Below are positions 1 through 50,205 of a DNA stretch of 50,205 nt, piece by piece. Position 1 is the stretch's first letter. Every line of letters begins with the position of its first letter. This stretch comes from Citricoccus zhacaiensis. Its GTDB lineage: Bacteria > Actinomycetota > Actinomycetes > Actinomycetales > Micrococcaceae. A model generated the notes under the pieces. It did not search any database. It had not been told where the DNA came from and saw only the letters and a list, made by a program, of their open reading frames with translations. The stretch is taken from contig NZ_BMLQ01000009.1 of the NCBI RefSeq assembly GCF_014645315.1, forward strand, positions 72,716-122,920. The letters are read 5' to 3'. Position numbers and translations under genes: made by a program.

Positions 1-25
1 GTGGCGGCGGTCGGTGACGGGGTGG

Positions 26-976
26 TCAGCCGCCGATGAGGCCCTGGTCCTGGAGCCACTCCTCGGCCACGTCCCGGGGATTCTCGCCGTCGGTGTCAAC
101 CTTGCCGTTGAGTTCCATCATGGTCTCGTTGGTGAGCTTCTCCGAGATCGGGGCCATGATCTCAGCGATCGCCGGGTACTCGTCGAGGGTCTCCTGGCGC
201 AGGGTCATGGCGCCCTGGTACTCGACGAAGAACTCCTGGTCGTCCTCCAACACCACCATGTCGTTCGACGCGATCCGGGCGTCGGTGGAGAAGACCTCAC
301 CGAACTCGCAGGTGTCTCCGACCTGGGTGTAGATCAGGTTCAGTTCGAGCTCCACGACCTCGGAAAACTCGAAGCCGTAGGCCTCCTCCAGTCCGGGCAG
401 GCCGTCATCGCGGTTGATGAACTCGCTGGCCGCACAGACGCGGGCCTGGTCCGGGTTCGCATTGATGAACTCCGCCGCATCGGACTGCGTGACCAGGGAG
501 TTCTCGTCGGCGAAGTCCTGCTTGACGGCGATGCGGTAGGTGTTCTCGAACGGGGCTGGGTCCAACCAGGCGATACCGTTCTCCGCGTCCGCCTCCGAGA
601 CGGCCGCGAACAGGTCCTCGGGCACGTCTTCGGTGGTGTTGCCGAGGATGTTGACCCAGCCGGTGCCGGTGTAGTCCCAGTAGAAGTCGATCTCGTCCGT
701 CTCCAACGCCTCGCGGACGGTGGCGCTGCCCGAGATCCCGGTCTGGTCCTCGATGCTGGCCCCCGCGTCCTCCAGGGCGAGCGCGGTGATCTGGGACAGG
801 ACGACGGACTCGGTGAACTCCTTGGAGCCCGCGGTCAGCTCGGCCCCGTCCAGCGTGCCGGCGTTGGCGCTGTCCCCGCCGCCGTCGCCGCCGCCACAGC
901 CGGTCAGCAGGAGCGCGGCCACCGCCGTCAGGCCGATGCCGCCGAGCGTGGTCTTGCGGCTCGTTGAGTTTCTCAT
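26..976 (-). CDS. Osmoprotectant (glycine betaine/choline) ABC transporter substrate-binding lipoprotein
   Basis: This 316-residue protein resembles OpuCC/ProX-type periplasmic binding proteins that capture quaternary-ammonium osmoprotectants outside the membrane. The N-terminus is a lipoprotein signal: a basic start (RNSTSRK), a hydrophobic stretch, and a lipobox LLTGC with the lipidated Cys near residue 27, followed by a Gly/Asp-rich linker. The body contains the typical segments GSKEFTES near residue 50 and DFYWDYTGTGW near residue 110. An SD (GAGGAA) lies 6 nt before the ATG. It is the last gene of a four-gene operon and sits 60 nt after the second permease. The family is clear. The exact substrate (betaine, choline, carnitine or proline) cannot be read from sequence. 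Confidence 0.9.
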   Translation of the reverse strand: MRNSTSRKTTLGGIGLTAVAALLLTGCGGGDGGGDSANAGTLDGAELTAGSKEFTESVVLSQITALALEDAGASIEDQTGISGSATVREALETDEIDFYWDYTGTGWVNILGNTTEDVPEDLFAAVSEADAENGIAWLDPAPFENTYRIAVKQDFADENSLVTQSDAAEFINANPDQARVCAASEFINRDDGLPGLEEAYGFEFSEVVELELNLIYTQVGDTCEFGEVFSTDARIASNDMVVLEDDQEFFVEYQGAMTLRQETLDEYPAIAEIMAPISEKLTNETMMELNGKVDTDGENPRDVAEEWLQDQGLIGG

Positions 977-1036
977 GTCAGTTCCTCATTTCAGTGCGAT
1001 CAGGGTGCGATCAGGATGCGGTCAGGGTGCGTTCGT

Positions 1037-1846
1037 TCAGGACCTAGTGGACCGGAGTCCCTTGGGCTGCAACAGGTTCTCTGCCAGCCCGGCGAGGTAA
1101 TCGATGAGCAGGGCCAGCACCGAGGTCAACACGGCACCGACCACCTGCACCAGCACGCGGTTGGTGGACAGTCCGGCCATGATGACGTCGCCCAGTCCAC
1201 CGCCGTTGATGTAGGTCGCCAGCGTTGCCGTGCCCACGTTGATCACCAGCGCGGTGCGGACGCCCGCCAGGATCACGGGTACGGCCAAGGGCAGCTCCAG
1301 GCGACGCAGGACCTGGAACCGGGACAGGCCCATGCCCCGCCCTGCCTCGAGCACGTTCTCGTCCACCTGTTCCAGTCCGACCATGGTGTTCAGCAGCACC
1401 GGGATGATCGCGTAGAGCACCAGGCCGACGATCGCGGCCTGGAACCCGAGGAACAGGAACATCACGGCCAGCAGCACGAGGACGGAGATCGTCGGCACCG
1501 CCTGGCCCAGGGTCAGGAGGGTGATGATGAACGGACGGACCCGGCGGGTGAACGGCCGCGTCAGCAGGATGCCCAGGGGGACGGCGATCAGGAGCGTGAT
1601 CACGGTGGACACCGCGGTGAGGGCCACGTGCTCCCCCACGGCCGTGGACAGGGCGGCTGCGTTCAGGGAGCGTGCCTCGATCGAATCGAGCTCCCGGCCG
1701 TTCACGTAGAGGTACAGGGAGATCAGGACGACGGCCAGGATGAGGGGCATCGTCAGGTAGCCCACCCATCCGCGGCGGCCGGCGGCGGGCGGGGTCTGGG
1801 TGACGACGTCGGCGTCCCGGACCCCGACGGGAGTGACCGTGCTCAT
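1037..1846 (-). CDS. Osmoprotectant ABC transporter permease (second permease of the operon)
   Basis: A 269-residue membrane protein of the BPD_transp_1 (OpuCB/OpuCD, ProW) family. About 45 N-terminal residues, including a Pro/Ala/Gly-rich stretch, precede the first membrane segment (YLTMPLILAVVLISLYLYV). The core has further membrane spans and the coupling-loop signature around EAGRGMGLSRFQVLRRLELP, which docks on the ATPase. Its ATG overlaps the ATPase stop by 4 nt (ATGA), which indicates translational coupling. Two non-identical permeases plus one ATPase and one binding protein is the usual OpuC-type arrangement. They probably form a heterodimeric channel. Confidence 0.9.
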   Translation of the reverse strand: MSTVTPVGVRDADVVTQTPPAAGRRGWVGYLTMPLILAVVLISLYLYVNGRELDSIEARSLNAAALSTAVGEHVALTAVSTVITLLIAVPLGILLTRPFTRRVRPFIITLLTLGQAVPTISVLVLLAVMFLFLGFQAAIVGLVLYAIIPVLLNTMVGLEQVDENVLEAGRGMGLSRFQVLRRLELPLAVPVILAGVRTALVINVGTATLATYINGGGLGDVIMAGLSTNRVLVQVVGAVLTSVLALLIDYLAGLAENLLQPKGLRSTRS

Positions 1847-3045
1847 GGCGCCGTCCTCCCGTCCGCGAACTCGGTGCGGGCCTCGGCGACGGCGGAATGG
1901 CGCATGGATCGGATGGCCTCGTTGATCTGCTCGATGTCCACCACGCCCAGGTGCCGTCCGTCCTGGTCCACCACGACGGTGACGGCGTAGCGGGCGGCGA
2001 TGAGCTCATTGAGCGCGTCACTCAGGGTGGCCCGTGACTCCACCACGGCCTGCGGGACGGTGCCGATCCGGTCCAGGGACTGCCCCGCGCCCCGGCGGAG
2101 GTCCTCAGCACCGACCCAGCGGGCCGGGCGTCCCTCCGTGTCCAGGACGAGGACCGCACTGTGGTCCGATTCGCGCAGCACCCGGTGTGCCTGTTCCAAG
2201 GAGTCGGCTGCGGACACCGTGGGCCAGGACGCGAGCTCGATGTCCCGGACCCGGGACAGGCTCAGCCGCTTCAGGGAGGCGCCCCCACCGATGAAGTCAC
2301 GGACGAAGTCGTTGGCCGGGGCGGTGAGGATCTTCTCCGGGGTGTCGTACTGGGCGATCGAGGAGCCTTCCTGCAGGATCGCGATCCGGTCCCCCATCTT
2401 GATGGCCTCATCGATGTCATGGGTGACGAACACGATCGTCTTGCGCACCTCGGACTGGAGGCGGAGGAACTCGTTCTGGAGGCGTTCGCGGGTGATGGGG
2501 TCGATCGCCCCGAAGGGCTCGTCCATGAGCATGACCTGCGGGTCGCCGCCGAGGGCACGGGCGACCCCGACGCGCTGCTGCTGCCCGCCGGAGAGCTGCT
2601 TCGGGTAGCGGCCGCGGTACTCGTCCGGGTCCATGTTGACCATGCTCAGCAGCTCGTCCACGCGGGACCGGGTGCGGGCGGCATCCCAGCCCAGCAGCTT
2701 CGGCACGGTGGCCACGTTCTCGCCGATGGTGAGGTGCGGGAACAGGCCGGTCTGCTGGATGACGTAGCCGATCCTCCGGCGCAACTGGTCCGCATTCGTG
2801 GTGGTGACGTCCTCGCCGCCGAGGATGATCCGGCCGGAGGTCGGTTCGATGATCCGGTTGATCATCTTCATGGTGGTGGTCTTGCCGCAGCCCGAGGGTC
2901 CCACGAGGACCACGATCTCGCCGGCGTGGATGTCCAGGGTGAGTCCGTCCACGGCATTGCGCTGCGTCCCGGGGAAGCGCTTGGTCAGGTTCTCGAGGCG
3001 GATCATCACCTCTGGTTCCGGTGCGGTCTGCGGTGTCTGGGTCAT
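1843..3045 (-). CDS. Osmoprotectant ABC transporter ATP-binding protein with C-terminal CBS domains
   Basis: A 400-residue OpuCA/ProV-like ATPase. Walker A (GPSGCGKT) lies near residues 49-56, the signature LSGGQQQR near 148, and Walker B with MDEPFGAID near 170. The C-terminal ~140 residues form a tandem CBS region (for example HSAVLVLDTEGR and AVTVVVDQDGRHLGVV). In OpuA-type systems this region senses ionic strength or c-di-AMP. The open frame continues far upstream, but the start at 3045 gives a 4-nt ATGA overlap with the upstream permease and begins the normal protein (MTQTPQ...), so I use it. It energises the two permeases. CBS-based osmotic control is inferred from the family. Confidence 0.93.
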   Translation of the reverse strand: MTQTPQTAPEPEVMIRLENLTKRFPGTQRNAVDGLTLDIHAGEIVVLVGPSGCGKTTTMKMINRIIEPTSGRIILGGEDVTTTNADQLRRRIGYVIQQTGLFPHLTIGENVATVPKLLGWDAARTRSRVDELLSMVNMDPDEYRGRYPKQLSGGQQQRVGVARALGGDPQVMLMDEPFGAIDPITRERLQNEFLRLQSEVRKTIVFVTHDIDEAIKMGDRIAILQEGSSIAQYDTPEKILTAPANDFVRDFIGGGASLKRLSLSRVRDIELASWPTVSAADSLEQAHRVLRESDHSAVLVLDTEGRPARWVGAEDLRRGAGQSLDRIGTVPQAVVESRATLSDALNELIAARYAVTVVVDQDGRHLGVVDIEQINEAIRSMRHSAVAEARTEFADGRTAP

Positions 3046-3686
3046 CGGATACCTCGCGAAGTCGTGAGTCGCTGGACGGTGTAGAAGATCAGGTCGAACA
3101 GGACGGCCAGCACGATCACGCCGAGGGTGCCGGCCAGCACCATGTTCACGGCCACCGGGGTCCCCACCCGGGCCAGCCCGGTGAAGATCATCTCTCCGTA
3201 GCCCGGTCCGTTGACCACCGCGCCGATGGCAGCGATGCCCAGCAGCACGAGGGTGGTGACCCGGACACCGGTGATGACCACGGGCCAGGCCAGCGGCAAT
3301 TCGATCCGCAGCAGGCGCTGCCGGCGGTTCAGTCCCATGCCCTGGGCGGATTCGATGACGGCCGGGTCCACTTCCCGCAGCCCGGTGATCGTGTTGCGCA
3401 CCACCGGCAGCAGTCCGTACAGCACCAGGGCGAACAGCACGGGCGGCCAGCCGAGTCCGAGCGGCCCCAGCAGCAGGATGAACAGGGCAAAGGACGGGAT
3501 GGTCAGGAACGTCCCGGTGATCGCGAGCACGAACTCCCGCGGACGCTCCGTCCGATAGGTGGCGATGCCCAGGGCCACGCCGATGACGGTGGCGATGAGG
3601 ACCGCTGCACCGACGATCGCGGCGTGGGCCAAGCCCATCTCGAGCAGGTCGTCTGCCCGGTTCCCCAGGAACTCGAGGAATTCCAC
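3042..3686 (-). CDS. Osmoprotectant ABC transporter permease (first gene of operon)
   Basis: A 214-residue BPD_transp_1 permease with about five membrane segments and the coupling motif ESAQGMGLNRRQRLLRIELP. It starts at GTG 3686 with a strong purine-rich SD (AAAGGGGG) a few nt upstream. As the first gene of the operon it follows a promoter-like TATAGT about 40 nt upstream. Its stop overlaps the ATPase start by 4 nt. It pairs with the longer 269-residue permease, which is not identical in sequence, so a heterodimeric transmembrane channel is expected. Confidence 0.9.
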   Translation of the reverse strand: MEFLEFLGNRADDLLEMGLAHAAIVGAAVLIATVIGVALGIATYRTERPREFVLAITGTFLTIPSFALFILLLGPLGLGWPPVLFALVLYGLLPVVRNTITGLREVDPAVIESAQGMGLNRRQRLLRIELPLAWPVVITGVRVTTLVLLGIAAIGAVVNGPGYGEMIFTGLARVGTPVAVNMVLAGTLGVIVLAVLFDLIFYTVQRLTTSRGIR

Positions 3687-3723
3687 GGCCGCCCCCTTTC
3701 GAGACGAATGATGCCTGATGACG

Positions 3724-3729
3724 ACTATA
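3724..3729 (-). promoter_or_regulatory. Probable -10 element of the osmoprotectant transporter operon
   Basis: On the minus strand the hexamer TATAGT (5/6 to TATAAT) lies about 38 nt before the GTG of the first permease. It would give a leader of roughly 30 nt containing the strong SD. No good -35 is visible at 16-18 bp spacing, so an activator or an alternative sigma factor may contribute. Confidence 0.45.
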
Positions 3730-3764
3730 GTTCAGCGACTTTCCGGGGAACGTCGCAGCAGTCC

Positions 3765-5597
3765 TCAGTAGGTCAGGCGGACGGCGGCCTCGCGCAGGTA
3801 ACGGTCCACGAGCGAGTAGGCGTCCCGGGTCAGGGCGCGCCACAGTTGCAGCGCCAGCGCCGGATCATCCTGTTCCAGCACCTCGATCGCCTCCGGGGTG
3901 AGGACCATGATCTCGACCTCGCCGACGGCCTTCTCGGTGGTCTCCTGCCGGTCCGCGGTCCCAAGGGCCAGCTCGCCGAACGTCATCCCGGCCCCCAGCG
4001 TGTTCAACCGCACCCGCTCACCCAGGGGATTGGTGGCGATGGTGTTGATCTGTCCGGAGACGATGAAGTGCACGCCGCCGAAGCGCTGCCCGACCCGGCG
4101 GATGACGTCCCCGTCCTCGTGGAACCGGTGCTCCATCAGGGCGGCCAGCCGTTCACGGTCCGCCTCCTCCAGGAGGTCCAGGGCCGGCGACTCGGTCACC
4201 GGGACCCGCTCCGTGACCGAGATCGGCGCGCCATAGCGTTCCAGCAGGGCGTCCTCGCAGTGTTCGACCGCCTCACCGAGGCCCTGGAAGACCGGCACCG
4301 GGGCCGCGTGACCGTCGGGGCCGGCGTCGGTGTGCACGATCAGGGCGGGGGCCTCCTCGCCGGTGACGAGGACCAGTTCCCGTCCGGCCGCGGCCAGCTG
4401 GCGTTGGAGGCCGGTGATCATCTGGCGGGCGAGCCGGCCGGCGTCGTACACCTGCCGCAGGTCCAGGACCACGAACACGACGGCGTCCTCCAGTTCGCTG
4501 ACCGCGCGGACCAGCGATTCGGTGCCGGCGAAGAAAAGGTCGCCCGTCACCTCGATGATGCGGGCGCGGTCTCCGTAGCGCTCCAGCACCTCGGCCTCCT
4601 CCTCCGTGCGCCGCACGCGGGAGGGGAACCGGGAGATCTCCATGGTGTCCTTGACCGCGGACCGCCCGCTGCGGGCGGCGCGCACGAAGTGCATCTCCAT
4701 GTCCTTCGACACCCGCCGGCAGGTTTCCAGCCCCCGGACGCTGTTGCCGTGCCCGTCCAGCGGGGGCGAGAAGACGGCCAGGCCGGCCTGTCCGGGCAAC
4801 ACGGCCAGCGTCCCGCCGCCCACCCCGGACTTGGCGGGCATGCCGACGCTGCTGACCCAGGCGCCGGCGTCGTCGTACATGCCGGAGGTCATCATGACGG
4901 ACAGGACCCGCTCCACCACGTCGATCTCGAAGACCTGCTCACCGCTGACCGGCTGCGTGCCGCCGTTGGCCAAGGTGGCCGCCATCATGGCCAGGTCACG
5001 GCAGGTGACCTGGACCGAGCACTGGCGCAGGTAGTTCTCCAAAGCGCGGCTGGGATCGTTCTCGATGACCTCGACGGAGCTGAGCAGGTAGGCCAGCGCA
5101 TGGTTGCGGTCACTGTGCCGGATCTCCACGTCGAAGACCGAACGGCTGCTGGACAGGTCCCGCCCGGCGAAGCGGGAATAGGTGTCCACGATCCGGCGCA
5201 CGGCGGACTTGCCGCCGCCGCCACGGATCATCGACGCGACCGCCAACGCCCCGGCGTTCACCATGGCGTTCGGCGGCCGGCCCGTCACCGGGGCCAGGGA
5301 GATCTGGTTGAACGGATCCCCGGAGGGTTCCACGTCCACCTTCTCGTCCACGGCGTCGAAGCCGTAGTCCGCCAGGGCGAGTCCGTAGCTGAACGGCTTG
5401 GAGATCGACTGGATCGAGAACTCCTGGTCGGCGACCCCGACCGAGTAGACGCGACCGTCCACGGTGGCCAGGCAGATGCCGAAGTCCTCCGGGTTCGGCT
5501 CCCGCCCCAGGGGGTGCACCCGGTACGGCTCTCCCCCACGCAGGCGCTGGACGTCAGCGAGTAGCGACTCGAGGTACTCCTGGATGGGCGATTCCAT
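3765..5597 (-). CDS. glsA: Glutaminase fused to STAS and cyclic-nucleotide-binding domains
   Basis: A 610-residue protein. Residues ~1-305 are a serine-dependent glutaminase (L-glutamine to glutamate plus ammonia). The Ser-Lys motif SISK is at 64-67, with NAMVNAGA near 110, the GMYDDAG segment, and the AKSGVGGG segment. Residues ~330-440 look like a STAS domain (LFFAGTESLVRAV...VVFVVLDLRQVYDAG). Residues ~480-600 are a cyclic-nucleotide-binding fold (FHEDGDVIRRVGQ, GERVRLNTLGAGMTFGELAL). Simple glutaminases are about 310 residues, so half of this protein is regulatory. A TACGGT hexamer lies exactly 6 nt before the ATG and no clear SD is seen, so a leaderless transcript from within the end of rnj is possible. 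Glutamate could serve osmotic balance next to the betaine transporter, but that link is inference. Confidence 0.92.
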   Translation of the reverse strand: MESPIQEYLESLLADVQRLRGGEPYRVHPLGREPNPEDFGICLATVDGRVYSVGVADQEFSIQSISKPFSYGLALADYGFDAVDEKVDVEPSGDPFNQISLAPVTGRPPNAMVNAGALAVASMIRGGGGKSAVRRIVDTYSRFAGRDLSSSRSVFDVEIRHSDRNHALAYLLSSVEVIENDPSRALENYLRQCSVQVTCRDLAMMAATLANGGTQPVSGEQVFEIDVVERVLSVMMTSGMYDDAGAWVSSVGMPAKSGVGGGTLAVLPGQAGLAVFSPPLDGHGNSVRGLETCRRVSKDMEMHFVRAARSGRSAVKDTMEISRFPSRVRRTEEEAEVLERYGDRARIIEVTGDLFFAGTESLVRAVSELEDAVVFVVLDLRQVYDAGRLARQMITGLQRQLAAAGRELVLVTGEEAPALIVHTDAGPDGHAAPVPVFQGLGEAVEHCEDALLERYGAPISVTERVPVTESPALDLLEEADRERLAALMEHRFHEDGDVIRRVGQRFGGVHFIVSGQINTIATNPLGERVRLNTLGAGMTFGELALGTADRQETTEKAVGEVEIMVLTPEAIEVLEQDDPALALQLWRALTRDAYSLVDRYLREAAVRLTY

Positions 5598-5603
5598 GCC
5601 CCA

Positions 5604-5609
5604 ACCGTA
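5604..5609 (-). promoter_or_regulatory. Candidate -10 (TACGGT) for a leaderless glsA transcript
   Basis: TACGGT matches the TANNNT pattern and is followed by exactly six bases and the glsA ATG. This is the spacing expected when transcription starts at the start codon. The -35 region lies inside the 3' end of rnj and is weak. Read-through from rnj, whose stop is only 22 nt away, is the alternative. Confidence 0.4.
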
Positions 5610-5619
5610 ATAGCCCGGG

Positions 5620-7305
5620 TCAGGCGTCGATGACGACGACCGTCAGGACGGGCGCCCGACGGTAGGCGCGATCGAGGTGACGGGCCACGGTGTCGCCGAT
5701 CAGCTGCTCGAGCTGGTCGAGGTCGTCGATCTCGGACACGGACGGCTTCGACAGCGCGATCGAGACCTTCTTGGCCGCACCGTCGAAGATCACCTTGTCC
5801 TGGATGAAGCCCTTGGTGACGAACTCGAGCGGCTCGGCGAGCTGGTTGGTGTCCGCGTCCACGAGGGCCACGACCGTCACGGCGCCGCCTTCCTGCAGCG
5901 ACGTGCGCTCCTTCAGGGTCTCCTCGGTGACCTTGCCGACCGTGTGGCCGTCCACGTAGACCAGGCCGGCCTCGACCTGACCGGACACGGCCGCCTTGCC
6001 GTTGACCAGGTCCACGGTGGTGCCGTCCTTGACGACCAGCACTCGCTCCGGGGCGATGCCGGTCTTGACCGCGAGCTCCGCGTTGGCGTGCAGGTGCTTG
6101 GACTCACCGTGGACGGGCATCACGTGCGTGGGCTGCACGATGTTGTAGCAGTAGACGAGCTCGCCGGCGGAGGCGTGTCCGGAGACGTGCACCTTGGCGT
6201 TGCCCTTGTGCACCACCTGCACCCCGAGGTCCGTGAACTTGTTGATGATGCCGTAGATGGCGTTCTCGTTGCCGGGGATCAGCGAGCTGGCCATCAGCAC
6301 CGTGTCATCCGCGCCGAGCTTGATCTGGTGCGTGCCGTTGGCCATCCGGGACAGGGCGGCCATCGGCTCGCCCTGGGAGCCGGTGCAGATCAGCGTGATC
6401 TTGTTGTCCGGCATGGACTGCAGCTTCTTGAAGTCCACCACCAGTCCGCGCGGGATGTTCAGGTAGTCCAGCTCGCGGGCGATCCCCATGTTCTTGACCA
6501 TGGAGCGGCCCACGAACGCGACCTTGCGGCCATGGGCGTGCGCGGAGTCCAGGACCTGCTGGATCCGGTGCACGTGGCTGGCGAAGCTGGAGACGATGAT
6601 CCGCTTCGGTGCGGTGGCGAACACCTGATCGATGGCCGGTGTCAGGTCGCGCTCGGAGATCGTGAATCCGGGCACCTCGGCGTTGGTGGAGTCGGTGAGG
6701 AACAGGTCCACGCCCTCCTCGCCCAGGCGCGCGAAGTGACGCAGGTCCGTGATCCGGCCGTCCAGCGGGAACTGGTCCATCTTGAAGTCGCCCGTGTGCA
6801 GGACCAGACCGGCGGGGGTGCGGATGGCCACGGCCAGTGCGTCTGGGATGGAGTGGTTGACGGCCACGAACTCGAGTTCGAAGGGGCCGGACTGGTGGAT
6901 GTCCTCGGCCTCCACGTGCACCGTCACCGGGGTGATCTTGTGCTCGGTGAGCTTGGCGGTGATGAACGCCAGGGTCAGCTGGGAGCCGATCAGGGGGATG
7001 TTCGGGCGTTCCTTGAGCAGGTAGGGGACGCCGCCGATGTGGTCCTCGTGGCCGTGCGTCAGGACGATGCCGACAATGTCATCCCAGCGACCCTGCAGGG
7101 AGGTGAAGTCCGGCAGGATGACGTCGATGCCGGGCTGGTGCTCCTCGGGGAACAGCACACCGCAGTCGACGATCAACAGCTTGCCGTTGTACTCGAAGAC
7201 GGTCATGTTGCGCCCGACCTCGCCGAGGCCTCCCAGCGGCGTGACCCGCAGCCCCCCGGAAGGAACGCCGGACGGGGACTTGGACTTGCGGGGCGAACGG
7301 GCCAA
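5620..7305 (-). CDS. rnj: Ribonuclease J
   Basis: A 561-residue metallo-beta-lactamase/beta-CASP nuclease of the RNase J family, which degrades and matures RNA with 5'-exo and endonuclease activity. The metal-binding motif HGHEDH is at residues 84-89, preceded by LGGLGEVGRNM near 24-34. Beta-CASP and RMMBL segments follow (GSQGEPMAALSRMA, HVSGHASAGEL, MPVHGE). The length is normal for the family. The only in-frame start upstream of the conserved core is TTG at 7305, because a TGA stands five codons earlier. The SD is weak. The gene stands 22 nt ahead of glsA and is separated from tRNA-Ala by the tRNA terminator, so it needs its own promoter within 7306-7468, where I see no convincing one. Confidence 0.93.
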   Translation of the reverse strand: MARSPRKSKSPSGVPSGGLRVTPLGGLGEVGRNMTVFEYNGKLLIVDCGVLFPEEHQPGIDVILPDFTSLQGRWDDIVGIVLTHGHEDHIGGVPYLLKERPNIPLIGSQLTLAFITAKLTEHKITPVTVHVEAEDIHQSGPFELEFVAVNHSIPDALAVAIRTPAGLVLHTGDFKMDQFPLDGRITDLRHFARLGEEGVDLFLTDSTNAEVPGFTISERDLTPAIDQVFATAPKRIIVSSFASHVHRIQQVLDSAHAHGRKVAFVGRSMVKNMGIARELDYLNIPRGLVVDFKKLQSMPDNKITLICTGSQGEPMAALSRMANGTHQIKLGADDTVLMASSLIPGNENAIYGIINKFTDLGVQVVHKGNAKVHVSGHASAGELVYCYNIVQPTHVMPVHGESKHLHANAELAVKTGIAPERVLVVKDGTTVDLVNGKAAVSGQVEAGLVYVDGHTVGKVTEETLKERTSLQEGGAVTVVALVDADTNQLAEPLEFVTKGFIQDKVIFDGAAKKVSIALSKPSVSEIDDLDQLEQLIGDTVARHLDRAYRRAPVLTVVVIDA

Positions 7306-7468
7306 AGGATCACGCTTTCATCGGGATTGTTTCAAGACAGGGGGACCATGCCGACTGCACGGATCCGGCATGGACGCGGACCGCTACAGGGAGATCAACT
7401 CCCCATGCTACCCCTCACGGTGGAGCTCCGCCGCCCCGGTGCAGGGGGCCACTGCTGCGATTCAACGA

Positions 7469-7500
7469 AAAAGCCCTTGTTCCGAAGAACAAGGGCTTTT
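7469..7500 (-). terminator. Intrinsic terminator of tRNA-Ala
   Basis: A perfect 14-bp inverted repeat (AAAAGCCCTTGTTC / GAACAAGGGCTTTT) with a CGAA tetraloop lies immediately 3' of the tRNA on the minus strand and ends in a T run. It is symmetrical with A/T tails on both sides, so it could work in both directions. It isolates the tRNA from rnj. Confidence 0.85.
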
Positions 7501-7504
7501 CATC

Positions 7505-7580
7505 TGGTGGAGGTAAGGGGATTCGAACCCCTGACCTTCTCCATGCCATGGAGACGCGCTACCAACTGCGCCATACCCCC
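7505..7580 (-). tRNA. tRNA-Ala (anticodon GGC), CCA encoded
   Basis: The minus-strand sequence folds as a complete cloverleaf. The acceptor arm is GGGGGTA with TACCTCC, the D arm GCGC...GCGC, the anticodon stem TCTCC/GGAGA with loop ATGGCAT (anticodon GGC), and the T arm AGGGG-TTCGAAT-CCCCT. The discriminator is A and the 3' CCA is encoded at 7507-7505. It reads GCC, a dominant Ala codon in high-GC genomes. It has its own promoter upstream and a terminator directly downstream, so it is probably a single-gene unit. Confidence 0.95.
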
Positions 7581-7633
7581 AGATGCGTTGTTTCCGGCCT
7601 TCCCGTTTCCGTTCCGTCCGAAGCAACTCCATA

Positions 7634-7663
7634 AATATACACAGCACTTCGCACGCTCCGCAA
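7634..7663 (-). promoter_or_regulatory. Probable promoter of tRNA-Ala
   Basis: Minus strand: -35 TTGCGG (7663-7658), an 18-bp spacer, and -10 TATATT (7639-7634). The predicted transcript start near 7627 leaves a short leader of about 45 nt before the tRNA. The AT-rich -10 stands out against the high-GC background. Confidence 0.6.
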
Positions 7664-7741
7664 ATCGAACGGATCCCCTGTGGCCGTGGGCACAGAGACC
7701 GCCGTCCGCGCGCCGGCCTTCACCCGTAGATCGCGCGATCA

Positions 7742-8356
7742 TCACGCATTGTAGGCCTCGATCCGCCACTTCCCGGCGCGCTGCGGGGAGCCCTCGAGCA
7801 CGATCGCCGCACCGTTGCGCAGCCGCTCCAACCGGCCCATCCCGGCCGCGCCCATGCCGGTCAGGAGCGTGGCCGCGGCCCGGAGGCAGTTGCCGTGGGC
7901 TGTGACCAGCATGGTCTCCGGCGTGCCGAGGGTGGACTCCGCCTCGTCCACCATGCGGGTGATGGCGGTGACCACCCGGGTGCCCGACTGGCGCGGGGTC
8001 TCCCCGCCCAGAGGGCCGTGGTCAAGATGGGAGCTGCGCCACGTGGCCCAGTCGTCCGGCCACTGGGTCCGGATCTCGGTGAAGCTCAGACCCTCCCAGG
8101 TGCCGCCGCCGGTCTCCTTGAATTCCTCGTGCAGCACCAGGTCCAGACCACGGCCGTCCACCACGGATTCCGCGGTGGCGCGGGCCCGGACCAGGGGCGA
8201 GGACGCAGCCAGGTCGAAAGGGTGGCCGGCCAGCCGGACTGCGGCCTCCGCGGCCTGGGACCGGCCGACGTCGTCCAGGGGGATATCCGTGTGTCCCTGG
8301 TAGCGCTCCTCGGCGTTCCACGCCGTGCGGCCATGCCGCAACAAGACCAATCGCAT
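7742..8356 (-). CDS. Histidine phosphatase family protein (phosphoglycerate-mutase-like)
   Basis: A 204-residue member of the histidine phosphatase superfamily. The catalytic RHG motif is at residues 7-9 (LVLLRHGRTAWN), followed by the typical QGHTDIPL segment. The second conserved His is in VTAHGN near residue 148 and an acidic residue is in EEFKETGGGTWEGL. The substrate cannot be deduced; such proteins next to rsfS are often annotated as generic phosphoglycerate mutases. An SD (GGGAGAG) lies about 5 nt before the ATG. The gene is 64 nt downstream of rsfS and probably shares its transcript. Confidence 0.88.
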   Translation of the reverse strand: MRLVLLRHGRTAWNAEERYQGHTDIPLDDVGRSQAAEAAVRLAGHPFDLAASSPLVRARATAESVVDGRGLDLVLHEEFKETGGGTWEGLSFTEIRTQWPDDWATWRSSHLDHGPLGGETPRQSGTRVVTAITRMVDEAESTLGTPETMLVTAHGNCLRAAATLLTGMGAAGMGRLERLRNGAAIVLEGSPQRAGKWRIEAYNA

Positions 8357-8420
8357 CCCGTCTCTCCCGGCTCAGAATCGGTCAGTACTGTTCAGTCTTG
8401 TTCAACCCAGTGGAGAGAGA

Positions 8421-8867
8421 TCAATCCTGATCGCGGCTAGGGGTCCAGTCCCGCGGGCCCTCGTCCGGGTCCACCGCGGAGCCGCCCTCATCGGCGGCCA
8501 CGCCGTCGGCCAAGCCGAGGTCCACCAGTGGGGCGTCCTTCCAGAGGCGGTCCAGTGCGTAGAACACGCGCTCCTCCTCGTGCTGGACGTGGACCACGAA
8601 GTGCCCGTAGTCCAGCAGGACCCAGCGGCCACCGGCCTTGCCCTCGCGGCGGATGACGTCCAGCGTGAGCTGTTGGGTCAGCACGTCCTCGATCTCATCC
8701 ACCACCGAGACGACCTGCCGTTCGGAGCCGGCGGAGGCGATCAGGAAGGCGTCCGTGAGGCCCATCTGCTGCGCCACGTCCACGGCCACGATGTCCGTGG
8801 CCTGCTTGTCTGCAGCGGCCTGTCCGGCCAGTTTGAGTGCGGTCAGGGTGGTCTCGGGAATGGTCAT
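8421..8867 (-). CDS. rsfS: Ribosome silencing factor RsfS
   Basis: A 148-residue protein of the RsfS/Iojap/DUF143 family. It binds ribosomal protein L14 and blocks subunit joining when nutrients are short. Characteristic segments are DIVAVDVAQQMGLTDAFLIASAGSERQV and GGRWVLLDYGHFVVHVQHEEERVFYALDRLW. The C-terminal ~30 residues are an acidic low-complexity tail. I start at ATG 8867 because an SD (GAGG) lies 5 nt ahead; a GTG two codons earlier would overlap that SD. It lies in the nadD operon, the usual bacterial position. Confidence 0.94.
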   Translation of the reverse strand: MTIPETTLTALKLAGQAAADKQATDIVAVDVAQQMGLTDAFLIASAGSERQVVSVVDEIEDVLTQQLTLDVIRREGKAGGRWVLLDYGHFVVHVQHEEERVFYALDRLWKDAPLVDLGLADGVAADEGGSAVDPDEGPRDWTPSRDQD

Positions 8868-8982
8868 AGGCACCTCGGTGTGGGTCGGTCAGCGAACGGG
8901 TCGGATGAGTGAAAGGCGTCGAAGGCGGTGAAGGGGAATGACGACGGTGGAGAGGACTGATGCGGCGGTGGAGGGACGGGCG

Positions 8983-10209
8983 TCAGAAGACGATGGCGAA
9001 GATCAGGGCGACCACGAGAATCAGGACCACGAGCCCGGCCACGATCATCAGGGTCCGCTCACGTAAGGACCATTCGGAGGCCTGGATGGAGTCGAGTCCG
9101 TGCGCGGACTGTGCGTCCACGGGCTCGTGCCGGTCAGTGAGAGAAACTGCCGCCCGCTTCGGTACGGCAGGGCCGGCCGGCGGCTTCGCGACGGTCGGTG
9201 ACCGCTTCACCGCGGTCGAAGCGCCCTGTGGAGCCGCCGAGGGGACCTGGCTGATGAGGCCGGTGTTGAGCTGACGGGCCTTCTCGGCCAGCAACTCCTG
9301 TTCGCGGAGCAGGGCGGGGTCGACCGTGGAGGGGTCCGCCCCGCTCGCGGCCTCGATCCGGGCTGCCAGCGCGGCACCCTCCGCGGCGAGTGACTCCCGG
9401 GTGAACGGCCGTCCAGCAGAGGTGCTCGGCGCAGCGGACGTGGCCGTGCCGCCGTCGGCGATCTCCGCGGACTCCGCCACAGCACCGGAGGGAGCCCCTG
9501 CCGGTGCCTCCGCCCGGCGGGCCCGGGTGGCCTCGCGGCGAGTGGTCAGGCTGACAGGCTCCGGATTGCCGTGTTCGGCGGCACCCTCGGAGTCCAGTGG
9601 GGCAGGACCATTCGCCGCGGCCGTGACGTCCGGCATGGCAGCTCCCGGAATGGCAGTGACCTGCTGGCGGCGCCATTCGCGCAGCTGGCGCCGCGAGAGC
9701 GGCTGCCCGTCCGGGCCCACGGGAACGCCGTCACGGTCCAGCGTCACCTCCTCGGGCAACCGGTCAACGGGGGAGGCAGCCACTGACGCGCTGGACTGCT
9801 TCCCCGGCCCCCTGGCCCCACGATCCGCTGAACCGGTGGCCCGGCGGGCCTTCAGCGCGGGCCGGTCCGCGGGAGCGGTGTCACCGCCGGTCGAGGGCGC
9901 CACCTCGTCCGGAGACTTGATGGCGTAGGTACCGCTCCCGGACTCGCCGGTGGCGTAGATGACCCGGGGCAGCTGGCCGGTGAGCGGGCCGACGTCGGCA
10001 GGGCTGATGGAGGTGGCCGGCAACTCCAGGATCGTCGCCTTGGAGAGATCGCCGGCCGGAGCGCCCGCCTCGCTGTCCGCACGGCGATGCTGGCGCAGTG
10101 ATCGGCGCGTCGGCAGCGGGGGCTCGGTCCCCGGCGCACCGCGCTTGATCTCGGGCCTGCCCAGACGGGGGTTCACACCCTGCGGCTTCTGGTCCTGCTG
10201 ACTACTCAT
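8983..10209 (-). CDS. Hypothetical tail-anchored membrane protein between nadD and rsfS
   Basis: A 408-residue protein that I cannot assign to a named family. The bulk is low-complexity, Ala/Pro/Ser/Arg-rich and probably disordered. Basic motifs recur: [10 protein letters not shown] near 33-42, [13 protein letters not shown] near 171-183, and [13 protein letters not shown] near 227-239. The extreme C-terminus is a single hydrophobic segment ([22 protein letters not shown]), so the protein should be tail-anchored with its long N-terminal part in the cytoplasm. The start at 10209 overlaps the nadD stop by 4 nt (ATGA), indicating coupled translation. Its position in the nadD-rsfS operon suggests a conserved role, but none can be stated. 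Confidence 0.85.
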
Positions 10210-10952
10210 ACGGTGGTTCCCGGCGTCGATGCTGTTGAGGCAGCCGGGTCCCCGGACTGCCATGGTGTGTCCGGGAGCATTTCGGGCGGACGACTCCCCC
10301 CGGTGAATGGCTCCTGGCCCTCACCGCTGCCGCCGCCCAGCCCCCCTCCGGGAATGTGGGCGGACGGAAGGTACAGGTTGTGCTTGGCGATGTACTGGAC
10401 CACGCCGTCCGGCACCAGGTACCAGACCGGCTTGCCGCCCTGGACCCGCTCTCGGCAGTCCGTGGAGGAGATCGCCATGGCGGGGATCTCCATGAGCTTG
10501 ACGCCGGTCTCCGGTCCCAGCTCCACCAGATCGTGTCCCGGACGGGTCACGCCCACGAACTGGGCCATGTCCCAGAGCTTCTCGACGTCCTTCCAGGTCA
10601 TGATCTGCTCGAGGGCGTCGGCACCGGTGATGAAGAACAGCTCGGCCTCGGGCCGGAGCGTCTTGAGGTCGCGCAGGGTGTCCGCCGTGTACGTGGGGCC
10701 CGGCCGGTCGATGTCCACGCGGGACACCGTGAAGCGCGGGTTCGAGGCCGTCGCCACCACGGTCATGAGGTACCGGTGCTCGGCGGGTGACACCCTTCCC
10801 GCGTCCTTCTGCCAGGGTTGGCCGGTGGGCACGAAGACGACCTCATCCAGGCCCAGCTCGGAGGCCACCTCGGAGGCGGCGACGAGGTGACCGTGGTGGA
10901 TGGGGTCGAAGGTGCCGCCCATGATGCCCAGGCGGAAGCGACGGTGGGTCAC
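10206..10952 (-). CDS. nadD: Nicotinate-nucleotide adenylyltransferase
   Basis: A 248-residue NadD that makes deamido-NAD+ from nicotinate mononucleotide and ATP. The nucleotidyltransferase signature [11 protein letters not shown] is at residues 12-22. The second motif [10 protein letters not shown] and the terminal [14 protein letters not shown] follow near 160-195. After the catalytic core (~195 residues, the usual length) comes a ~50-residue Gly/Ser/Pro-rich tail that looks disordered. The stop is coupled by ATGA overlap to the tail-anchored protein gene. Upstream is the small membrane protein gene, with a 24-nt gap. Confidence 0.95.
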
Positions 10953-10976
10953 AGTGAGATGCGGTTCAGCGGTGGA

Positions 10977-11204
10977 TCAGTGGCCGGAACGCTGGCCGCC
11001 GTGGCCAGCCGTTCCGTGGACGTTGACGTCAGTGGCCGGCGCGGGGTGGCGCTGCGAGACGGAACGCAGGGACATCGTGGCCACCAGCATCAGCATCAGG
11101 ATGGCGAAGGTTCCCACGCCGAAGACCCAGTCCGGGGCGATGAGCTCGTTGACCACGTGGGCCTCTTCAGCGGCAACGGTCACGGCCGCGGTGATGTTCT
11201 GCAT
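10977..11204 (-). CDS. Small single-pass membrane protein between proA and nadD
   Basis: A 75-residue protein with one hydrophobic segment (VFGVGTFAILMLMLVATMSL, roughly residues 27-46), a short acidic N-terminal part, and a His/Gly/Ala-rich hydrophilic C-terminus. It has a good SD (AAGGGAG) about 9 nt before the ATG, which supports a real gene. I do not recognise a named family. It lies 24 nt upstream of nadD in the same direction and about 110 nt after proA. Confidence 0.75.
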   Translation of the reverse strand: MQNITAAVTVAAEEAHVVNELIAPDWVFGVGTFAILMLMLVATMSLRSVSQRHPAPATDVNVHGTAGHGGQRSGH

Positions 11205-11312
11205 CTGGTGGTTCTCCCTTAAGACTGCTAAGACGGCCGGCGCCCCGGCCTCGTGTCACGGTGATGTCTGCGGTCCATCCTAGTACGTTCCCCGCAGGGC
11301 TCCCGCCCCCGG

Positions 11313-12671
11313 TCAGGATCGGACCTGGCCCTGGCCGCGCAGCACCCACTTGGTGGTGGTGAGTTCCTCGAGGCCCATGGGGCCGCGTGCGTGCATCTTC
11401 TGCGTGGAGATCCCCACCTCGGCGCCGAGCCCCAGCTGGCCGCCGTCCGTGAAGCGGGTGGAGGCGTTGACGATGACCGCGGCGGAGTCGATCTCGGCGA
11501 CGAACCGGTCCGCGTTGGCCAGGTCGTTGGTCACGATCGCCTCGGTGTGTCCGGTGGACCAGCGGCGGATGTGGTCCATGGCCTCGTCGAGCGAACCCAC
11601 GGTCTTCACGGCCAGCTCGAGGGCCAGGTACTCGGTGCCCCAGTCCTCGTCCGTGGCCGGCGTGGCCGTGGCATCGGCACCGGTGGGCAACCACGCGCGG
11701 GCGCCCTCGTCCACGTGCAGGAGCACCCCGGCCCGATGCAGGGCGCGCAGCACCTCGCGGCCGGCCTCCTCAGCCCCCGCGTGGATCAGCAGGGTCTCGG
11801 CGGTGTTGCACACGGACACCCGCTGGGTCTTGGCGTTCAGCGCGATGCCCACGGCCATCTTCACCGGAGCCGACTCATCGATGTAGAGATGCACGTTGCC
11901 CTCGCCGGTCTCGATGACAGGCACCTTGGCGTTGCGGACCACGGACTGGATCAGCTCCCGCCCGCCGCGCGGCACCAGGACATCCACGGAGCCGCGCTCG
12001 GACATCAGGGCTGTGGCGCCGTCCCGGCCGAACTCGTCGATCCCCTGGACGATGTCGGCATCGAAGCCGTGGGCCAGCGCCTGCTCCCGGAGGATCTGGA
12101 CGAGCACCGTGTTGGTCTCCCTGGCGGCGGAGCCACCACGCAGGATCACGGCGTTGCCGGACTTCAGGGCCAGTCCGGCGATGTCCACGGTGACGTTGGG
12201 GCGGGCCTCGTAGATGGCTCCCACCACGCCCAGGGGGACGCGCAGCTGGGTCATGTGCAGGCCGTTGGGCAGGTCCCGTCCGCGCACCACGTTGCCGACC
12301 GGGTCCGGCAACGCCACGAGCTCCTCCAGGGCGGCGGCGAGGGCCTCGATCCGCGGCCCGTCCAGGCTGAGCCGATCGAGCATGGCCTCCGATGTGCCCT
12401 TCTCGCGGCCGTTCTCCACGTCCCTGCGGTTGGCCGCCAGGATGGCGGAGACATTCTGACGCAGCGCGTCCGCCATGCCCTGCAGCGTGTCGTCCTTCCG
12501 GGCCCGACGCGCGGTGGCCAGTTCCGGACGCGCCCTGCGGGCCCGCTCGGCCACCGCGAGGATCGCCTCACGGACCTCCTGCGGCACCGTGGACCCGGCC
12601 GGTTCCCCGGTGGGTCCGGGTCCGGTCGCTGAGTCGGTGACGGGGGCGTTGTTCTGGGCAGTCGTGGACAT
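11313..12671 (-). CDS. proA: Glutamate-5-semialdehyde dehydrogenase (gamma-glutamyl phosphate reductase)
   Basis: A 452-residue ProA, the NADPH-dependent second step of proline synthesis from glutamate. The catalytic Cys is in RVSVCNTAE. Other family segments are GVVGAIYEARPNVTVDIAGLALKSGNAVILRGG, FTDGGQLGLGAEVGISTQKMHARGPMGLEEL and a C-terminal TTTKWVLRGQGQ. The first ~40 residues are a disordered Thr/Gly/Pro-rich extension. It follows proB by 9 nt, so the two steps are co-expressed. Confidence 0.96.
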   Translation of the reverse strand: MSTTAQNNAPVTDSATGPGPTGEPAGSTVPQEVREAILAVAERARRARPELATARRARKDDTLQGMADALRQNVSAILAANRRDVENGREKGTSEAMLDRLSLDGPRIEALAAALEELVALPDPVGNVVRGRDLPNGLHMTQLRVPLGVVGAIYEARPNVTVDIAGLALKSGNAVILRGGSAARETNTVLVQILREQALAHGFDADIVQGIDEFGRDGATALMSERGSVDVLVPRGGRELIQSVVRNAKVPVIETGEGNVHLYIDESAPVKMAVGIALNAKTQRVSVCNTAETLLIHAGAEEAGREVLRALHRAGVLLHVDEGARAWLPTGADATATPATDEDWGTEYLALELAVKTVGSLDEAMDHIRRWSTGHTEAIVTNDLANADRFVAEIDSAAVIVNASTRFTDGGQLGLGAEVGISTQKMHARGPMGLEELTTTKWVLRGQGQVRS

Positions 12672-12680
12672 GCCCCCAGC

Positions 12681-13841
12681 CTAGCGCCGGGGCCGTGCCC
12701 TCGACGGCAGTCGGACACAATCGTCGGTGTGCACCACGGGCCGCTGGTACTCCGGCCCGAACTCCTCGCGCAACTGCACGGTGTGCCGGCCGAGCATGGC
12801 CGGAAGCTCCGTCGAGGAGTAGTTGACGAAGCCACGGGCCACCACGGTGCCGAGGGCGTCCGCCAACTCGACCGGGTCACCGGCCTCGAAGGCCCCTTCC
12901 ACCCCGGTGATCCCGGCCGGCAGCAGGGACCGGCGGTTCTTCACGACCGCGGCGACCGCGCCATCGTCGAGCACCACGCGGCCCTGCACCTCGGCGAGCA
13001 GGCCGAGCCAGATGCCGCGCGCTGACTGCCGCTTCCCGGAGGCCTGGAACCAGGTGCCCACGTCCTCACCGGCCAACGCGGCCTCGGCGTTCTGCGCCGA
13101 GGTGACGATCGCGTGGATCCCCGAACCGGTGGCGATCCCGGCGGCGTCCACCTTGGTGACCATGCCCCCGGTCCCGACGCCGGCCGGCCCGGTCCGCCCG
13201 ATCAGCACCGTGTCCAGATCCGCCTTCGAGACCACGTGGGCGATGCGTTCCGAGCCCGGACGTGACGGCGGTGCGGTGTACAGCGCGTCGACGTCCGTCA
13301 GCAGCAACAGCGCATCCGCGCGCAGCAGATTGGCCACCAGTGCCGAGAGCCGGTCGTTGTCCCCGAACCGGATCTCCGCGGTGGTGACGGTGTCGTTCTC
13401 GTTCACGATCGGGACCACCGATAACGCCAGCAGCCGGTTCAGCGCCCGGTGCGCGTTGGTGTACTGGGTGCGGCGGATCAGGTCCTCCGCGGTCAGCAGC
13501 ACCTGCGCCACCTCGGTGCCGTGCCGTGCGAACGAGGACGTGTACTCGGCGAGCAGCTTGCCCTGCCCGACGGCGGCCGCGGCCTGCTGCGTGGCCAGGT
13601 CACGCGGGCGCTTGCCCAGCCCCAGGGGGTGGATGCCGGCGGCGATGGTGCCCGAGGACACCAGGATGACCTCCGTGCCGCGGGCGCGGACGGCGGCGAT
13701 CGTGTCCACGAGTGAATCGATGGCCTTCCGGTTCACGCCCGTGGGGGTGGTGAGGGACGACGAACCGATCTTGATGACCAGGCGACGGGCCCGGTGCAGG
13801 GTGTCCCGACCCGTCACCGGATTGGGGACCTGCTCAGCCAT
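12681..13841 (-). CDS. proB: Glutamate 5-kinase
   Basis: A 386-residue ProB that phosphorylates glutamate for proline synthesis. The amino-acid kinase core has KIGSSSL near residue 24, [33 protein letters not shown] and [14 protein letters not shown]-terminal PUA domain starts near residue 290 ([22 protein letters not shown]). The open frame extends 199 codons upstream across obg, but the start at 13841 gives the normal protein ([11 protein letters not shown]...). It overlaps the obg 3' end by 8 nt. The C-terminus carries a short Arg-rich extension. Confidence 0.96.
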
Positions 13842-15474
13842 GGGAGTCCTCAGAGCCGGAACCCGTAGTCTGATCGCCATCATCGGCCGTGCCGGTCTCA
13901 TCGTCGCGGATGCCCGCCAGGCGGTTGATCTCCTGGTCCACCGCCCACACACCGGTACGGCGTTCACCCTCGAGGTCGGCCTGGGTCGCAGCGCGGGCGG
14001 CCTTGCGCTCCTCGTACTCGCGGCGCTTGTCCTCACGGGTGGGGCGGTGACGATCCTCCATGCGGATGTCCGCACCGCGGGGGCCGCCCAGCAGTTCGGC
14101 GCCGGCCGCCATGGTCGGCTCCCAGTCGAAGACCACGCCGTTATCATCCGAGCCGATGACCACGGCATCCCCGGGCTTGGCGCCCTGCTTGAACAGCTCG
14201 TCCTCCACGCCGAGGCGGTTGAGGCGGTCGGCCAGGTAGCCCACGGCCTCGTCCACGGTGAAGTCGGTCTGGGCCACCCACCGTTCGGGCTTGACGCCAC
14301 GGACCCGGAACAGGGGCTCGAGGTTGCGCTCCTCACGGCGGATCTCGAACTCTCCGCTGCGGCCCTTGCGCGAGCGGACGGAACGCGGGCGGATGACCTC
14401 GGGTTCGGCCACCTCCTCGGGCTCAGGCAGCCGTTCACGGGCCTGGCGGACCAGGTCGGCCATGGCGAACTTCAACGGGTCCAGTCCCTTGTGGGAGACG
14501 GCGGAGACCTCGAAGACCCGCAGTCCACGCGCCTCCAGCGTGGCGCGGACCATGTCCGCCATGTCCTGGCCGTCCGGAAGGTCAGTCTTGTTCAGGGCGA
14601 TCAGCCGGGGGCGCTCGTTCAGCGGGATGACGCCCTGGCCGCCCTGGGCGAAGGTCGGCTCCACGGCGTAGGCGGCGAGTTCGGCCTCGATGGCTTCGAA
14701 ATCGGAGAGCGGATCGCGGTCCGACTCCAGGGAGCCGCAGTCCAGCACATGCACCAGGGCCGCGCAGCGCTCCACGTGGCGCAGGAACTCCAGTCCCAAG
14801 CCCTTGCCCTCCGAGGCACCCGGGATCAGGCCCGGGACGTCGGCCACGGTGTACCGGGTGTCCCCGGCCTGGACCACGCCCAGGTTCGGCACCAGGGTGG
14901 TGAACGGGTAGTCGGCGATCTTGGGGCGGGCTGCGGAGATGGACGCGATGAGGGAGGACTTGCCGGCCGAGGGGAAGCCCACCAGGGCCACGTCCGCCAC
15001 GGACTTCAGTTCAAGGACGATGTCCCGCTCGTCCCCGGGGATGCCGAGCAGGGCGAAGCCGGGGGCCTTGCGCTTGGCCGAGGCCAGCGCCGCGTTGCCG
15101 AGGCCGCCCATGCCACCCTCCGCGGCCACGAAGCTGGCGCCGTGGCCCACGAGGTCGGCGAGGATGTTGCCCTCGGCGTCCTTGACCACGGTGCCGTCCG
15201 GCACGCTCAGCGTCAGGGACTCGCCGGTGGCGCCATTGCGGAAGTCGCCCATCCCGGGACCGCCGTTGCCACCATGGCGGTGCGGTGCGTGGTGGTAGGA
15301 GAGCAACGTGGTCGTCTGGGAGTCCACGACCAGGGTGACGTCACCGCCGTCCCCGCCATTGCCGCCGTCGGGACCGCCCAGAGGCTTGAACTTCTCCCGC
15401 TTCACGGAGGCCACGCCGTGGCCTCCATGCCCGCCGGAAACGTGCAGGACCACCCGGTCCACGAAAGCCGCCAT
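13834..15474 (-). CDS. obgE: GTPase ObgE/CgtA with C-terminal OCT domain
   Basis: A 546-residue Obg GTPase involved in 50S assembly and the stringent response. The glycine-rich Obg fold spans ~1-160 ([14 protein letters not shown]). The G domain has G1 GFPSAGKSS near 166-174, G3 DVPGLI and G4 NKTD. An OCT domain follows, then an acidic/basic tail of about 60 residues (ending [10 protein letters not shown]). It is longer than E. coli Obg (390), as is usual in Actinobacteria. The ATG at 15474 has an AGGAGAG SD 7 nt upstream. It is followed by proB with an 8-nt overlap and preceded by rpmA. Confidence 0.96.
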
Positions 15475-15573
15475 GGCCGCCTCTCCTGAAGAACGTCTCG
15501 GTACCACCCGTGTGGTGGTGACCAGTCTTGCGCAGATCGCTGCACTCCGTCGATGGAGCACAGGGCGCGTTAA

Positions 15574-15601
15574 CCACTGCGGCGGAGGCGGGCCGCAGTG
15601 G
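15574..15601 (-). terminator. Hairpin in the rpmA-obgE spacer
   Basis: A 9-bp perfect stem (CCACTGCGG / CCGCAGTGG) with a 10-nt loop lies in the 190-nt gap between rpmA and obgE. On the minus strand it is followed by TTAA rather than a full T run. It may partly terminate or stabilise the ribosomal-protein transcript and lower obg expression relative to L27. Confidence 0.4.
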
Positions 15602-15664
15602 CCCACCCCCGCCGGAGCGTTGAACTACTGGAGGATCACTCCCCCGGTGCCGTCAGCTGAATGA

Positions 15665-15925
15665 TCACTCAGCAGCGGCAGTAACGATGTTCACGACCTT
15701 GCGGCCACGACGGTTGCCGAACTCGACGGCACCAGCGGACAGGGCGAACAGGGTGTCGTCCTTGCCGATGCCGACGTTGGAGCCCGGGTGGAACTTGGTG
15801 CCGCGCTGGCGGACCAGGATCTCGCCGGCGTTGACGGCCTGGCCGCCGAAACGCTTGACGCCCAGGAACTGTGCGTTCGAATCGCGGCCGTTCTTGGAGG
15901 AACTACCGGCCTTCTTATGTGCCAT
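15665..15925 (-). CDS. rpmA: 50S ribosomal protein L27
   Basis: An 86-residue L27, full length. It starts [16 protein letters not shown] and contains [28 protein letters not shown], which are family hallmarks. The N-terminal arm reaches the peptidyl-transferase centre. There is no cleavable Firmicutes-type N-extension. An SD (AAGGA) lies about 8 nt before the ATG. It is 44 nt downstream of rplU in the conserved rplU-rpmA pair. Confidence 0.98.
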
Positions 15926-15969
15926 GGTGCAATCCTTCGGTGTTTATCTCGGGGACCTGGAAGTCCGGA

Positions 15970-16278
15970 TCAGGCGATCGAGGTGACCTTGACGGTGGTC
16001 AGCTCGGAACGGTGACCCTGGCGCTTCTTGTAGCCGGTCTTGTTCTTGTACTTCTGGATGACAATCTTCTTGCCACGGGAATGGTCAACGACCTCGGCAG
16101 TAACCTTCACCTTGGCCAGGTCATCGGTACCGGTGGTCACCTTGTCCCCGTCCACCAGCATGACGGCGGACAGCTCCAGGGAGCTTCCGGCCTCAGCGGC
16201 AACGCGGTCAAGGGTAACGAGGTCTCCTACGGAGACCTTTTCCTGGCGTCCGCCAGCGCGGACAATCGCGTACACCAC
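15970..16278 (-). CDS. rplU: 50S ribosomal protein L21
   Basis: A 102-residue L21 that binds 23S rRNA near L20. The sequence [17 protein letters not shown] near the start and [14 protein letters not shown] near the end are typical. I choose GTG 16278, which yields the family-normal [10 protein letters not shown] start. The open frame runs further upstream without support. A purine-rich SD (GAGAGAAG) lies upstream. It heads the rplU-rpmA unit. Confidence 0.97.
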
Positions 16279-16471
16279 TTGGGACTCACTTCTCTCGACA
16301 TTGACGAATCTGTTCGACTGCAACCCGGCCTGCCCAAACCAGCGGTGTCCGGCCGGCAAAGGCGGACGGTCCCGGACAGCGGGGGCAACGGCTCACGGCG
16401 TACCGGCGGGCTTTCCAACACCCAATTCACCGGGCAGACAGAAAACGACGGCGGCGCAGCACCGAGTATCT

Positions 16472-16501
16472 ATCCTACCCGCCGGTGCCCCCTCGGGCCA
16501 A
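16472..16501 (-). promoter_or_regulatory. Probable promoter of rplU-rpmA
   Basis: Minus strand: -35 TTGGCC (16501-16496), an 18-bp spacer, and -10 TAGGAT (16477-16472). It sits right behind the rne stop codon. The start near 16465 would give a ~187-nt leader before rplU, which is long for a two-gene ribosomal unit and leaves room for autoregulation. Confidence 0.5.
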
Positions 16502-16510
16502 ATGACACGC

Positions 16511-19500
16511 TCACTCGGGGCGGGCGATGTCTTCCGCCTTGACCCCGACGCCGAGCATCATCGGTGCGGCCGAGGGCGCAGCCTCCTTCTGCTGGGCCTC
16601 CGTCCCCGCGCCGCTCCCGGCCGGTGCAGCGGTGGCGCTGAAGCGATGACCAGCGCCGGAGTTCCCTCCGGCCGCCGAGACCTCCACCGTCCGGATGTCA
16701 CCGGCCCCCTCGGAGGAGGCCGCCCGACGACGGCGCTGAGGCCGCGCTGCCGGTTCCGCCTGAGCGGCCTGACCTGCCTGTCCCGCCTCGGCGGTATCGC
16801 CGGAGGCGCGCTGGTCGCGGGGGGTCTTCTGGTCGAGGGCGCTCTCCAGTGACGCCAAGTCGGCCTCGGGGGCCGCCGTGGCCTTCGACCGCCGGGAGCG
16901 GCGCTTGGCCTGCGGCACCTCGACGGCCTCACCCGCGAGGGTCAGGGTCGAGGGGGCCGGATCCGGCTGATCCTGTCCGGACTGCTGACCGGGCGCCGGC
17001 TCAGAAGCCTTCTGATCGGGTGCCGGCCGGGAGGCCTTGGCGGGGGCGGAGGACCCGTCCTTCTCCTCATGCGCGCTGGCCGCGGCGGCCGCCATGTTGG
17101 CGAAGGCCGCCCGGGCCGCCTCGGCACGGGCCTTGCGCTCGGCCTCCTCCTCGGGGGTGAGCTGCTGCTCGACCGGCGGCTCCTGCTGCTCATGACGCTC
17201 ACGCTCGGCCTGGCGTTCCCGGCTGCGGCGGCGGCGCTCACTGCGGGAGGACTTCCGGCCGCCGTCGCTGGAGTCATCCTGCCCGGACCCGCCAGACCCG
17301 CCGGAACCACCGGATCCACCCGATCCGCCGTGGCTGTGGGACGCGCTGTGGGCCCGCGGCTCGCCGTGCGCATTGTGGGCGCGGCGGTGCTCCACCGGCA
17401 TGTCATGGACGATGATGCCGCGGCCGTTGCAGTGCTCACAGGTCTCCGAGAAGATCTCGACGAGTCCGGTGCCCATGCGCTTGCGGGTCATCTGGACCAG
17501 GCCGAGCGAGGTGACCTCGGCGACCTGGTGCTTGGTGCGGTCGCGGCCGAGGCATTCGACCATGCGGCGTAGCACGAGATCACGGTTGGACTCGAGCACC
17601 ATGTCGATGAAGTCGATGACGATGATGCCGCCGATGTCCCTCAGGCGCAGCTGCCGGACGATCTCCTCGGCCGCCTCGAGGTTGTTCTTGGTGACGGTCT
17701 CCTCGAGGTTGCCGCCGGACCCGGTGAACTTGCCGGTGTTGACGTCCACCACGGTCATGGCCTCGGTGCGGTCGATGACGAGTGAGCCGCCGGAGGGCAG
17801 GAAGACCTTGCGGTCCAGCGCCTTCTGCAGCTGCTCGTCGATGCGATTGGACGCGAACAGGTCCTCGCCGCCGTGCTCCTCGGGCTTCCACTGCTCCAGC
17901 CGGGGCAGCAGGTCCGGCGCCACGTAGGTCACGTAGGCCTCGATGTTGTCCCAGACGTCCTCGCCCTGCACGATCATGCCGGAGAAGTCCTCGTTGAAGA
18001 CGTCCCGGACCACCTTGATGGTCAGGTCCGGCTCCGAGTAGAGCAGTTCCGGGGCCAGGGTCTTCGTGGAGGTCGACTTCTCCTCGATGCCCTCCCACTG
18101 GGCGCGCAGGCGGTTGATGTCATGCATCAGCTCCTGCTCCGAGGTGCCCTCGGCCGCCGTGCGGACGATCACGCCGGCGTTCTCCGGGAGGTGGTCCTTC
18201 AGGATCTTCTTCAGGCGGGAGCGCTCGACGTCCGGCAGCTTGCGGGAGATGCCCGTCATGGAACCACCCGGCACATAGACGAGGTAACGGCCCGGCAGGG
18301 AGATCTGGCTGGTGAGCCGGGCGCCCTTGTGACCGACCGGGTCCTTGGTGACCTGGACGAGGACGGAGTCGCCGGACTTCAGGGCGTTCTCGATCTTGCG
18401 GGACTTGCCTTCGAGGTTGGCGGCATCCCAGTTGACCTCGCCGGCATAGAGCACCGCGTTGCGGCCGCGCCCGATGTCCACGAAGGCGGCCTCCATGGAC
18501 GGCAGCACGTTCTGGACCTTGCCCACGTAGACGTTGCCGATCATCGAGTCCTGGGTGGTGTTGGACACGAAGTGCTCGGCCAGGACCCCGTCCTCCATGA
18601 CGGCGATCTGGATGCGGTGCTCACGCTGGCGGACCAGCATCTTGCGGTCCACCGACTCGCGGCGGGCCAGGAACTCGGCCTCGGTGATCACATGGCGGCG
18701 CTGACGGCCACCGGAGCGTGAATCGCGGCGGCGCTGGCGCTTGGCCTCCAGACGGGTGGAGCCCTTGAGGGACGTGACGGCCTCCGGACCGGTGGAGGCG
18801 GCCTGGCGGGGCGCGCGAACGCGGGTCACGGTGTTCTCCGGGTCATCCCCGGCGCCACCCTCCAGCTCCATGTCCACGTCACCGCGGCGGCGCTTGCGGC
18901 GGCGGCGCGAACCGTTGCCGTCGCCCTCGGCGTCCGAGCCGTCCACGGGGGACTGGTTCTCACGCCCGTCTCCGCCGCGCGCACCGGAGCTGCGCTGGGA
19001 CTGGTCGTCGCCGTCGTCGTCTTCCGAGGTGGTGCGGCCCTGGTCCGAGGCGCTGCCCGAGCGGCCCCGGCTGCGGCGGCGACGGCGGGAGCTGCGGGAA
19101 CCGGACTGGCCACCCTCGTCGTCCCGCTCGTCCCGGTCATCGCGGGACATGCCGGAGTCGTCAGCCGTGGACTCGAGCTCGTCATAGCCGCCGCTGGCGT
19201 CCTCGTCCTGACGGCGGTTGCGGTTCTGACGCGGGCCGCGACCGTCGGTCTCACTGCGTTCGCTGCGGTCATCCCGGGACCTGCGCGGGGCCGGGGGGAG
19301 AGTGGACAGGTCCGGAGCCTGGAAGATCAGGGCCAACGGGTCATCCGGAATGGCGAAGGGATCATCGACGGCCGGCTTCTCCTCGGCCGGTTCCGTGGCC
19401 GCGGTGCCGCCGGCGGTGGCCGCAGCCGAGGGTCCAGCCGGGTCCTCGGCGGCCGGGGAATCCTCAGCTGAGGACGATTCCGGGGCGACGGTTGCCCCGG

Positions 19501-19609
19501 TGTCCTCCGTACTCGCTGAGGGCGGATCCAGCGTCCGATCCGCCGTGGTCTGCGCGTCCTGTTCGGACGTTGCTGCTGCGTCGTTGTCGTGGTGTTCGTT
19601 GGCTGCCAT
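16511..19609 (-). CDS. rne: Ribonuclease E/G family endoribonuclease
   Basis: A 1032-residue RNase E/G that cleaves single-stranded AU-rich RNA for rRNA processing and mRNA decay. The conserved core runs from about residue 325 to 730. It has an S1-like segment (VYVGKVQNVLPSMEAAFVD near 356), the catalytic region with DFIDM near 663, and the zinc-link CEHCNGRG near 721. It is flanked by long disordered arms: ~325 N-terminal residues rich in Asp/Glu/Arg/Ser, and ~300 C-terminal residues starting with Gly-Gly-Ser repeats and rich in Ala/Pro/Arg. This two-armed architecture is typical of Actinobacteria. ATG 19609 has an excellent AGGAGG SD 7 nt upstream. Confidence 0.95.
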   Translation of the reverse strand: MAANEHHDNDAAATSEQDAQTTADRTLDPPSASTEDTGATVAPESSSAEDSPAAEDPAGPSAAATAGGTAATEPAEEKPAVDDPFAIPDDPLALIFQAPDLSTLPPAPRRSRDDRSERSETDGRGPRQNRNRRQDEDASGGYDELESTADDSGMSRDDRDERDDEGGQSGSRSSRRRRRSRGRSGSASDQGRTTSEDDDGDDQSQRSSGARGGDGRENQSPVDGSDAEGDGNGSRRRRKRRRGDVDMELEGGAGDDPENTVTRVRAPRQAASTGPEAVTSLKGSTRLEAKRQRRRDSRSGGRQRRHVITEAEFLARRESVDRKMLVRQREHRIQIAVMEDGVLAEHFVSNTTQDSMIGNVYVGKVQNVLPSMEAAFVDIGRGRNAVLYAGEVNWDAANLEGKSRKIENALKSGDSVLVQVTKDPVGHKGARLTSQISLPGRYLVYVPGGSMTGISRKLPDVERSRLKKILKDHLPENAGVIVRTAAEGTSEQELMHDINRLRAQWEGIEEKSTSTKTLAPELLYSEPDLTIKVVRDVFNEDFSGMIVQGEDVWDNIEAYVTYVAPDLLPRLEQWKPEEHGGEDLFASNRIDEQLQKALDRKVFLPSGGSLVIDRTEAMTVVDVNTGKFTGSGGNLEETVTKNNLEAAEEIVRQLRLRDIGGIIVIDFIDMVLESNRDLVLRRMVECLGRDRTKHQVAEVTSLGLVQMTRKRMGTGLVEIFSETCEHCNGRGIIVHDMPVEHRRAHNAHGEPRAHSASHSHGGSGGSGGSGGSGGSGQDDSSDGGRKSSRSERRRRSRERQAERERHEQQEPPVEQQLTPEEEAERKARAEAARAAFANMAAAAASAHEEKDGSSAPAKASRPAPDQKASEPAPGQQSGQDQPDPAPSTLTLAGEAVEVPQAKRRSRRSKATAAPEADLASLESALDQKTPRDQRASGDTAEAGQAGQAAQAEPAARPQRRRRAASSEGAGDIRTVEVSAAGGNSGAGHRFSATAAPAGSGAGTEAQQKEAAPSAAPMMLGVGVKAEDIARPE

Positions 19610-20114
19610 GGACAGCACCTCCTGCACCGCGGTCACGCCACACTCGTGCCCGTGGAGCGGCTCGGTCCGTTCCCGGTGGCGTTTCCCCCGATCCGTCAAG
19701 CGGTACTCGGGGTGCCGCCGTCGACGGACTCCAAAAAGTCTGAGGTGAACCGTAGGTTCGGTCTCCGCTGGATGCGGCGTCCTCTCCCGGAACCATCGGC
19801 GGCCATCCGGGTCTCACGCGTCTTGTCGCGTGCCAACGGCGGCTGTCGCAAGGCCGGGGACGCGTGGTCCGCGTCTCTGAAGGCCTGGCAGTTTCCTTAC
19901 ACTGCCTCAGTCCTCTACCGCCGGCCCGGTGGCCGTCCAATGGACCCTGCCCATGGTGTGGCCATCGGCGGGTCGAGGACCATTCTCTCACACGGGGAGC
20001 CTGATCGGCGGGATGAAGCCGATGGGACTCCGCGACCCGACGCCACCCGACGCCACGGCAATGCTCCGCACCAAGACTCGTTCACGGCAGCACCCCACGT
20101 TCTACGATGGAGCG
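19610..20114. other. 505-bp divergent intergenic region between rne and the VKOR gene
   Basis: No convincing coding sequence is seen. The right end holds the VKOR promoter. For rne a weak candidate promoter lies at 19912-19940 on the minus strand (TTGGAC, 17 bp, TAGAGG), which would leave a ~300-nt leader. That leader contains two short GC hairpins, ACGCG/CGCGT at 19816-19831 and GACGCG/CGCGTC at 19859-19875. Confidence 0.5.
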
Positions 20115-20115
20115 G
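20081..20115 (+). promoter_or_regulatory. Leaderless promoter of the VKOR gene
   Basis: -35 TTCACG (20081-20086), a 16-bp spacer, and -10 TACGAT (20103-20108), then six bases and the GTG start at 20115. The predicted transcription start coincides with the first base of the start codon. Confidence 0.55.
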
Positions 20116-20780
20116 TGAACTCCCCCGCAGACGCCTCCCCCCGCACCGCGAGCGACGCCGGCAACGACGTCACCACCCCCGGCGGTGGGCTCGACGACCG
20201 CCTCAGCTGGTACGCGCGGCCCCTCGGTACGGCCTGGATGTTGCTGGTCACCGCCCTGCTGGGCCTGTACGGCACCCTCATGCTGGTCATGGAACGGGTG
20301 ATGCTGTGGAACGATCCGAACCACATCACCAGTTGCGATCTCAATCCCTGGGTGTCCTGCGGCGAGGTCATGAAGACGTGGCAGTCCCAGCTGTTCAACT
20401 TCCCCAACCAGTTCATCGGCATGGTGGCGTTCCCGATCGTCATCACCATCGCCATGGGCCTGTTCGCCCGGGCGCGGTTCGCCCGCTGGTTCTGGATCGG
20501 CATGAACCTCGGAGTCCTGGCCGGCTTCGTCTTCATCGTCTGGCTGTGGAGTCAGGCCGTCTACGAGATCAACATCCTCTGCCTGTACTGCATGGTCGTC
20601 TGGGCCGGCATGATCCCCCTGTTCGTCCTGCTGACGTCCCGGAACATCCAGCACGGCGTGATCCCCGCCCCGGCCGGCCTACGGAAGTTCGCCGCCGAGT
20701 GGTCCTGGCCGATCATCGTCCTGCTCTACGTGGGCGTGCTGGCCTCCATCCTGCTGCGCTTCTCCAACGCCTTCTTCTGA
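20115..20780 (+). CDS. Vitamin K epoxide reductase (VKOR) family membrane protein
   Basis: A 221-residue membrane protein of the bacterial VKOR family. These proteins re-oxidise DsbA-like partners and pass electrons to quinones, so they support disulfide bond formation outside the membrane. The four conserved cysteines are visible: the pair C74...C82 (TSCDLNPWVSCGEV) and the CLYC active motif at 156-159. About five hydrophobic segments are present. I start at GTG 20115 because of the leaderless promoter geometry; an in-frame ATG further upstream would add a non-homologous extension. No DsbA gene is adjacent. It is transcribed divergently from rne. Confidence 0.9.
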   Translation: MNSPADASPRTASDAGNDVTTPGGGLDDRLSWYARPLGTAWMLLVTALLGLYGTLMLVMERVMLWNDPNHITSCDLNPWVSCGEVMKTWQSQLFNFPNQFIGMVAFPIVITIAMGLFARARFARWFWIGMNLGVLAGFVFIVWLWSQAVYEINILCLYCMVVWAGMIPLFVLLTSRNIQHGVIPAPAGLRKFAAEWSWPIIVLLYVGVLASILLRFSNAFF

Positions 20781-20850
20781 GCCACCGCCCAGGCGGTCTG
20801 CTCCTCCAGCGAACCGCCCCAGCGAACTGGCTCAGCGAGCAGTGCGAGGC

Positions 20851-21372
20851 TCAGGCGAGCAGCGTGACCAGGTCGGTGCGCATGGCGGCCGGGTCCTGGT
20901 CCGGGCTCGGCTCGGTCACGTAGATCTCCCAGAACGGCAGCGCCGGCTGATGCCCGGCCTCGGCCACGGCCTGCATGAAGGCGCCCCAGGCGTCCCCCAG
21001 GCCGTCATACGCGCCGAGGTGGGACACGATCGCGATCCGCCCTCCCGGCAGCTCGGAGGACGCCAACGTGATTCCTGATCCAGCGGTGACCGGCTCCTCC
21101 AGAGGTCGGTCCACCGGCAGACCCACCTCCATGTCCACCGTGTCCGAGGGCATCCGGGTGTGCAGCGAGAAGGCGGGGCCGACCGGCTGGAGGCCCTGGG
21201 CGCCGAGTGCGGGAAAGAGCGCGGAGAAGGTGGAATCGAACACCTCCGCCATGGAGGCCATCGGCGAATCGGTGACGGATTGCACCACCGTGGTGACCGG
21301 CGGCACCTCGAGGACCGTGACCTCGGTGTAGGGGGCGGCCAGGTAGTACGGGCTGGAGGCGTTCTGCGTCAT
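20851..21372 (-). CDS. GyrI-like small-molecule-binding domain protein
   Basis: A 173-residue stand-alone protein of the GyrI-like/AraC effector-binding (SOUL-like) fold. It contains the paired repeat layout (AAPYTEVTVLEVPPVTTVVQ at the start, PGGRIAIVSHLGAYDGLGDAWGAFMQAV in the second half) and ends with a typical WEIYVTEPSPDQDPAAMRTDLV. No DNA-binding domain is attached. Members bind or hydrolyse hydrophobic or cationic compounds; the ligand here is unknown. An SD (AGGAG) lies 7 nt before the ATG. Confidence 0.82.
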   Translation of the reverse strand: MTQNASSPYYLAAPYTEVTVLEVPPVTTVVQSVTDSPMASMAEVFDSTFSALFPALGAQGLQPVGPAFSLHTRMPSDTVDMEVGLPVDRPLEEPVTAGSGITLASSELPGGRIAIVSHLGAYDGLGDAWGAFMQAVAEAGHQPALPFWEIYVTEPSPDQDPAAMRTDLVTLLA

Positions 21373-21548
21373 GATGACTCCTCGGGTCGGGGGGTGCCCC
21401 TCTGTTCTCTGTCAAGCGGTGCCAGGATTCCATGATCACCCTAGGACCCTGAGCTCCGCGGCCCCACTCCATACCTGCGGTCTGCCTCGGCAGTCCCGCC
21501 GTGGGAACGAAACGCTTCAGCGGGGCTCTGCCGGAGCGGTCGGACAGG

Positions 21549-21971
21549 TCAGGCGAACCAGATGCCGAGCTCGCGGGTGGCCGACTCGGTGGAGTCGGAG
21601 CCATGGACCAGGTTCTTCTGCACGGACTCGCCCCAGTCACGGCCGAGGTCACCACGGATGGTTCCGGGGGCCGCGGTGGTGGGCTCCGTGGCGCCGGCCA
21701 GCGAGCGGAAGCCCTCGATGACCCGGTTGCCCCGCAGGCGCACGGCCACGACGGGGCCGGAACCCATGAACTCGACGAGCGGCTCGAAGAAGGGCTTGCC
21801 CTCGTGCTCGGCGTAATGCTGCACGAGCATCTCGCGGCTCGGCTCAAGCATCCTCAGGTCCGCGATGGTGTAGCCCTTGGCCTCGACGCGGGCCAGGATC
21901 TGGCCGGTCAGGTTGCGGGCGACTCCGTCCGGCTTGATGAGGACGAGGGTCTCTTCAACAGTGGTGGTCAC
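21549..21971 (-). CDS. ndk: Nucleoside diphosphate kinase
   Basis: A 140-residue Ndk that balances nucleoside triphosphates through a phosphohistidine. The active His is H123 in NLVHGSDS, and the N-terminal TLVLIKPDGVARNL is characteristic. I use GTG 21971, which has an AAGGAG SD 7 nt upstream and gives the normal length; the open frame continues 50 codons upstream without support. It is the last gene of the ileS-folC-DUF4233-ndk series, 82 nt after the DUF4233 gene. Confidence 0.97.
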   Translation of the reverse strand: MTTTVEETLVLIKPDGVARNLTGQILARVEAKGYTIADLRMLEPSREMLVQHYAEHEGKPFFEPLVEFMGSGPVVAVRLRGNRVIEGFRSLAGATEPTTAAPGTIRGDLGRDWGESVQKNLVHGSDSTESATRELGIWFA

Positions 21972-22053
21972 AGATGCTCCTTGGATCTCCAGGGGTCCGG
22001 TGGTCCCGGGATGGATGGTTTCTAGGCCGCCGACGCGGACTCCGGGTCCAACC

Positions 22054-22545
22054 CTACTGGGATGTGGGGCCGTGCTCTTCATGCCACTTCGCCTCGGCCT
22101 CGGCGCGTGAGGTGTTCTCACGGTCGATCTGCGCGCCCTTGACCACGGCGTACCACCAGGCCAGGCCGAAGCCCACGCCCACGATGGCCATGGTGTATTC
22201 GATGAAGGCGGACGCCACCAGGAGGATCTGGATGGTCCAGCCGATCCAGATACCGAGCGGCTTCCGGACCAGCGCGCACGTCAGGATTGCCACCACCGCC
22301 AGGCCCAGGGACAGGCCCAGCGCCCAGGGCGCCATCGGCTCCCCCCGGTTGACGCCGTAGACAGCCATGCCGAAGAAGGCCAGTACGAAGGCCTCCATGA
22401 CCAGGACGGTGGAGGTGAAGGTCGCCCGGATGGAGCGGACCTTCTTGACCTGCCCCGGCTTCCACTCCCGCTGGGACTTGGTCTCCCGTGCCGGTCGCCA
22501 GGACTCGTGCCCGGTCGTCGTCTCGGCCGAGTTGTCCGAACTCAT
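22054..22545 (-). CDS. DUF4233 membrane protein
   Basis: A 163-residue integral membrane protein matching the DUF4233 family, commonly found beside folC in Actinobacteria. About four hydrophobic segments are visible (TFTSTVLVMEAFVLAFFGMA, WALGLSLGLAVVAILTCALV, LGIWIGWTIQILLVASAFI, AIVGVGFGLAWWYAVV) between charged ends. The ATG overlaps the folC stop by 4 nt (ATGA). The function is unknown. Confidence 0.9.
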   Translation of the reverse strand: MSSDNSAETTTGHESWRPARETKSQREWKPGQVKKVRSIRATFTSTVLVMEAFVLAFFGMAVYGVNRGEPMAPWALGLSLGLAVVAILTCALVRKPLGIWIGWTIQILLVASAFIEYTMAIVGVGFGLAWWYAVVKGAQIDRENTSRAEAEAKWHEEHGPTSQ

Positions 22546-24230
22546 GCGTTGTTCCCTCCGTCTGCCCTGGATCCCCGGGAACCTTGCGCCCGTGGGGCCC
22601 CGCCATCGACATCGACATCATGATCGGATTCGTCGAAGATGTCGTCGAAGTCCTCCTCGTCCTCGTCGAGGCCGTCACCCAGCTCCAGGCCGAAGTCGTT
22701 GAACACGTCCACGGCGGTGGGCACGGCCACCGCCTCCGGGGTTCCGGACCCCGGCGCACCCGCCGAGGGTGCACCGAGGAGCTCACGGGCCTCGGCCACC
22801 AGGGTGATGGATCCGGTGATCAGCACGCCGCCCCCCAGGCCGGCCTCCCCGGCAGTGGTGGCCTCGGCACGTCCCACCGCCCATTCGATGGCGTCCGGAA
22901 CGGACTCCGTGGCGAAGAGATCCTCCTCCGGCCAGCCGGCGTCCAGTGCCGTCTGGGCCAGCTCGCCGGCCGGGATGGCACGCGGGGAATCGGACTGGGT
23001 CAGGCAGAGGTCCTCCACCAGGTCGCCGAACTCCCGGTACAGCTCCGTGAGCATGGACAGGGCGTCCTTCTCCTGGAGGATACCGACCACCAGCACGAGC
23101 TTCTCGAGCCCGAACGCCTCCTGCAGTGCCCCGGCGGTGGCCTTGATGCCGGCCGGGTTGTGGGCCGCATCCACCACGATCGTCGGGGCGTTGCGCACCA
23201 CCTCAAGCCGTCCGGGGGCGGTGACCTCGGCGATGCCCTGCTGCAGCAGGTCGAACTCCAGCGGCTTCTCGCCCCCGAAGAACGCCTCCAATGCGGCCAC
23301 GGCCAGGGCCAGGTTCTCGGCCTGGTGTCCGCCGTGCAGCGGCAGCGTGAGTTCGGGGTAGCGGCCCGCGATGCCCTGGACGGACACCTGTTGTCCGCCC
23401 ACGGCCACGGACCGGGACTCCACACCGAAGTCGACGCCGCCGAACCGGAATCCGGCGTCCACCGCACGGGCCACGTCGAGCAGCACCTGCGCGGCGTCCG
23501 GTTCCTGGGCGGCCGAGACGAGGAAGCCGCCCGGCTTGATGATCCCGGCCTTCTCCGCGGCGATCTCGGCCACGGTGTCCCCGAGCAGGTCGCTGTGGTC
23601 CAGGGAGATCGGGCTCACCACAGACACCGCCGCGTCGGCCACATTGGTGGCGTCCGTGATCCCGCCGAGGCCGACCTCGAGGACCACCACGTCCACCGGC
23701 TCATCCGCGAAGATGGCGAAGCCGAGCACGGTCACGGCCTCGAAGTAGGTCAGCCGGTTCTCCCCGGCCGCCTCCAACTCGGCGTCGACCACCTGGACCA
23801 CCGGCAGGATCTCGTTCCAGATCCGCACGAAGGTGCTGCCATCCACCGGAGCCCCGTCGATGCTGATGCGCTCGGTCACCGAGCTCAGGTGCGGCGAGGT
23901 GTACCGGCCGGTGCGCAGGCCGTAGGCCCGCAGCACCGACTCGATCATCCGCGCCGTGGAGGTCTTGCCGTTCGTCCCCGTCAGGTGGATGACCGGCGCC
24001 GCCCGCTGCGGTTCGCCGAGCAATTCCATCGCCCGGAACATCGGTTCCATGCGCGGTTCCATCTTGTTCTCCGGGGCCCGCGCGAGCAGGTCACGGTAGA
24101 CGGCCTCGACCGTCTCGGGCGCCGGGGATGTCTCAGACGGTCCGTCCGGCAACTGATGGTCCTCGTTCTGATTGCTCTTCTTGCTCTGGTTCTTGTTCTT
24201 GCTCTGGTTCTTGCGGTCCTTCATGCTCAC
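22542..24230 (-). CDS. folC: Folylpolyglutamate synthase / dihydrofolate synthase
   Basis: A 562-residue FolC of the Mur-ligase fold that adds glutamate to (dihydro)folate. The P-loop [14 protein letters not shown] is near residues 82-95, followed by [15 protein letters not shown]. The central domain has [14 protein letters not shown] and the C-terminal domain [10 protein letters not shown] and [10 protein letters not shown]. The family core is ~430-460 residues. This one carries a ~35-residue Lys/Asn/Gln-rich N-terminal extension and a ~60-residue acidic C-terminal tail. The GTG start overlaps the ileS stop by 4 nt (GTGA); an ATG two codons later is also possible. Confidence 0.93.
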
Positions 24231-27200
24231 GCGTCACTTCCGGTCGAGACGGAGGCGGCGGCCTTGGCCACGGCCACCTGCACGGTCTTGGTCGCATCGT
24301 CGGCGGGGTCCTGGCGCGGATCCGCGGCCCCGGAGTCCTCCAGCACCAGCTCCACCGTCAGGGTCTCCCCGGAGACGAGGTCACGGTGCACATCCACGGC
24401 CTGCACGACGGCGGCCGGTCCCGTGATCACGGTCCGCACCCGGTCCGAGACCTCCAGTCCGGCGTCCTTGCGGGCGGCCTGGACGGCCCGGATCACGTCG
24501 CGCGCCGTGCCCTCGGCGGCCATGTCCGCCGGAACCGAGGTGTCCAGCACCAGGAAGCCGCCGGGCACCACGGTGACCGCGCGCGATGCAGCCGCGGCGC
24601 CGGCGTCGGCCGCTCCGACGGTGGTCTCGAGGGAGTACTCTCCCTCGATGAGCGCGATGCCGCCCGAGACGACGGTCCCGTCCTCGGCCACGGACCAGTC
24701 ACCGGACTTGGCACCCTTGATGGCGACCTGGACCTGCTTGCCCAGGCGCGGGCCGGCAGCACGGGCGTTGACGGCCAGGGACTGGCTGATGCCGAAATCG
24801 GTGGCGGACACCTCGGCGGCGTCCTGCAGGTCCACGGACTTCAGGTTCAGCTCGTCCATGATGATGTCCGTGTAGGCGCCGGCCAGGCCGCCGGCATCCG
24901 GCACCACCACGGTCAGGGACTGCAACGGCAGCCGCACGCGGCGCTTGGCTCCCTTGCGCAACGAGGAGCCGGCCGAGGCGATGCGGCGGACGGTCTCCAT
25001 GCGTTCGACCAGGGCCTGCGCCTCCGCCTCCGAGGCGAAGCCGGCGAAGAACGGCGCGGCATCCGGGTAGTCGGTCAGGTGCACCGACCGGCCGCCGGTC
25101 AGTCCGCGCCAGATCTCCTCGGCCACCAGCGGCATCAACGGCGCCGCGGCCCGGCAGAAGGCCTCCAGGGACGTGTACAGCACGTCCAGCGCCTGGGTGT
25201 CCTCGTCGAAGAAGCGCTGGCGGGAGCGGCGGACGTACCAGTTGGTCATGGTGTCCATGTAGACGCGCAGGGCGTCGGTGGCGTCGGAGACCTCGTAGGA
25301 GTCGAGGCCGGCCTTGACCTCGCGGAGCATGCGCCCGGTGGCGGCCAGGATGTACTGGTCCAGCGGGTCCGTGGACTCATAGCGGAACGCGGCACGGTAG
25401 CCGTCCGGGCGCTCGGTGCCGTCCGCGGCCCGGCCGCGTGCCGAGTTCGCGTAGAGGCTGAAGAAGTGCCACACGTTCCAGGCCGGCAACAGGACCTGGC
25501 GGGTCGCCTCCCGGATGCCCTCCTCGGTGACCACCAGGTTCCCGCCGCGCAGGATGGGCGAGGCCATCAGGAACCAGCGCATGGCGTCGGAGCCGTCCCG
25601 GTCCAGGACCTCGGAGACGTCCGGGTAGTTCTTCAGGGATTTGGACATCTTCTGCCCGTCCGAGCCCAGGACGATCCCGTGGCTGATGACGTTGGAGAAC
25701 GCCGGGCGGTCGAACAGGGCGGTGGCCAGCACGTGCATGGTGTAGAACCAGCCGCGGGTCTGACCGATGTACTCCACGATGAAGTCGGCCGGATTGTGGG
25801 TCTCGAACCACTCCTTCGAGTCGAAGGGGTAGTGCACCTGGGCGTACGGCATGGAGCCCGAGTCGAACCAGACGTCCAGCACGTCCTCCACGCGGCGCAT
25901 CACGGCCCCGGCGGCGGCGGCCTCCGGGTCGGGGTGCGGCCGGGTCAGCTCGTCGATCCAGGGACGGTGCAGGTCCACCTCGCCCTGATCGTTGCGCGGC
26001 AACCGCCCGAAGGCCGCCTCGATCTCGGCCAGCGAGCCGTAGACCTCCTGGAGCGGATACTCCGGATGGTCCGACTCCCACACCGGGATGGGCGAGCCCC
26101 AGTAGCGGTTGCGGGAGATGGACCAGTCCCGGGCGTTCTCGAGCCACTTGCCGAACTGCCCGTGCTTGACGTTGGACGGGATCCAGTTGATGTCCTCGTT
26201 CAGCTCGACCATGCGGTCCTTGAACGCGGTGACGGAGACGTACCAGCTGGTGATGGCGCGGTAGATCAGCGGCGTCCGGCAGCGCCAGCAGTGCGGGTAG
26301 GAGTGCTCGTAGGAAGCCTCCCTGAACAGCTTCCCGGCCGCCTTCAGCGCCCGGATGATGGTCCGGTTGGCCTCGAAGGCCTGCACGCCGGCGATGTCCT
26401 GGAGCACGCCGCCGCCCCGGTTCACGTCCCCGAACAGGGGCAGGAAGCGCGCGCCCTCGTCCACGGAGAGGATCACCGGGATGCCGTGGGCCTCACAGAT
26501 CCGCTGGTCGTCCTCACCGTAGGCGGGGGCCTGGTGGACCACTCCGGTGCCGTCCTCGGTGGTGACGTAGTCGTCCACGAGGATCTGCCACGCGTGCTCG
26601 GTGCCATAGGTCTCCACATCCGTGAAGTACGTGAACAGCGGCTCGTAGGCCAGACCGCCCAGCCGGGAGCCCAGGTAGGTGCGCTGGACCGCCTCGGTGG
26701 CGGCGCCGGCGTCGGGATAGCCCAGCTCCTTGGCGTGCGCCCCCAGCAGTTCCTGCGCCAGGAGATACGAGGATCCGGCGATGTCCTCCGCCGCCTCCGG
26801 TCCGGCGGGGACCACAGCGTAGGTGATCTCCGGCCCGACGACGAGTGCCTGGTTGGTCGGCAGGGTCCAGGGGGTGGTGGTCCAGGCGAGCACGCGCACC
26901 CCGGTGAGCTGAGCCGCCAGCTCGGCGTCAGCGCCGCCGTCGGGCGTGGTCGCCGGGTCCGCGGCCAGGCCGGTGATCGGGAAGGCCACGGTGACCGAGG
27001 GATCCTGGCGGGACTTGTAGACGTCCTCGTCCATGCGCAGTTCGTGGTTGGACAGCGGGGTCTCGTCCTGCCAGCAGTAGGGCAGGACCCTGAAGCCGCG
27101 GTAGGTGAGGTCCTTGGAGTGCAGGTCCTTGAACGCCCAGAGCACGGACTCCATGAACTCGGGGTTCAGGGTCTTGTAGTCGTGCTCGAAGTCGACCCAG

Positions 27201-27679
27201 CGGGCCTGCCGGTTGACGTAGTCCTTCCACTGGTCCGTGTACTTGAGCACGGAGGCGCGGCAGGCGTCGTTGAACTTGTCGATCCCCATGGCTTCGATCT
27301 GGGCCTTGTCCGTCATGCCCAGCTGCTTCATGGCCTCGAGTTCGGCGGGCAGCCCGTGGGTGTCCCAGCCGAAGCGGCGCTCCACCCGGCGGCCCTGCTG
27401 CGTCTGGTAGCGGGCCACGAGGTCCTTGACGTAGCCGGTCAGCAGGTGGCCGTAGTGGGGCAGGCCGTTCGCGAAGGGCGGGCCGTCATAGAAGACGAAC
27501 TCGTTGCCGGAGCCGTCCTCGTGGGTGGCCGGCCGTGCGTCGATGGAGGCCTGGAAGGTGCCGTCCTCGTCCCAGTACTTCAGGACGCGCTCCTCGATCT
27601 CCGGGAAACGCGGGGAGGAGGGTGTGCCGGACTGGGCGTTCGGATCCGAGCTGGCGAGGGGGTACACGGGCGTTGCCAT
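24227..27679 (-). CDS. ileS: Isoleucyl-tRNA synthetase
   Basis: A 1150-residue class I synthetase that charges tRNA-Ile. The HIGH motif is HYGH at residues 75-78 ([13 protein letters not shown]) with WDTHGLPAE after it, and KMSKS is at 677-681. The CP1 editing domain lies between them. The [13 protein letters not shown] form marks the eukaryote-like type 2 enzymes often insensitive to mupirocin. ATG 27679 has AAGG directly upstream. A 12-bp leader helix ends exactly over this ATG, which supports the choice. A TTG 14 codons upstream is the alternative but lacks an SD. It is controlled by a T-box and followed by folC with a GTGA overlap. Confidence 0.95.
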
Positions 27680-27864
27680 CCTTGCAGGGGTCGACTGTGG
27701 TGCTGTCTGGTCTTCCTGCAAGGACGCCTGGCGTTGTCCTCGAGCTCCGGCGCGGAGATCAAGGACGACGGCGGCGCGGTACCACCCTGCTTGCCGTCCC
27801 GCTCCCCGGTGGTCCCGTGAGGCGAGATCGGCCGCTCATGACTGCTGTGACGGGCTTACCCGTC
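27677..27864 (-). promoter_or_regulatory. T-box riboswitch of ileS (translational type)
   Basis: The leader contains the canonical T-box sequence AGGGTGGTACCGCG at 27788-27775. It is framed by a GACGGC (27798-27793) / GCCGTC (27772-27767) helix, and TGGT is placed to pair with the ACCA end of uncharged tRNA. A short upstream hairpin (27840-27820) holds an ATC (27828-27826), the Ile specifier candidate. Further 5' is a 6-bp hairpin GACGGG/CCCGTC (27864-27849). Downstream, a strong hairpin (27766-27736) has no T run. A 12-bp helix pairs 27726-27715 with 27688-27677, covering the AAGG SD and the ATG. This indicates control of translation rather than termination, as known for actinobacterial ileS T-boxes. 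The 5' limit is approximate. Confidence 0.88.
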
Positions 27865-27958
27865 CGGGTCTACTGGGGCTGGCGCGTGCCGTGCCTGTTC
27901 TTCCGGAAGCTCGCCGGTGATGGCCGGGTCAGTGCTGTTGGTGCTGCTGGCGTTGATT

Positions 27959-28525
27959 CTACGCTCTTTTCTCGCTCATCTCGCCTGCGGCGCCTTTCCC
28001 GTCCTGCCCGCTCTTTCTCGGAGAATCGTCGAAGTAGTCGATCAGCGCGGTCCCCATCCCGGCGAGGACGGCGTAGGTGGCCCGCGGCCGCTTCGCACCC
28101 AGCCGGGCGATCAGATTCTCGGACCACTCGTCCGTGACCGAGGTCAGCCACATGGAACCGGCCATGAGCCCGCCGAAGAGGGCCCCCGTGACCACGGGGG
28201 CGCCGAGGCGCCGAGCCCGGGACACCTCCGCGCGGGGTTCGCCCTGCACCGCGGCCTCACGCTCGAACTGGTCCCGTTTCAGGATCAGACCACCGGTCAC
28301 CACCGCGGCAGCGATGCCGCCGGACCACAGGGCCAGGGGCTTGCGCGGGATCTTCCACAGGGGGAAGGCGGAGACGATCCCGGTGGCGGCACCCAGGCCG
28401 AGAGCCTTCCGGAGTCGTGGGATGTCCACACCGTGGTGGCCAGTGTCCGTGGTGCTCACCGCGCCGCTGTCCCTGCTGGCGTCCAGGCCCGCGGCGGTCG
28501 GCTGGTCTCGGTGCTGTCCTGCCAT
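27959..28525 (-). CDS. Hypothetical membrane protein
   Basis: A 188-residue protein of unknown family. After a ~35-residue hydrophilic N-terminus come hydrophobic segments at GAATGIVSAFPLW, LALWSGGIAAAVVTGGLIL, APVVTGALFGGLMAGSMWL and possibly TYAVLAGMGTALIDYF, then a charged tail ending in MSEKRA. ATG 28525 has a GAGGAA SD about 8 nt upstream; the GTG five codons earlier overlaps this SD. It lies between an SDR gene (21-nt gap) and the ileS T-box leader, all on the minus strand. Confidence 0.75.
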   Translation of the reverse strand: MAGQHRDQPTAAGLDASRDSGAVSTTDTGHHGVDIPRLRKALGLGAATGIVSAFPLWKIPRKPLALWSGGIAAAVVTGGLILKRDQFEREAAVQGEPRAEVSRARRLGAPVVTGALFGGLMAGSMWLTSVTDEWSENLIARLGAKRPRATYAVLAGMGTALIDYFDDSPRKSGQDGKGAAGEMSEKRA

Positions 28526-28546
28526 GCTGGAGTTCCTCACTTGGTC

Positions 28547-29332
28547 CTACGTCGTTCTGATGATCTTGAAGTTGGCCGCCTGCGCCACGGGCCGCAGCAC
28601 GATCTGGTCCAGGTTGACGTGGTGGGGCACCGAGACGGCATAGGTGCAGACATCCGCGACGTCCTCGGCGGTGAGGGGCTTCTCCACCCCCGCGTAGACA
28701 CGGTCCGCCGCCTCCTGGTCTCCGCCGAGGCGGTTCAGCGTGAACTCCTCCGTGTGCACCAATCCTGGCAGCACCTCGACCACCCGGATGTTGTGGTCCA
28801 CCTCCTCGAGGCGCAGCGCGCCGACGAGTCCGTGCTGGGCCATCTTCGCTGCGTTGTACCCGCCGCCGCCCTCATAGCTGGCGAGCGCCGCCGTCGAGGT
28901 CAGGACCAGCACGGTGCCGTGACCGGTGGCGCGGAGCAGGGGCAGGAACGCCTGGGTGGTGTTCAGGGTGCCCTGCACGTTGACGCGGTACATCCAGTCC
29001 CAGTCCCCCGCCCGGCCATCCGCCACCCGGTCGGTACCCTGCGCGCCGCCGGCGATGCACAGCACGGTGTCCACTCCCCCGCCGTCCTCGACGACCTGGC
29101 GTGCCCTGGCCATCTGCTCGGCGTCCGTGACGTCGGCGGGCACCGGGATGATGGTGCCGGTGCCCGCGGGCACCGCCTCGGCGAGGGACTCGAGCCTCTC
29201 GGCGCGGCGGGCCACGGCGTAGACGGTCCAGCCCTCAGCCGCGAGTTGAGCGGCGGTGGCCCGGCCGATGCCGGAGGAGGCCCCGGTCACGACGGCGGCG
29301 CGGTTCGGTCGGGTGTTCTTCTCACCTGTCAT
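28547..29332 (-). CDS. SDR family NAD(P)-dependent oxidoreductase
   Basis: A 261-residue classical short-chain dehydrogenase. The cofactor motif TGASSGIG is near residues 16-23, with ADVTD near 66. The catalytic Ser lies in TSTAALASYEG and the YNAAK motif provides Tyr and Lys. The layout resembles the NADP-dependent 3-hydroxy acid dehydrogenase (YdfG-like) group. The substrate is unknown. It follows the flavin oxidase gene by 19 nt in the same direction. Confidence 0.9.
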   Translation of the reverse strand: MTGEKNTRPNRAAVVTGASSGIGRATAAQLAAEGWTVYAVARRAERLESLAEAVPAGTGTIIPVPADVTDAEQMARARQVVEDGGGVDTVLCIAGGAQGTDRVADGRAGDWDWMYRVNVQGTLNTTQAFLPLLRATGHGTVLVLTSTAALASYEGGGGYNAAKMAQHGLVGALRLEEVDHNIRVVEVLPGLVHTEEFTLNRLGGDQEAADRVYAGVEKPLTAEDVADVCTYAVSVPHHVNLDQIVLRPVAQAANFKIIRTT

Positions 29333-29351
29333 GGCACCACTCTATTCACGC

Positions 29352-30872
29352 TCAGAGTTCGGCGAGTTGTTTGCCGGGATTGAGAATGCCACCGGGGTCC
29401 ACCGCGTCCTTGATCGACCGGTGCAGCCGCCGGCTCCCCTCGTCCAGTTCCCGGGGCAGCCAGGCACGCTTCAGCGATCCCACCCCGTGCTCGCCGGTGA
29501 TGGTGCCGCCCAGCTGCAGGCCGATGTCCATGATCTCCTCGAACGCCTCATGGGCCTGACGGGTGGAATCCGGGTCCTGCGCGTCGAAGAACACGGACGG
29601 GTGGACGTTGCCATCACCGGCATGGGCGACCACGGCGATCATCAGGCCGGTCCGTTCACGGATGGTCTCCAGACGGTCGTAGAACTCGGGCAAGGCCATC
29701 CGTGGCAGGCAGACATCGTCCAGCAGCTGTCCGCCGCCGTGGGTCTGCGCATGGCGTTCGAAGGCCGGCTGGGCCATCCGCCGAGTGGCCACCAGGGCGT
29801 CGCTGTCCTCTGGATCCGTGCTGAACGCGACGTCCAGGGCGCCGTGGTGTTCGGCCGTCGCGGCGAAGGCAGCCACCTCCTGCTCGGCGGCCTCCCGGTG
29901 CCCGTCCCCGTTGGACTGCATCAGCAGCAGGGCTCCGGCCTCCGCATCGAGTCCGAAGTCACCGAACTCGTTGAGGAGCGTGATGGCATGGCGGTCCAGG
30001 GACTCCAGCATCGAGGGGCGGGCGCCCGTGGCCATGAAAGCGGCCACGGCGGAGGCGGCCGCGCGTTCCGTGGGGAAGGCCGCCACGGCCGTCAACGGGG
30101 GCGGCAGCAGCGGCACCAGCCGCAACGTGACCTCCACGACGACGCCCAGGGTCCCCTCCGAGCCGACGAACAGGCCGACGAGGTCCAGTCCGGCCACTCC
30201 CTTGGCCGTCCGGTGCCCCAGCCGCGTCAGCGTGCCATCAGCCAGCACCACCTTGAGTTCCCGGACGTAGTCCCGTGTCACCCCGTACTTCACGCAGCAC
30301 AGACCGCCGGCGTTCGTGGCCACGTTCCCGCCGATGGAGCAGATCGCCACCGAGCCGGGATCCGGCGGGTACGCCAGACCGTGGGGCACGAGGGCCTCCT
30401 TGAGGGTCTGGTTGATGACCCCGGGTTCCACGGTCACCGTCTGCTCGCCGGTGTTGATCTCCAGGATCGAGTCCATCCGCTCGACGGAGAGCAGGATGCA
30501 CCCGTCCACGGCGTTCGCACCACTGGAGATGCCGGTACGGGTGCCCTGGGGCACCACCGGGATACCGAGCCGGGACGCGAACCGCAGCGTCGCCTGGACG
30601 TCCTGGACGGAACGGGCCCGCACCAGGGCCAGTGCATCGCCCACCGCGCCGAAGGGTGCCTGGTCCGCGGCATGGCCCGCCACGACGCCCGGGTCGATGC
30701 TGACGGCGCCCGGGGTGAGCTCAGGTCCCAACTCGTTGACCAGGCGCCGCGCCAGCTCCACCCGGTCAGTGCGCTCGGCCCCGGCCGGTGCGGAGCTGGT
30801 CATGCTGTGACCGAGGTTGGTGCTGTTGCCGGTGCCGGTGCTGGTGCTGGTGCCGGTGCTGGAGGGGTTCAT
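29352..30872 (-). CDS. FAD-linked oxidase (glycolate oxidase GlcD / D-lactate dehydrogenase type)
   Basis: A 506-residue flavoprotein with an N-terminal FAD_binding_4 domain (RTGISSGANAVDG, VEPGVINQTLKEAL, PDPGSVAICSIGGNVATNAGG) and a C-terminal FAD-oxidase_C domain (VAHAGDGNVHPSVF, GEHGVGSLKRAWL). Such enzymes oxidise 2-hydroxyacids such as glycolate or D-lactate; the substrate is not decidable here. The first ~20 residues are an unusual Ser/Thr/Gly repeat (STGTSTSTGTG). ATG 30872 has an AAGGA SD and overlaps the DUF488 stop by 4 nt; an internal ATG at 30803 lacks an SD. No Fe-S partner subunit is adjacent. Confidence 0.9.
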   Translation of the reverse strand: MNPSSTGTSTSTGTGNSTNLGHSMTSSAPAGAERTDRVELARRLVNELGPELTPGAVSIDPGVVAGHAADQAPFGAVGDALALVRARSVQDVQATLRFASRLGIPVVPQGTRTGISSGANAVDGCILLSVERMDSILEINTGEQTVTVEPGVINQTLKEALVPHGLAYPPDPGSVAICSIGGNVATNAGGLCCVKYGVTRDYVRELKVVLADGTLTRLGHRTAKGVAGLDLVGLFVGSEGTLGVVVEVTLRLVPLLPPPLTAVAAFPTERAAASAVAAFMATGARPSMLESLDRHAITLLNEFGDFGLDAEAGALLLMQSNGDGHREAAEQEVAAFAATAEHHGALDVAFSTDPEDSDALVATRRMAQPAFERHAQTHGGGQLLDDVCLPRMALPEFYDRLETIRERTGLMIAVVAHAGDGNVHPSVFFDAQDPDSTRQAHEAFEEIMDIGLQLGGTITGEHGVGSLKRAWLPRELDEGSRRLHRSIKDAVDPGGILNPGKQLAEL

Positions 30873-31390
30873 GATGATGGGTCCTTCTCGTGGGACTGAC
30901 GGCGTTGATGGCGTGGCTGGTCTGTGCCGCTGCTCTTGTCCTGAAGGAACCGGCACAGCACCACCGCATGGTTGATCTCGGGGTCCTTGGCCGCATACAG
31001 GAGCACAAGGTCCTTCGCGCCGTCCTTGCGGGAGTCCGCCCAGCGTTCCAGGAGCGCGTCGACGGCCGGTGCGCCGCCGTCGTCGGGCTCTCCATGGTCT
31101 CCAGGGCGTCCCGTGGCCTCCAGCTCGGCCTCGTAGCGCCGGGTGAAGTCCGCGAAGCGGTCAGGATCGTGGTGGAAGTCCTTGCGGGCTTGGTTGGAGG
31201 GGGCCACGGACTTGCACCATTCGTCCAGTTCGAGGTCTGCCTTGGCGATCCCCCGCGGCCAGATCCGGTCGACCAGGACCCGGTAGCCGCCGTCCGGGGC
31301 CTCGTAGACGCGGCGGATGCGGATCTGCGGCGGGGTGCTGCCGTGCTGACTGCCGGAATTGGTGCCGGCCCTGCTGCGTGAGGTGGACAT
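30869..31390 (-). CDS. DUF488 family protein
   Basis: A 173-residue DUF488 protein. The family signature is visible: RVYEAPDGGYRVLVDRIWPRGIAK, LDEWCKSVAPS, then FHHDPDRFADFTRRYEAEL, and a closing DLVLLYAAKDPEINHAVVL. The biochemical function is unknown. The start at 31390 gives a normal family length. A TACCGT hexamer stands exactly 6 nt before the ATG, which suggests a leaderless transcript. The stop is coupled to the flavin oxidase start (ATGA). It is divergent from valS with a 94-bp gap. Confidence 0.85.
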   Translation of the reverse strand: MSTSRSRAGTNSGSQHGSTPPQIRIRRVYEAPDGGYRVLVDRIWPRGIAKADLELDEWCKSVAPSNQARKDFHHDPDRFADFTRRYEAELEATGRPGDHGEPDDGGAPAVDALLERWADSRKDGAKDLVLLYAAKDPEINHAVVLCRFLQDKSSGTDQPRHQRRQSHEKDPSS

Positions 31391-31396
31391 GGCCCC

Positions 31397-31402
31397 ACGG
31401 TA
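31397..31402 (-). promoter_or_regulatory. Candidate leaderless -10 (TACCGT) for the DUF488-oxidase operon
   Basis: TACCGT (TANNNT) followed by six bases and the ATG at 31390; no SD is present. The -35 is weak. Confidence 0.4.
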
Positions 31403-31484
31403 GGCGGGGATCCCTCGACCCGCCATCACGCCGTCCCGCGTGACCGGTTCGGAGAGCCGGAAGGCCCGTGGGACAATCGGGACC

Positions 31485-34166
31485 ATGGCTGAACAGATCC
31501 CGGGCACAGACACGCCCGCTTCCACCACCGCGTCCACCAGTCCTGCCGTGACCGTTCCGGACCGCCCCGCCCTGGAGGGGCTGGAGGACAAGCTCTCCGA
31601 CCGGTGGAGGGCCGAGGGCACCTATGCCTTCGAGGCCGACACCACGCGGGAGCAGGTCTACTCGATCGACACCCCGCCGCCGACCGCCTCCGGATCGCTG
31701 CACGTGGGGCACATGTTCTCCTACACGCAGACCGACGTGCTGGCCCGCTACCAGCGCATGAACGGCAAGAACGTCTTCTACCCCATGGGCTGGGATGACA
31801 ACGGCCTGCCCACGGAACGCCGCGTGCAGAACTACTACGGCGTCCGCTGTGATCCGACCAAGCCCTACATCCCGGGGTACCAGCCGCCGGAGAAGCCCGC
31901 GAAGAACCAGCGGGACTGGGACGTGGTCTCCCGCCGCAACTTCATCGAGCTGTGCGAGGAACTGGCCGTCGAGGACGAGAAGGTCTTCGAGAATCTGTTC
32001 ACGCGGCTCGGCCTGTCCGTGGACTGGTCCCTGACCTACCGGACGATCGACGACACCTCCCGCGCCGTGTCCCAGCGCGGCTTCCTGCGCAACCTGGCCT
32101 CCGGGGACGCCTACATGGCCGAGGCCCCCACGCTGTGGGACGTCACCTTCCGCACCGCCGTGGCCCAGGCCGAACTTGAGGACCGCGAGGTGCCCGGCGC
32201 CTATCACCGCATCCCGTTCTTCACCGCGGCCGGTGAGAAGGTCTTCATCGAGACCACCCGTCCCGAGCTGCTGCCGGCCTGCTCGGCCCTCGTGGCCCAC
32301 CCCGACGACGAGCGGTACCAGCCGCTGTTCGGCCAGACCGTGACCTCTCCGCTGTTCGGGGTCCAGGTCGAGGTCAGAGCCCACGGGCTCGCCAAGCCGG
32401 ACAAGGGCTCCGGCATCGCCATGGTCTGCACCTTCGGCGACCTCACCGACGTCACGTGGTGGCGCGAACTGAACCTGCCGACCCGCACCGTGGTGGGCCG
32501 CGACGGCCGCTTCCACGCCGAGACCCCCGAATGGATCACCAACGAGTCGGGCCGCGCCGAGTACGAGAAGCTGGCCGGCAAGACCGTGTTCTCCGCCAAG
32601 GAGACCGTGGTGACCGCGTTGACCGAGGCCGAGCTGGTGGACGGCGAGCCGAAGAAGATCACCCACCCGGTGAACTTCTATGAGAAGGGCGACAAGCCGC
32701 TCGAGGTGATCTCCTCCCGCCAGTGGTACATCCGCAACGGCGGACGGGACGCCGAACGCCGCGAGAAGCTTCTCGCCCGGGGCCGCCAGTTGTCCTGGCA
32801 TCCCGAGTTCATGCGCTCCCGCTATGAGAACTGGGTGGAGGGTCTCAATGGCGACTGGCTGGTGTCCCGCCAACGGTTCTTCGGTGTGCCGATCCCGGTC
32901 TGGTACCCGCTCGACGCCTCCGGCGAACCGGACTACGAGCATCCGATCGTGCCCGCCGAGGACCAGCTGCCGGTGGATCCGGTGGCCGAGGCCGCTCCCG
33001 GCTACGACGAGACCCAGCGGGACGTGCCCGGTGGCTTCACCGGTGACCCGGACGTGCTGGACACCTGGGCCACCTCCTCGCTGACCCCGCAGATCGTCGG
33101 GCGCTGGAGCCGGGACGAGGAATTCTTCGGCAAGGTCTTCCCATTCGACCTGCGGCCCCAGGGCCACGACATCATCCGCACGTGGCTGTTCTCCACCGTG
33201 GTCCGGGCCGAGGCCCTGAACGACTCGGTGCCGTGGAACCACACCGCCCTGTCCGGTTGGATCCTGGATCCGGACCGGAAGAAGATGTCCAAGTCCAAGG
33301 GCAACGTGGTGGTCCCCACCGATGTGCTGGACGAGTACGGTTCCGACGCGGTCCGGTACTGGGCGGCCTCCGCCAAGCTCGGCGCGGACACCGCCTATGA
33401 GGTGGCGCAGATGAAGATCGGCCGACGGTTGGCGATCAAGCTCCTCAACGCCTCGAAGTTCGCCCTGAACCTCGGTGCCTCGGTGGACAACGTGGTGCGC
33501 TCTGCCGACGATGCCGCGGTCATCACCAACCCGCTGGACAAGGCCCTGATGGTCCGCCTGTACGACACCGTCCAGCAGTCCTCGCGGGCCTTCGAGACGT
33601 ACGACTACGCCCGGGCGCTGAACCTGACGGAATCCTTCTTCTGGCAGTTCACGGACGACTACGTGGAGCTCATCAAGGACCGCGCCTACGGCGGCCACGG
33701 CGAGGCCGAGCAGGCCTCCGTGCTGGCGACCCTGGCGACCACGCTCGACGCCCTGCTGCGCTTGCTGGCACCTTTCCAGCCCTTTGCCACGGACGAGGTC
33801 TGGGGCTGGTGGCGGACCGGCTCCGTACACCGTGCCCCGTGGCCGGGCCGGGCCGAGGAGATCGCCGGCATCGAGGCCGCCTCCGCCGGCGCCACCGCCG
33901 ACGTGCTGGCCGCGGTCGCCCTCGCCCTCGGTGGCATCCGGAGGGCCAAGTCCGAGGCGAAGGTGAAGCAGCGCACCGAGGTGCTCGCCGCCGTCGTCAC
34001 CGCCCCGGAGAACCGCCTCGGTTCTCTGCGCGGCGGGCTCGCCGATCTCAAGGCCGCGGGCAACGTCCGCGAACTCACGCTGCTGGCCGGGAATCCGGAC
34101 GGGGAAGCCGACATCGAGGTCTCCCAGGTGGAACTGGCTGCACCCGAGGAGGTCCCGGCCTCCTAG
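31485..34166 (+). CDS. valS: Valyl-tRNA synthetase
   Basis: An 893-residue class I synthetase that charges tRNA-Val. The HIGH motif is HVGH at residues 73-76, followed by the block MGWDDNGLPTERRVQNYYGV, and KMSKS is at 600-604. The anticodon-binding domain follows. The C-terminus ends without the long coiled-coil arm of E. coli-type ValS (951 residues), and the WDDNGLPTERRVQN block resembles archaeal-type enzymes. ATG 31485 gives the normal start. There is no clear SD; a GACAAT hexamer lies 7 nt upstream, so a leaderless mRNA is possible. No T-box is visible. Confidence 0.95.
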   Translation: MAEQIPGTDTPASTTASTSPAVTVPDRPALEGLEDKLSDRWRAEGTYAFEADTTREQVYSIDTPPPTASGSLHVGHMFSYTQTDVLARYQRMNGKNVFYPMGWDDNGLPTERRVQNYYGVRCDPTKPYIPGYQPPEKPAKNQRDWDVVSRRNFIELCEELAVEDEKVFENLFTRLGLSVDWSLTYRTIDDTSRAVSQRGFLRNLASGDAYMAEAPTLWDVTFRTAVAQAELEDREVPGAYHRIPFFTAAGEKVFIETTRPELLPACSALVAHPDDERYQPLFGQTVTSPLFGVQVEVRAHGLAKPDKGSGIAMVCTFGDLTDVTWWRELNLPTRTVVGRDGRFHAETPEWITNESGRAEYEKLAGKTVFSAKETVVTALTEAELVDGEPKKITHPVNFYEKGDKPLEVISSRQWYIRNGGRDAERREKLLARGRQLSWHPEFMRSRYENWVEGLNGDWLVSRQRFFGVPIPVWYPLDASGEPDYEHPIVPAEDQLPVDPVAEAAPGYDETQRDVPGGFTGDPDVLDTWATSSLTPQIVGRWSRDEEFFGKVFPFDLRPQGHDIIRTWLFSTVVRAEALNDSVPWNHTALSGWILDPDRKKMSKSKGNVVVPTDVLDEYGSDAVRYWAASAKLGADTAYEVAQMKIGRRLAIKLLNASKFALNLGASVDNVVRSADDAAVITNPLDKALMVRLYDTVQQSSRAFETYDYARALNLTESFFWQFTDDYVELIKDRAYGGHGEAEQASVLATLATTLDALLRLLAPFQPFATDEVWGWWRTGSVHRAPWPGRAEEIAGIEAASAGATADVLAAVALALGGIRRAKSEAKVKQRTEVLAAVVTAPENRLGSLRGGLADLKAAGNVRELTLLAGNPDGEADIEVSQVELAAPEEVPAS

Positions 34167-34266
34167 CGGCCGGTCACGGACAGCAGAGCCGCCGTGGGGA
34201 CTCGTCCACCCACATGCTGGGCCTGAGCGCCGACGCCAGCGGTCGACCGGCGGTACGCTGGGCGGC

Positions 34267-34623
34267 ATGACACCACCGATCGTGATGGCCACGGCGCTGG
34301 CGGGCATGGGCGTCCTGCACTTCGCGCGGCCTCGCGCCTTCGACGGACTCATCCCTCGCGCCCTACCCGGCTCAGCCCGTCCCTGGACCTACGGTTCGGG
34401 CGTGGCGGAACTGGCCGTCGCCGGACTCCTCGCCGTGCCGGCGACCCGACGCGCGGGCGGCCGGGGCGCGCAGGTGCTCTTCCTCGCCGTGTGGCCCGGG
34501 AACTTCTACCACGCGTGGCGTGCCCGGAAGGCGACACCCGGGATCCGGGCTGTCACGCTGGCACGGCTGCCCTTGCAGATCCCGATGATCCGGGCCGCGG
34601 GACGCATCGCCAGCGGGCGCTGA
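34267..34623 (+). CDS. DoxX-like membrane protein
   Basis: A 118-residue protein with the DoxX-like signature: an N-terminal helix with GMGVLHFARPRAFDGLIPRALPG, a second helix (YGSGVAELAVAGLLAV), a third around VLFLAVWPGNFYHAW, and a terminal amphipathic part. The function is unknown. TACGCT stands 7 nt before the ATG and no SD is visible, fitting the leaderless pattern. It lies 100 nt after valS and converges on the thiol-oxidoreductase gene. Confidence 0.82.
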   Translation: MTPPIVMATALAGMGVLHFARPRAFDGLIPRALPGSARPWTYGSGVAELAVAGLLAVPATRRAGGRGAQVLFLAVWPGNFYHAWRARKATPGIRAVTLARLPLQIPMIRAAGRIASGR

Positions 34624-34651
34624 ACCCGCCCGCTGCGCACCCCAGCCAGCC

Positions 34652-34670
34652 TCCGGTCAGTTGAACCGGA
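34652..34670. terminator. Weak hairpin between convergent genes
   Basis: A 6-bp stem TCCGGT / ACCGGA with a 7-nt loop in the 53-bp convergent gap. There is no T run, so it is only a possible shared terminator. Confidence 0.3.
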
Positions 34671-34676
34671 CGAGGG

Positions 34677-35324
34677 TCAGTCGAACTCGGGGCTGGTGGT
34701 GCGGGACCGCTTGATCTCGTAGAAGTAGGGGAACCCGGCGAGGGTCACGGAGGCATCGAAGAGCCTGCCGGCCTCCTCGCCGCGCGGGATGCGGGTCATC
34801 ACCGGCCCGAAGAAGGCGGTGCCGTTGAAGGAGACCACCGGCGTGCCGACGTCGTCCCCGACCTTCTCGATGCCTTCCGCGTGGGAGGCCCGCAGCGTCT
34901 CGTCCAGCACATCCGTGCGGGCCGCCGCGAGGATTTCCTCGGTCTCCAGACCCAGCTCCTCCAGGGCCCCGCGAACGGCGACCTCGAAGTCCTTCTGGCC
35001 CTCGTTGTGGATGCGGGTGCCCACGGCCGTGTAGAAGGCGCCGATGGCCTCGTTGCCGTGACGCTCCTGGACTTGGGTCGCGGCTCGAGCGGGTAGCCAT
35101 GCCCGGTCAAGCATGGAGCGGTAGCCCTCGTCCAGGTCCTGGTGCTCATTGAGGACGGACAGGGACATGATGCGCCAGTTCACCGTGATGGGGCGGACCT
35201 TCTCGACCTCGAGCATCCAGCGGGAGGTGATCCAGGCGAACGGGCAGACGGAGTCGAACCAGAAGTCGACGGTCTGGGTTTCGGTGGCGATCGACTCGTT
35301 CGTGGACTCAACGGTCTGGGTCAT
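34677..35324 (-). CDS. DsbA-fold thiol protein, mycothiol-dependent nitroreductase (Rv2466c) family
   Basis: A 215-residue DsbA/FrnE-like protein. The N-terminal DFWFDSVCPFAWITSRWMLEV resembles the mycobacterial mycothiol-dependent nitroreductase Rv2466c. The helical insert includes GNEAIGAFYTAVG, and GTPVVSFNGTAFFGPV supplies the cis-Pro region. The active-site motif reads CPFA, so only the first Cys of a CxxC is present, which implies a monothiol mechanism. ATG 35324 has an AGGAGG SD about 8 nt upstream. There is no signal peptide, so it is cytoplasmic. The family call is firm; nitroreductase activity is inferred. Confidence 0.87.
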   Translation of the reverse strand: MTQTVESTNESIATETQTVDFWFDSVCPFAWITSRWMLEVEKVRPITVNWRIMSLSVLNEHQDLDEGYRSMLDRAWLPARAATQVQERHGNEAIGAFYTAVGTRIHNEGQKDFEVAVRGALEELGLETEEILAAARTDVLDETLRASHAEGIEKVGDDVGTPVVSFNGTAFFGPVMTRIPRGEEAGRLFDASVTLAGFPYFYEIKRSRTTSPEFD

Positions 35325-35448
35325 GATGGATGCCTCCTGAGCTTCCGCCAGGTGGGGCCGGCGGCACGGTGGTATAGGGGGTGTGCGGACTGCCCCGGAC
35401 ATGACGGGGCCTATGGGTGACAACCGGTCATCCGCCGGGGATATTCCG

Positions 35449-36762
35449 TCAGGCCGACTTGGTGCGCCGCTTGCGCTGCACCTCTCTGGAGATCAACGTG
35501 GGTTCCGTCCCGTCCCGGACCACGTCCCCGGTGATGACCACGGTGGCGATGTCATCCCGGGAAGGCAGGTCGAACATGACCGGCTTGAGGACCTCCTCCA
35601 GGATGGAGCGCAGCCCACGGGCGCCAGTCCCCCGCTCCTCGGCCTGCTCGACCACCGCATCCAGGGCCTCATCCTCGAACTGCAGCTCGACGCCGTCCAT
35701 GAGGAACATCTTCTGGTACTGCTTCACCAGGGCGTTCCGGGGCTTGGTCAGGATGTTGACGAGCTGTTCGTGGTCCAGGTTGTCCACCGTGGTGATGACG
35801 GGCAGCCGGCCGATGAACTCGGGGATCAGGCCGAACTTCAGCAGGTCCTCGGGACGGACGTCCGAGTAGGACACGTCCCGCTTGCCGATGGTGTTGATCG
35901 GCGCGCCGAATCCGATGCCCTTGGAACCCGCACGCGAGGAGATGATCTCGTCCAGTCCGGCGAAGGCACCGGCCACGATGAAGAGCACGTTCGACGTGTC
36001 GATCTGGAGGAATTCCTGGTGCGGGTGCTTGCGACCACCCTGCGGCGGGACAGCGGCGGTGGTTCCCTCCAGGATCTTCAGCAGGGCCTGCTGGACCCCC
36101 TCGCCCGAGACATCCCGGGTGATGGAGGGATTCTCGGACTTACGGGAGATCTTGTCGATCTCGTCGATGTAGATGATGCCCTGCTCGGCCTTCTTGACGT
36201 CGTAGTCAGCGGCCTGGATGAGCTTGAGCAGGATGTTCTCGACGTCCTCGCCCACATAGCCCGCCTCTGTCAACGAGGTGGCATCCGCCACGGCGAACGG
36301 CACGTTGAGCTTCTTGGCCAGGGTCTGGGCGAGGTAGGTCTTGCCGGATCCGGTGGGGCCCACGAGGAGGATGTTGGACTTGCCGACCTCCACGTCCGCC
36401 AGTTCGTCGGTTTCCTCGGCCGAGCGGTCGGCGAACGAGTCACTCTTGGCCTGCGTGGACTGCTGCCCGGAGCGGATGCGCTTGTAGTGGTTGTACACGG
36501 CGACGGCGAGGGACCGCTTGGCATCGGGTTGGCCGATCACGTACTCCTCGAGGAAGTCATAGATCTCCCGGGGCTTGGGCAGTTCGACCTCGGCGGTCTC
36601 CGCGACCTCGGAGAGCTCCTCCTCGATGATCTCGTTGCACAACTCGATGCACTCATCGCAGATGTAGACGCCGGGTCCGGCGATCAGTTTCCGGACCTGC
36701 TTCTGGCTCTTTCCACAGAATGAGCACTTGAGCAGGTCGGCGCTTTCACCGATGCGAGCCAT
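35449..36762 (-). CDS. clpX: ATP-dependent Clp protease ATP-binding subunit ClpX
   Basis: A 437-residue AAA+ unfoldase that feeds substrates to ClpP. The N-terminal zinc-binding domain has C13, C16, C35 and C38. Walker A GPTGSGKT is at 135-142, GYVGEDVEN and the Walker [11 protein letters not shown] follow, and the C-terminal sensor region ends near [11 protein letters not shown]. An IGF-type loop for ClpP docking (KGIGFGAP) is present. It lies 219 nt downstream of clpP2, with a strong hairpin between them, so separate transcription is likely. Confidence 0.97.
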
Positions 36763-36861
36763 GCGGGAATCTCCTCGATTGGGTCGGGCCTCCAGACGTA
36801 GCTGCCCGGGGTACTGCCATTACAGCTTAGGGGGTGGACACGTTAGGACGGTGGATTGCAA

Positions 36862-36910
36862 CGGCGGCCCACACCAGACGTGACAGAACACGTCCAGGTG
36901 CGGGCCGCCG
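36862..36910 (-). terminator. Terminator-like hairpin after clpP2
   Basis: A long GC-rich inverted repeat (CGGCGGCCC...CACC...GACGTG / CACGTC...GGTG...GGGCCGCCG) with three small mismatches or bulges and a 6-nt loop, about 70 nt after the clpP2 stop and ahead of clpX. The T tail is short (GTTGC on the minus strand). It probably separates the clpP1P2 and clpX transcripts. Confidence 0.6.
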
Positions 36911-36981
36911 TCGGGCGATACCTGGTCCCCGGCGATCCCTGCCACCGCTCACACGGTCGCAGGTCCGCCCGCCGGACCGGA

Positions 36982-37662
36982 TCAGTTGGAGAGCTGCGGA
37001 CGGGTGATCTTCCGGGATTCGAGGACCTCGTCCACCAGGCCGTAGTCCTTGGCGCCCTGGGCCGAGAGGAACTTGTCCCGGTCGATGTCCTGGCGGATCT
37101 GCTCGGCCGACTTGTTGGTGTGCATGGCGAGCGTCTCCTCCATCCAGGTGCGGATGCGCAGCAGTTCCTCGGCGTGGATCTGCAGGTCCGTGGCGGTGCC
37201 ACGGTCTCCACCCATGGACGGCTGGTGGATCAGCACGCGGGCGTTCGGCAGGGCCAGGCGCTTGCCCGGTGCTCCGGCCGCCAGCAGCACGGCCGCGGCC
37301 GAGGCCGCCTGTCCGAGGCACACGGTCTGGATCTCGGGACGGACGAACTGCATGGTGTCGTAGATCGCGGTCATCGCGGTGAACGATCCACCCGGGGAGT
37401 TGATGTACAGGGTGATGTCCCGCTCCGAGTCCATCGACTCCAGCACGAGCAGCTGGGCCATGATGTCATCAGCGGAGACGTCGTCCACCTGCGATCCGAG
37501 GAACACGATGCGGTCCTCGAACAGCTTGGCGTAGGGATCGTTGCGCTTGAAGCCGTAGGGCGTGCGCTCCTCGAACTGGGGCAGGACGTAACGGTTGCTC
37601 GGCGCCGACTGACCGGCACCGGAGGGCATTCCGGTCGGTGTTCCCGTGGTGAAGTGGTTCAT
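36982..37662 (-). CDS. clpP2: ATP-dependent Clp protease proteolytic subunit 2
   Basis: A 226-residue ClpP peptidase. The catalytic Ser is S121 ([12 protein letters not shown]), His is H146 (VLIHQPS), and Asp follows in the DRDKFL region. The N-terminal ~25 residues are a low-complexity extension. ATG 37662 has an AGGAG SD 9 nt upstream. It lies 67 nt after clpP1. In actinobacteria ClpP1 and ClpP2 form a mixed two-ring complex that needs both subunits. Confidence 0.96.
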
Positions 37663-37729
37663 GTCTGATTTCTCCTGGGCGAAGGGTCTGTGGGGTGGGG
37701 AGGACTGTCCTGGGGCGGCCGGAGCCGGA

Positions 37730-38353
37730 TCAGGAGTTGTCCACGCCACCGCCGCCGGACACGGTTCCGGCACGTTCGGCGATGTGGTCGAAGAACCCGT
37801 ACTCCAGGCCCTCCGCTGCGGTGAACCACTTGTCCCGCTCGTTGTCCTTGAGGATGGTCTCCACGGTCTGGCCGGTCTGCTCCGCGGTGAGCTCGGCCAT
37901 GACCTGCTTCATGTGCAGGATCAGCTGCGCCTGGATGCGGATGTCCGACTCGGTGCCGCCGATGCCACCGGAGGGCTGGTGCATCAGGATGCGTGCATGC
38001 GGAGTGGCATAGCGCTTGCCCGGGGTGCCCGAGGACAGCAGGAACTGGCCCATGGAGGCGGCCATGCCGGTGGCGACGGTGACCGTGTCGTTCGGGATGT
38101 ACTTCATCGTGTCGTAGATCGCCATGCCCGCGGTGATGGAGCCGCCCGGGGAGTTGATGTACAGGTAGATGTCCTTCTCCGGGTCCTCGGCGGAGAGCAG
38201 GAGCATCTGGGAGCAGATCGCGTTGGCGTTCTCGTCCATCACCTCGGAGCCCAGCCAGATGATGCGTTCCTTGAGCAGACGGTTGTAGATGTAGTCCTCG
38301 CGGGCCGCCGGATCAACCGACGCCATACGGGGAGCAGTGGACGATGCGGACAT
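37730..38353 (-). CDS. clpP1: ATP-dependent Clp protease proteolytic subunit 1
   Basis: A 207-residue ClpP peptidase. The catalytic Ser is S100 ([12 protein letters not shown]), His is H125 (ILMHQPSGG), and Asp lies in NERDKW near residue 174. A purine-rich SD (AAGGAAGG) precedes the ATG. It heads the clpP1-clpP2 unit, downstream of trigger factor. A ClgR-like box upstream suggests activation under proteotoxic stress. Confidence 0.96.
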
Positions 38354-38433
38354 GGCGCCCTGCCTTCCTTCAGATGGACTTCACATGCGCTGACGGCACC
38401 TGGTGGTACACGTCCGGCCTTGGTCTTGGATCG

Positions 38434-38439
38434 AGACTA
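38434..38439 (-). promoter_or_regulatory. Candidate -10 of the clpP1-clpP2 operon
   Basis: Minus strand TAGTCT (TANNNT) about 80 nt before clpP1. No matching -35 is present at the expected distance, as expected of an activator-dependent promoter; see the ClgR-like box further upstream. Confidence 0.35.
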
Positions 38440-38480
38440 CTGTCCAACGGCGCCGCCCGCGCCCTCCTGACCCGGCTGTT

Positions 38481-38491
38481 CGCTGTTGGCG
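38481..38491. promoter_or_regulatory. ClgR-like operator upstream of clpP1
   Basis: CGCTGTTGGCG has the CGC-N5-GCG form reported for the ClgR activator of clp genes in actinobacteria. It lies about 45 bp upstream of the candidate -10, a position suited to activation. The flanking bases match only in part. Confidence 0.4.
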
Positions 38492-38535
38492 TGGATGGAC
38501 GACGACGGCAGCGGCCTCCCTGGTCCGGTCGCCAA

Positions 38536-38580
38536 AACGCCCGGGCCGACCACGCATGGTGCATGGTCGGCCCGGGCGTT
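38536..38580 (-). terminator. Intrinsic terminator of tig
   Basis: A perfect 17-bp stem (AACGCCCGGGCCGACCA and its complement) with an 11-nt loop, ending in TTTT on the minus strand, about 60 nt after the tig stop. Confidence 0.8.
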
Positions 38581-38642
38581 CGACTCCCGCTGCGGCCCAT
38601 CCGGTGGGGATCAGTCCCGGCGGGCGGCCGGCGGTTCGGCGA

Positions 38643-40385
38643 TCACTCGGCCGTGTCTGCGTCCTTGGCCTCGGCGGCCTTCTTGGCGGCAGCGGTCTTG
38701 GCTGCGGCGGTCTTGGCCGGGGCCTTCTTCGCCGGAGCCTTCTTGGCTGGGGCCTTCTCCTCGCCCTCGGCCTCGGCCTTCTTGGCGGCAGCGGTCTTGG
38801 CCGGAGCCTTGGTGGCGGCCGTCTTCGCAGCGGTCTTGGCCGGAGCCTTCTTGGCCGGGGCCTTCTTCGCCGGAACCTTCTCGGCGTCCGCCGCTCCCTC
38901 TGCCTCGGCCTTCTTGGCGGCGGCGGTCTTGGCCGGAGCCTTCTTCGCCGGGGCCTTCTTGGCGGGGGTCTTCTCTGCCTCGGCCGGGGAATCGGCTGAC
39001 GGGGCGGAATCCGCAGAGTCCGCAGAGTCAGCGGAGTCGGCAGACTCGGCAGAGTCTGCGGAGTCGGCCGAGGCAGCGCCGTCTTCGCCACCCGGGGTGA
39101 CGAAGGCGGTCAGGTCCACGGTGTTGCCGGCGGTGTCGGTGACCACGGCGTACTCAAGGACCTTGGCGAGGGCCTTGCGGCGGCGGACCTCACCCATGAT
39201 CATCGGCACCTGGCCGGCCTGGTCCAGCATCTGGGCGAATTGGTTCGGGTCCATGCCGTACTGCTGGGAGGTGGAGATGATGTACTCGATCAGCTCGCCC
39301 TGGTCCACGCCGACCTCTTCGGCGTCCGCGACCTTGTCGAGGATGATCTCGTTGCGGAAGGCCTCGCGGGCGTTCGACTCGACCTCGGCGCGGTGCTCCG
39401 GGGTGTCGTGCTCGTCGCCTTCGGAGTGACCCTGCTGGGAGAAGTGCTGTTCGATCTGCTCGTTGACCACGGAGTCCGGGACCGGCACCTCGACGAGCTT
39501 CACGAGCTCCTCGAGGACCTTGTCACGGGCCTCGATGCCCTGGCCGGTGACGGCGCCCTCGGCGGCCTTCTCCTTCAGGTCGGCCTTGAGCTCGTCGATG
39601 GTGTCGAATTCGGAGGCCAGCTGGGCGAAGTCGTCGTCGGCCTCGGGCAGCTCGCGCTCCTTGACGCCGCCGAGGACGACCTTGACGGTGGCCTTCTCAC
39701 CGGAGTGGTCGCCACCGGCCAAGACGGTCTCGAAGACCGCGTCTTCACCGGCGGACAGGCCTTCGAGGGCCTCGTCCATGCCGTCGAGCATGGTGCCGGC
39801 ACCGACCTGGTAGGACAGATCCTCGGCGTGGTCGACCTGCTCGTCCCCGACCGTGGCGGTCAGGGTGATGGTGACGAAGTCATCCTTGGCGGCGGGGCGC
39901 TCCACGGCCTTGAGGGTGCCGAAGCGGGAACGCAGCTCGTCGAGGGCCTTCTGCTCGTCCTCCTCGGACGCGGCGGCCGGCTCGACGGTGACCTTGAGTC
40001 CCTTGTAGTCGGGCAGCTCGACCTGGGGACGGATGTCCACCTCGACGCTGAACTTCAGCGGGCCCTCGGCCTCACCGTCAACACCGGGCATGGAGGTGAC
40101 CTCGACCTCGGGGCGGGCCATCGGGGTGGTCTCGGTCTGGGCCAGGGCTTCCTGGTAGTAGTCGTTCAGGCCCTCGTTGACGGCCGTCTCCACCACGTAG
40201 CCACGGCCGACCCGCTGGTCGATGAGGCGCGCAGGAACCTTGCCCTTGCGGAAGCCGGGGACCTGGATCTGGTTCGCCACCGTCTTGTAGGCCTGGTCCA
40301 GGCGCGGCTTGAGGTCCTCGAAGGGGACCTCGACGTCCAGCTTGACCCGGGTCGGGCTGAGGTTTTCTGCGGTGCTCTTGACCAC
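38643..40385 (-). CDS. tig: Trigger factor with long repetitive C-terminal tail
   Basis: A 580-residue ribosome-associated chaperone and peptidyl-prolyl isomerase. The ribosome-binding domain has the GFRKGK motif ([14 protein letters not shown]). The PPIase domain covers ~160-245 ([13 protein letters not shown]...[13 protein letters not shown]), followed by the helical C-domain. The conserved protein ends near residue 431, the length of E. coli TF (432). After it come ~149 extra residues: first an Ala-Asp-Ser repeat, then Lys/Ala/Pro repeats of the type [14 protein letters not shown], histone-H1-like. GTG 40385 has an AGGAG SD 7 nt upstream and gives the family-normal VVKSTAEN start. It ends at a strong terminator. 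Confidence 0.95.
38646..39092 (-). repeat. Coding repeats in the tig 3' end (Ala-Asp-Ser, then Lys-Ala-Pro)
   Basis: The last ~450 bases of tig consist of short, near-identical coding units. Around 38973-39092 they encode an ADS/AES triplet repeat (about ten units). From 38646 to 38972 they encode repeats of PAKKA and [13 protein letters not shown]. The units vary at synonymous positions, which suggests expansion followed by selection at the protein level. Confidence 0.85.
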
Positions 40386-40464
40386 GTGGGACTCCTGTGT
40401 GGATTGATCGTCTCGTCTATATGGCGCGGATGGGCCCGGCCGTCGGGCATCCGGTGAATCAGGC

Positions 40465-40483
40465 CGCCCCGGCAAGCGGGGCG
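40465..40483 (-). terminator. Hairpin between tRNA-Pro and tig
   Basis: A perfect 7-bp stem CGCCCCG / CGGGGCG with a 5-nt loop, 10 nt 3' of tRNA-Pro. There is no T run, so it may help 3' processing or act as a weak terminator. Confidence 0.35.
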
Positions 40484-40492
40484 ACCATGACG

Positions 40493-40566
40493 TCGGGGTG
40501 ACAGGATTTGAACCTGCGGCCTCACGCTCCCAAAGCGCGCGCTCTACCAAGCTGAGCTACACCCCG
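40493..40566 (-). tRNA. tRNA-Pro (anticodon TGG)
   Basis: A 74-nt cloverleaf on the minus strand. The acceptor is CGGGGTG/CACCCCG, the D arm GCTC...GAGC, the anticodon stem CGCGC/GCGTG with loop TTTGGGA (anticodon TGG), and the T arm GCAGG-TTCAAAT-CCTGT. The discriminator is A and no CCA is encoded, unlike the other two tRNAs in the window. It is divergent from tRNA-Gly and lies ahead of tig. Confidence 0.95.
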
Positions 40567-40685
40567 CAGACGGCCCTGGCCATTTCTGGCCAGAGACCAG
40601 TGTACGCATGACGGCCCCATACTCCGCATTTCTGCGACATTCAAGCCCCGGCTGAACCTCTGCGCCGCGCCGACGTGAGTCTGTT

Positions 40686-40715
40686 TTGCTGCTCACACGG
40701 ACTGCTTGATAGGAT
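40686..40715 (+). promoter_or_regulatory. Probable promoter of tRNA-Gly
   Basis: -35 TTGCTG (40686-40691), an 18-bp spacer, and -10 TAGGAT (40710-40715). The predicted start lies about 50 nt before the tRNA. Confidence 0.5.
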
Positions 40716-40773
40716 CAACTTCGCTGCGTTCGACTGATGACCCCTGCGGGTCATCCATCCCGGCCGGCACCGT

Positions 40774-40847
40774 GGGGATGTAGCTCAATGGTAGAGCCCC
40801 AGTCTTCCAAACTGGCTACGCGGGTTCGATTCCCGTCATCCCCTCCA
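40774..40847 (+). tRNA. tRNA-Gly (anticodon TCC), CCA encoded
   Basis: A 71-nt body plus encoded CCA. The acceptor is GGGGATG/CATCCCC, the D arm GCTC...GAGC, the anticodon stem CCAGT/ACTGG with loop CTTCCAA (anticodon TCC), and the T arm CGGG-TTCGATT-CCCG. The discriminator is T. It reads GGA/GGG. A strong terminator follows within 5 nt of the CCA. Confidence 0.95.
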
Positions 40848-40851
40848 CCGC

Positions 40852-40889
40852 AACACGAAGGCCCCGGATCCGTCCGGGGCCTTCGTGTT
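40852..40889 (+). terminator. Intrinsic terminator of tRNA-Gly
   Basis: A perfect 17-bp inverted repeat (AACACGAAGGCCCCGGA and its complement) with a TCCG loop, ending in GTGTTT. It closes the tRNA-Gly unit ahead of the ArsR-type gene. Confidence 0.85.
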
Positions 40890-40916
40890 TAAGGCTCGAA
40901 CGTCATTGGTTAAGCC

Positions 40917-40951
40917 TTGACTTATATAAGTCTCGCTGCAAGCATGGATTC
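40917..40951 (+). promoter_or_regulatory. Promoter and palindromic operator of the ArsR-type regulator gene
   Basis: -35 TTGACT (40917-40922), a 17-bp spacer, and a weak -10 AAGCAT (40940-40945), then six bases and the ATG at 40952, so the mRNA may be leaderless. A perfect 14-bp palindrome GACTTATATAAGTC (40919-40932) overlaps the -35 and the spacer, placed so that bound repressor would block RNA polymerase. It is strikingly AT-rich for this genome. Confidence 0.6.
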
Positions 40952-41353
40952 ATGCACGCTCTCGATGTCCTGGGTGACCCCGTCCGGCGCCGCATCCTCG
41001 AGATGCTGGCCGGGGGCGAACTCAGCGCCGGAGAGGTCGGCACCCAGGTGCAGGCCGAATTCGGGATCAGCCAGCCGGCGGTCTCGCAGCAGTTGAAGGT
41101 CCTTCGTGATCACGGGTTCGCCACTGTGCGGCCCGAGGGCACGCGCCGACTCTATGCAGTGGACCCCCAAGGGCCCCGGGAGGCCAGCGACTGGCTGAGC
41201 CCGTTCGAGCAGTTCTGGCGGCCGAGGCTGGATGCCCTGGGGACTGAACTGGCCCGAGGCAAGCGCCAGCGGAGGCAGGCGGCGGAGCGTGCAGCAGCGG
41301 AGACCACCGCGGACGTCACCGAACACCATCATCCATCCCATCAGGAGTCATGA
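40952..41353 (+). CDS. ArsR-family (SdpR-like) HTH transcriptional regulator
   Basis: A 133-residue winged-helix repressor. The HTH lies near residues 36-55 (EFGISQPAVSQQLKVLRDHG), followed by the wing FATVRPEGTRRLYAVD. No cysteine metal site is visible, so metal sensing is unlikely; this subgroup usually pairs with an AHSA1/SRPBCC gene, as here. The C-terminal ~35 residues are Arg/Ala-rich with a His cluster. The stop lies at the start of the AHSA1 gene (ATG 1 nt downstream), so translation is probably coupled. Autorepression through the upstream palindrome is inferred. Confidence 0.9.
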   Translation: MHALDVLGDPVRRRILEMLAGGELSAGEVGTQVQAEFGISQPAVSQQLKVLRDHGFATVRPEGTRRLYAVDPQGPREASDWLSPFEQFWRPRLDALGTELARGKRQRRQAAERAAAETTADVTEHHHPSHQES

Positions 41354-41354
41354 C

Positions 41355-42011
41355 ATGGTCGATATCCAGAATCAACTCTCCGCTGTCACACGCGGACTCT
41401 CCCTCGAGGACCGGGACGGCGAACCCTCACACGTCCAAACGCTTGAGCAGACCTACCCGGCAGGGCTCGAGGACGTCTGGGAGGCGGTCACCACGGCCGA
41501 TCGCATTGCCCGCTGGTTCCTGCCGGTCAGCGGCGACCTCGGCCTCGGCGGCCAGTACCAGCTCGAGGGCAATGCCGGCGGCACCGTGCTCGAATGCGAC
41601 CCACCCGCGGACGGCACGGCACGCTACCGGATCACCTGGGAGTTCGGAGGGGGCGTCTCGTGGGTGACCGTGCGGCTGGCCGCCGAGGGTGACTCGACGC
41701 GATTCGTCCTCGAACACGTCTCCCGCGCTGCAGACCTCCCGGAGGGGATGTGGGACACCTACGGCCCCGGTGCCACCGGGGTGGGCTGGGACGGCGGCCT
41801 GTTGGGCCTGGGATTGCACCTCGGGGCCGTCGAAGGCTCCCTCTCGCCCCAGGAGGCCGAGGCCTGGGCCGTCACCGAGGAGGGCAAGCGTTTCTATCGC
41901 GGCGCTGCTGACGGCTGGGCTACCGCCCACATGGCCGCCGGCGCGGATCCCACGGTGGCCGCCCGTGCCGCTGACGCCACCTACGGCTTCTATACCGGGT
42001 CGGACGCCTGA
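41355..42011 (+). CDS. SRPBCC (AHSA1-like) domain protein
   Basis: A 218-residue protein with an N-terminal AHSA1/START-like fold (HVQTLEQTYPAGLEDVWEAVTTADRIARWFLPVSGDLGLGGQYQLEG) and a C-terminal helical extension (SPQEAEAWAVTEEGKRFYRGAADGWATAHMAAG). Such proteins form a hydrophobic pocket, and the ligand is usually unknown. ATG 41355 has an AGGAG SD 7 nt upstream, within the end of the ArsR gene. It forms a two-gene operon with that regulator. Confidence 0.87.
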   Translation: MVDIQNQLSAVTRGLSLEDRDGEPSHVQTLEQTYPAGLEDVWEAVTTADRIARWFLPVSGDLGLGGQYQLEGNAGGTVLECDPPADGTARYRITWEFGGGVSWVTVRLAAEGDSTRFVLEHVSRAADLPEGMWDTYGPGATGVGWDGGLLGLGLHLGAVEGSLSPQEAEAWAVTEEGKRFYRGAADGWATAHMAAGADPTVAARAADATYGFYTGSDA

Positions 42012-42017
42012 TCCGGT

Positions 42018-42042
42018 GCCCCGGGGCTGCCAGTCCCGGGGC
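42018..42042. terminator. Hairpin between convergent AHSA1 and SDR genes
   Basis: A perfect 8-bp stem GCCCCGGG / CCCGGGGC with a 9-nt loop in the 50-bp convergent gap. There is no T run; it is a plausible bidirectional terminator. Confidence 0.45.
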
Positions 42043-42061
42043 CGCCCAACCCGGCCCCGCC

Positions 42062-43090
42062 TCACCGATAGTCCTCCACGGCCAGGTCCGCGGACGGCGT
42101 CGTGTCCATCGCGGCGATGAACCCCCAGGCGTCCGGCCGGGAGCCGTCCACGTCAGTCACGCCGTAGTGCCGGGCCAGCTCGAAGGAACTGACGGACCGG
42201 GTGTTCCACTGATCCCGCTGCGGATCGGCCGCCAGCTCCACGATGCCGCGGGCGAGCAGGGCGGGGGTCTCCGAGATCACGAACTCGTAAGGCGGGACCA
42301 CGTCGGTCTTCCCGCGGTTGGCTGCCGCCGCCTCGCGCCAGGTCTGCTCGGTGACGCCGAAGGCATCCAGCATCATCTCCGAGCGCAACCATCCGGCTGA
42401 GACGGAGACCGCCGTACCCCCGTGTGCTTTCAGCTCGTGTCCCTCGGCGAAGGCCAGCCGGTCGACAGCGGTCTTCGCGAGGTCCAGGAACACGGTCTCC
42501 CGGAAGTGGCCCTGGTTGTAGTCCCGGGTCCCGTCGGTCGTCTCCACCACCAGGGCCCCGGGGTGGCGGATCAGCAGGCCCAAGGCGGCGTGGCTGGTCA
42601 GCAGATGGGTGCGGAAGCCGGCGTCGAAAAGCCGCATACCGTCGTCGAGGTCGTACTCCCACAGCGGGATGCCGAACTCCACGTAGGCCTCTCCTCCGAT
42701 GTCGTTGATAAGGATGTCCAGCCGGCCCTGCTCCCGGTCGATCCGCGTCACGAGTTCACGGACGGCGCTCACGTCGAGATGGTCCACGACCACGGCATGG
42801 GCCGTCCCGCCCTCAGCCCGGATCAGGCCGGCGGTCTCCTCGACCGTTTCCGGCCGCCCATAGTCCGAGGGTCGGCCAGCCGTGGACCGGCCCGTGCAGT
42901 AGACGACCGCCCCGGCCCGGCCCAGTTCCAGGGCGATGGCCCGGCCGGCACCACGGGTGGCCCCCGCCACCAGGGCGATCCTCCCTTGCAGGACCCGGGG
43001 GCGTTGCCCTGCCGACTCCGTTGCTCCCGTTCGTTCGGTTGGTTCTGCCGGACGTGTTCCGTCCGTTGGTTCGGCTGGTTTCATCGCCAT
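42062..43090 (-). CDS. SDR-family oxidoreductase lacking the usual catalytic tyrosine
   Basis: A 342-residue short-chain dehydrogenase fold. The cofactor motif GATRGAGRAIA follows a ~35-residue Pro/Thr/Glu-rich extension, and YCTGRS and NDIGG are present. In the catalytic region the expected Y-x3-K reads FLDLAK, so the Tyr position is Leu (codon CTG at 42487-42485), although the Lys remains. The end (RPDAWGFIAAMD) is conserved-looking. It may be non-catalytic or use other residues. Two ATGs (43090, 43084) and a GTG (43102) are possible starts; 43090 has GGAG 11 nt upstream. It is divergent from the WYL regulator gene. Confidence 0.85.
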   Translation of the reverse strand: MAMKPAEPTDGTRPAEPTERTGATESAGQRPRVLQGRIALVAGATRGAGRAIALELGRAGAVVYCTGRSTAGRPSDYGRPETVEETAGLIRAEGGTAHAVVVDHLDVSAVRELVTRIDREQGRLDILINDIGGEAYVEFGIPLWEYDLDDGMRLFDAGFRTHLLTSHAALGLLIRHPGALVVETTDGTRDYNQGHFRETVFLDLAKTAVDRLAFAEGHELKAHGGTAVSVSAGWLRSEMMLDAFGVTEQTWREAAAANRGKTDVVPPYEFVISETPALLARGIVELAADPQRDQWNTRSVSSFELARHYGVTDVDGSRPDAWGFIAAMDTTPSADLAVEDYR

Positions 43091-43153
43091 GGCTGTCTGC
43101 ACTCCGTTTCTCGCGTTCGATCAGTGCCTGCGCTTCCATGCTTCCGCCTATTC

Positions 43154-43189
43154 ATGACATCCCATGTCGTCAATCGGTTAGATTGCCTC
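43154..43189 (+). promoter_or_regulatory. Promoter and palindrome of the WYL regulator gene
   Basis: -35 ATGACA (43154-43159), an 18-bp spacer, and -10 TTAGAT (43178-43183), then six bases and the ATG at 43190. This is again leaderless geometry. An inverted repeat GACAT-CCC-ATGTC (43156-43168) overlaps the -35 and is a candidate operator between the two divergent genes. Confidence 0.5.
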
Positions 43190-44194
43190 ATGCGCACCAC
43201 CCGGCTGTTGGCGATCATGATGGACCTGTCACGCCGTCAACAGACATCCGTCCGGCAGCTCGCCGACCACCACGGGGTCTCCACGCGCACCATCCAACGG
43301 GACCTGACGGCGCTGCACCAGCTTGGCGTCCCAGTGTGGACCCGCACGGGCCCCGCCGGCGGGGTCGGGTTGGTGGAGGGGTGGTCCTCACCCGTCACCG
43401 GGATGACGGCGTCCGAGCTTCAGGCGCTGCTGATCGGCGAGGCCGGATCCCGCGATCTTGGTCTGCACCCGCACTTCGAGACCGCCCGGCTGAAGATGCT
43501 GGGCACCAGGACGGCCCGGGATCCGGGCATCGGCTCCGTCAACGAGCGCTTCCTCATCGACCATGAGCGGTGGTTCGCCGAGCCGGAGCGGCCCGCGTTC
43601 CTGCCGCTGGTCTCCCAGGCGGTGTGGTCCGGTCGGCGACTGATCATCGACCACAGCCGGGGGTTCCGCTTGGTCGACCCGCTCGGCCTCGTCCTCAAGA
43701 CGGACGTCTGGTACCTCGTGGCGGCACATCGTCGCCGGCCGCGGACCTATCGCCTGTCCCGCATTGTCTCCGCCGAGATCCAGGCAGAGGCGGCGTGGCG
43801 GCCGGAGGGCTTCTCCCTCGCGACCTACTGGGAGGCCAGTCGAACCTCCTTCGAGGCCTCCGTCCAGAGCCTTCCGGTCCGCCTGTCCGTCCCGCTGGCG
43901 TCCCTCGAAGCCCTGCGGGCGGCCGTCCCGGGGCCGGGCATCGACGCGGCGCTGGATTCCGTGCGCCAAGAGGAGGGCGACCGGCTGGAGCTGGACCTGC
44001 TCATGGAGCACCAGGACATCGCCGTGGCACAGCTCCTGCAGGTTCCGGGCATCGAGGTGCAGGAGCCTGCGGCCGTGCGGGAGGCGTTGTACCGCCGCGG
44101 CGCAGAGCTGGTCGCCCGGAACCGCTCCCCCGATCCCGGCGATAGTCCCGACAGTCCCGACGATAGTCCCGACGATCCTGAGAATTCCCGCTGA
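43190..44194 (+). CDS. WYL-domain transcriptional regulator
   Basis: A 334-residue regulator. The N-terminal DeoR/HTH_11-type helix-turn-helix (RQLADHHGVSTRTIQRDLTALHQLG) is followed by a wing (RTGPAGGVGL) and a WYL domain near 130-190 with the motif intact (DVWYLVAAHRR). A WCX-like C-terminal region follows, and the protein ends in an Asp-Ser-Pro repeat tail (DSPDSPDDSPDD). WYL regulators sense nucleic-acid or small-molecule signals; the ligand is unknown. The start at 43190 fits the promoter; the open frame runs far upstream through the antisense of the SDR gene. It probably controls the divergent SDR. Confidence 0.9.
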   Translation: MRTTRLLAIMMDLSRRQQTSVRQLADHHGVSTRTIQRDLTALHQLGVPVWTRTGPAGGVGLVEGWSSPVTGMTASELQALLIGEAGSRDLGLHPHFETARLKMLGTRTARDPGIGSVNERFLIDHERWFAEPERPAFLPLVSQAVWSGRRLIIDHSRGFRLVDPLGLVLKTDVWYLVAAHRRRPRTYRLSRIVSAEIQAEAAWRPEGFSLATYWEASRTSFEASVQSLPVRLSVPLASLEALRAAVPGPGIDAALDSVRQEEGDRLELDLLMEHQDIAVAQLLQVPGIEVQEPAAVREALYRRGAELVARNRSPDPGDSPDSPDDSPDDPENSR

Positions 44195-44212
44195 TCATCA
44201 CCGGGAATTCTC
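44180..44212. terminator. Inverted repeat spanning the stop of the WYL gene
   Basis: A perfect 11-bp stem GAGAATTCCCG / CGGGAATTCTC with an 11-nt loop that contains the TGA stop. It stands between the convergent WYL and Nei genes and is AT-richer than its surroundings. The short TCTC tail makes it a moderate terminator candidate. Confidence 0.45.
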
Positions 44213-44259
44213 TCGATCACCGGGAATCGCCGCCCTCCACCCGTCAGTCGCCCCGTCGT

Positions 44260-45237
44260 TCACCCCGCGACCTGACAGCCCGGGCACCAGAAGAGCTTGC
44301 GCGCCTGCATCTCGGCCAGCCGGACCGTGGACCCGCAGACCCGGCAGTCCATCCCGTCCCGCTGGTACACGTAGTACGCGTTGTCCGGCCACACCGGAGC
44401 CGCGTGGCCGCGCTCATCCTTCGAGCTGCGGTGCTCGGGGCGCGTGGTGATGATCTTGCCGTCCCGGACGCCGTCGTTCATCAACGCCACGAGATCCTGC
44501 CAGAGGGCACTGCCTGCCTCCCGCCCCAGCGCCCGCCCCGGCAGGTACGGGTCGATCCCCTGCCGGAACAGGGACTCGGCACGGTAGATGTTGCCCACCC
44601 CGGCCAACACGTTCTGGTCCATGAGCAGCTGACCGAGCGCCACCCCGCGGCCGGACACCCGCCGCAGGAACTCCTCCGGCCCGGTGCCGGGCACCAGCGG
44701 GTCCGGTCCCAGGCGGGCGACGACGGCGGCCGCCTCGGGCGGCGTGATCACCTCGCACGCGCTCGGGCCGCGCAGATCCGCCCACCCGTGGGCGGAGACC
44801 AATCGGACGCGGACCTGGCCCACCGGTGCCGGTGGGCCGGCGTACGCGGGTGCGGCGCCGGCGTCGTGCGCTGGGGTGTGCGGTGCCGTGTCCGCTGCCG
44901 TGTCTGCAGGTGCCGCCGGAGCGTCAAAGGTGTCCGTCTCCCCCATCCTGCGTGGCGCGCCGATGCTGGAGGCCCCGCGGAACGTCTCATCGCCGCCGAA
45001 GCTCCAGGCACCGTAGAGGCCGAGGTGGACGCGGAGGACGAGAGCGGTGCCGGAGTCCTGTTCGAAATCCAGGAACAGGTGTTTGCCGTGGGCCCGCGCC
45101 GCCGTCAGCGTGGCCCCGTCGATCAGGCGGGCGCCGGCGGCGAAGCGGCCCTGCGGGGAGCTCACCCGCAGGCGCTCACCGGCGAAGACGTCGGAGAACT
45201 GCCGGGCGAGACGGTGGATCGAATGGCCCTCGGGCAT
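44260..45237 (-). CDS. Fpg/Nei family DNA glycosylase (endonuclease VIII-like)
   Basis: A 325-residue base-excision repair glycosylase/AP lyase. After Met removal the catalytic Pro-Glu is present (MPEGHSIHRLARQF). The Lys of GKHLFLDF, the helix-two-turn-helix (VLAGVGNIYRAESLFRQGIDP) and the zinc finger CRVCG...CPGC at the C-terminus are all visible. The MPEGH start resembles actinobacterial Nei2. A ~35-residue Ala/Pro/Asp-rich insert lies near 105-140, in the N-terminal domain. It follows rpiB by 14 nt. Confidence 0.92.
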   Translation of the reverse strand: MPEGHSIHRLARQFSDVFAGERLRVSSPQGRFAAGARLIDGATLTAARAHGKHLFLDFEQDSGTALVLRVHLGLYGAWSFGGDETFRGASSIGAPRRMGETDTFDAPAAPADTAADTAPHTPAHDAGAAPAYAGPPAPVGQVRVRLVSAHGWADLRGPSACEVITPPEAAAVVARLGPDPLVPGTGPEEFLRRVSGRGVALGQLLMDQNVLAGVGNIYRAESLFRQGIDPYLPGRALGREAGSALWQDLVALMNDGVRDGKIITTRPEHRSSKDERGHAAPVWPDNAYYVYQRDGMDCRVCGSTVRLAEMQARKLFWCPGCQVAG

Positions 45238-45251
45238 GGGTCAGGCCGCCG

Positions 45252-45725
45252 TCAGCTGACGATCTCGCGGGTCTGCTCGTAGTGCGCGATCTTGCCGATG
45301 CGGCGCACGTGGCGCTCGTCGCCGGAGAAGGGCTCCGCCAGGAAGGCCTCGATGATGGCCGTGGCCTCCGCCAGGGAGTGCTGCCGGCCGCCGACGGCGA
45401 TGACGTTGGCGTCGTTGTGCTCACGGGCGAGCCGGGCGGTGTCCAGGTTCCAGGCCAGGGCGGCGCGGATGCCGCGGACCTTGTTGGCGGCGATCTGCTC
45501 GCCGTTGCCGGAACCGCCCAGGACGATCCCGAGCGCCTCCACCCCGGACTGCTGGTCCACCACCACGGCGGCGGCCGCGTTGATGCAGAACGCCGGGTAG
45601 TCATCCTGCGGGTCATAGGACTGGGGTCCGTGGTCGACCATCTCGTATCCGGCGGCCGTGAGGTGCTCGATGAGGTGGGCGCTCAGCTCGAGGCCGGCGT
45701 GGTCGGTGGCGATGTGCACGCGCAT
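45252..45725 (-). CDS. rpiB: Ribose-5-phosphate isomerase B
   Basis: A 157-residue RpiB that interconverts ribose 5-phosphate and ribulose 5-phosphate. The phosphate-binding N-terminus is VHIATDHAG. The active loop reads GIVLGGSGNGEQIAANKVRGIRAAL: the Cys of E. coli RpiB is absent and a Glu stands in GNGEQ, as in the M. tuberculosis enzyme. H in REHNDANV is conserved. It is followed closely by the nei-type gene and is divergent from pepN. Confidence 0.95.
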   Translation of the reverse strand: MRVHIATDHAGLELSAHLIEHLTAAGYEMVDHGPQSYDPQDDYPAFCINAAAAVVVDQQSGVEALGIVLGGSGNGEQIAANKVRGIRAALAWNLDTARLAREHNDANVIAVGGRQHSLAEATAIIEAFLAEPFSGDERHVRRIGKIAHYEQTREIVS

Positions 45726-45974
45726 GGGTCTGCTCCTGCTGTCGGCATCTGGCGGATTCTCGTCCGGCCGTGGCGATGCGGTGGGATACGGTCGGGACCA
45801 GCGACCAGCCTACCGGGGCGGTTCCCCTACCCGCAGGGGTGTGTCCGGTGGCACAATATTCCCTGGACCGGTTATCCAGCATTCGCTTCACACCGGGGTG
45901 CCTGCTGGTCCTGTCCGCCCGATGGCATCCGCACCGCCGTCGTCACTGTCCGTTCCCGATCGACCGGAGGCCCC

Positions 45975-48590
45975 GTGCCCACTCTGAACATCACCCGCAC
46001 CGAGGCCGCGGAGCGTGCCGCAGCCCTGAGAGTCGACTCCTACGAGATCGACCTGGACCTCACGCTCGACGGCGAGCACTTCCGCTCGGCGACCACCGTC
46101 ACCTTCTCCGCGGCGGAGGCGGCGGTGGGCACCAGCACGTTCATCGACTTCGTCTCCACCCAGGCGCCGACCGTCACCCTCAACGGAGAGGTCCTGCCGG
46201 CGGAGGCCTTCGACGGCACCCGCATCGCCATCGGACCGTTGGCGGCCGAGAACGTGCTGATGGTGGACGGGCTGGCCGACTACATGAACACCGGTGAGGG
46301 CCTGCACCGGTTCGTGGATCCGGTGGACGGGGAGACGTACCTGTACTCGCAGTTCGAGGTCCCGGACTCCCGCCGCATGTTCTCGGTCTTCGAGCAGCCG
46401 GACCTGAAGGCCACGTTCGCCTTCACCATCACCGCCCCCGATCACTGGGCCGTGGTCTCCAACTCCCCCACTCCGCAGCCGGCCCCCGCCGAGGGCGCGC
46501 GGGACGGGGTTTCCACGTGGACCTTCGAGCCCACCCCGCGGATCTCCTCCTACATCACCGCACTGATCGCCGGTCCCTACCGGTCCACCCATTCGGAGCT
46601 GACCAGCTCGGACGGCCGGACGATCCCGCTGGGCGCCTACTGCCGCGCCTCGCTGTTCGAGTACCTGGATGCCGAGAACATCTTCGAACTGACCCGCCAG
46701 GGCTTCGAGTTCTATGAGGCCCAGTTCGGCACCCCGTACCCGTTCGCCAAGTACGACCAGCTCTTCGTGCCGGAATTCAACGCCGGTGCCATGGAGAACG
46801 CCGGCGCCGTGACCTTCCTGGAGAACTATGTCTTCCGCTCCACCGTCACCGAGGCCATGGTGGAACGCCGCGCCATCACGATCCTGCACGAGCTGGCCCA
46901 CATGTGGTTCGGCGACCTGGTGACCATGAAGTGGTGGAACGACCTCTGGCTCAACGAGTCCTTCGCCGAGTTCATGTCCACGCTCTCCGCCGCGGAGAAC
47001 ACCCGCTACACCGGGGCCTGGACCACGTTCTCCGCGATGGAGAAGAACTGGGCCTACAAGCAGGACCAGCTGAGCACCACGCACCCGATCAAGGCCGAGA
47101 TCCGGGACCTGGACGATGTCCTGGTCAACTTCGACGGCATCACGTACGCCAAGGGTGCCTCCGTGCTGCGCCAGCTCGTGGCCTGGGTGGGCCAGGAGAA
47201 CTTCATGGCCGGCGTCCGCGCGTACTTCGGCAAGCACGCCTGGTCCAACACCGAGCTGCCGGACCTGATGCGCGAGCTCGAGGCCTCCTCCGGCCGCGAC
47301 CTGGCCGAATGGACCCGGCTGTGGCTGGAGACCTCGGGGGTGAACACCCTGTCCGTGGAGGTCGAGACCGCCGGGGCGTCCGGCTCCGGCACCACTGACG
47401 GCGGAATTCCCGACGCCGGCGCCATCACCTCCCTGCGCCTGCGCCAGTCAGCACCGGGAGACCACCAGCCAGGGGACGCCGTACTGCGTCCGCACCGCAT
47501 GGCCGTGGGCTTCTACTCCGCCGACGACTCCGGACGGCTGGTGCGCGCCCACCGGTTCGAACTCGATGTGGCCGGCGAGGTCACCGAGATCATGGAAGCA
47601 GCAGGCCAGCGGCGCCCGGACCTGATCCTGCCGAACGACGACGACCTGGCCTACGCCAAGATCCGCCTGGACGACGCCTCCTGGGCCTTCGTGTCCACCC
47701 ACCTGAAGGACGTGGCGGAGTCCCTGCCGCGCACCCTGCTGTGGGGTGCCGCCTGGGACACCGTCCGTGACGCCGAGGCCACGGCCGGCTGGTTCACGGA
47801 CCTGGTGCTGACCAATATCGGCCACGAACGCGATTCCTCCGTGGTGCAGACCCTGCTGCGCCAGCTGGCCACCACGCTGTCCCAGTACGCCGCGCCCGAG
47901 CACGCTGTGCAGTTGCGTGTTTCCGCTGCTGACCGTCTGCTGGACCTGGCCCGGAATGCCGAGGCGGGCTCGGACAACCAGCTTCAGTTCATCAAGGCGT
48001 TCGCGGCGGCGGCCCGCTCGGAGCGGCAGCTGCACACGCTGGCCGCCCTGCAGGCCGGCACCGAGTCACTGGACGGGCTGGACCTGAACACGGACCTGAA
48101 GTGGGAGATGCTCACCGGGCTCGTGGCCGGGGGCCGCGCCGGTGAGGCGGAGATCGCTGCCGCGGAGGCCGCCGATGCCACCGCCACCGGTGCCCTGGCG
48201 GCATCCCAGGCTCGCGCCGCGGTGCCCACCACCGAGGCCAAGCGCACGGCGTGGGACCAGGTGGTGAGCGGGGAACTGTCCAACATGACCCAGCGCAACG
48301 TGCTGCTCGGCTTCAACCGCGTGCACGATCCGGCCCTGTTGGCCCCGTTCGCCGCCGAGTTCTTCGCGGGTGTGGAGGAGCTGTGGGCCTCGCGTTCGCA
48401 CGAGATGGCGGAGTCCGCGGCGATCGGGCTGTTCCCGGGTGCCCAGGTCTCCCAGGAGACCATTGACGCCGCGAACGCCCTGGTGGAGCGCTCGCGGGGC
48501 ACGCAGGCCGCCCTGTCCCGCACGGTGGCCGAGTCCCGCGACGAGATGGTCCGCGCCCTGGCCGCACGCCAGGCGGACGCCGCTGGCTGA
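45975..48590 (+). CDS. pepN: Aminopeptidase N (M1 metallopeptidase)
   Basis: An 871-residue cytosolic M1 aminopeptidase that removes N-terminal residues from peptides. The exopeptidase motif GAMEN is at 271-275, and the zinc site HELAH at 305-309 has the distal Glu in NESFAEF near 328. A beta-sandwich N-domain and an ERAP1-like helical C-domain complete the family architecture. GTG 45975 gives the normal start, with a GGAGG SD only 4 nt upstream. The open frame extends far upstream through the antisense of rpiB. It converges on fdhD across a long palindrome. Confidence 0.95.
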   Translation: MPTLNITRTEAAERAAALRVDSYEIDLDLTLDGEHFRSATTVTFSAAEAAVGTSTFIDFVSTQAPTVTLNGEVLPAEAFDGTRIAIGPLAAENVLMVDGLADYMNTGEGLHRFVDPVDGETYLYSQFEVPDSRRMFSVFEQPDLKATFAFTITAPDHWAVVSNSPTPQPAPAEGARDGVSTWTFEPTPRISSYITALIAGPYRSTHSELTSSDGRTIPLGAYCRASLFEYLDAENIFELTRQGFEFYEAQFGTPYPFAKYDQLFVPEFNAGAMENAGAVTFLENYVFRSTVTEAMVERRAITILHELAHMWFGDLVTMKWWNDLWLNESFAEFMSTLSAAENTRYTGAWTTFSAMEKNWAYKQDQLSTTHPIKAEIRDLDDVLVNFDGITYAKGASVLRQLVAWVGQENFMAGVRAYFGKHAWSNTELPDLMRELEASSGRDLAEWTRLWLETSGVNTLSVEVETAGASGSGTTDGGIPDAGAITSLRLRQSAPGDHQPGDAVLRPHRMAVGFYSADDSGRLVRAHRFELDVAGEVTEIMEAAGQRRPDLILPNDDDLAYAKIRLDDASWAFVSTHLKDVAESLPRTLLWGAAWDTVRDAEATAGWFTDLVLTNIGHERDSSVVQTLLRQLATTLSQYAAPEHAVQLRVSAADRLLDLARNAEAGSDNQLQFIKAFAAAARSERQLHTLAALQAGTESLDGLDLNTDLKWEMLTGLVAGGRAGEAEIAAAEAADATATGALAASQARAAVPTTEAKRTAWDQVVSGELSNMTQRNVLLGFNRVHDPALLAPFAAEFFAGVEELWASRSHEMAESAAIGLFPGAQVSQETIDAANALVERSRGTQAALSRTVAESRDEMVRALAARQADAAG

Positions 48591-48602
48591 CCCCACCCCT
48601 GA

Positions 48603-48676
48603 CAACTGGAGGTCGAAAGCGCCCCACGCTACCGGCGTGTCGCCAGCGTGTCGGGTGCACTTTCGGCCTCCAGTTG
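48603..48676. repeat. Long palindromic element between pepN and fdhD
   Basis: A 17-bp arm CAACTGGAGGTCGAAAG (48603-48619) pairs with CTTTCGGCCTCCAGTTG (48660-48676) at 16 of 17 positions (one G-T). The 40-nt interior holds a further 6-bp pairing, CACGCT with AGCGTG, and CCC/GGG. The right arm and interior lie inside the last codons of fdhD, so the element supplies its C-terminus and stop. It could be a REP-like mobile palindrome or a bidirectional terminator. No second copy was found in the window. Confidence 0.7.
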
Positions 48677-49516
48677 CTCTGCGGGGTCGGGGAGGATCCG
48701 CTGCTCCCCGGCGTAGATGACGAAGCGGTCACCGCGGACGAAGCCGGCCAGCGTCATCCCGGCCTCACGGGCCAGGTCCACCGCCAACGACGACGGCGCG
48801 GAGACGGAGGCGAGCATCGGCACCCCGGCCATCATGGCCTTCTGGGTGAGCTCGAAGCTGGCCCGGCCGGAGACCATCAGGGCATGCCCGGACAGGGGCA
48901 GCATTCCTTCCAGCAGGGCCCAGCCGAGGACCTTGTCCACGGCGTTGTGGCGGCCCACGTCCTCACGCACCGCCACCAGTTCGCCCGTCGCGGTGTTGAA
49001 CAGGCCGGCGGCGTGCAGCCCCCCGGTGCGGTCGAAGACCTTCTGCCGCTCGCGCAGCACCTCGGGCATCCGCAGGATGAAGGACTCGGTGACCTGCATC
49101 GGGTCGCCGTCCACGGGGAACCGGGACTGGGTGCGGACGTTCTCGATGCTGGTCCGCCCGCACAGGCCGCAGGCGCTGGACATGAGCACCTGGCGTTCCA
49201 TCTCCGGCGCCGGGGCCTGGACTCCGGGCCGCAGGACGACGTCCACGGTGTTGTCGGTCTCCTCCGCTCCCGGGCCGAAGTCGCGGCCGCAGTACCGGAC
49301 GGAATGCACCTCGTCGGCGGCCCCGATCAGCCCCTCGCTGAGCAGGAAGCCGACGGCCAGGGAGAAATCCTCCGTGGGCGTGCGCATCGTCACCGCCAGC
49401 CGCCGGCCGTTCACCCGGATCTCCAGGGGCTCCTCGGCCGCCAGCACGTCCGCCCGGGCGTCACGCTCCCCGGCTTTGACCCTGACCACGCGGACCCGCG
49501 ATTCACTTCGTGCCAT
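48629..49516 (-). CDS. fdhD: Formate dehydrogenase accessory sulfurtransferase FdhD
   Basis: A 295-residue FdhD that transfers sulfur from a cysteine desulfurase to the Mo-bisPGD cofactor of formate dehydrogenase. The two sulfur-relay cysteines are in CGLCG at C116 and C119, and the RTGGLHAAGLF and REDVGRHNAVDKVLGWAL blocks are characteristic. The C-terminal ~15 residues are encoded by a palindromic repeat. ATG 49516 is preceded by GGAGG, which may act as an SD, and by GAAGAT exactly 6 nt upstream. No formate dehydrogenase or molybdenum gene is visible in the window. Confidence 0.94.
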   Translation of the reverse strand: MARSESRVRVVRVKAGERDARADVLAAEEPLEIRVNGRRLAVTMRTPTEDFSLAVGFLLSEGLIGAADEVHSVRYCGRDFGPGAEETDNTVDVVLRPGVQAPAPEMERQVLMSSACGLCGRTSIENVRTQSRFPVDGDPMQVTESFILRMPEVLRERQKVFDRTGGLHAAGLFNTATGELVAVREDVGRHNAVDKVLGWALLEGMLPLSGHALMVSGRASFELTQKAMMAGVPMLASVSAPSSLAVDLAREAGMTLAGFVRGDRFVIYAGEQRILPDPAEQLEAESAPDTLATRR

Positions 49517-49522
49517 GCCTCC

Positions 49523-49551
49523 ATCTTCGCCCCCGGCCCGCTTTCAGTCGA
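49523..49551 (-). promoter_or_regulatory. Candidate promoter of fdhD
   Basis: Minus strand: -35 TCGACT (49551-49546), a 17-bp spacer, and -10 GAAGAT (49528-49523), then six bases and the ATG. It sits in the narrow gap behind the IS110 transposase gene. Confidence 0.4.
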
Positions 49552-49573
49552 CTTCGGGACTCTTCTATGTCTG

Positions 49574-50205
49574 TCAAGCCGCGGTCGGGACTGTGGCTGA
49601 GGTGTTGAGGGTCCGGTAGACGCGGCGGGCTAGGTAGCGTTTGATGCAGCGGCGGATTTCCTTGTCGGTGCGTTGCTCGTTCCGTCGTTTCTCCACGTAT
49701 TCACGGGTTTCGGGGTCATGGGTCATCCTGGTGACCGCAACCATGTGCAGGGCGCTGTTCAAGGACCTGTCTCCGCCTCGGTTCAGTCGGTGCCTGACGG
49801 TATTGCTTGACGAGGCCGGGATGGGATTCACTCCGGCCAGGGATGCGAATGCTGCCTCGTTGCGGACTCGGTCTTGGTGGGACCATGCGGTGAGGCACTT
49901 CGCCGCGCTGATCGCTTTGAAGCCCTTCTCCTTCAGCAGGGGCGCGGCGTCGCTGGCCTTGATGAGTTCATCCAGCTGCTTCTCGTTGGCCGTCAGCTGT
50001 GCCTCGAGGTCCAGGATGTGTGTGGCCAGCCGGATGGCCTCAGCACGGGCGATCGAGAGGGACAGCTCTTCCTGGCGGGCCCGCCACCGGGAGGCTGTGG
50101 TGATCTGGGTGCCGGTGAGCTTTCTGCGGGCATCGAGGCCCAGCTCGTTGGTCCGCGCCAGGGCGGTGAGCGCGTTGATCGATCGGGTGCGGTCCTTGCT
50201 CATCG
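49574..50205 (-). mobile_element. IS110-family transposase, C-terminal part (cut by window end)
   Basis: At least 209 residues matching the C-terminal half of an IS110-type transposase (Transposase_20 region). Visible are a helical coiled region (ARAEAIRLATHILDLEAQLTANEKQLDELI), then AAPLLKEKGFKAISAAKCLTAW, FASLAGVNPIPASSSNTVRHRLNRGGDRSLNSALHMVAVTRM, with the serine-rich active-site region, and a basic end RRCIKRYLARRVYRTL. The DEDD RuvC-like N-terminal domain must lie beyond the window edge, so whether the element is intact is unknown. The codon pattern is less GC-biased than its neighbours, which suggests recent arrival. The boundary on the fdhD side is probably within 49517-49573. Confidence 0.85.

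Follow-up and report, generated by a model that had tools for sequence, protein, structure and literature searches.

Results

The ileS locus and the comparison set

The window, the whole 50,205-nucleotide stretch of Citricoccus zhacaiensis contig NZ_BMLQ01000009.1 that was analysed, carries on its minus strand the gene ileS for isoleucine–tRNA ligase (24227–27667; TIGR00392, 788.7 bits against a cut-off of 621.4) and, downstream on the same strand, folC (22542–24230; TIGR01499, 332 bits against a cut-off of 162.65). The GTGA overlap between the ileS stop and the folC frame, which had been pointed out in an earlier note on this DNA, is located at 24230–24227 and holds if the first folC start is used; two candidate starts lie within 24230–24222, one being the GTG of the overlap, the other an ATG in the same frame two codons downstream. 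Immediately upstream of the ileS leader, an open reading frame of 193 amino acids (27959–28540, minus strand) matches nothing in NCBIfam at E ≤ 0.001. The plus strand holds a 1230-amino acid open frame (24128–27820) antisense to the whole of ileS, which is probably a shadow frame of high-GC coding DNA.

By the IleS N-terminus, the nearest named relative is Micrococcus terreus (89% identity), and seven congeners have IleS N-termini 88–99% identical to that of the window, congeners L113 and L114 reaching 99% and 98%, respectively, over the N-terminal 200 residues. The 87 rows compared consist of 79 of 80 named loci, L049 having been dropped because its contig ends inside ileS, and 8 genomes of the genus, i.e. 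the window and the seven congeners; with L002 and L116 having one and the same leader, no more than 85 rows are independent both of the window and of one another. For alignment, 30 diverse leaders were hand-picked among the 79 named loci, M. terreus excluded, all with IleS N-termini at most 84% identical to that of the window. The shuffle and swap statistics below ignore kinship among loci. One assembly, L027, is titled Sporosarcina beigongshangi and carries an Arthrobacter-like ileS (N-terminus 84% identical to that of the window) with an actinobacterial T-box; it is perhaps mislabelled or contaminated.

A T-box upstream of ileS

The exact T-box core seen earlier in the leader, AGGGTGGTACCGCG, is found at 27788–27775 on the minus strand and contains a UGGN bulge. 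The Rfam T-box model RF00230 matches the leader over its full model length at 27941–27758 (34 bits, E = 4.7e-6), and this is the sole match in the genome at E ≤ 10; the check with Rfam that had been suggested thus yields a match, but one that stays under the gathering score of 93 bits. Across 120 genomes of the family Micrococcaceae the gathering score is reached in none, with a match at E ≤ 0.1 in 68. With the score reached in none of the 120, scans that depend on it will miss the class in this family; the cut-off appears to be tuned to T-boxes with a long Stem I.

A class-matched covariance model, built on the alignment of the 30 ileS leaders from other genera, gives a strong match at 27931–27716 (131.4 bits, E = 2.2e-40, E-values of this model being rough by the tool's own account) and no second match in the genome at E ≤ 0.001 among the 150 of 7873 first-look candidates that were scored. 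The T-box core lies upstream of ileS in 79 of the 80 named loci, the contig of the remaining one stopping within ileS. As a detector by itself, the bare 12-letter core pattern was rejected and its matches were discarded: it occurs in 59 of 59 genomes, but so, in most of them, does a reversed control.

With Stem I, lower Stem II, helix IIA, A1 and A2 annotated on the 30-row alignment, 96.2% of structure cells pair, compared with 92.0% in shuffles, and 27 cells have changed on both sides, where shuffles give 6.1 and none of 500 reaches that number; of the 27, A1 accounts for 17 and lower Stem II for 10. Controls in which the structure was slid along the alignment pair in 36–50% of cells with 0–16 both-sided cells; a one-column slide in one direction retains 16 both-sided cells, yet just 47% of its cells pair. 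For Stem I the paired fraction is 81.7%, a shortfall due mainly to seven rows whose loop differs in length and which sit one column off.

Architecture of the leader

The leader carries an ultrashort Stem I, CCGG-CCAUCA-CCGG (27914–27927, minus strand), whose apical loop presents the specifier AUC at 27921–27919 followed by the purine A27918. This assignment comes from the 30-leader-model alignment and from relatives, and the Stem I pattern, searched as a regular expression, is recovered from 85 of 87 loci. The earlier note had proposed an ATC specifier without coordinates; if the ATC at 27828–27826 was meant, it does not stand, as these letters lie within Stem III and vary in relatives, whereas the conserved AUC falls outside the span then considered (27677–27864). 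The Rfam and 30-leader-model alignments both place Stem II at 27863–27907, with a lower helix UCCGG (27907–27903)/CCGGA (27867–27863) in which three of five pairs show both-sided changes among the 30 leaders, and with the S-turn letters GAA and AGUA inside. The Stem IIA/B region that follows, CGGGUAAGCCCGUCACAGC (27844–27862), is recognised by its conserved letters; its helix IIA, CGGG/CCCG, has no both-sided changes, and covariation therefore gives this helix no support. Stem III (27791–27837), drawn from the predicted fold, is flanked by GAGCG (27837–27833) and AA (27792–27791), in line with the RRRxG-Stem III-AA motif of PMC7583486.

The letters after Stem III would form the rest of the discriminator. 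The 5′ strand of the antisequestrator helix A1, GCAGGG (27785–27790), has its partner at 27723–27718, with both-sided changes in four of six pairs. Next come the T-box bulge UGGUACC (27778–27784), whose UGGU would base-pair with the 3′-terminal ACCA of the tRNA, and the 5′ strand of helix A2, GCGCC (27773–27777), which is matched by GGCGU (27728–27724) with a basal G-U. The basal A2 pair is G-U in 28 of the 30 relatives and G-C in two, and a basal G-U at this place is described as an aminoacylation sensor in PMC7583486. The 30-leader model places the 3′ strand of A1, CCUUGC, at 27718–27723, where it doubles as the core of the sequestering arm; GGCGTCCTTGCAG is the same in all eight leaders of the genus. 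The tRNA-Ile of this genome has the anticodon GAU and, as read from its acceptor stem, the discriminator base A, and it therefore fits both the AUC specifier and the UGGU bulge.

A putative promoter element lies just upstream. The −10-like hexamer TAGAAT (27956–27961, minus strand) overlaps the TAG stop of the 193-amino acid frame and sits 34 nt from Stem I, a distance found in 3 of 85 loci; in 75 of these 85 loci a TANN[ACT]T hexamer precedes Stem I by 24–26 nt, compared with 24 of 758 background windows that contain one. The count covers 85 of the 87 loci, the Stem I pattern being missing or too near the locus end in two. If TAGAAT is a promoter element, the RNA would start approximately 10–25 nt before Stem I.

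The ileS start codon

The start codon of ileS was assigned to GTG 27667–27665, which is common to all seven congeners. The earlier note had instead taken ATG 27679–27677 as the start and had it buried, together with the Shine-Dalgarno sequence, in a helix. In the window this ATG shares the ileS frame. L113 and L114 have one base fewer ahead of GTG 27667 than the window, which shifts the ATG out of frame, and the other five congeners lack it. An AAGGA lies 11 nt upstream of GTG 27667, while the spacing from AAGG to ATG 27679 is 0 nt. Many Arthrobacter-type leaders likewise have AGGATG before the chosen ATG, either in frame (as in L003) or out of frame (as in L011). Given the loss of frame, the zero spacing and the variable frame of AGGATG in relatives, the preferred reading of AAGGATG is an extended Shine-Dalgarno sequence.

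The sequestrator helix

The 12-base pair helix reported earlier is present as described: CGTCCTTGCAGG (27726–27715) pairs with CCTGCAAGGATG (27688–27677) through 12 pairs, one of them G-U. As features of the minus-strand leader, the sequestrator has the 5′ strand CGUCCUUGCAGG (27715–27726) and the 3′ strand CCUGCAAGGAUG (27677–27688), the latter holding the Shine-Dalgarno AAGGA at 27683–27679. Burial of the Shine-Dalgarno sequence is thus upheld and that of the start codon is not, for the helix stops 9 nt before GTG 27667. A 12-pair helix with this arm is reached by 2 of 2000 dinucleotide shuffles of the Shine-Dalgarno side, and any 12-pair hairpin with a loop of 3–60 by 1 of 200 shuffles of the leader. 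When the longest contiguous arm helix is compared across the 87 leaders (with the ileS start of L045 set by hand to a downstream ATG), it measures 12 pairs in five, namely the window, L113, L114 and two G-U-rich cases, and 5–8 pairs in 76; among the congeners the 12-pair form occurs, besides the window, only in two near-identical leaders.

That the arm and the Shine-Dalgarno region pair and co-vary in related genera, a check set by the earlier note, is borne out by a swap test on 33 distinct arms, in which arms combined with their own Shine-Dalgarno region give −15.6 kcal/mol and permuted combinations −13.4 kcal/mol (0 of 20000 permutations as low, kinship ignored). Such co-variation between species offers a simple comparative route to mapping sequestrators. 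The longest arm helix lies off any Shine-Dalgarno-like core in 19 of 87 loci, comprising one Sinomonas and 18 records whose titles name no Micrococcaceae genus, several being metagenome bins without assignment. A second helix of the OFF state, between the 3′ strand of Stem III and the A2 loop, is weakly indicated (own −12.2 against permuted −11.6 kcal/mol in 80 distinct loci; 212 of 10000 permutations as low).

The earlier claim that no terminator follows also holds in the region searched: between 27600 and 28100 there are two terminator-like sites, both on the plus strand, and no intrinsic terminator on the minus strand. The leader might instead act on transcription, through a terminator that escaped detection or depends on Rho, since termination is not always intrinsic. 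This is very unlikely in view of the minus strand lacking any intrinsic terminator-like site in that region, of the co-variation of the arm with the Shine-Dalgarno region across species, and of the proposal in PMC1262725 and PMC7583486 that actinobacterial ileS T-boxes are translational.

When the stretch between the core and a point shortly after the start is folded without tRNA, tertiary contacts or Stem III, the predicted gap between the ON and OFF forms of the window is 16.5 kcal/mol, the largest OFF bias of the 87 leaders (median 4.3 kcal/mol); in the same predictions the OFF form is favoured in 73 of 87 and the ON form is more stable or equal in 14. A gap at the top of this range would suit a decayed T-box, a constitutive leader that has kept a very stable sequestrator and lost the ability to switch. 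We consider decay extremely improbable, as the letters of the T-box are intact (131 bits) and A1/A2, the bulge, the specifier and a matching tRNA are all kept, and a leader locked in the OFF state would presumably damage an essential gene.

The strand that probably captures the arm

A1 pairs GCAGGG (27790–27785) with CCUUGC (27723–27718), a strand that is common to A1 and the sequestrator. Across the 87 loci, 515 of 522 A1 cells pair against a shuffle mean of 479 and maximum of 491, a count that is biased because the strand was chosen by complementarity. Choosing the strand by motif alone gives the same place in 81 of 87 loci, and 80 of 116 cells are then Watson-Crick over 29 distinct combinations (mean 56.6 and maximum 73 in 5000 shuffles).

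In the earlier note the arm was captured by a different strand, GAGGAC (27741–27736), pairing with GTCCTT to turn ileS on, and the sequestering helix was to hide the Shine-Dalgarno sequence together with ATG 27679. The complementarity of GAGGAC and GTCCTT is real, and with each helix forced in ensemble calculations that leave out tRNA and tertiary contacts the GAGGAC pairing (−115.5 kcal/mol) comes close to A1 with A2 (−115.9 kcal/mol), both lying above the OFF form (−124.2 kcal/mol). With forced energies so nearly equal, energy alone is indecisive, and conservation and covariation decide for A1: GAGGAC occurs only in the window, L113 and L114, five of the eight genus leaders being without it, whereas A1 is kept and covaries. 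GAGGAC is moreover locked in a local hairpin (predicted P of 0.99–1.0), and the forced rival keeps GCAGG/CCTGC paired next to the Shine-Dalgarno sequence. Together with the loss of ATG 27679 or of its frame in the congeners, all seven of which share the GTG, these observations make capture by GAGGAC highly improbable as the switch, and A1 is preferred as the helix that competes for the arm.

In the prediction for the free leader the sequestrator has a P of 0.999, while A1 and the GAGGAC rival each have a P of 0, the value for A1 arising because tRNA is absent from the model. Over the whole leader the OFF form is favoured by a predicted 8.3 kcal/mol without tRNA, which supports OFF as the resting state of the modelled leader. 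With this preference and no A1 in the absence of tRNA, switching would therefore rest on energy contributed by the tRNA.

An insertion on helix A2

Helix A2 of the window carries an inserted hairpin, GTCCTTGATCTCC / GGAGCTCGAGGAC (27736–27766, minus strand; predicted P of 0.99–1.0), which appears as an insertion in the 30-leader-model alignment. The spacing from the core to the A1 3′ strand is 63 in the window and 23 in M. terreus, the extra 40 nt corresponding to the hairpin at 27766–27736. The hairpin is absent from L116 and L002, and in L115 and L117–L119 the A2 loop is about as long but differs in its letters. Insertions in A2 are frequent in translational T-boxes according to PMC7583486.

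The insert contains CGUCCUUGA (27767–27759), which nearly repeats the A1 3′ strand region, sharing eight of nine letters with CGUCCUUGC (27726–27718), and is possibly a partial duplication. It could form five of the six A1 pairs plus GCG/CGU, and this near copy of the subclade might in principle be a decoy antisequestrator that lets tRNA-Ile dock without freeing the Shine-Dalgarno sequence. We regard such a decoy as improbable; if it were true, the decoy and the 12-base pair sequestrator together would make a T-box with a built-in brake and unusually low basal output. Among the congeners, the alternative A1 strand within the insert is missing from L116 and weaker in others, L114 and L117 among them. 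Over the 87 loci, the spacing from core to A1 correlates with the ON–OFF gap at a Spearman coefficient of −0.31, and bigger A2 loops bring no general increase in OFF bias. The long sequestrator and the arm-like letters of the A2 insert are lineage traits.

Discussion

Sequence comparison establishes class membership, the covariation of A1, the co-variation of the arm with the Shine-Dalgarno region, the start codon and the matching tRNA. The leader combines a conserved core with a UGGN bulge, an ultrashort Stem I with an apical-loop specifier followed by a purine, a Stem II with conserved S-turn letters and a covarying lower helix next to Stem IIA/B, a discriminator made of Stem III with its RRRxG and AA flanks, A1, and A2 with a basal G-U, a sequestrator that covers the Shine-Dalgarno sequence and excludes the antisequestrator with no terminator, and a cognate tRNA in the genome with the matching anticodon and discriminator base. 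We are therefore confident that the minus-strand ileS leader is very probably a class II ileS T-box riboswitch, translational and with an ultrashort Stem I, that has an A1/sequestrator switch. The earlier claim of a translational ileS T-box with an ultrashort Stem I, whose sequestering helix is lost when the arm is captured, is supported. The earlier observation is partly confirmed and its interpretation partly supported, and what emerges is an intact-looking ileS T-box in Micrococcaceae whose anatomy has been corrected in its start codon, specifier and competing helix.

In the proposed mechanism, Stem I would present its AUC to tRNA-Ile with the anticodon GAU, a contact that Stem II and Stem IIA/B would brace, and the discriminator (Stem III, A1, the UGGUACC bulge and A2) would probe the 3′ end of the tRNA. 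Uncharged tRNA-Ile(GAU) would stabilise A1/A2, with CCUUGC pairing to GCAGGG and the Shine-Dalgarno sequence left free. With charged tRNA, which would clash with the T-box, or with no tRNA, the CCUUGC strand, extended to 12 nt, would pair with CCUGCAAGGAUG and hide the Shine-Dalgarno sequence upstream of the GTG start. For tRNA binding, charge sensing and the effect on translation, this scheme is taken over by analogy from the published Nocardia and Mycobacterium homologues (PMC7583486, PMC10651847).

Translational ileS T-boxes that sequester the Shine-Dalgarno sequence were described in actinobacteria in 2005 (Seliverstov et al., PMC1262725), and Sherwood et al. 2015 is cited for them in PMC7583486 and PMC7778990. 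The TBDB class II covariance model covers translational T-boxes of actinobacteria, and sequestrator stems are stated there not to be currently predicted (PMC7778990). A literature search, with subscription journals and database entries outside its scope, found no T-box literature naming Arthrobacter or Micrococcus.

The leader shares with the actinobacterial ileS T-boxes of PMC1262725 the position upstream of ileS, the lack of a terminator, the hairpin that sequesters the Shine-Dalgarno sequence and the antisequestor alternative; compared by description, the 12-base pair sequestrator is a trait of the subclade of the window, and A2 is about 40 nt longer here than in M. terreus. With the ileS T-boxes of Nocardia farcinica and Mycobacterium tuberculosis (6UFM, 6UFG; PMC7583486, PMC10651847) it has in common the short Stem I with an apical-loop specifier followed by A and, again by description, the S-turn Stem II, Stem IIA/B and the Stem III-A1-A2 discriminator. 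The ileS leader of the window is thus a real and essentially known system, a further example of the actinobacterial ileS translational T-box.
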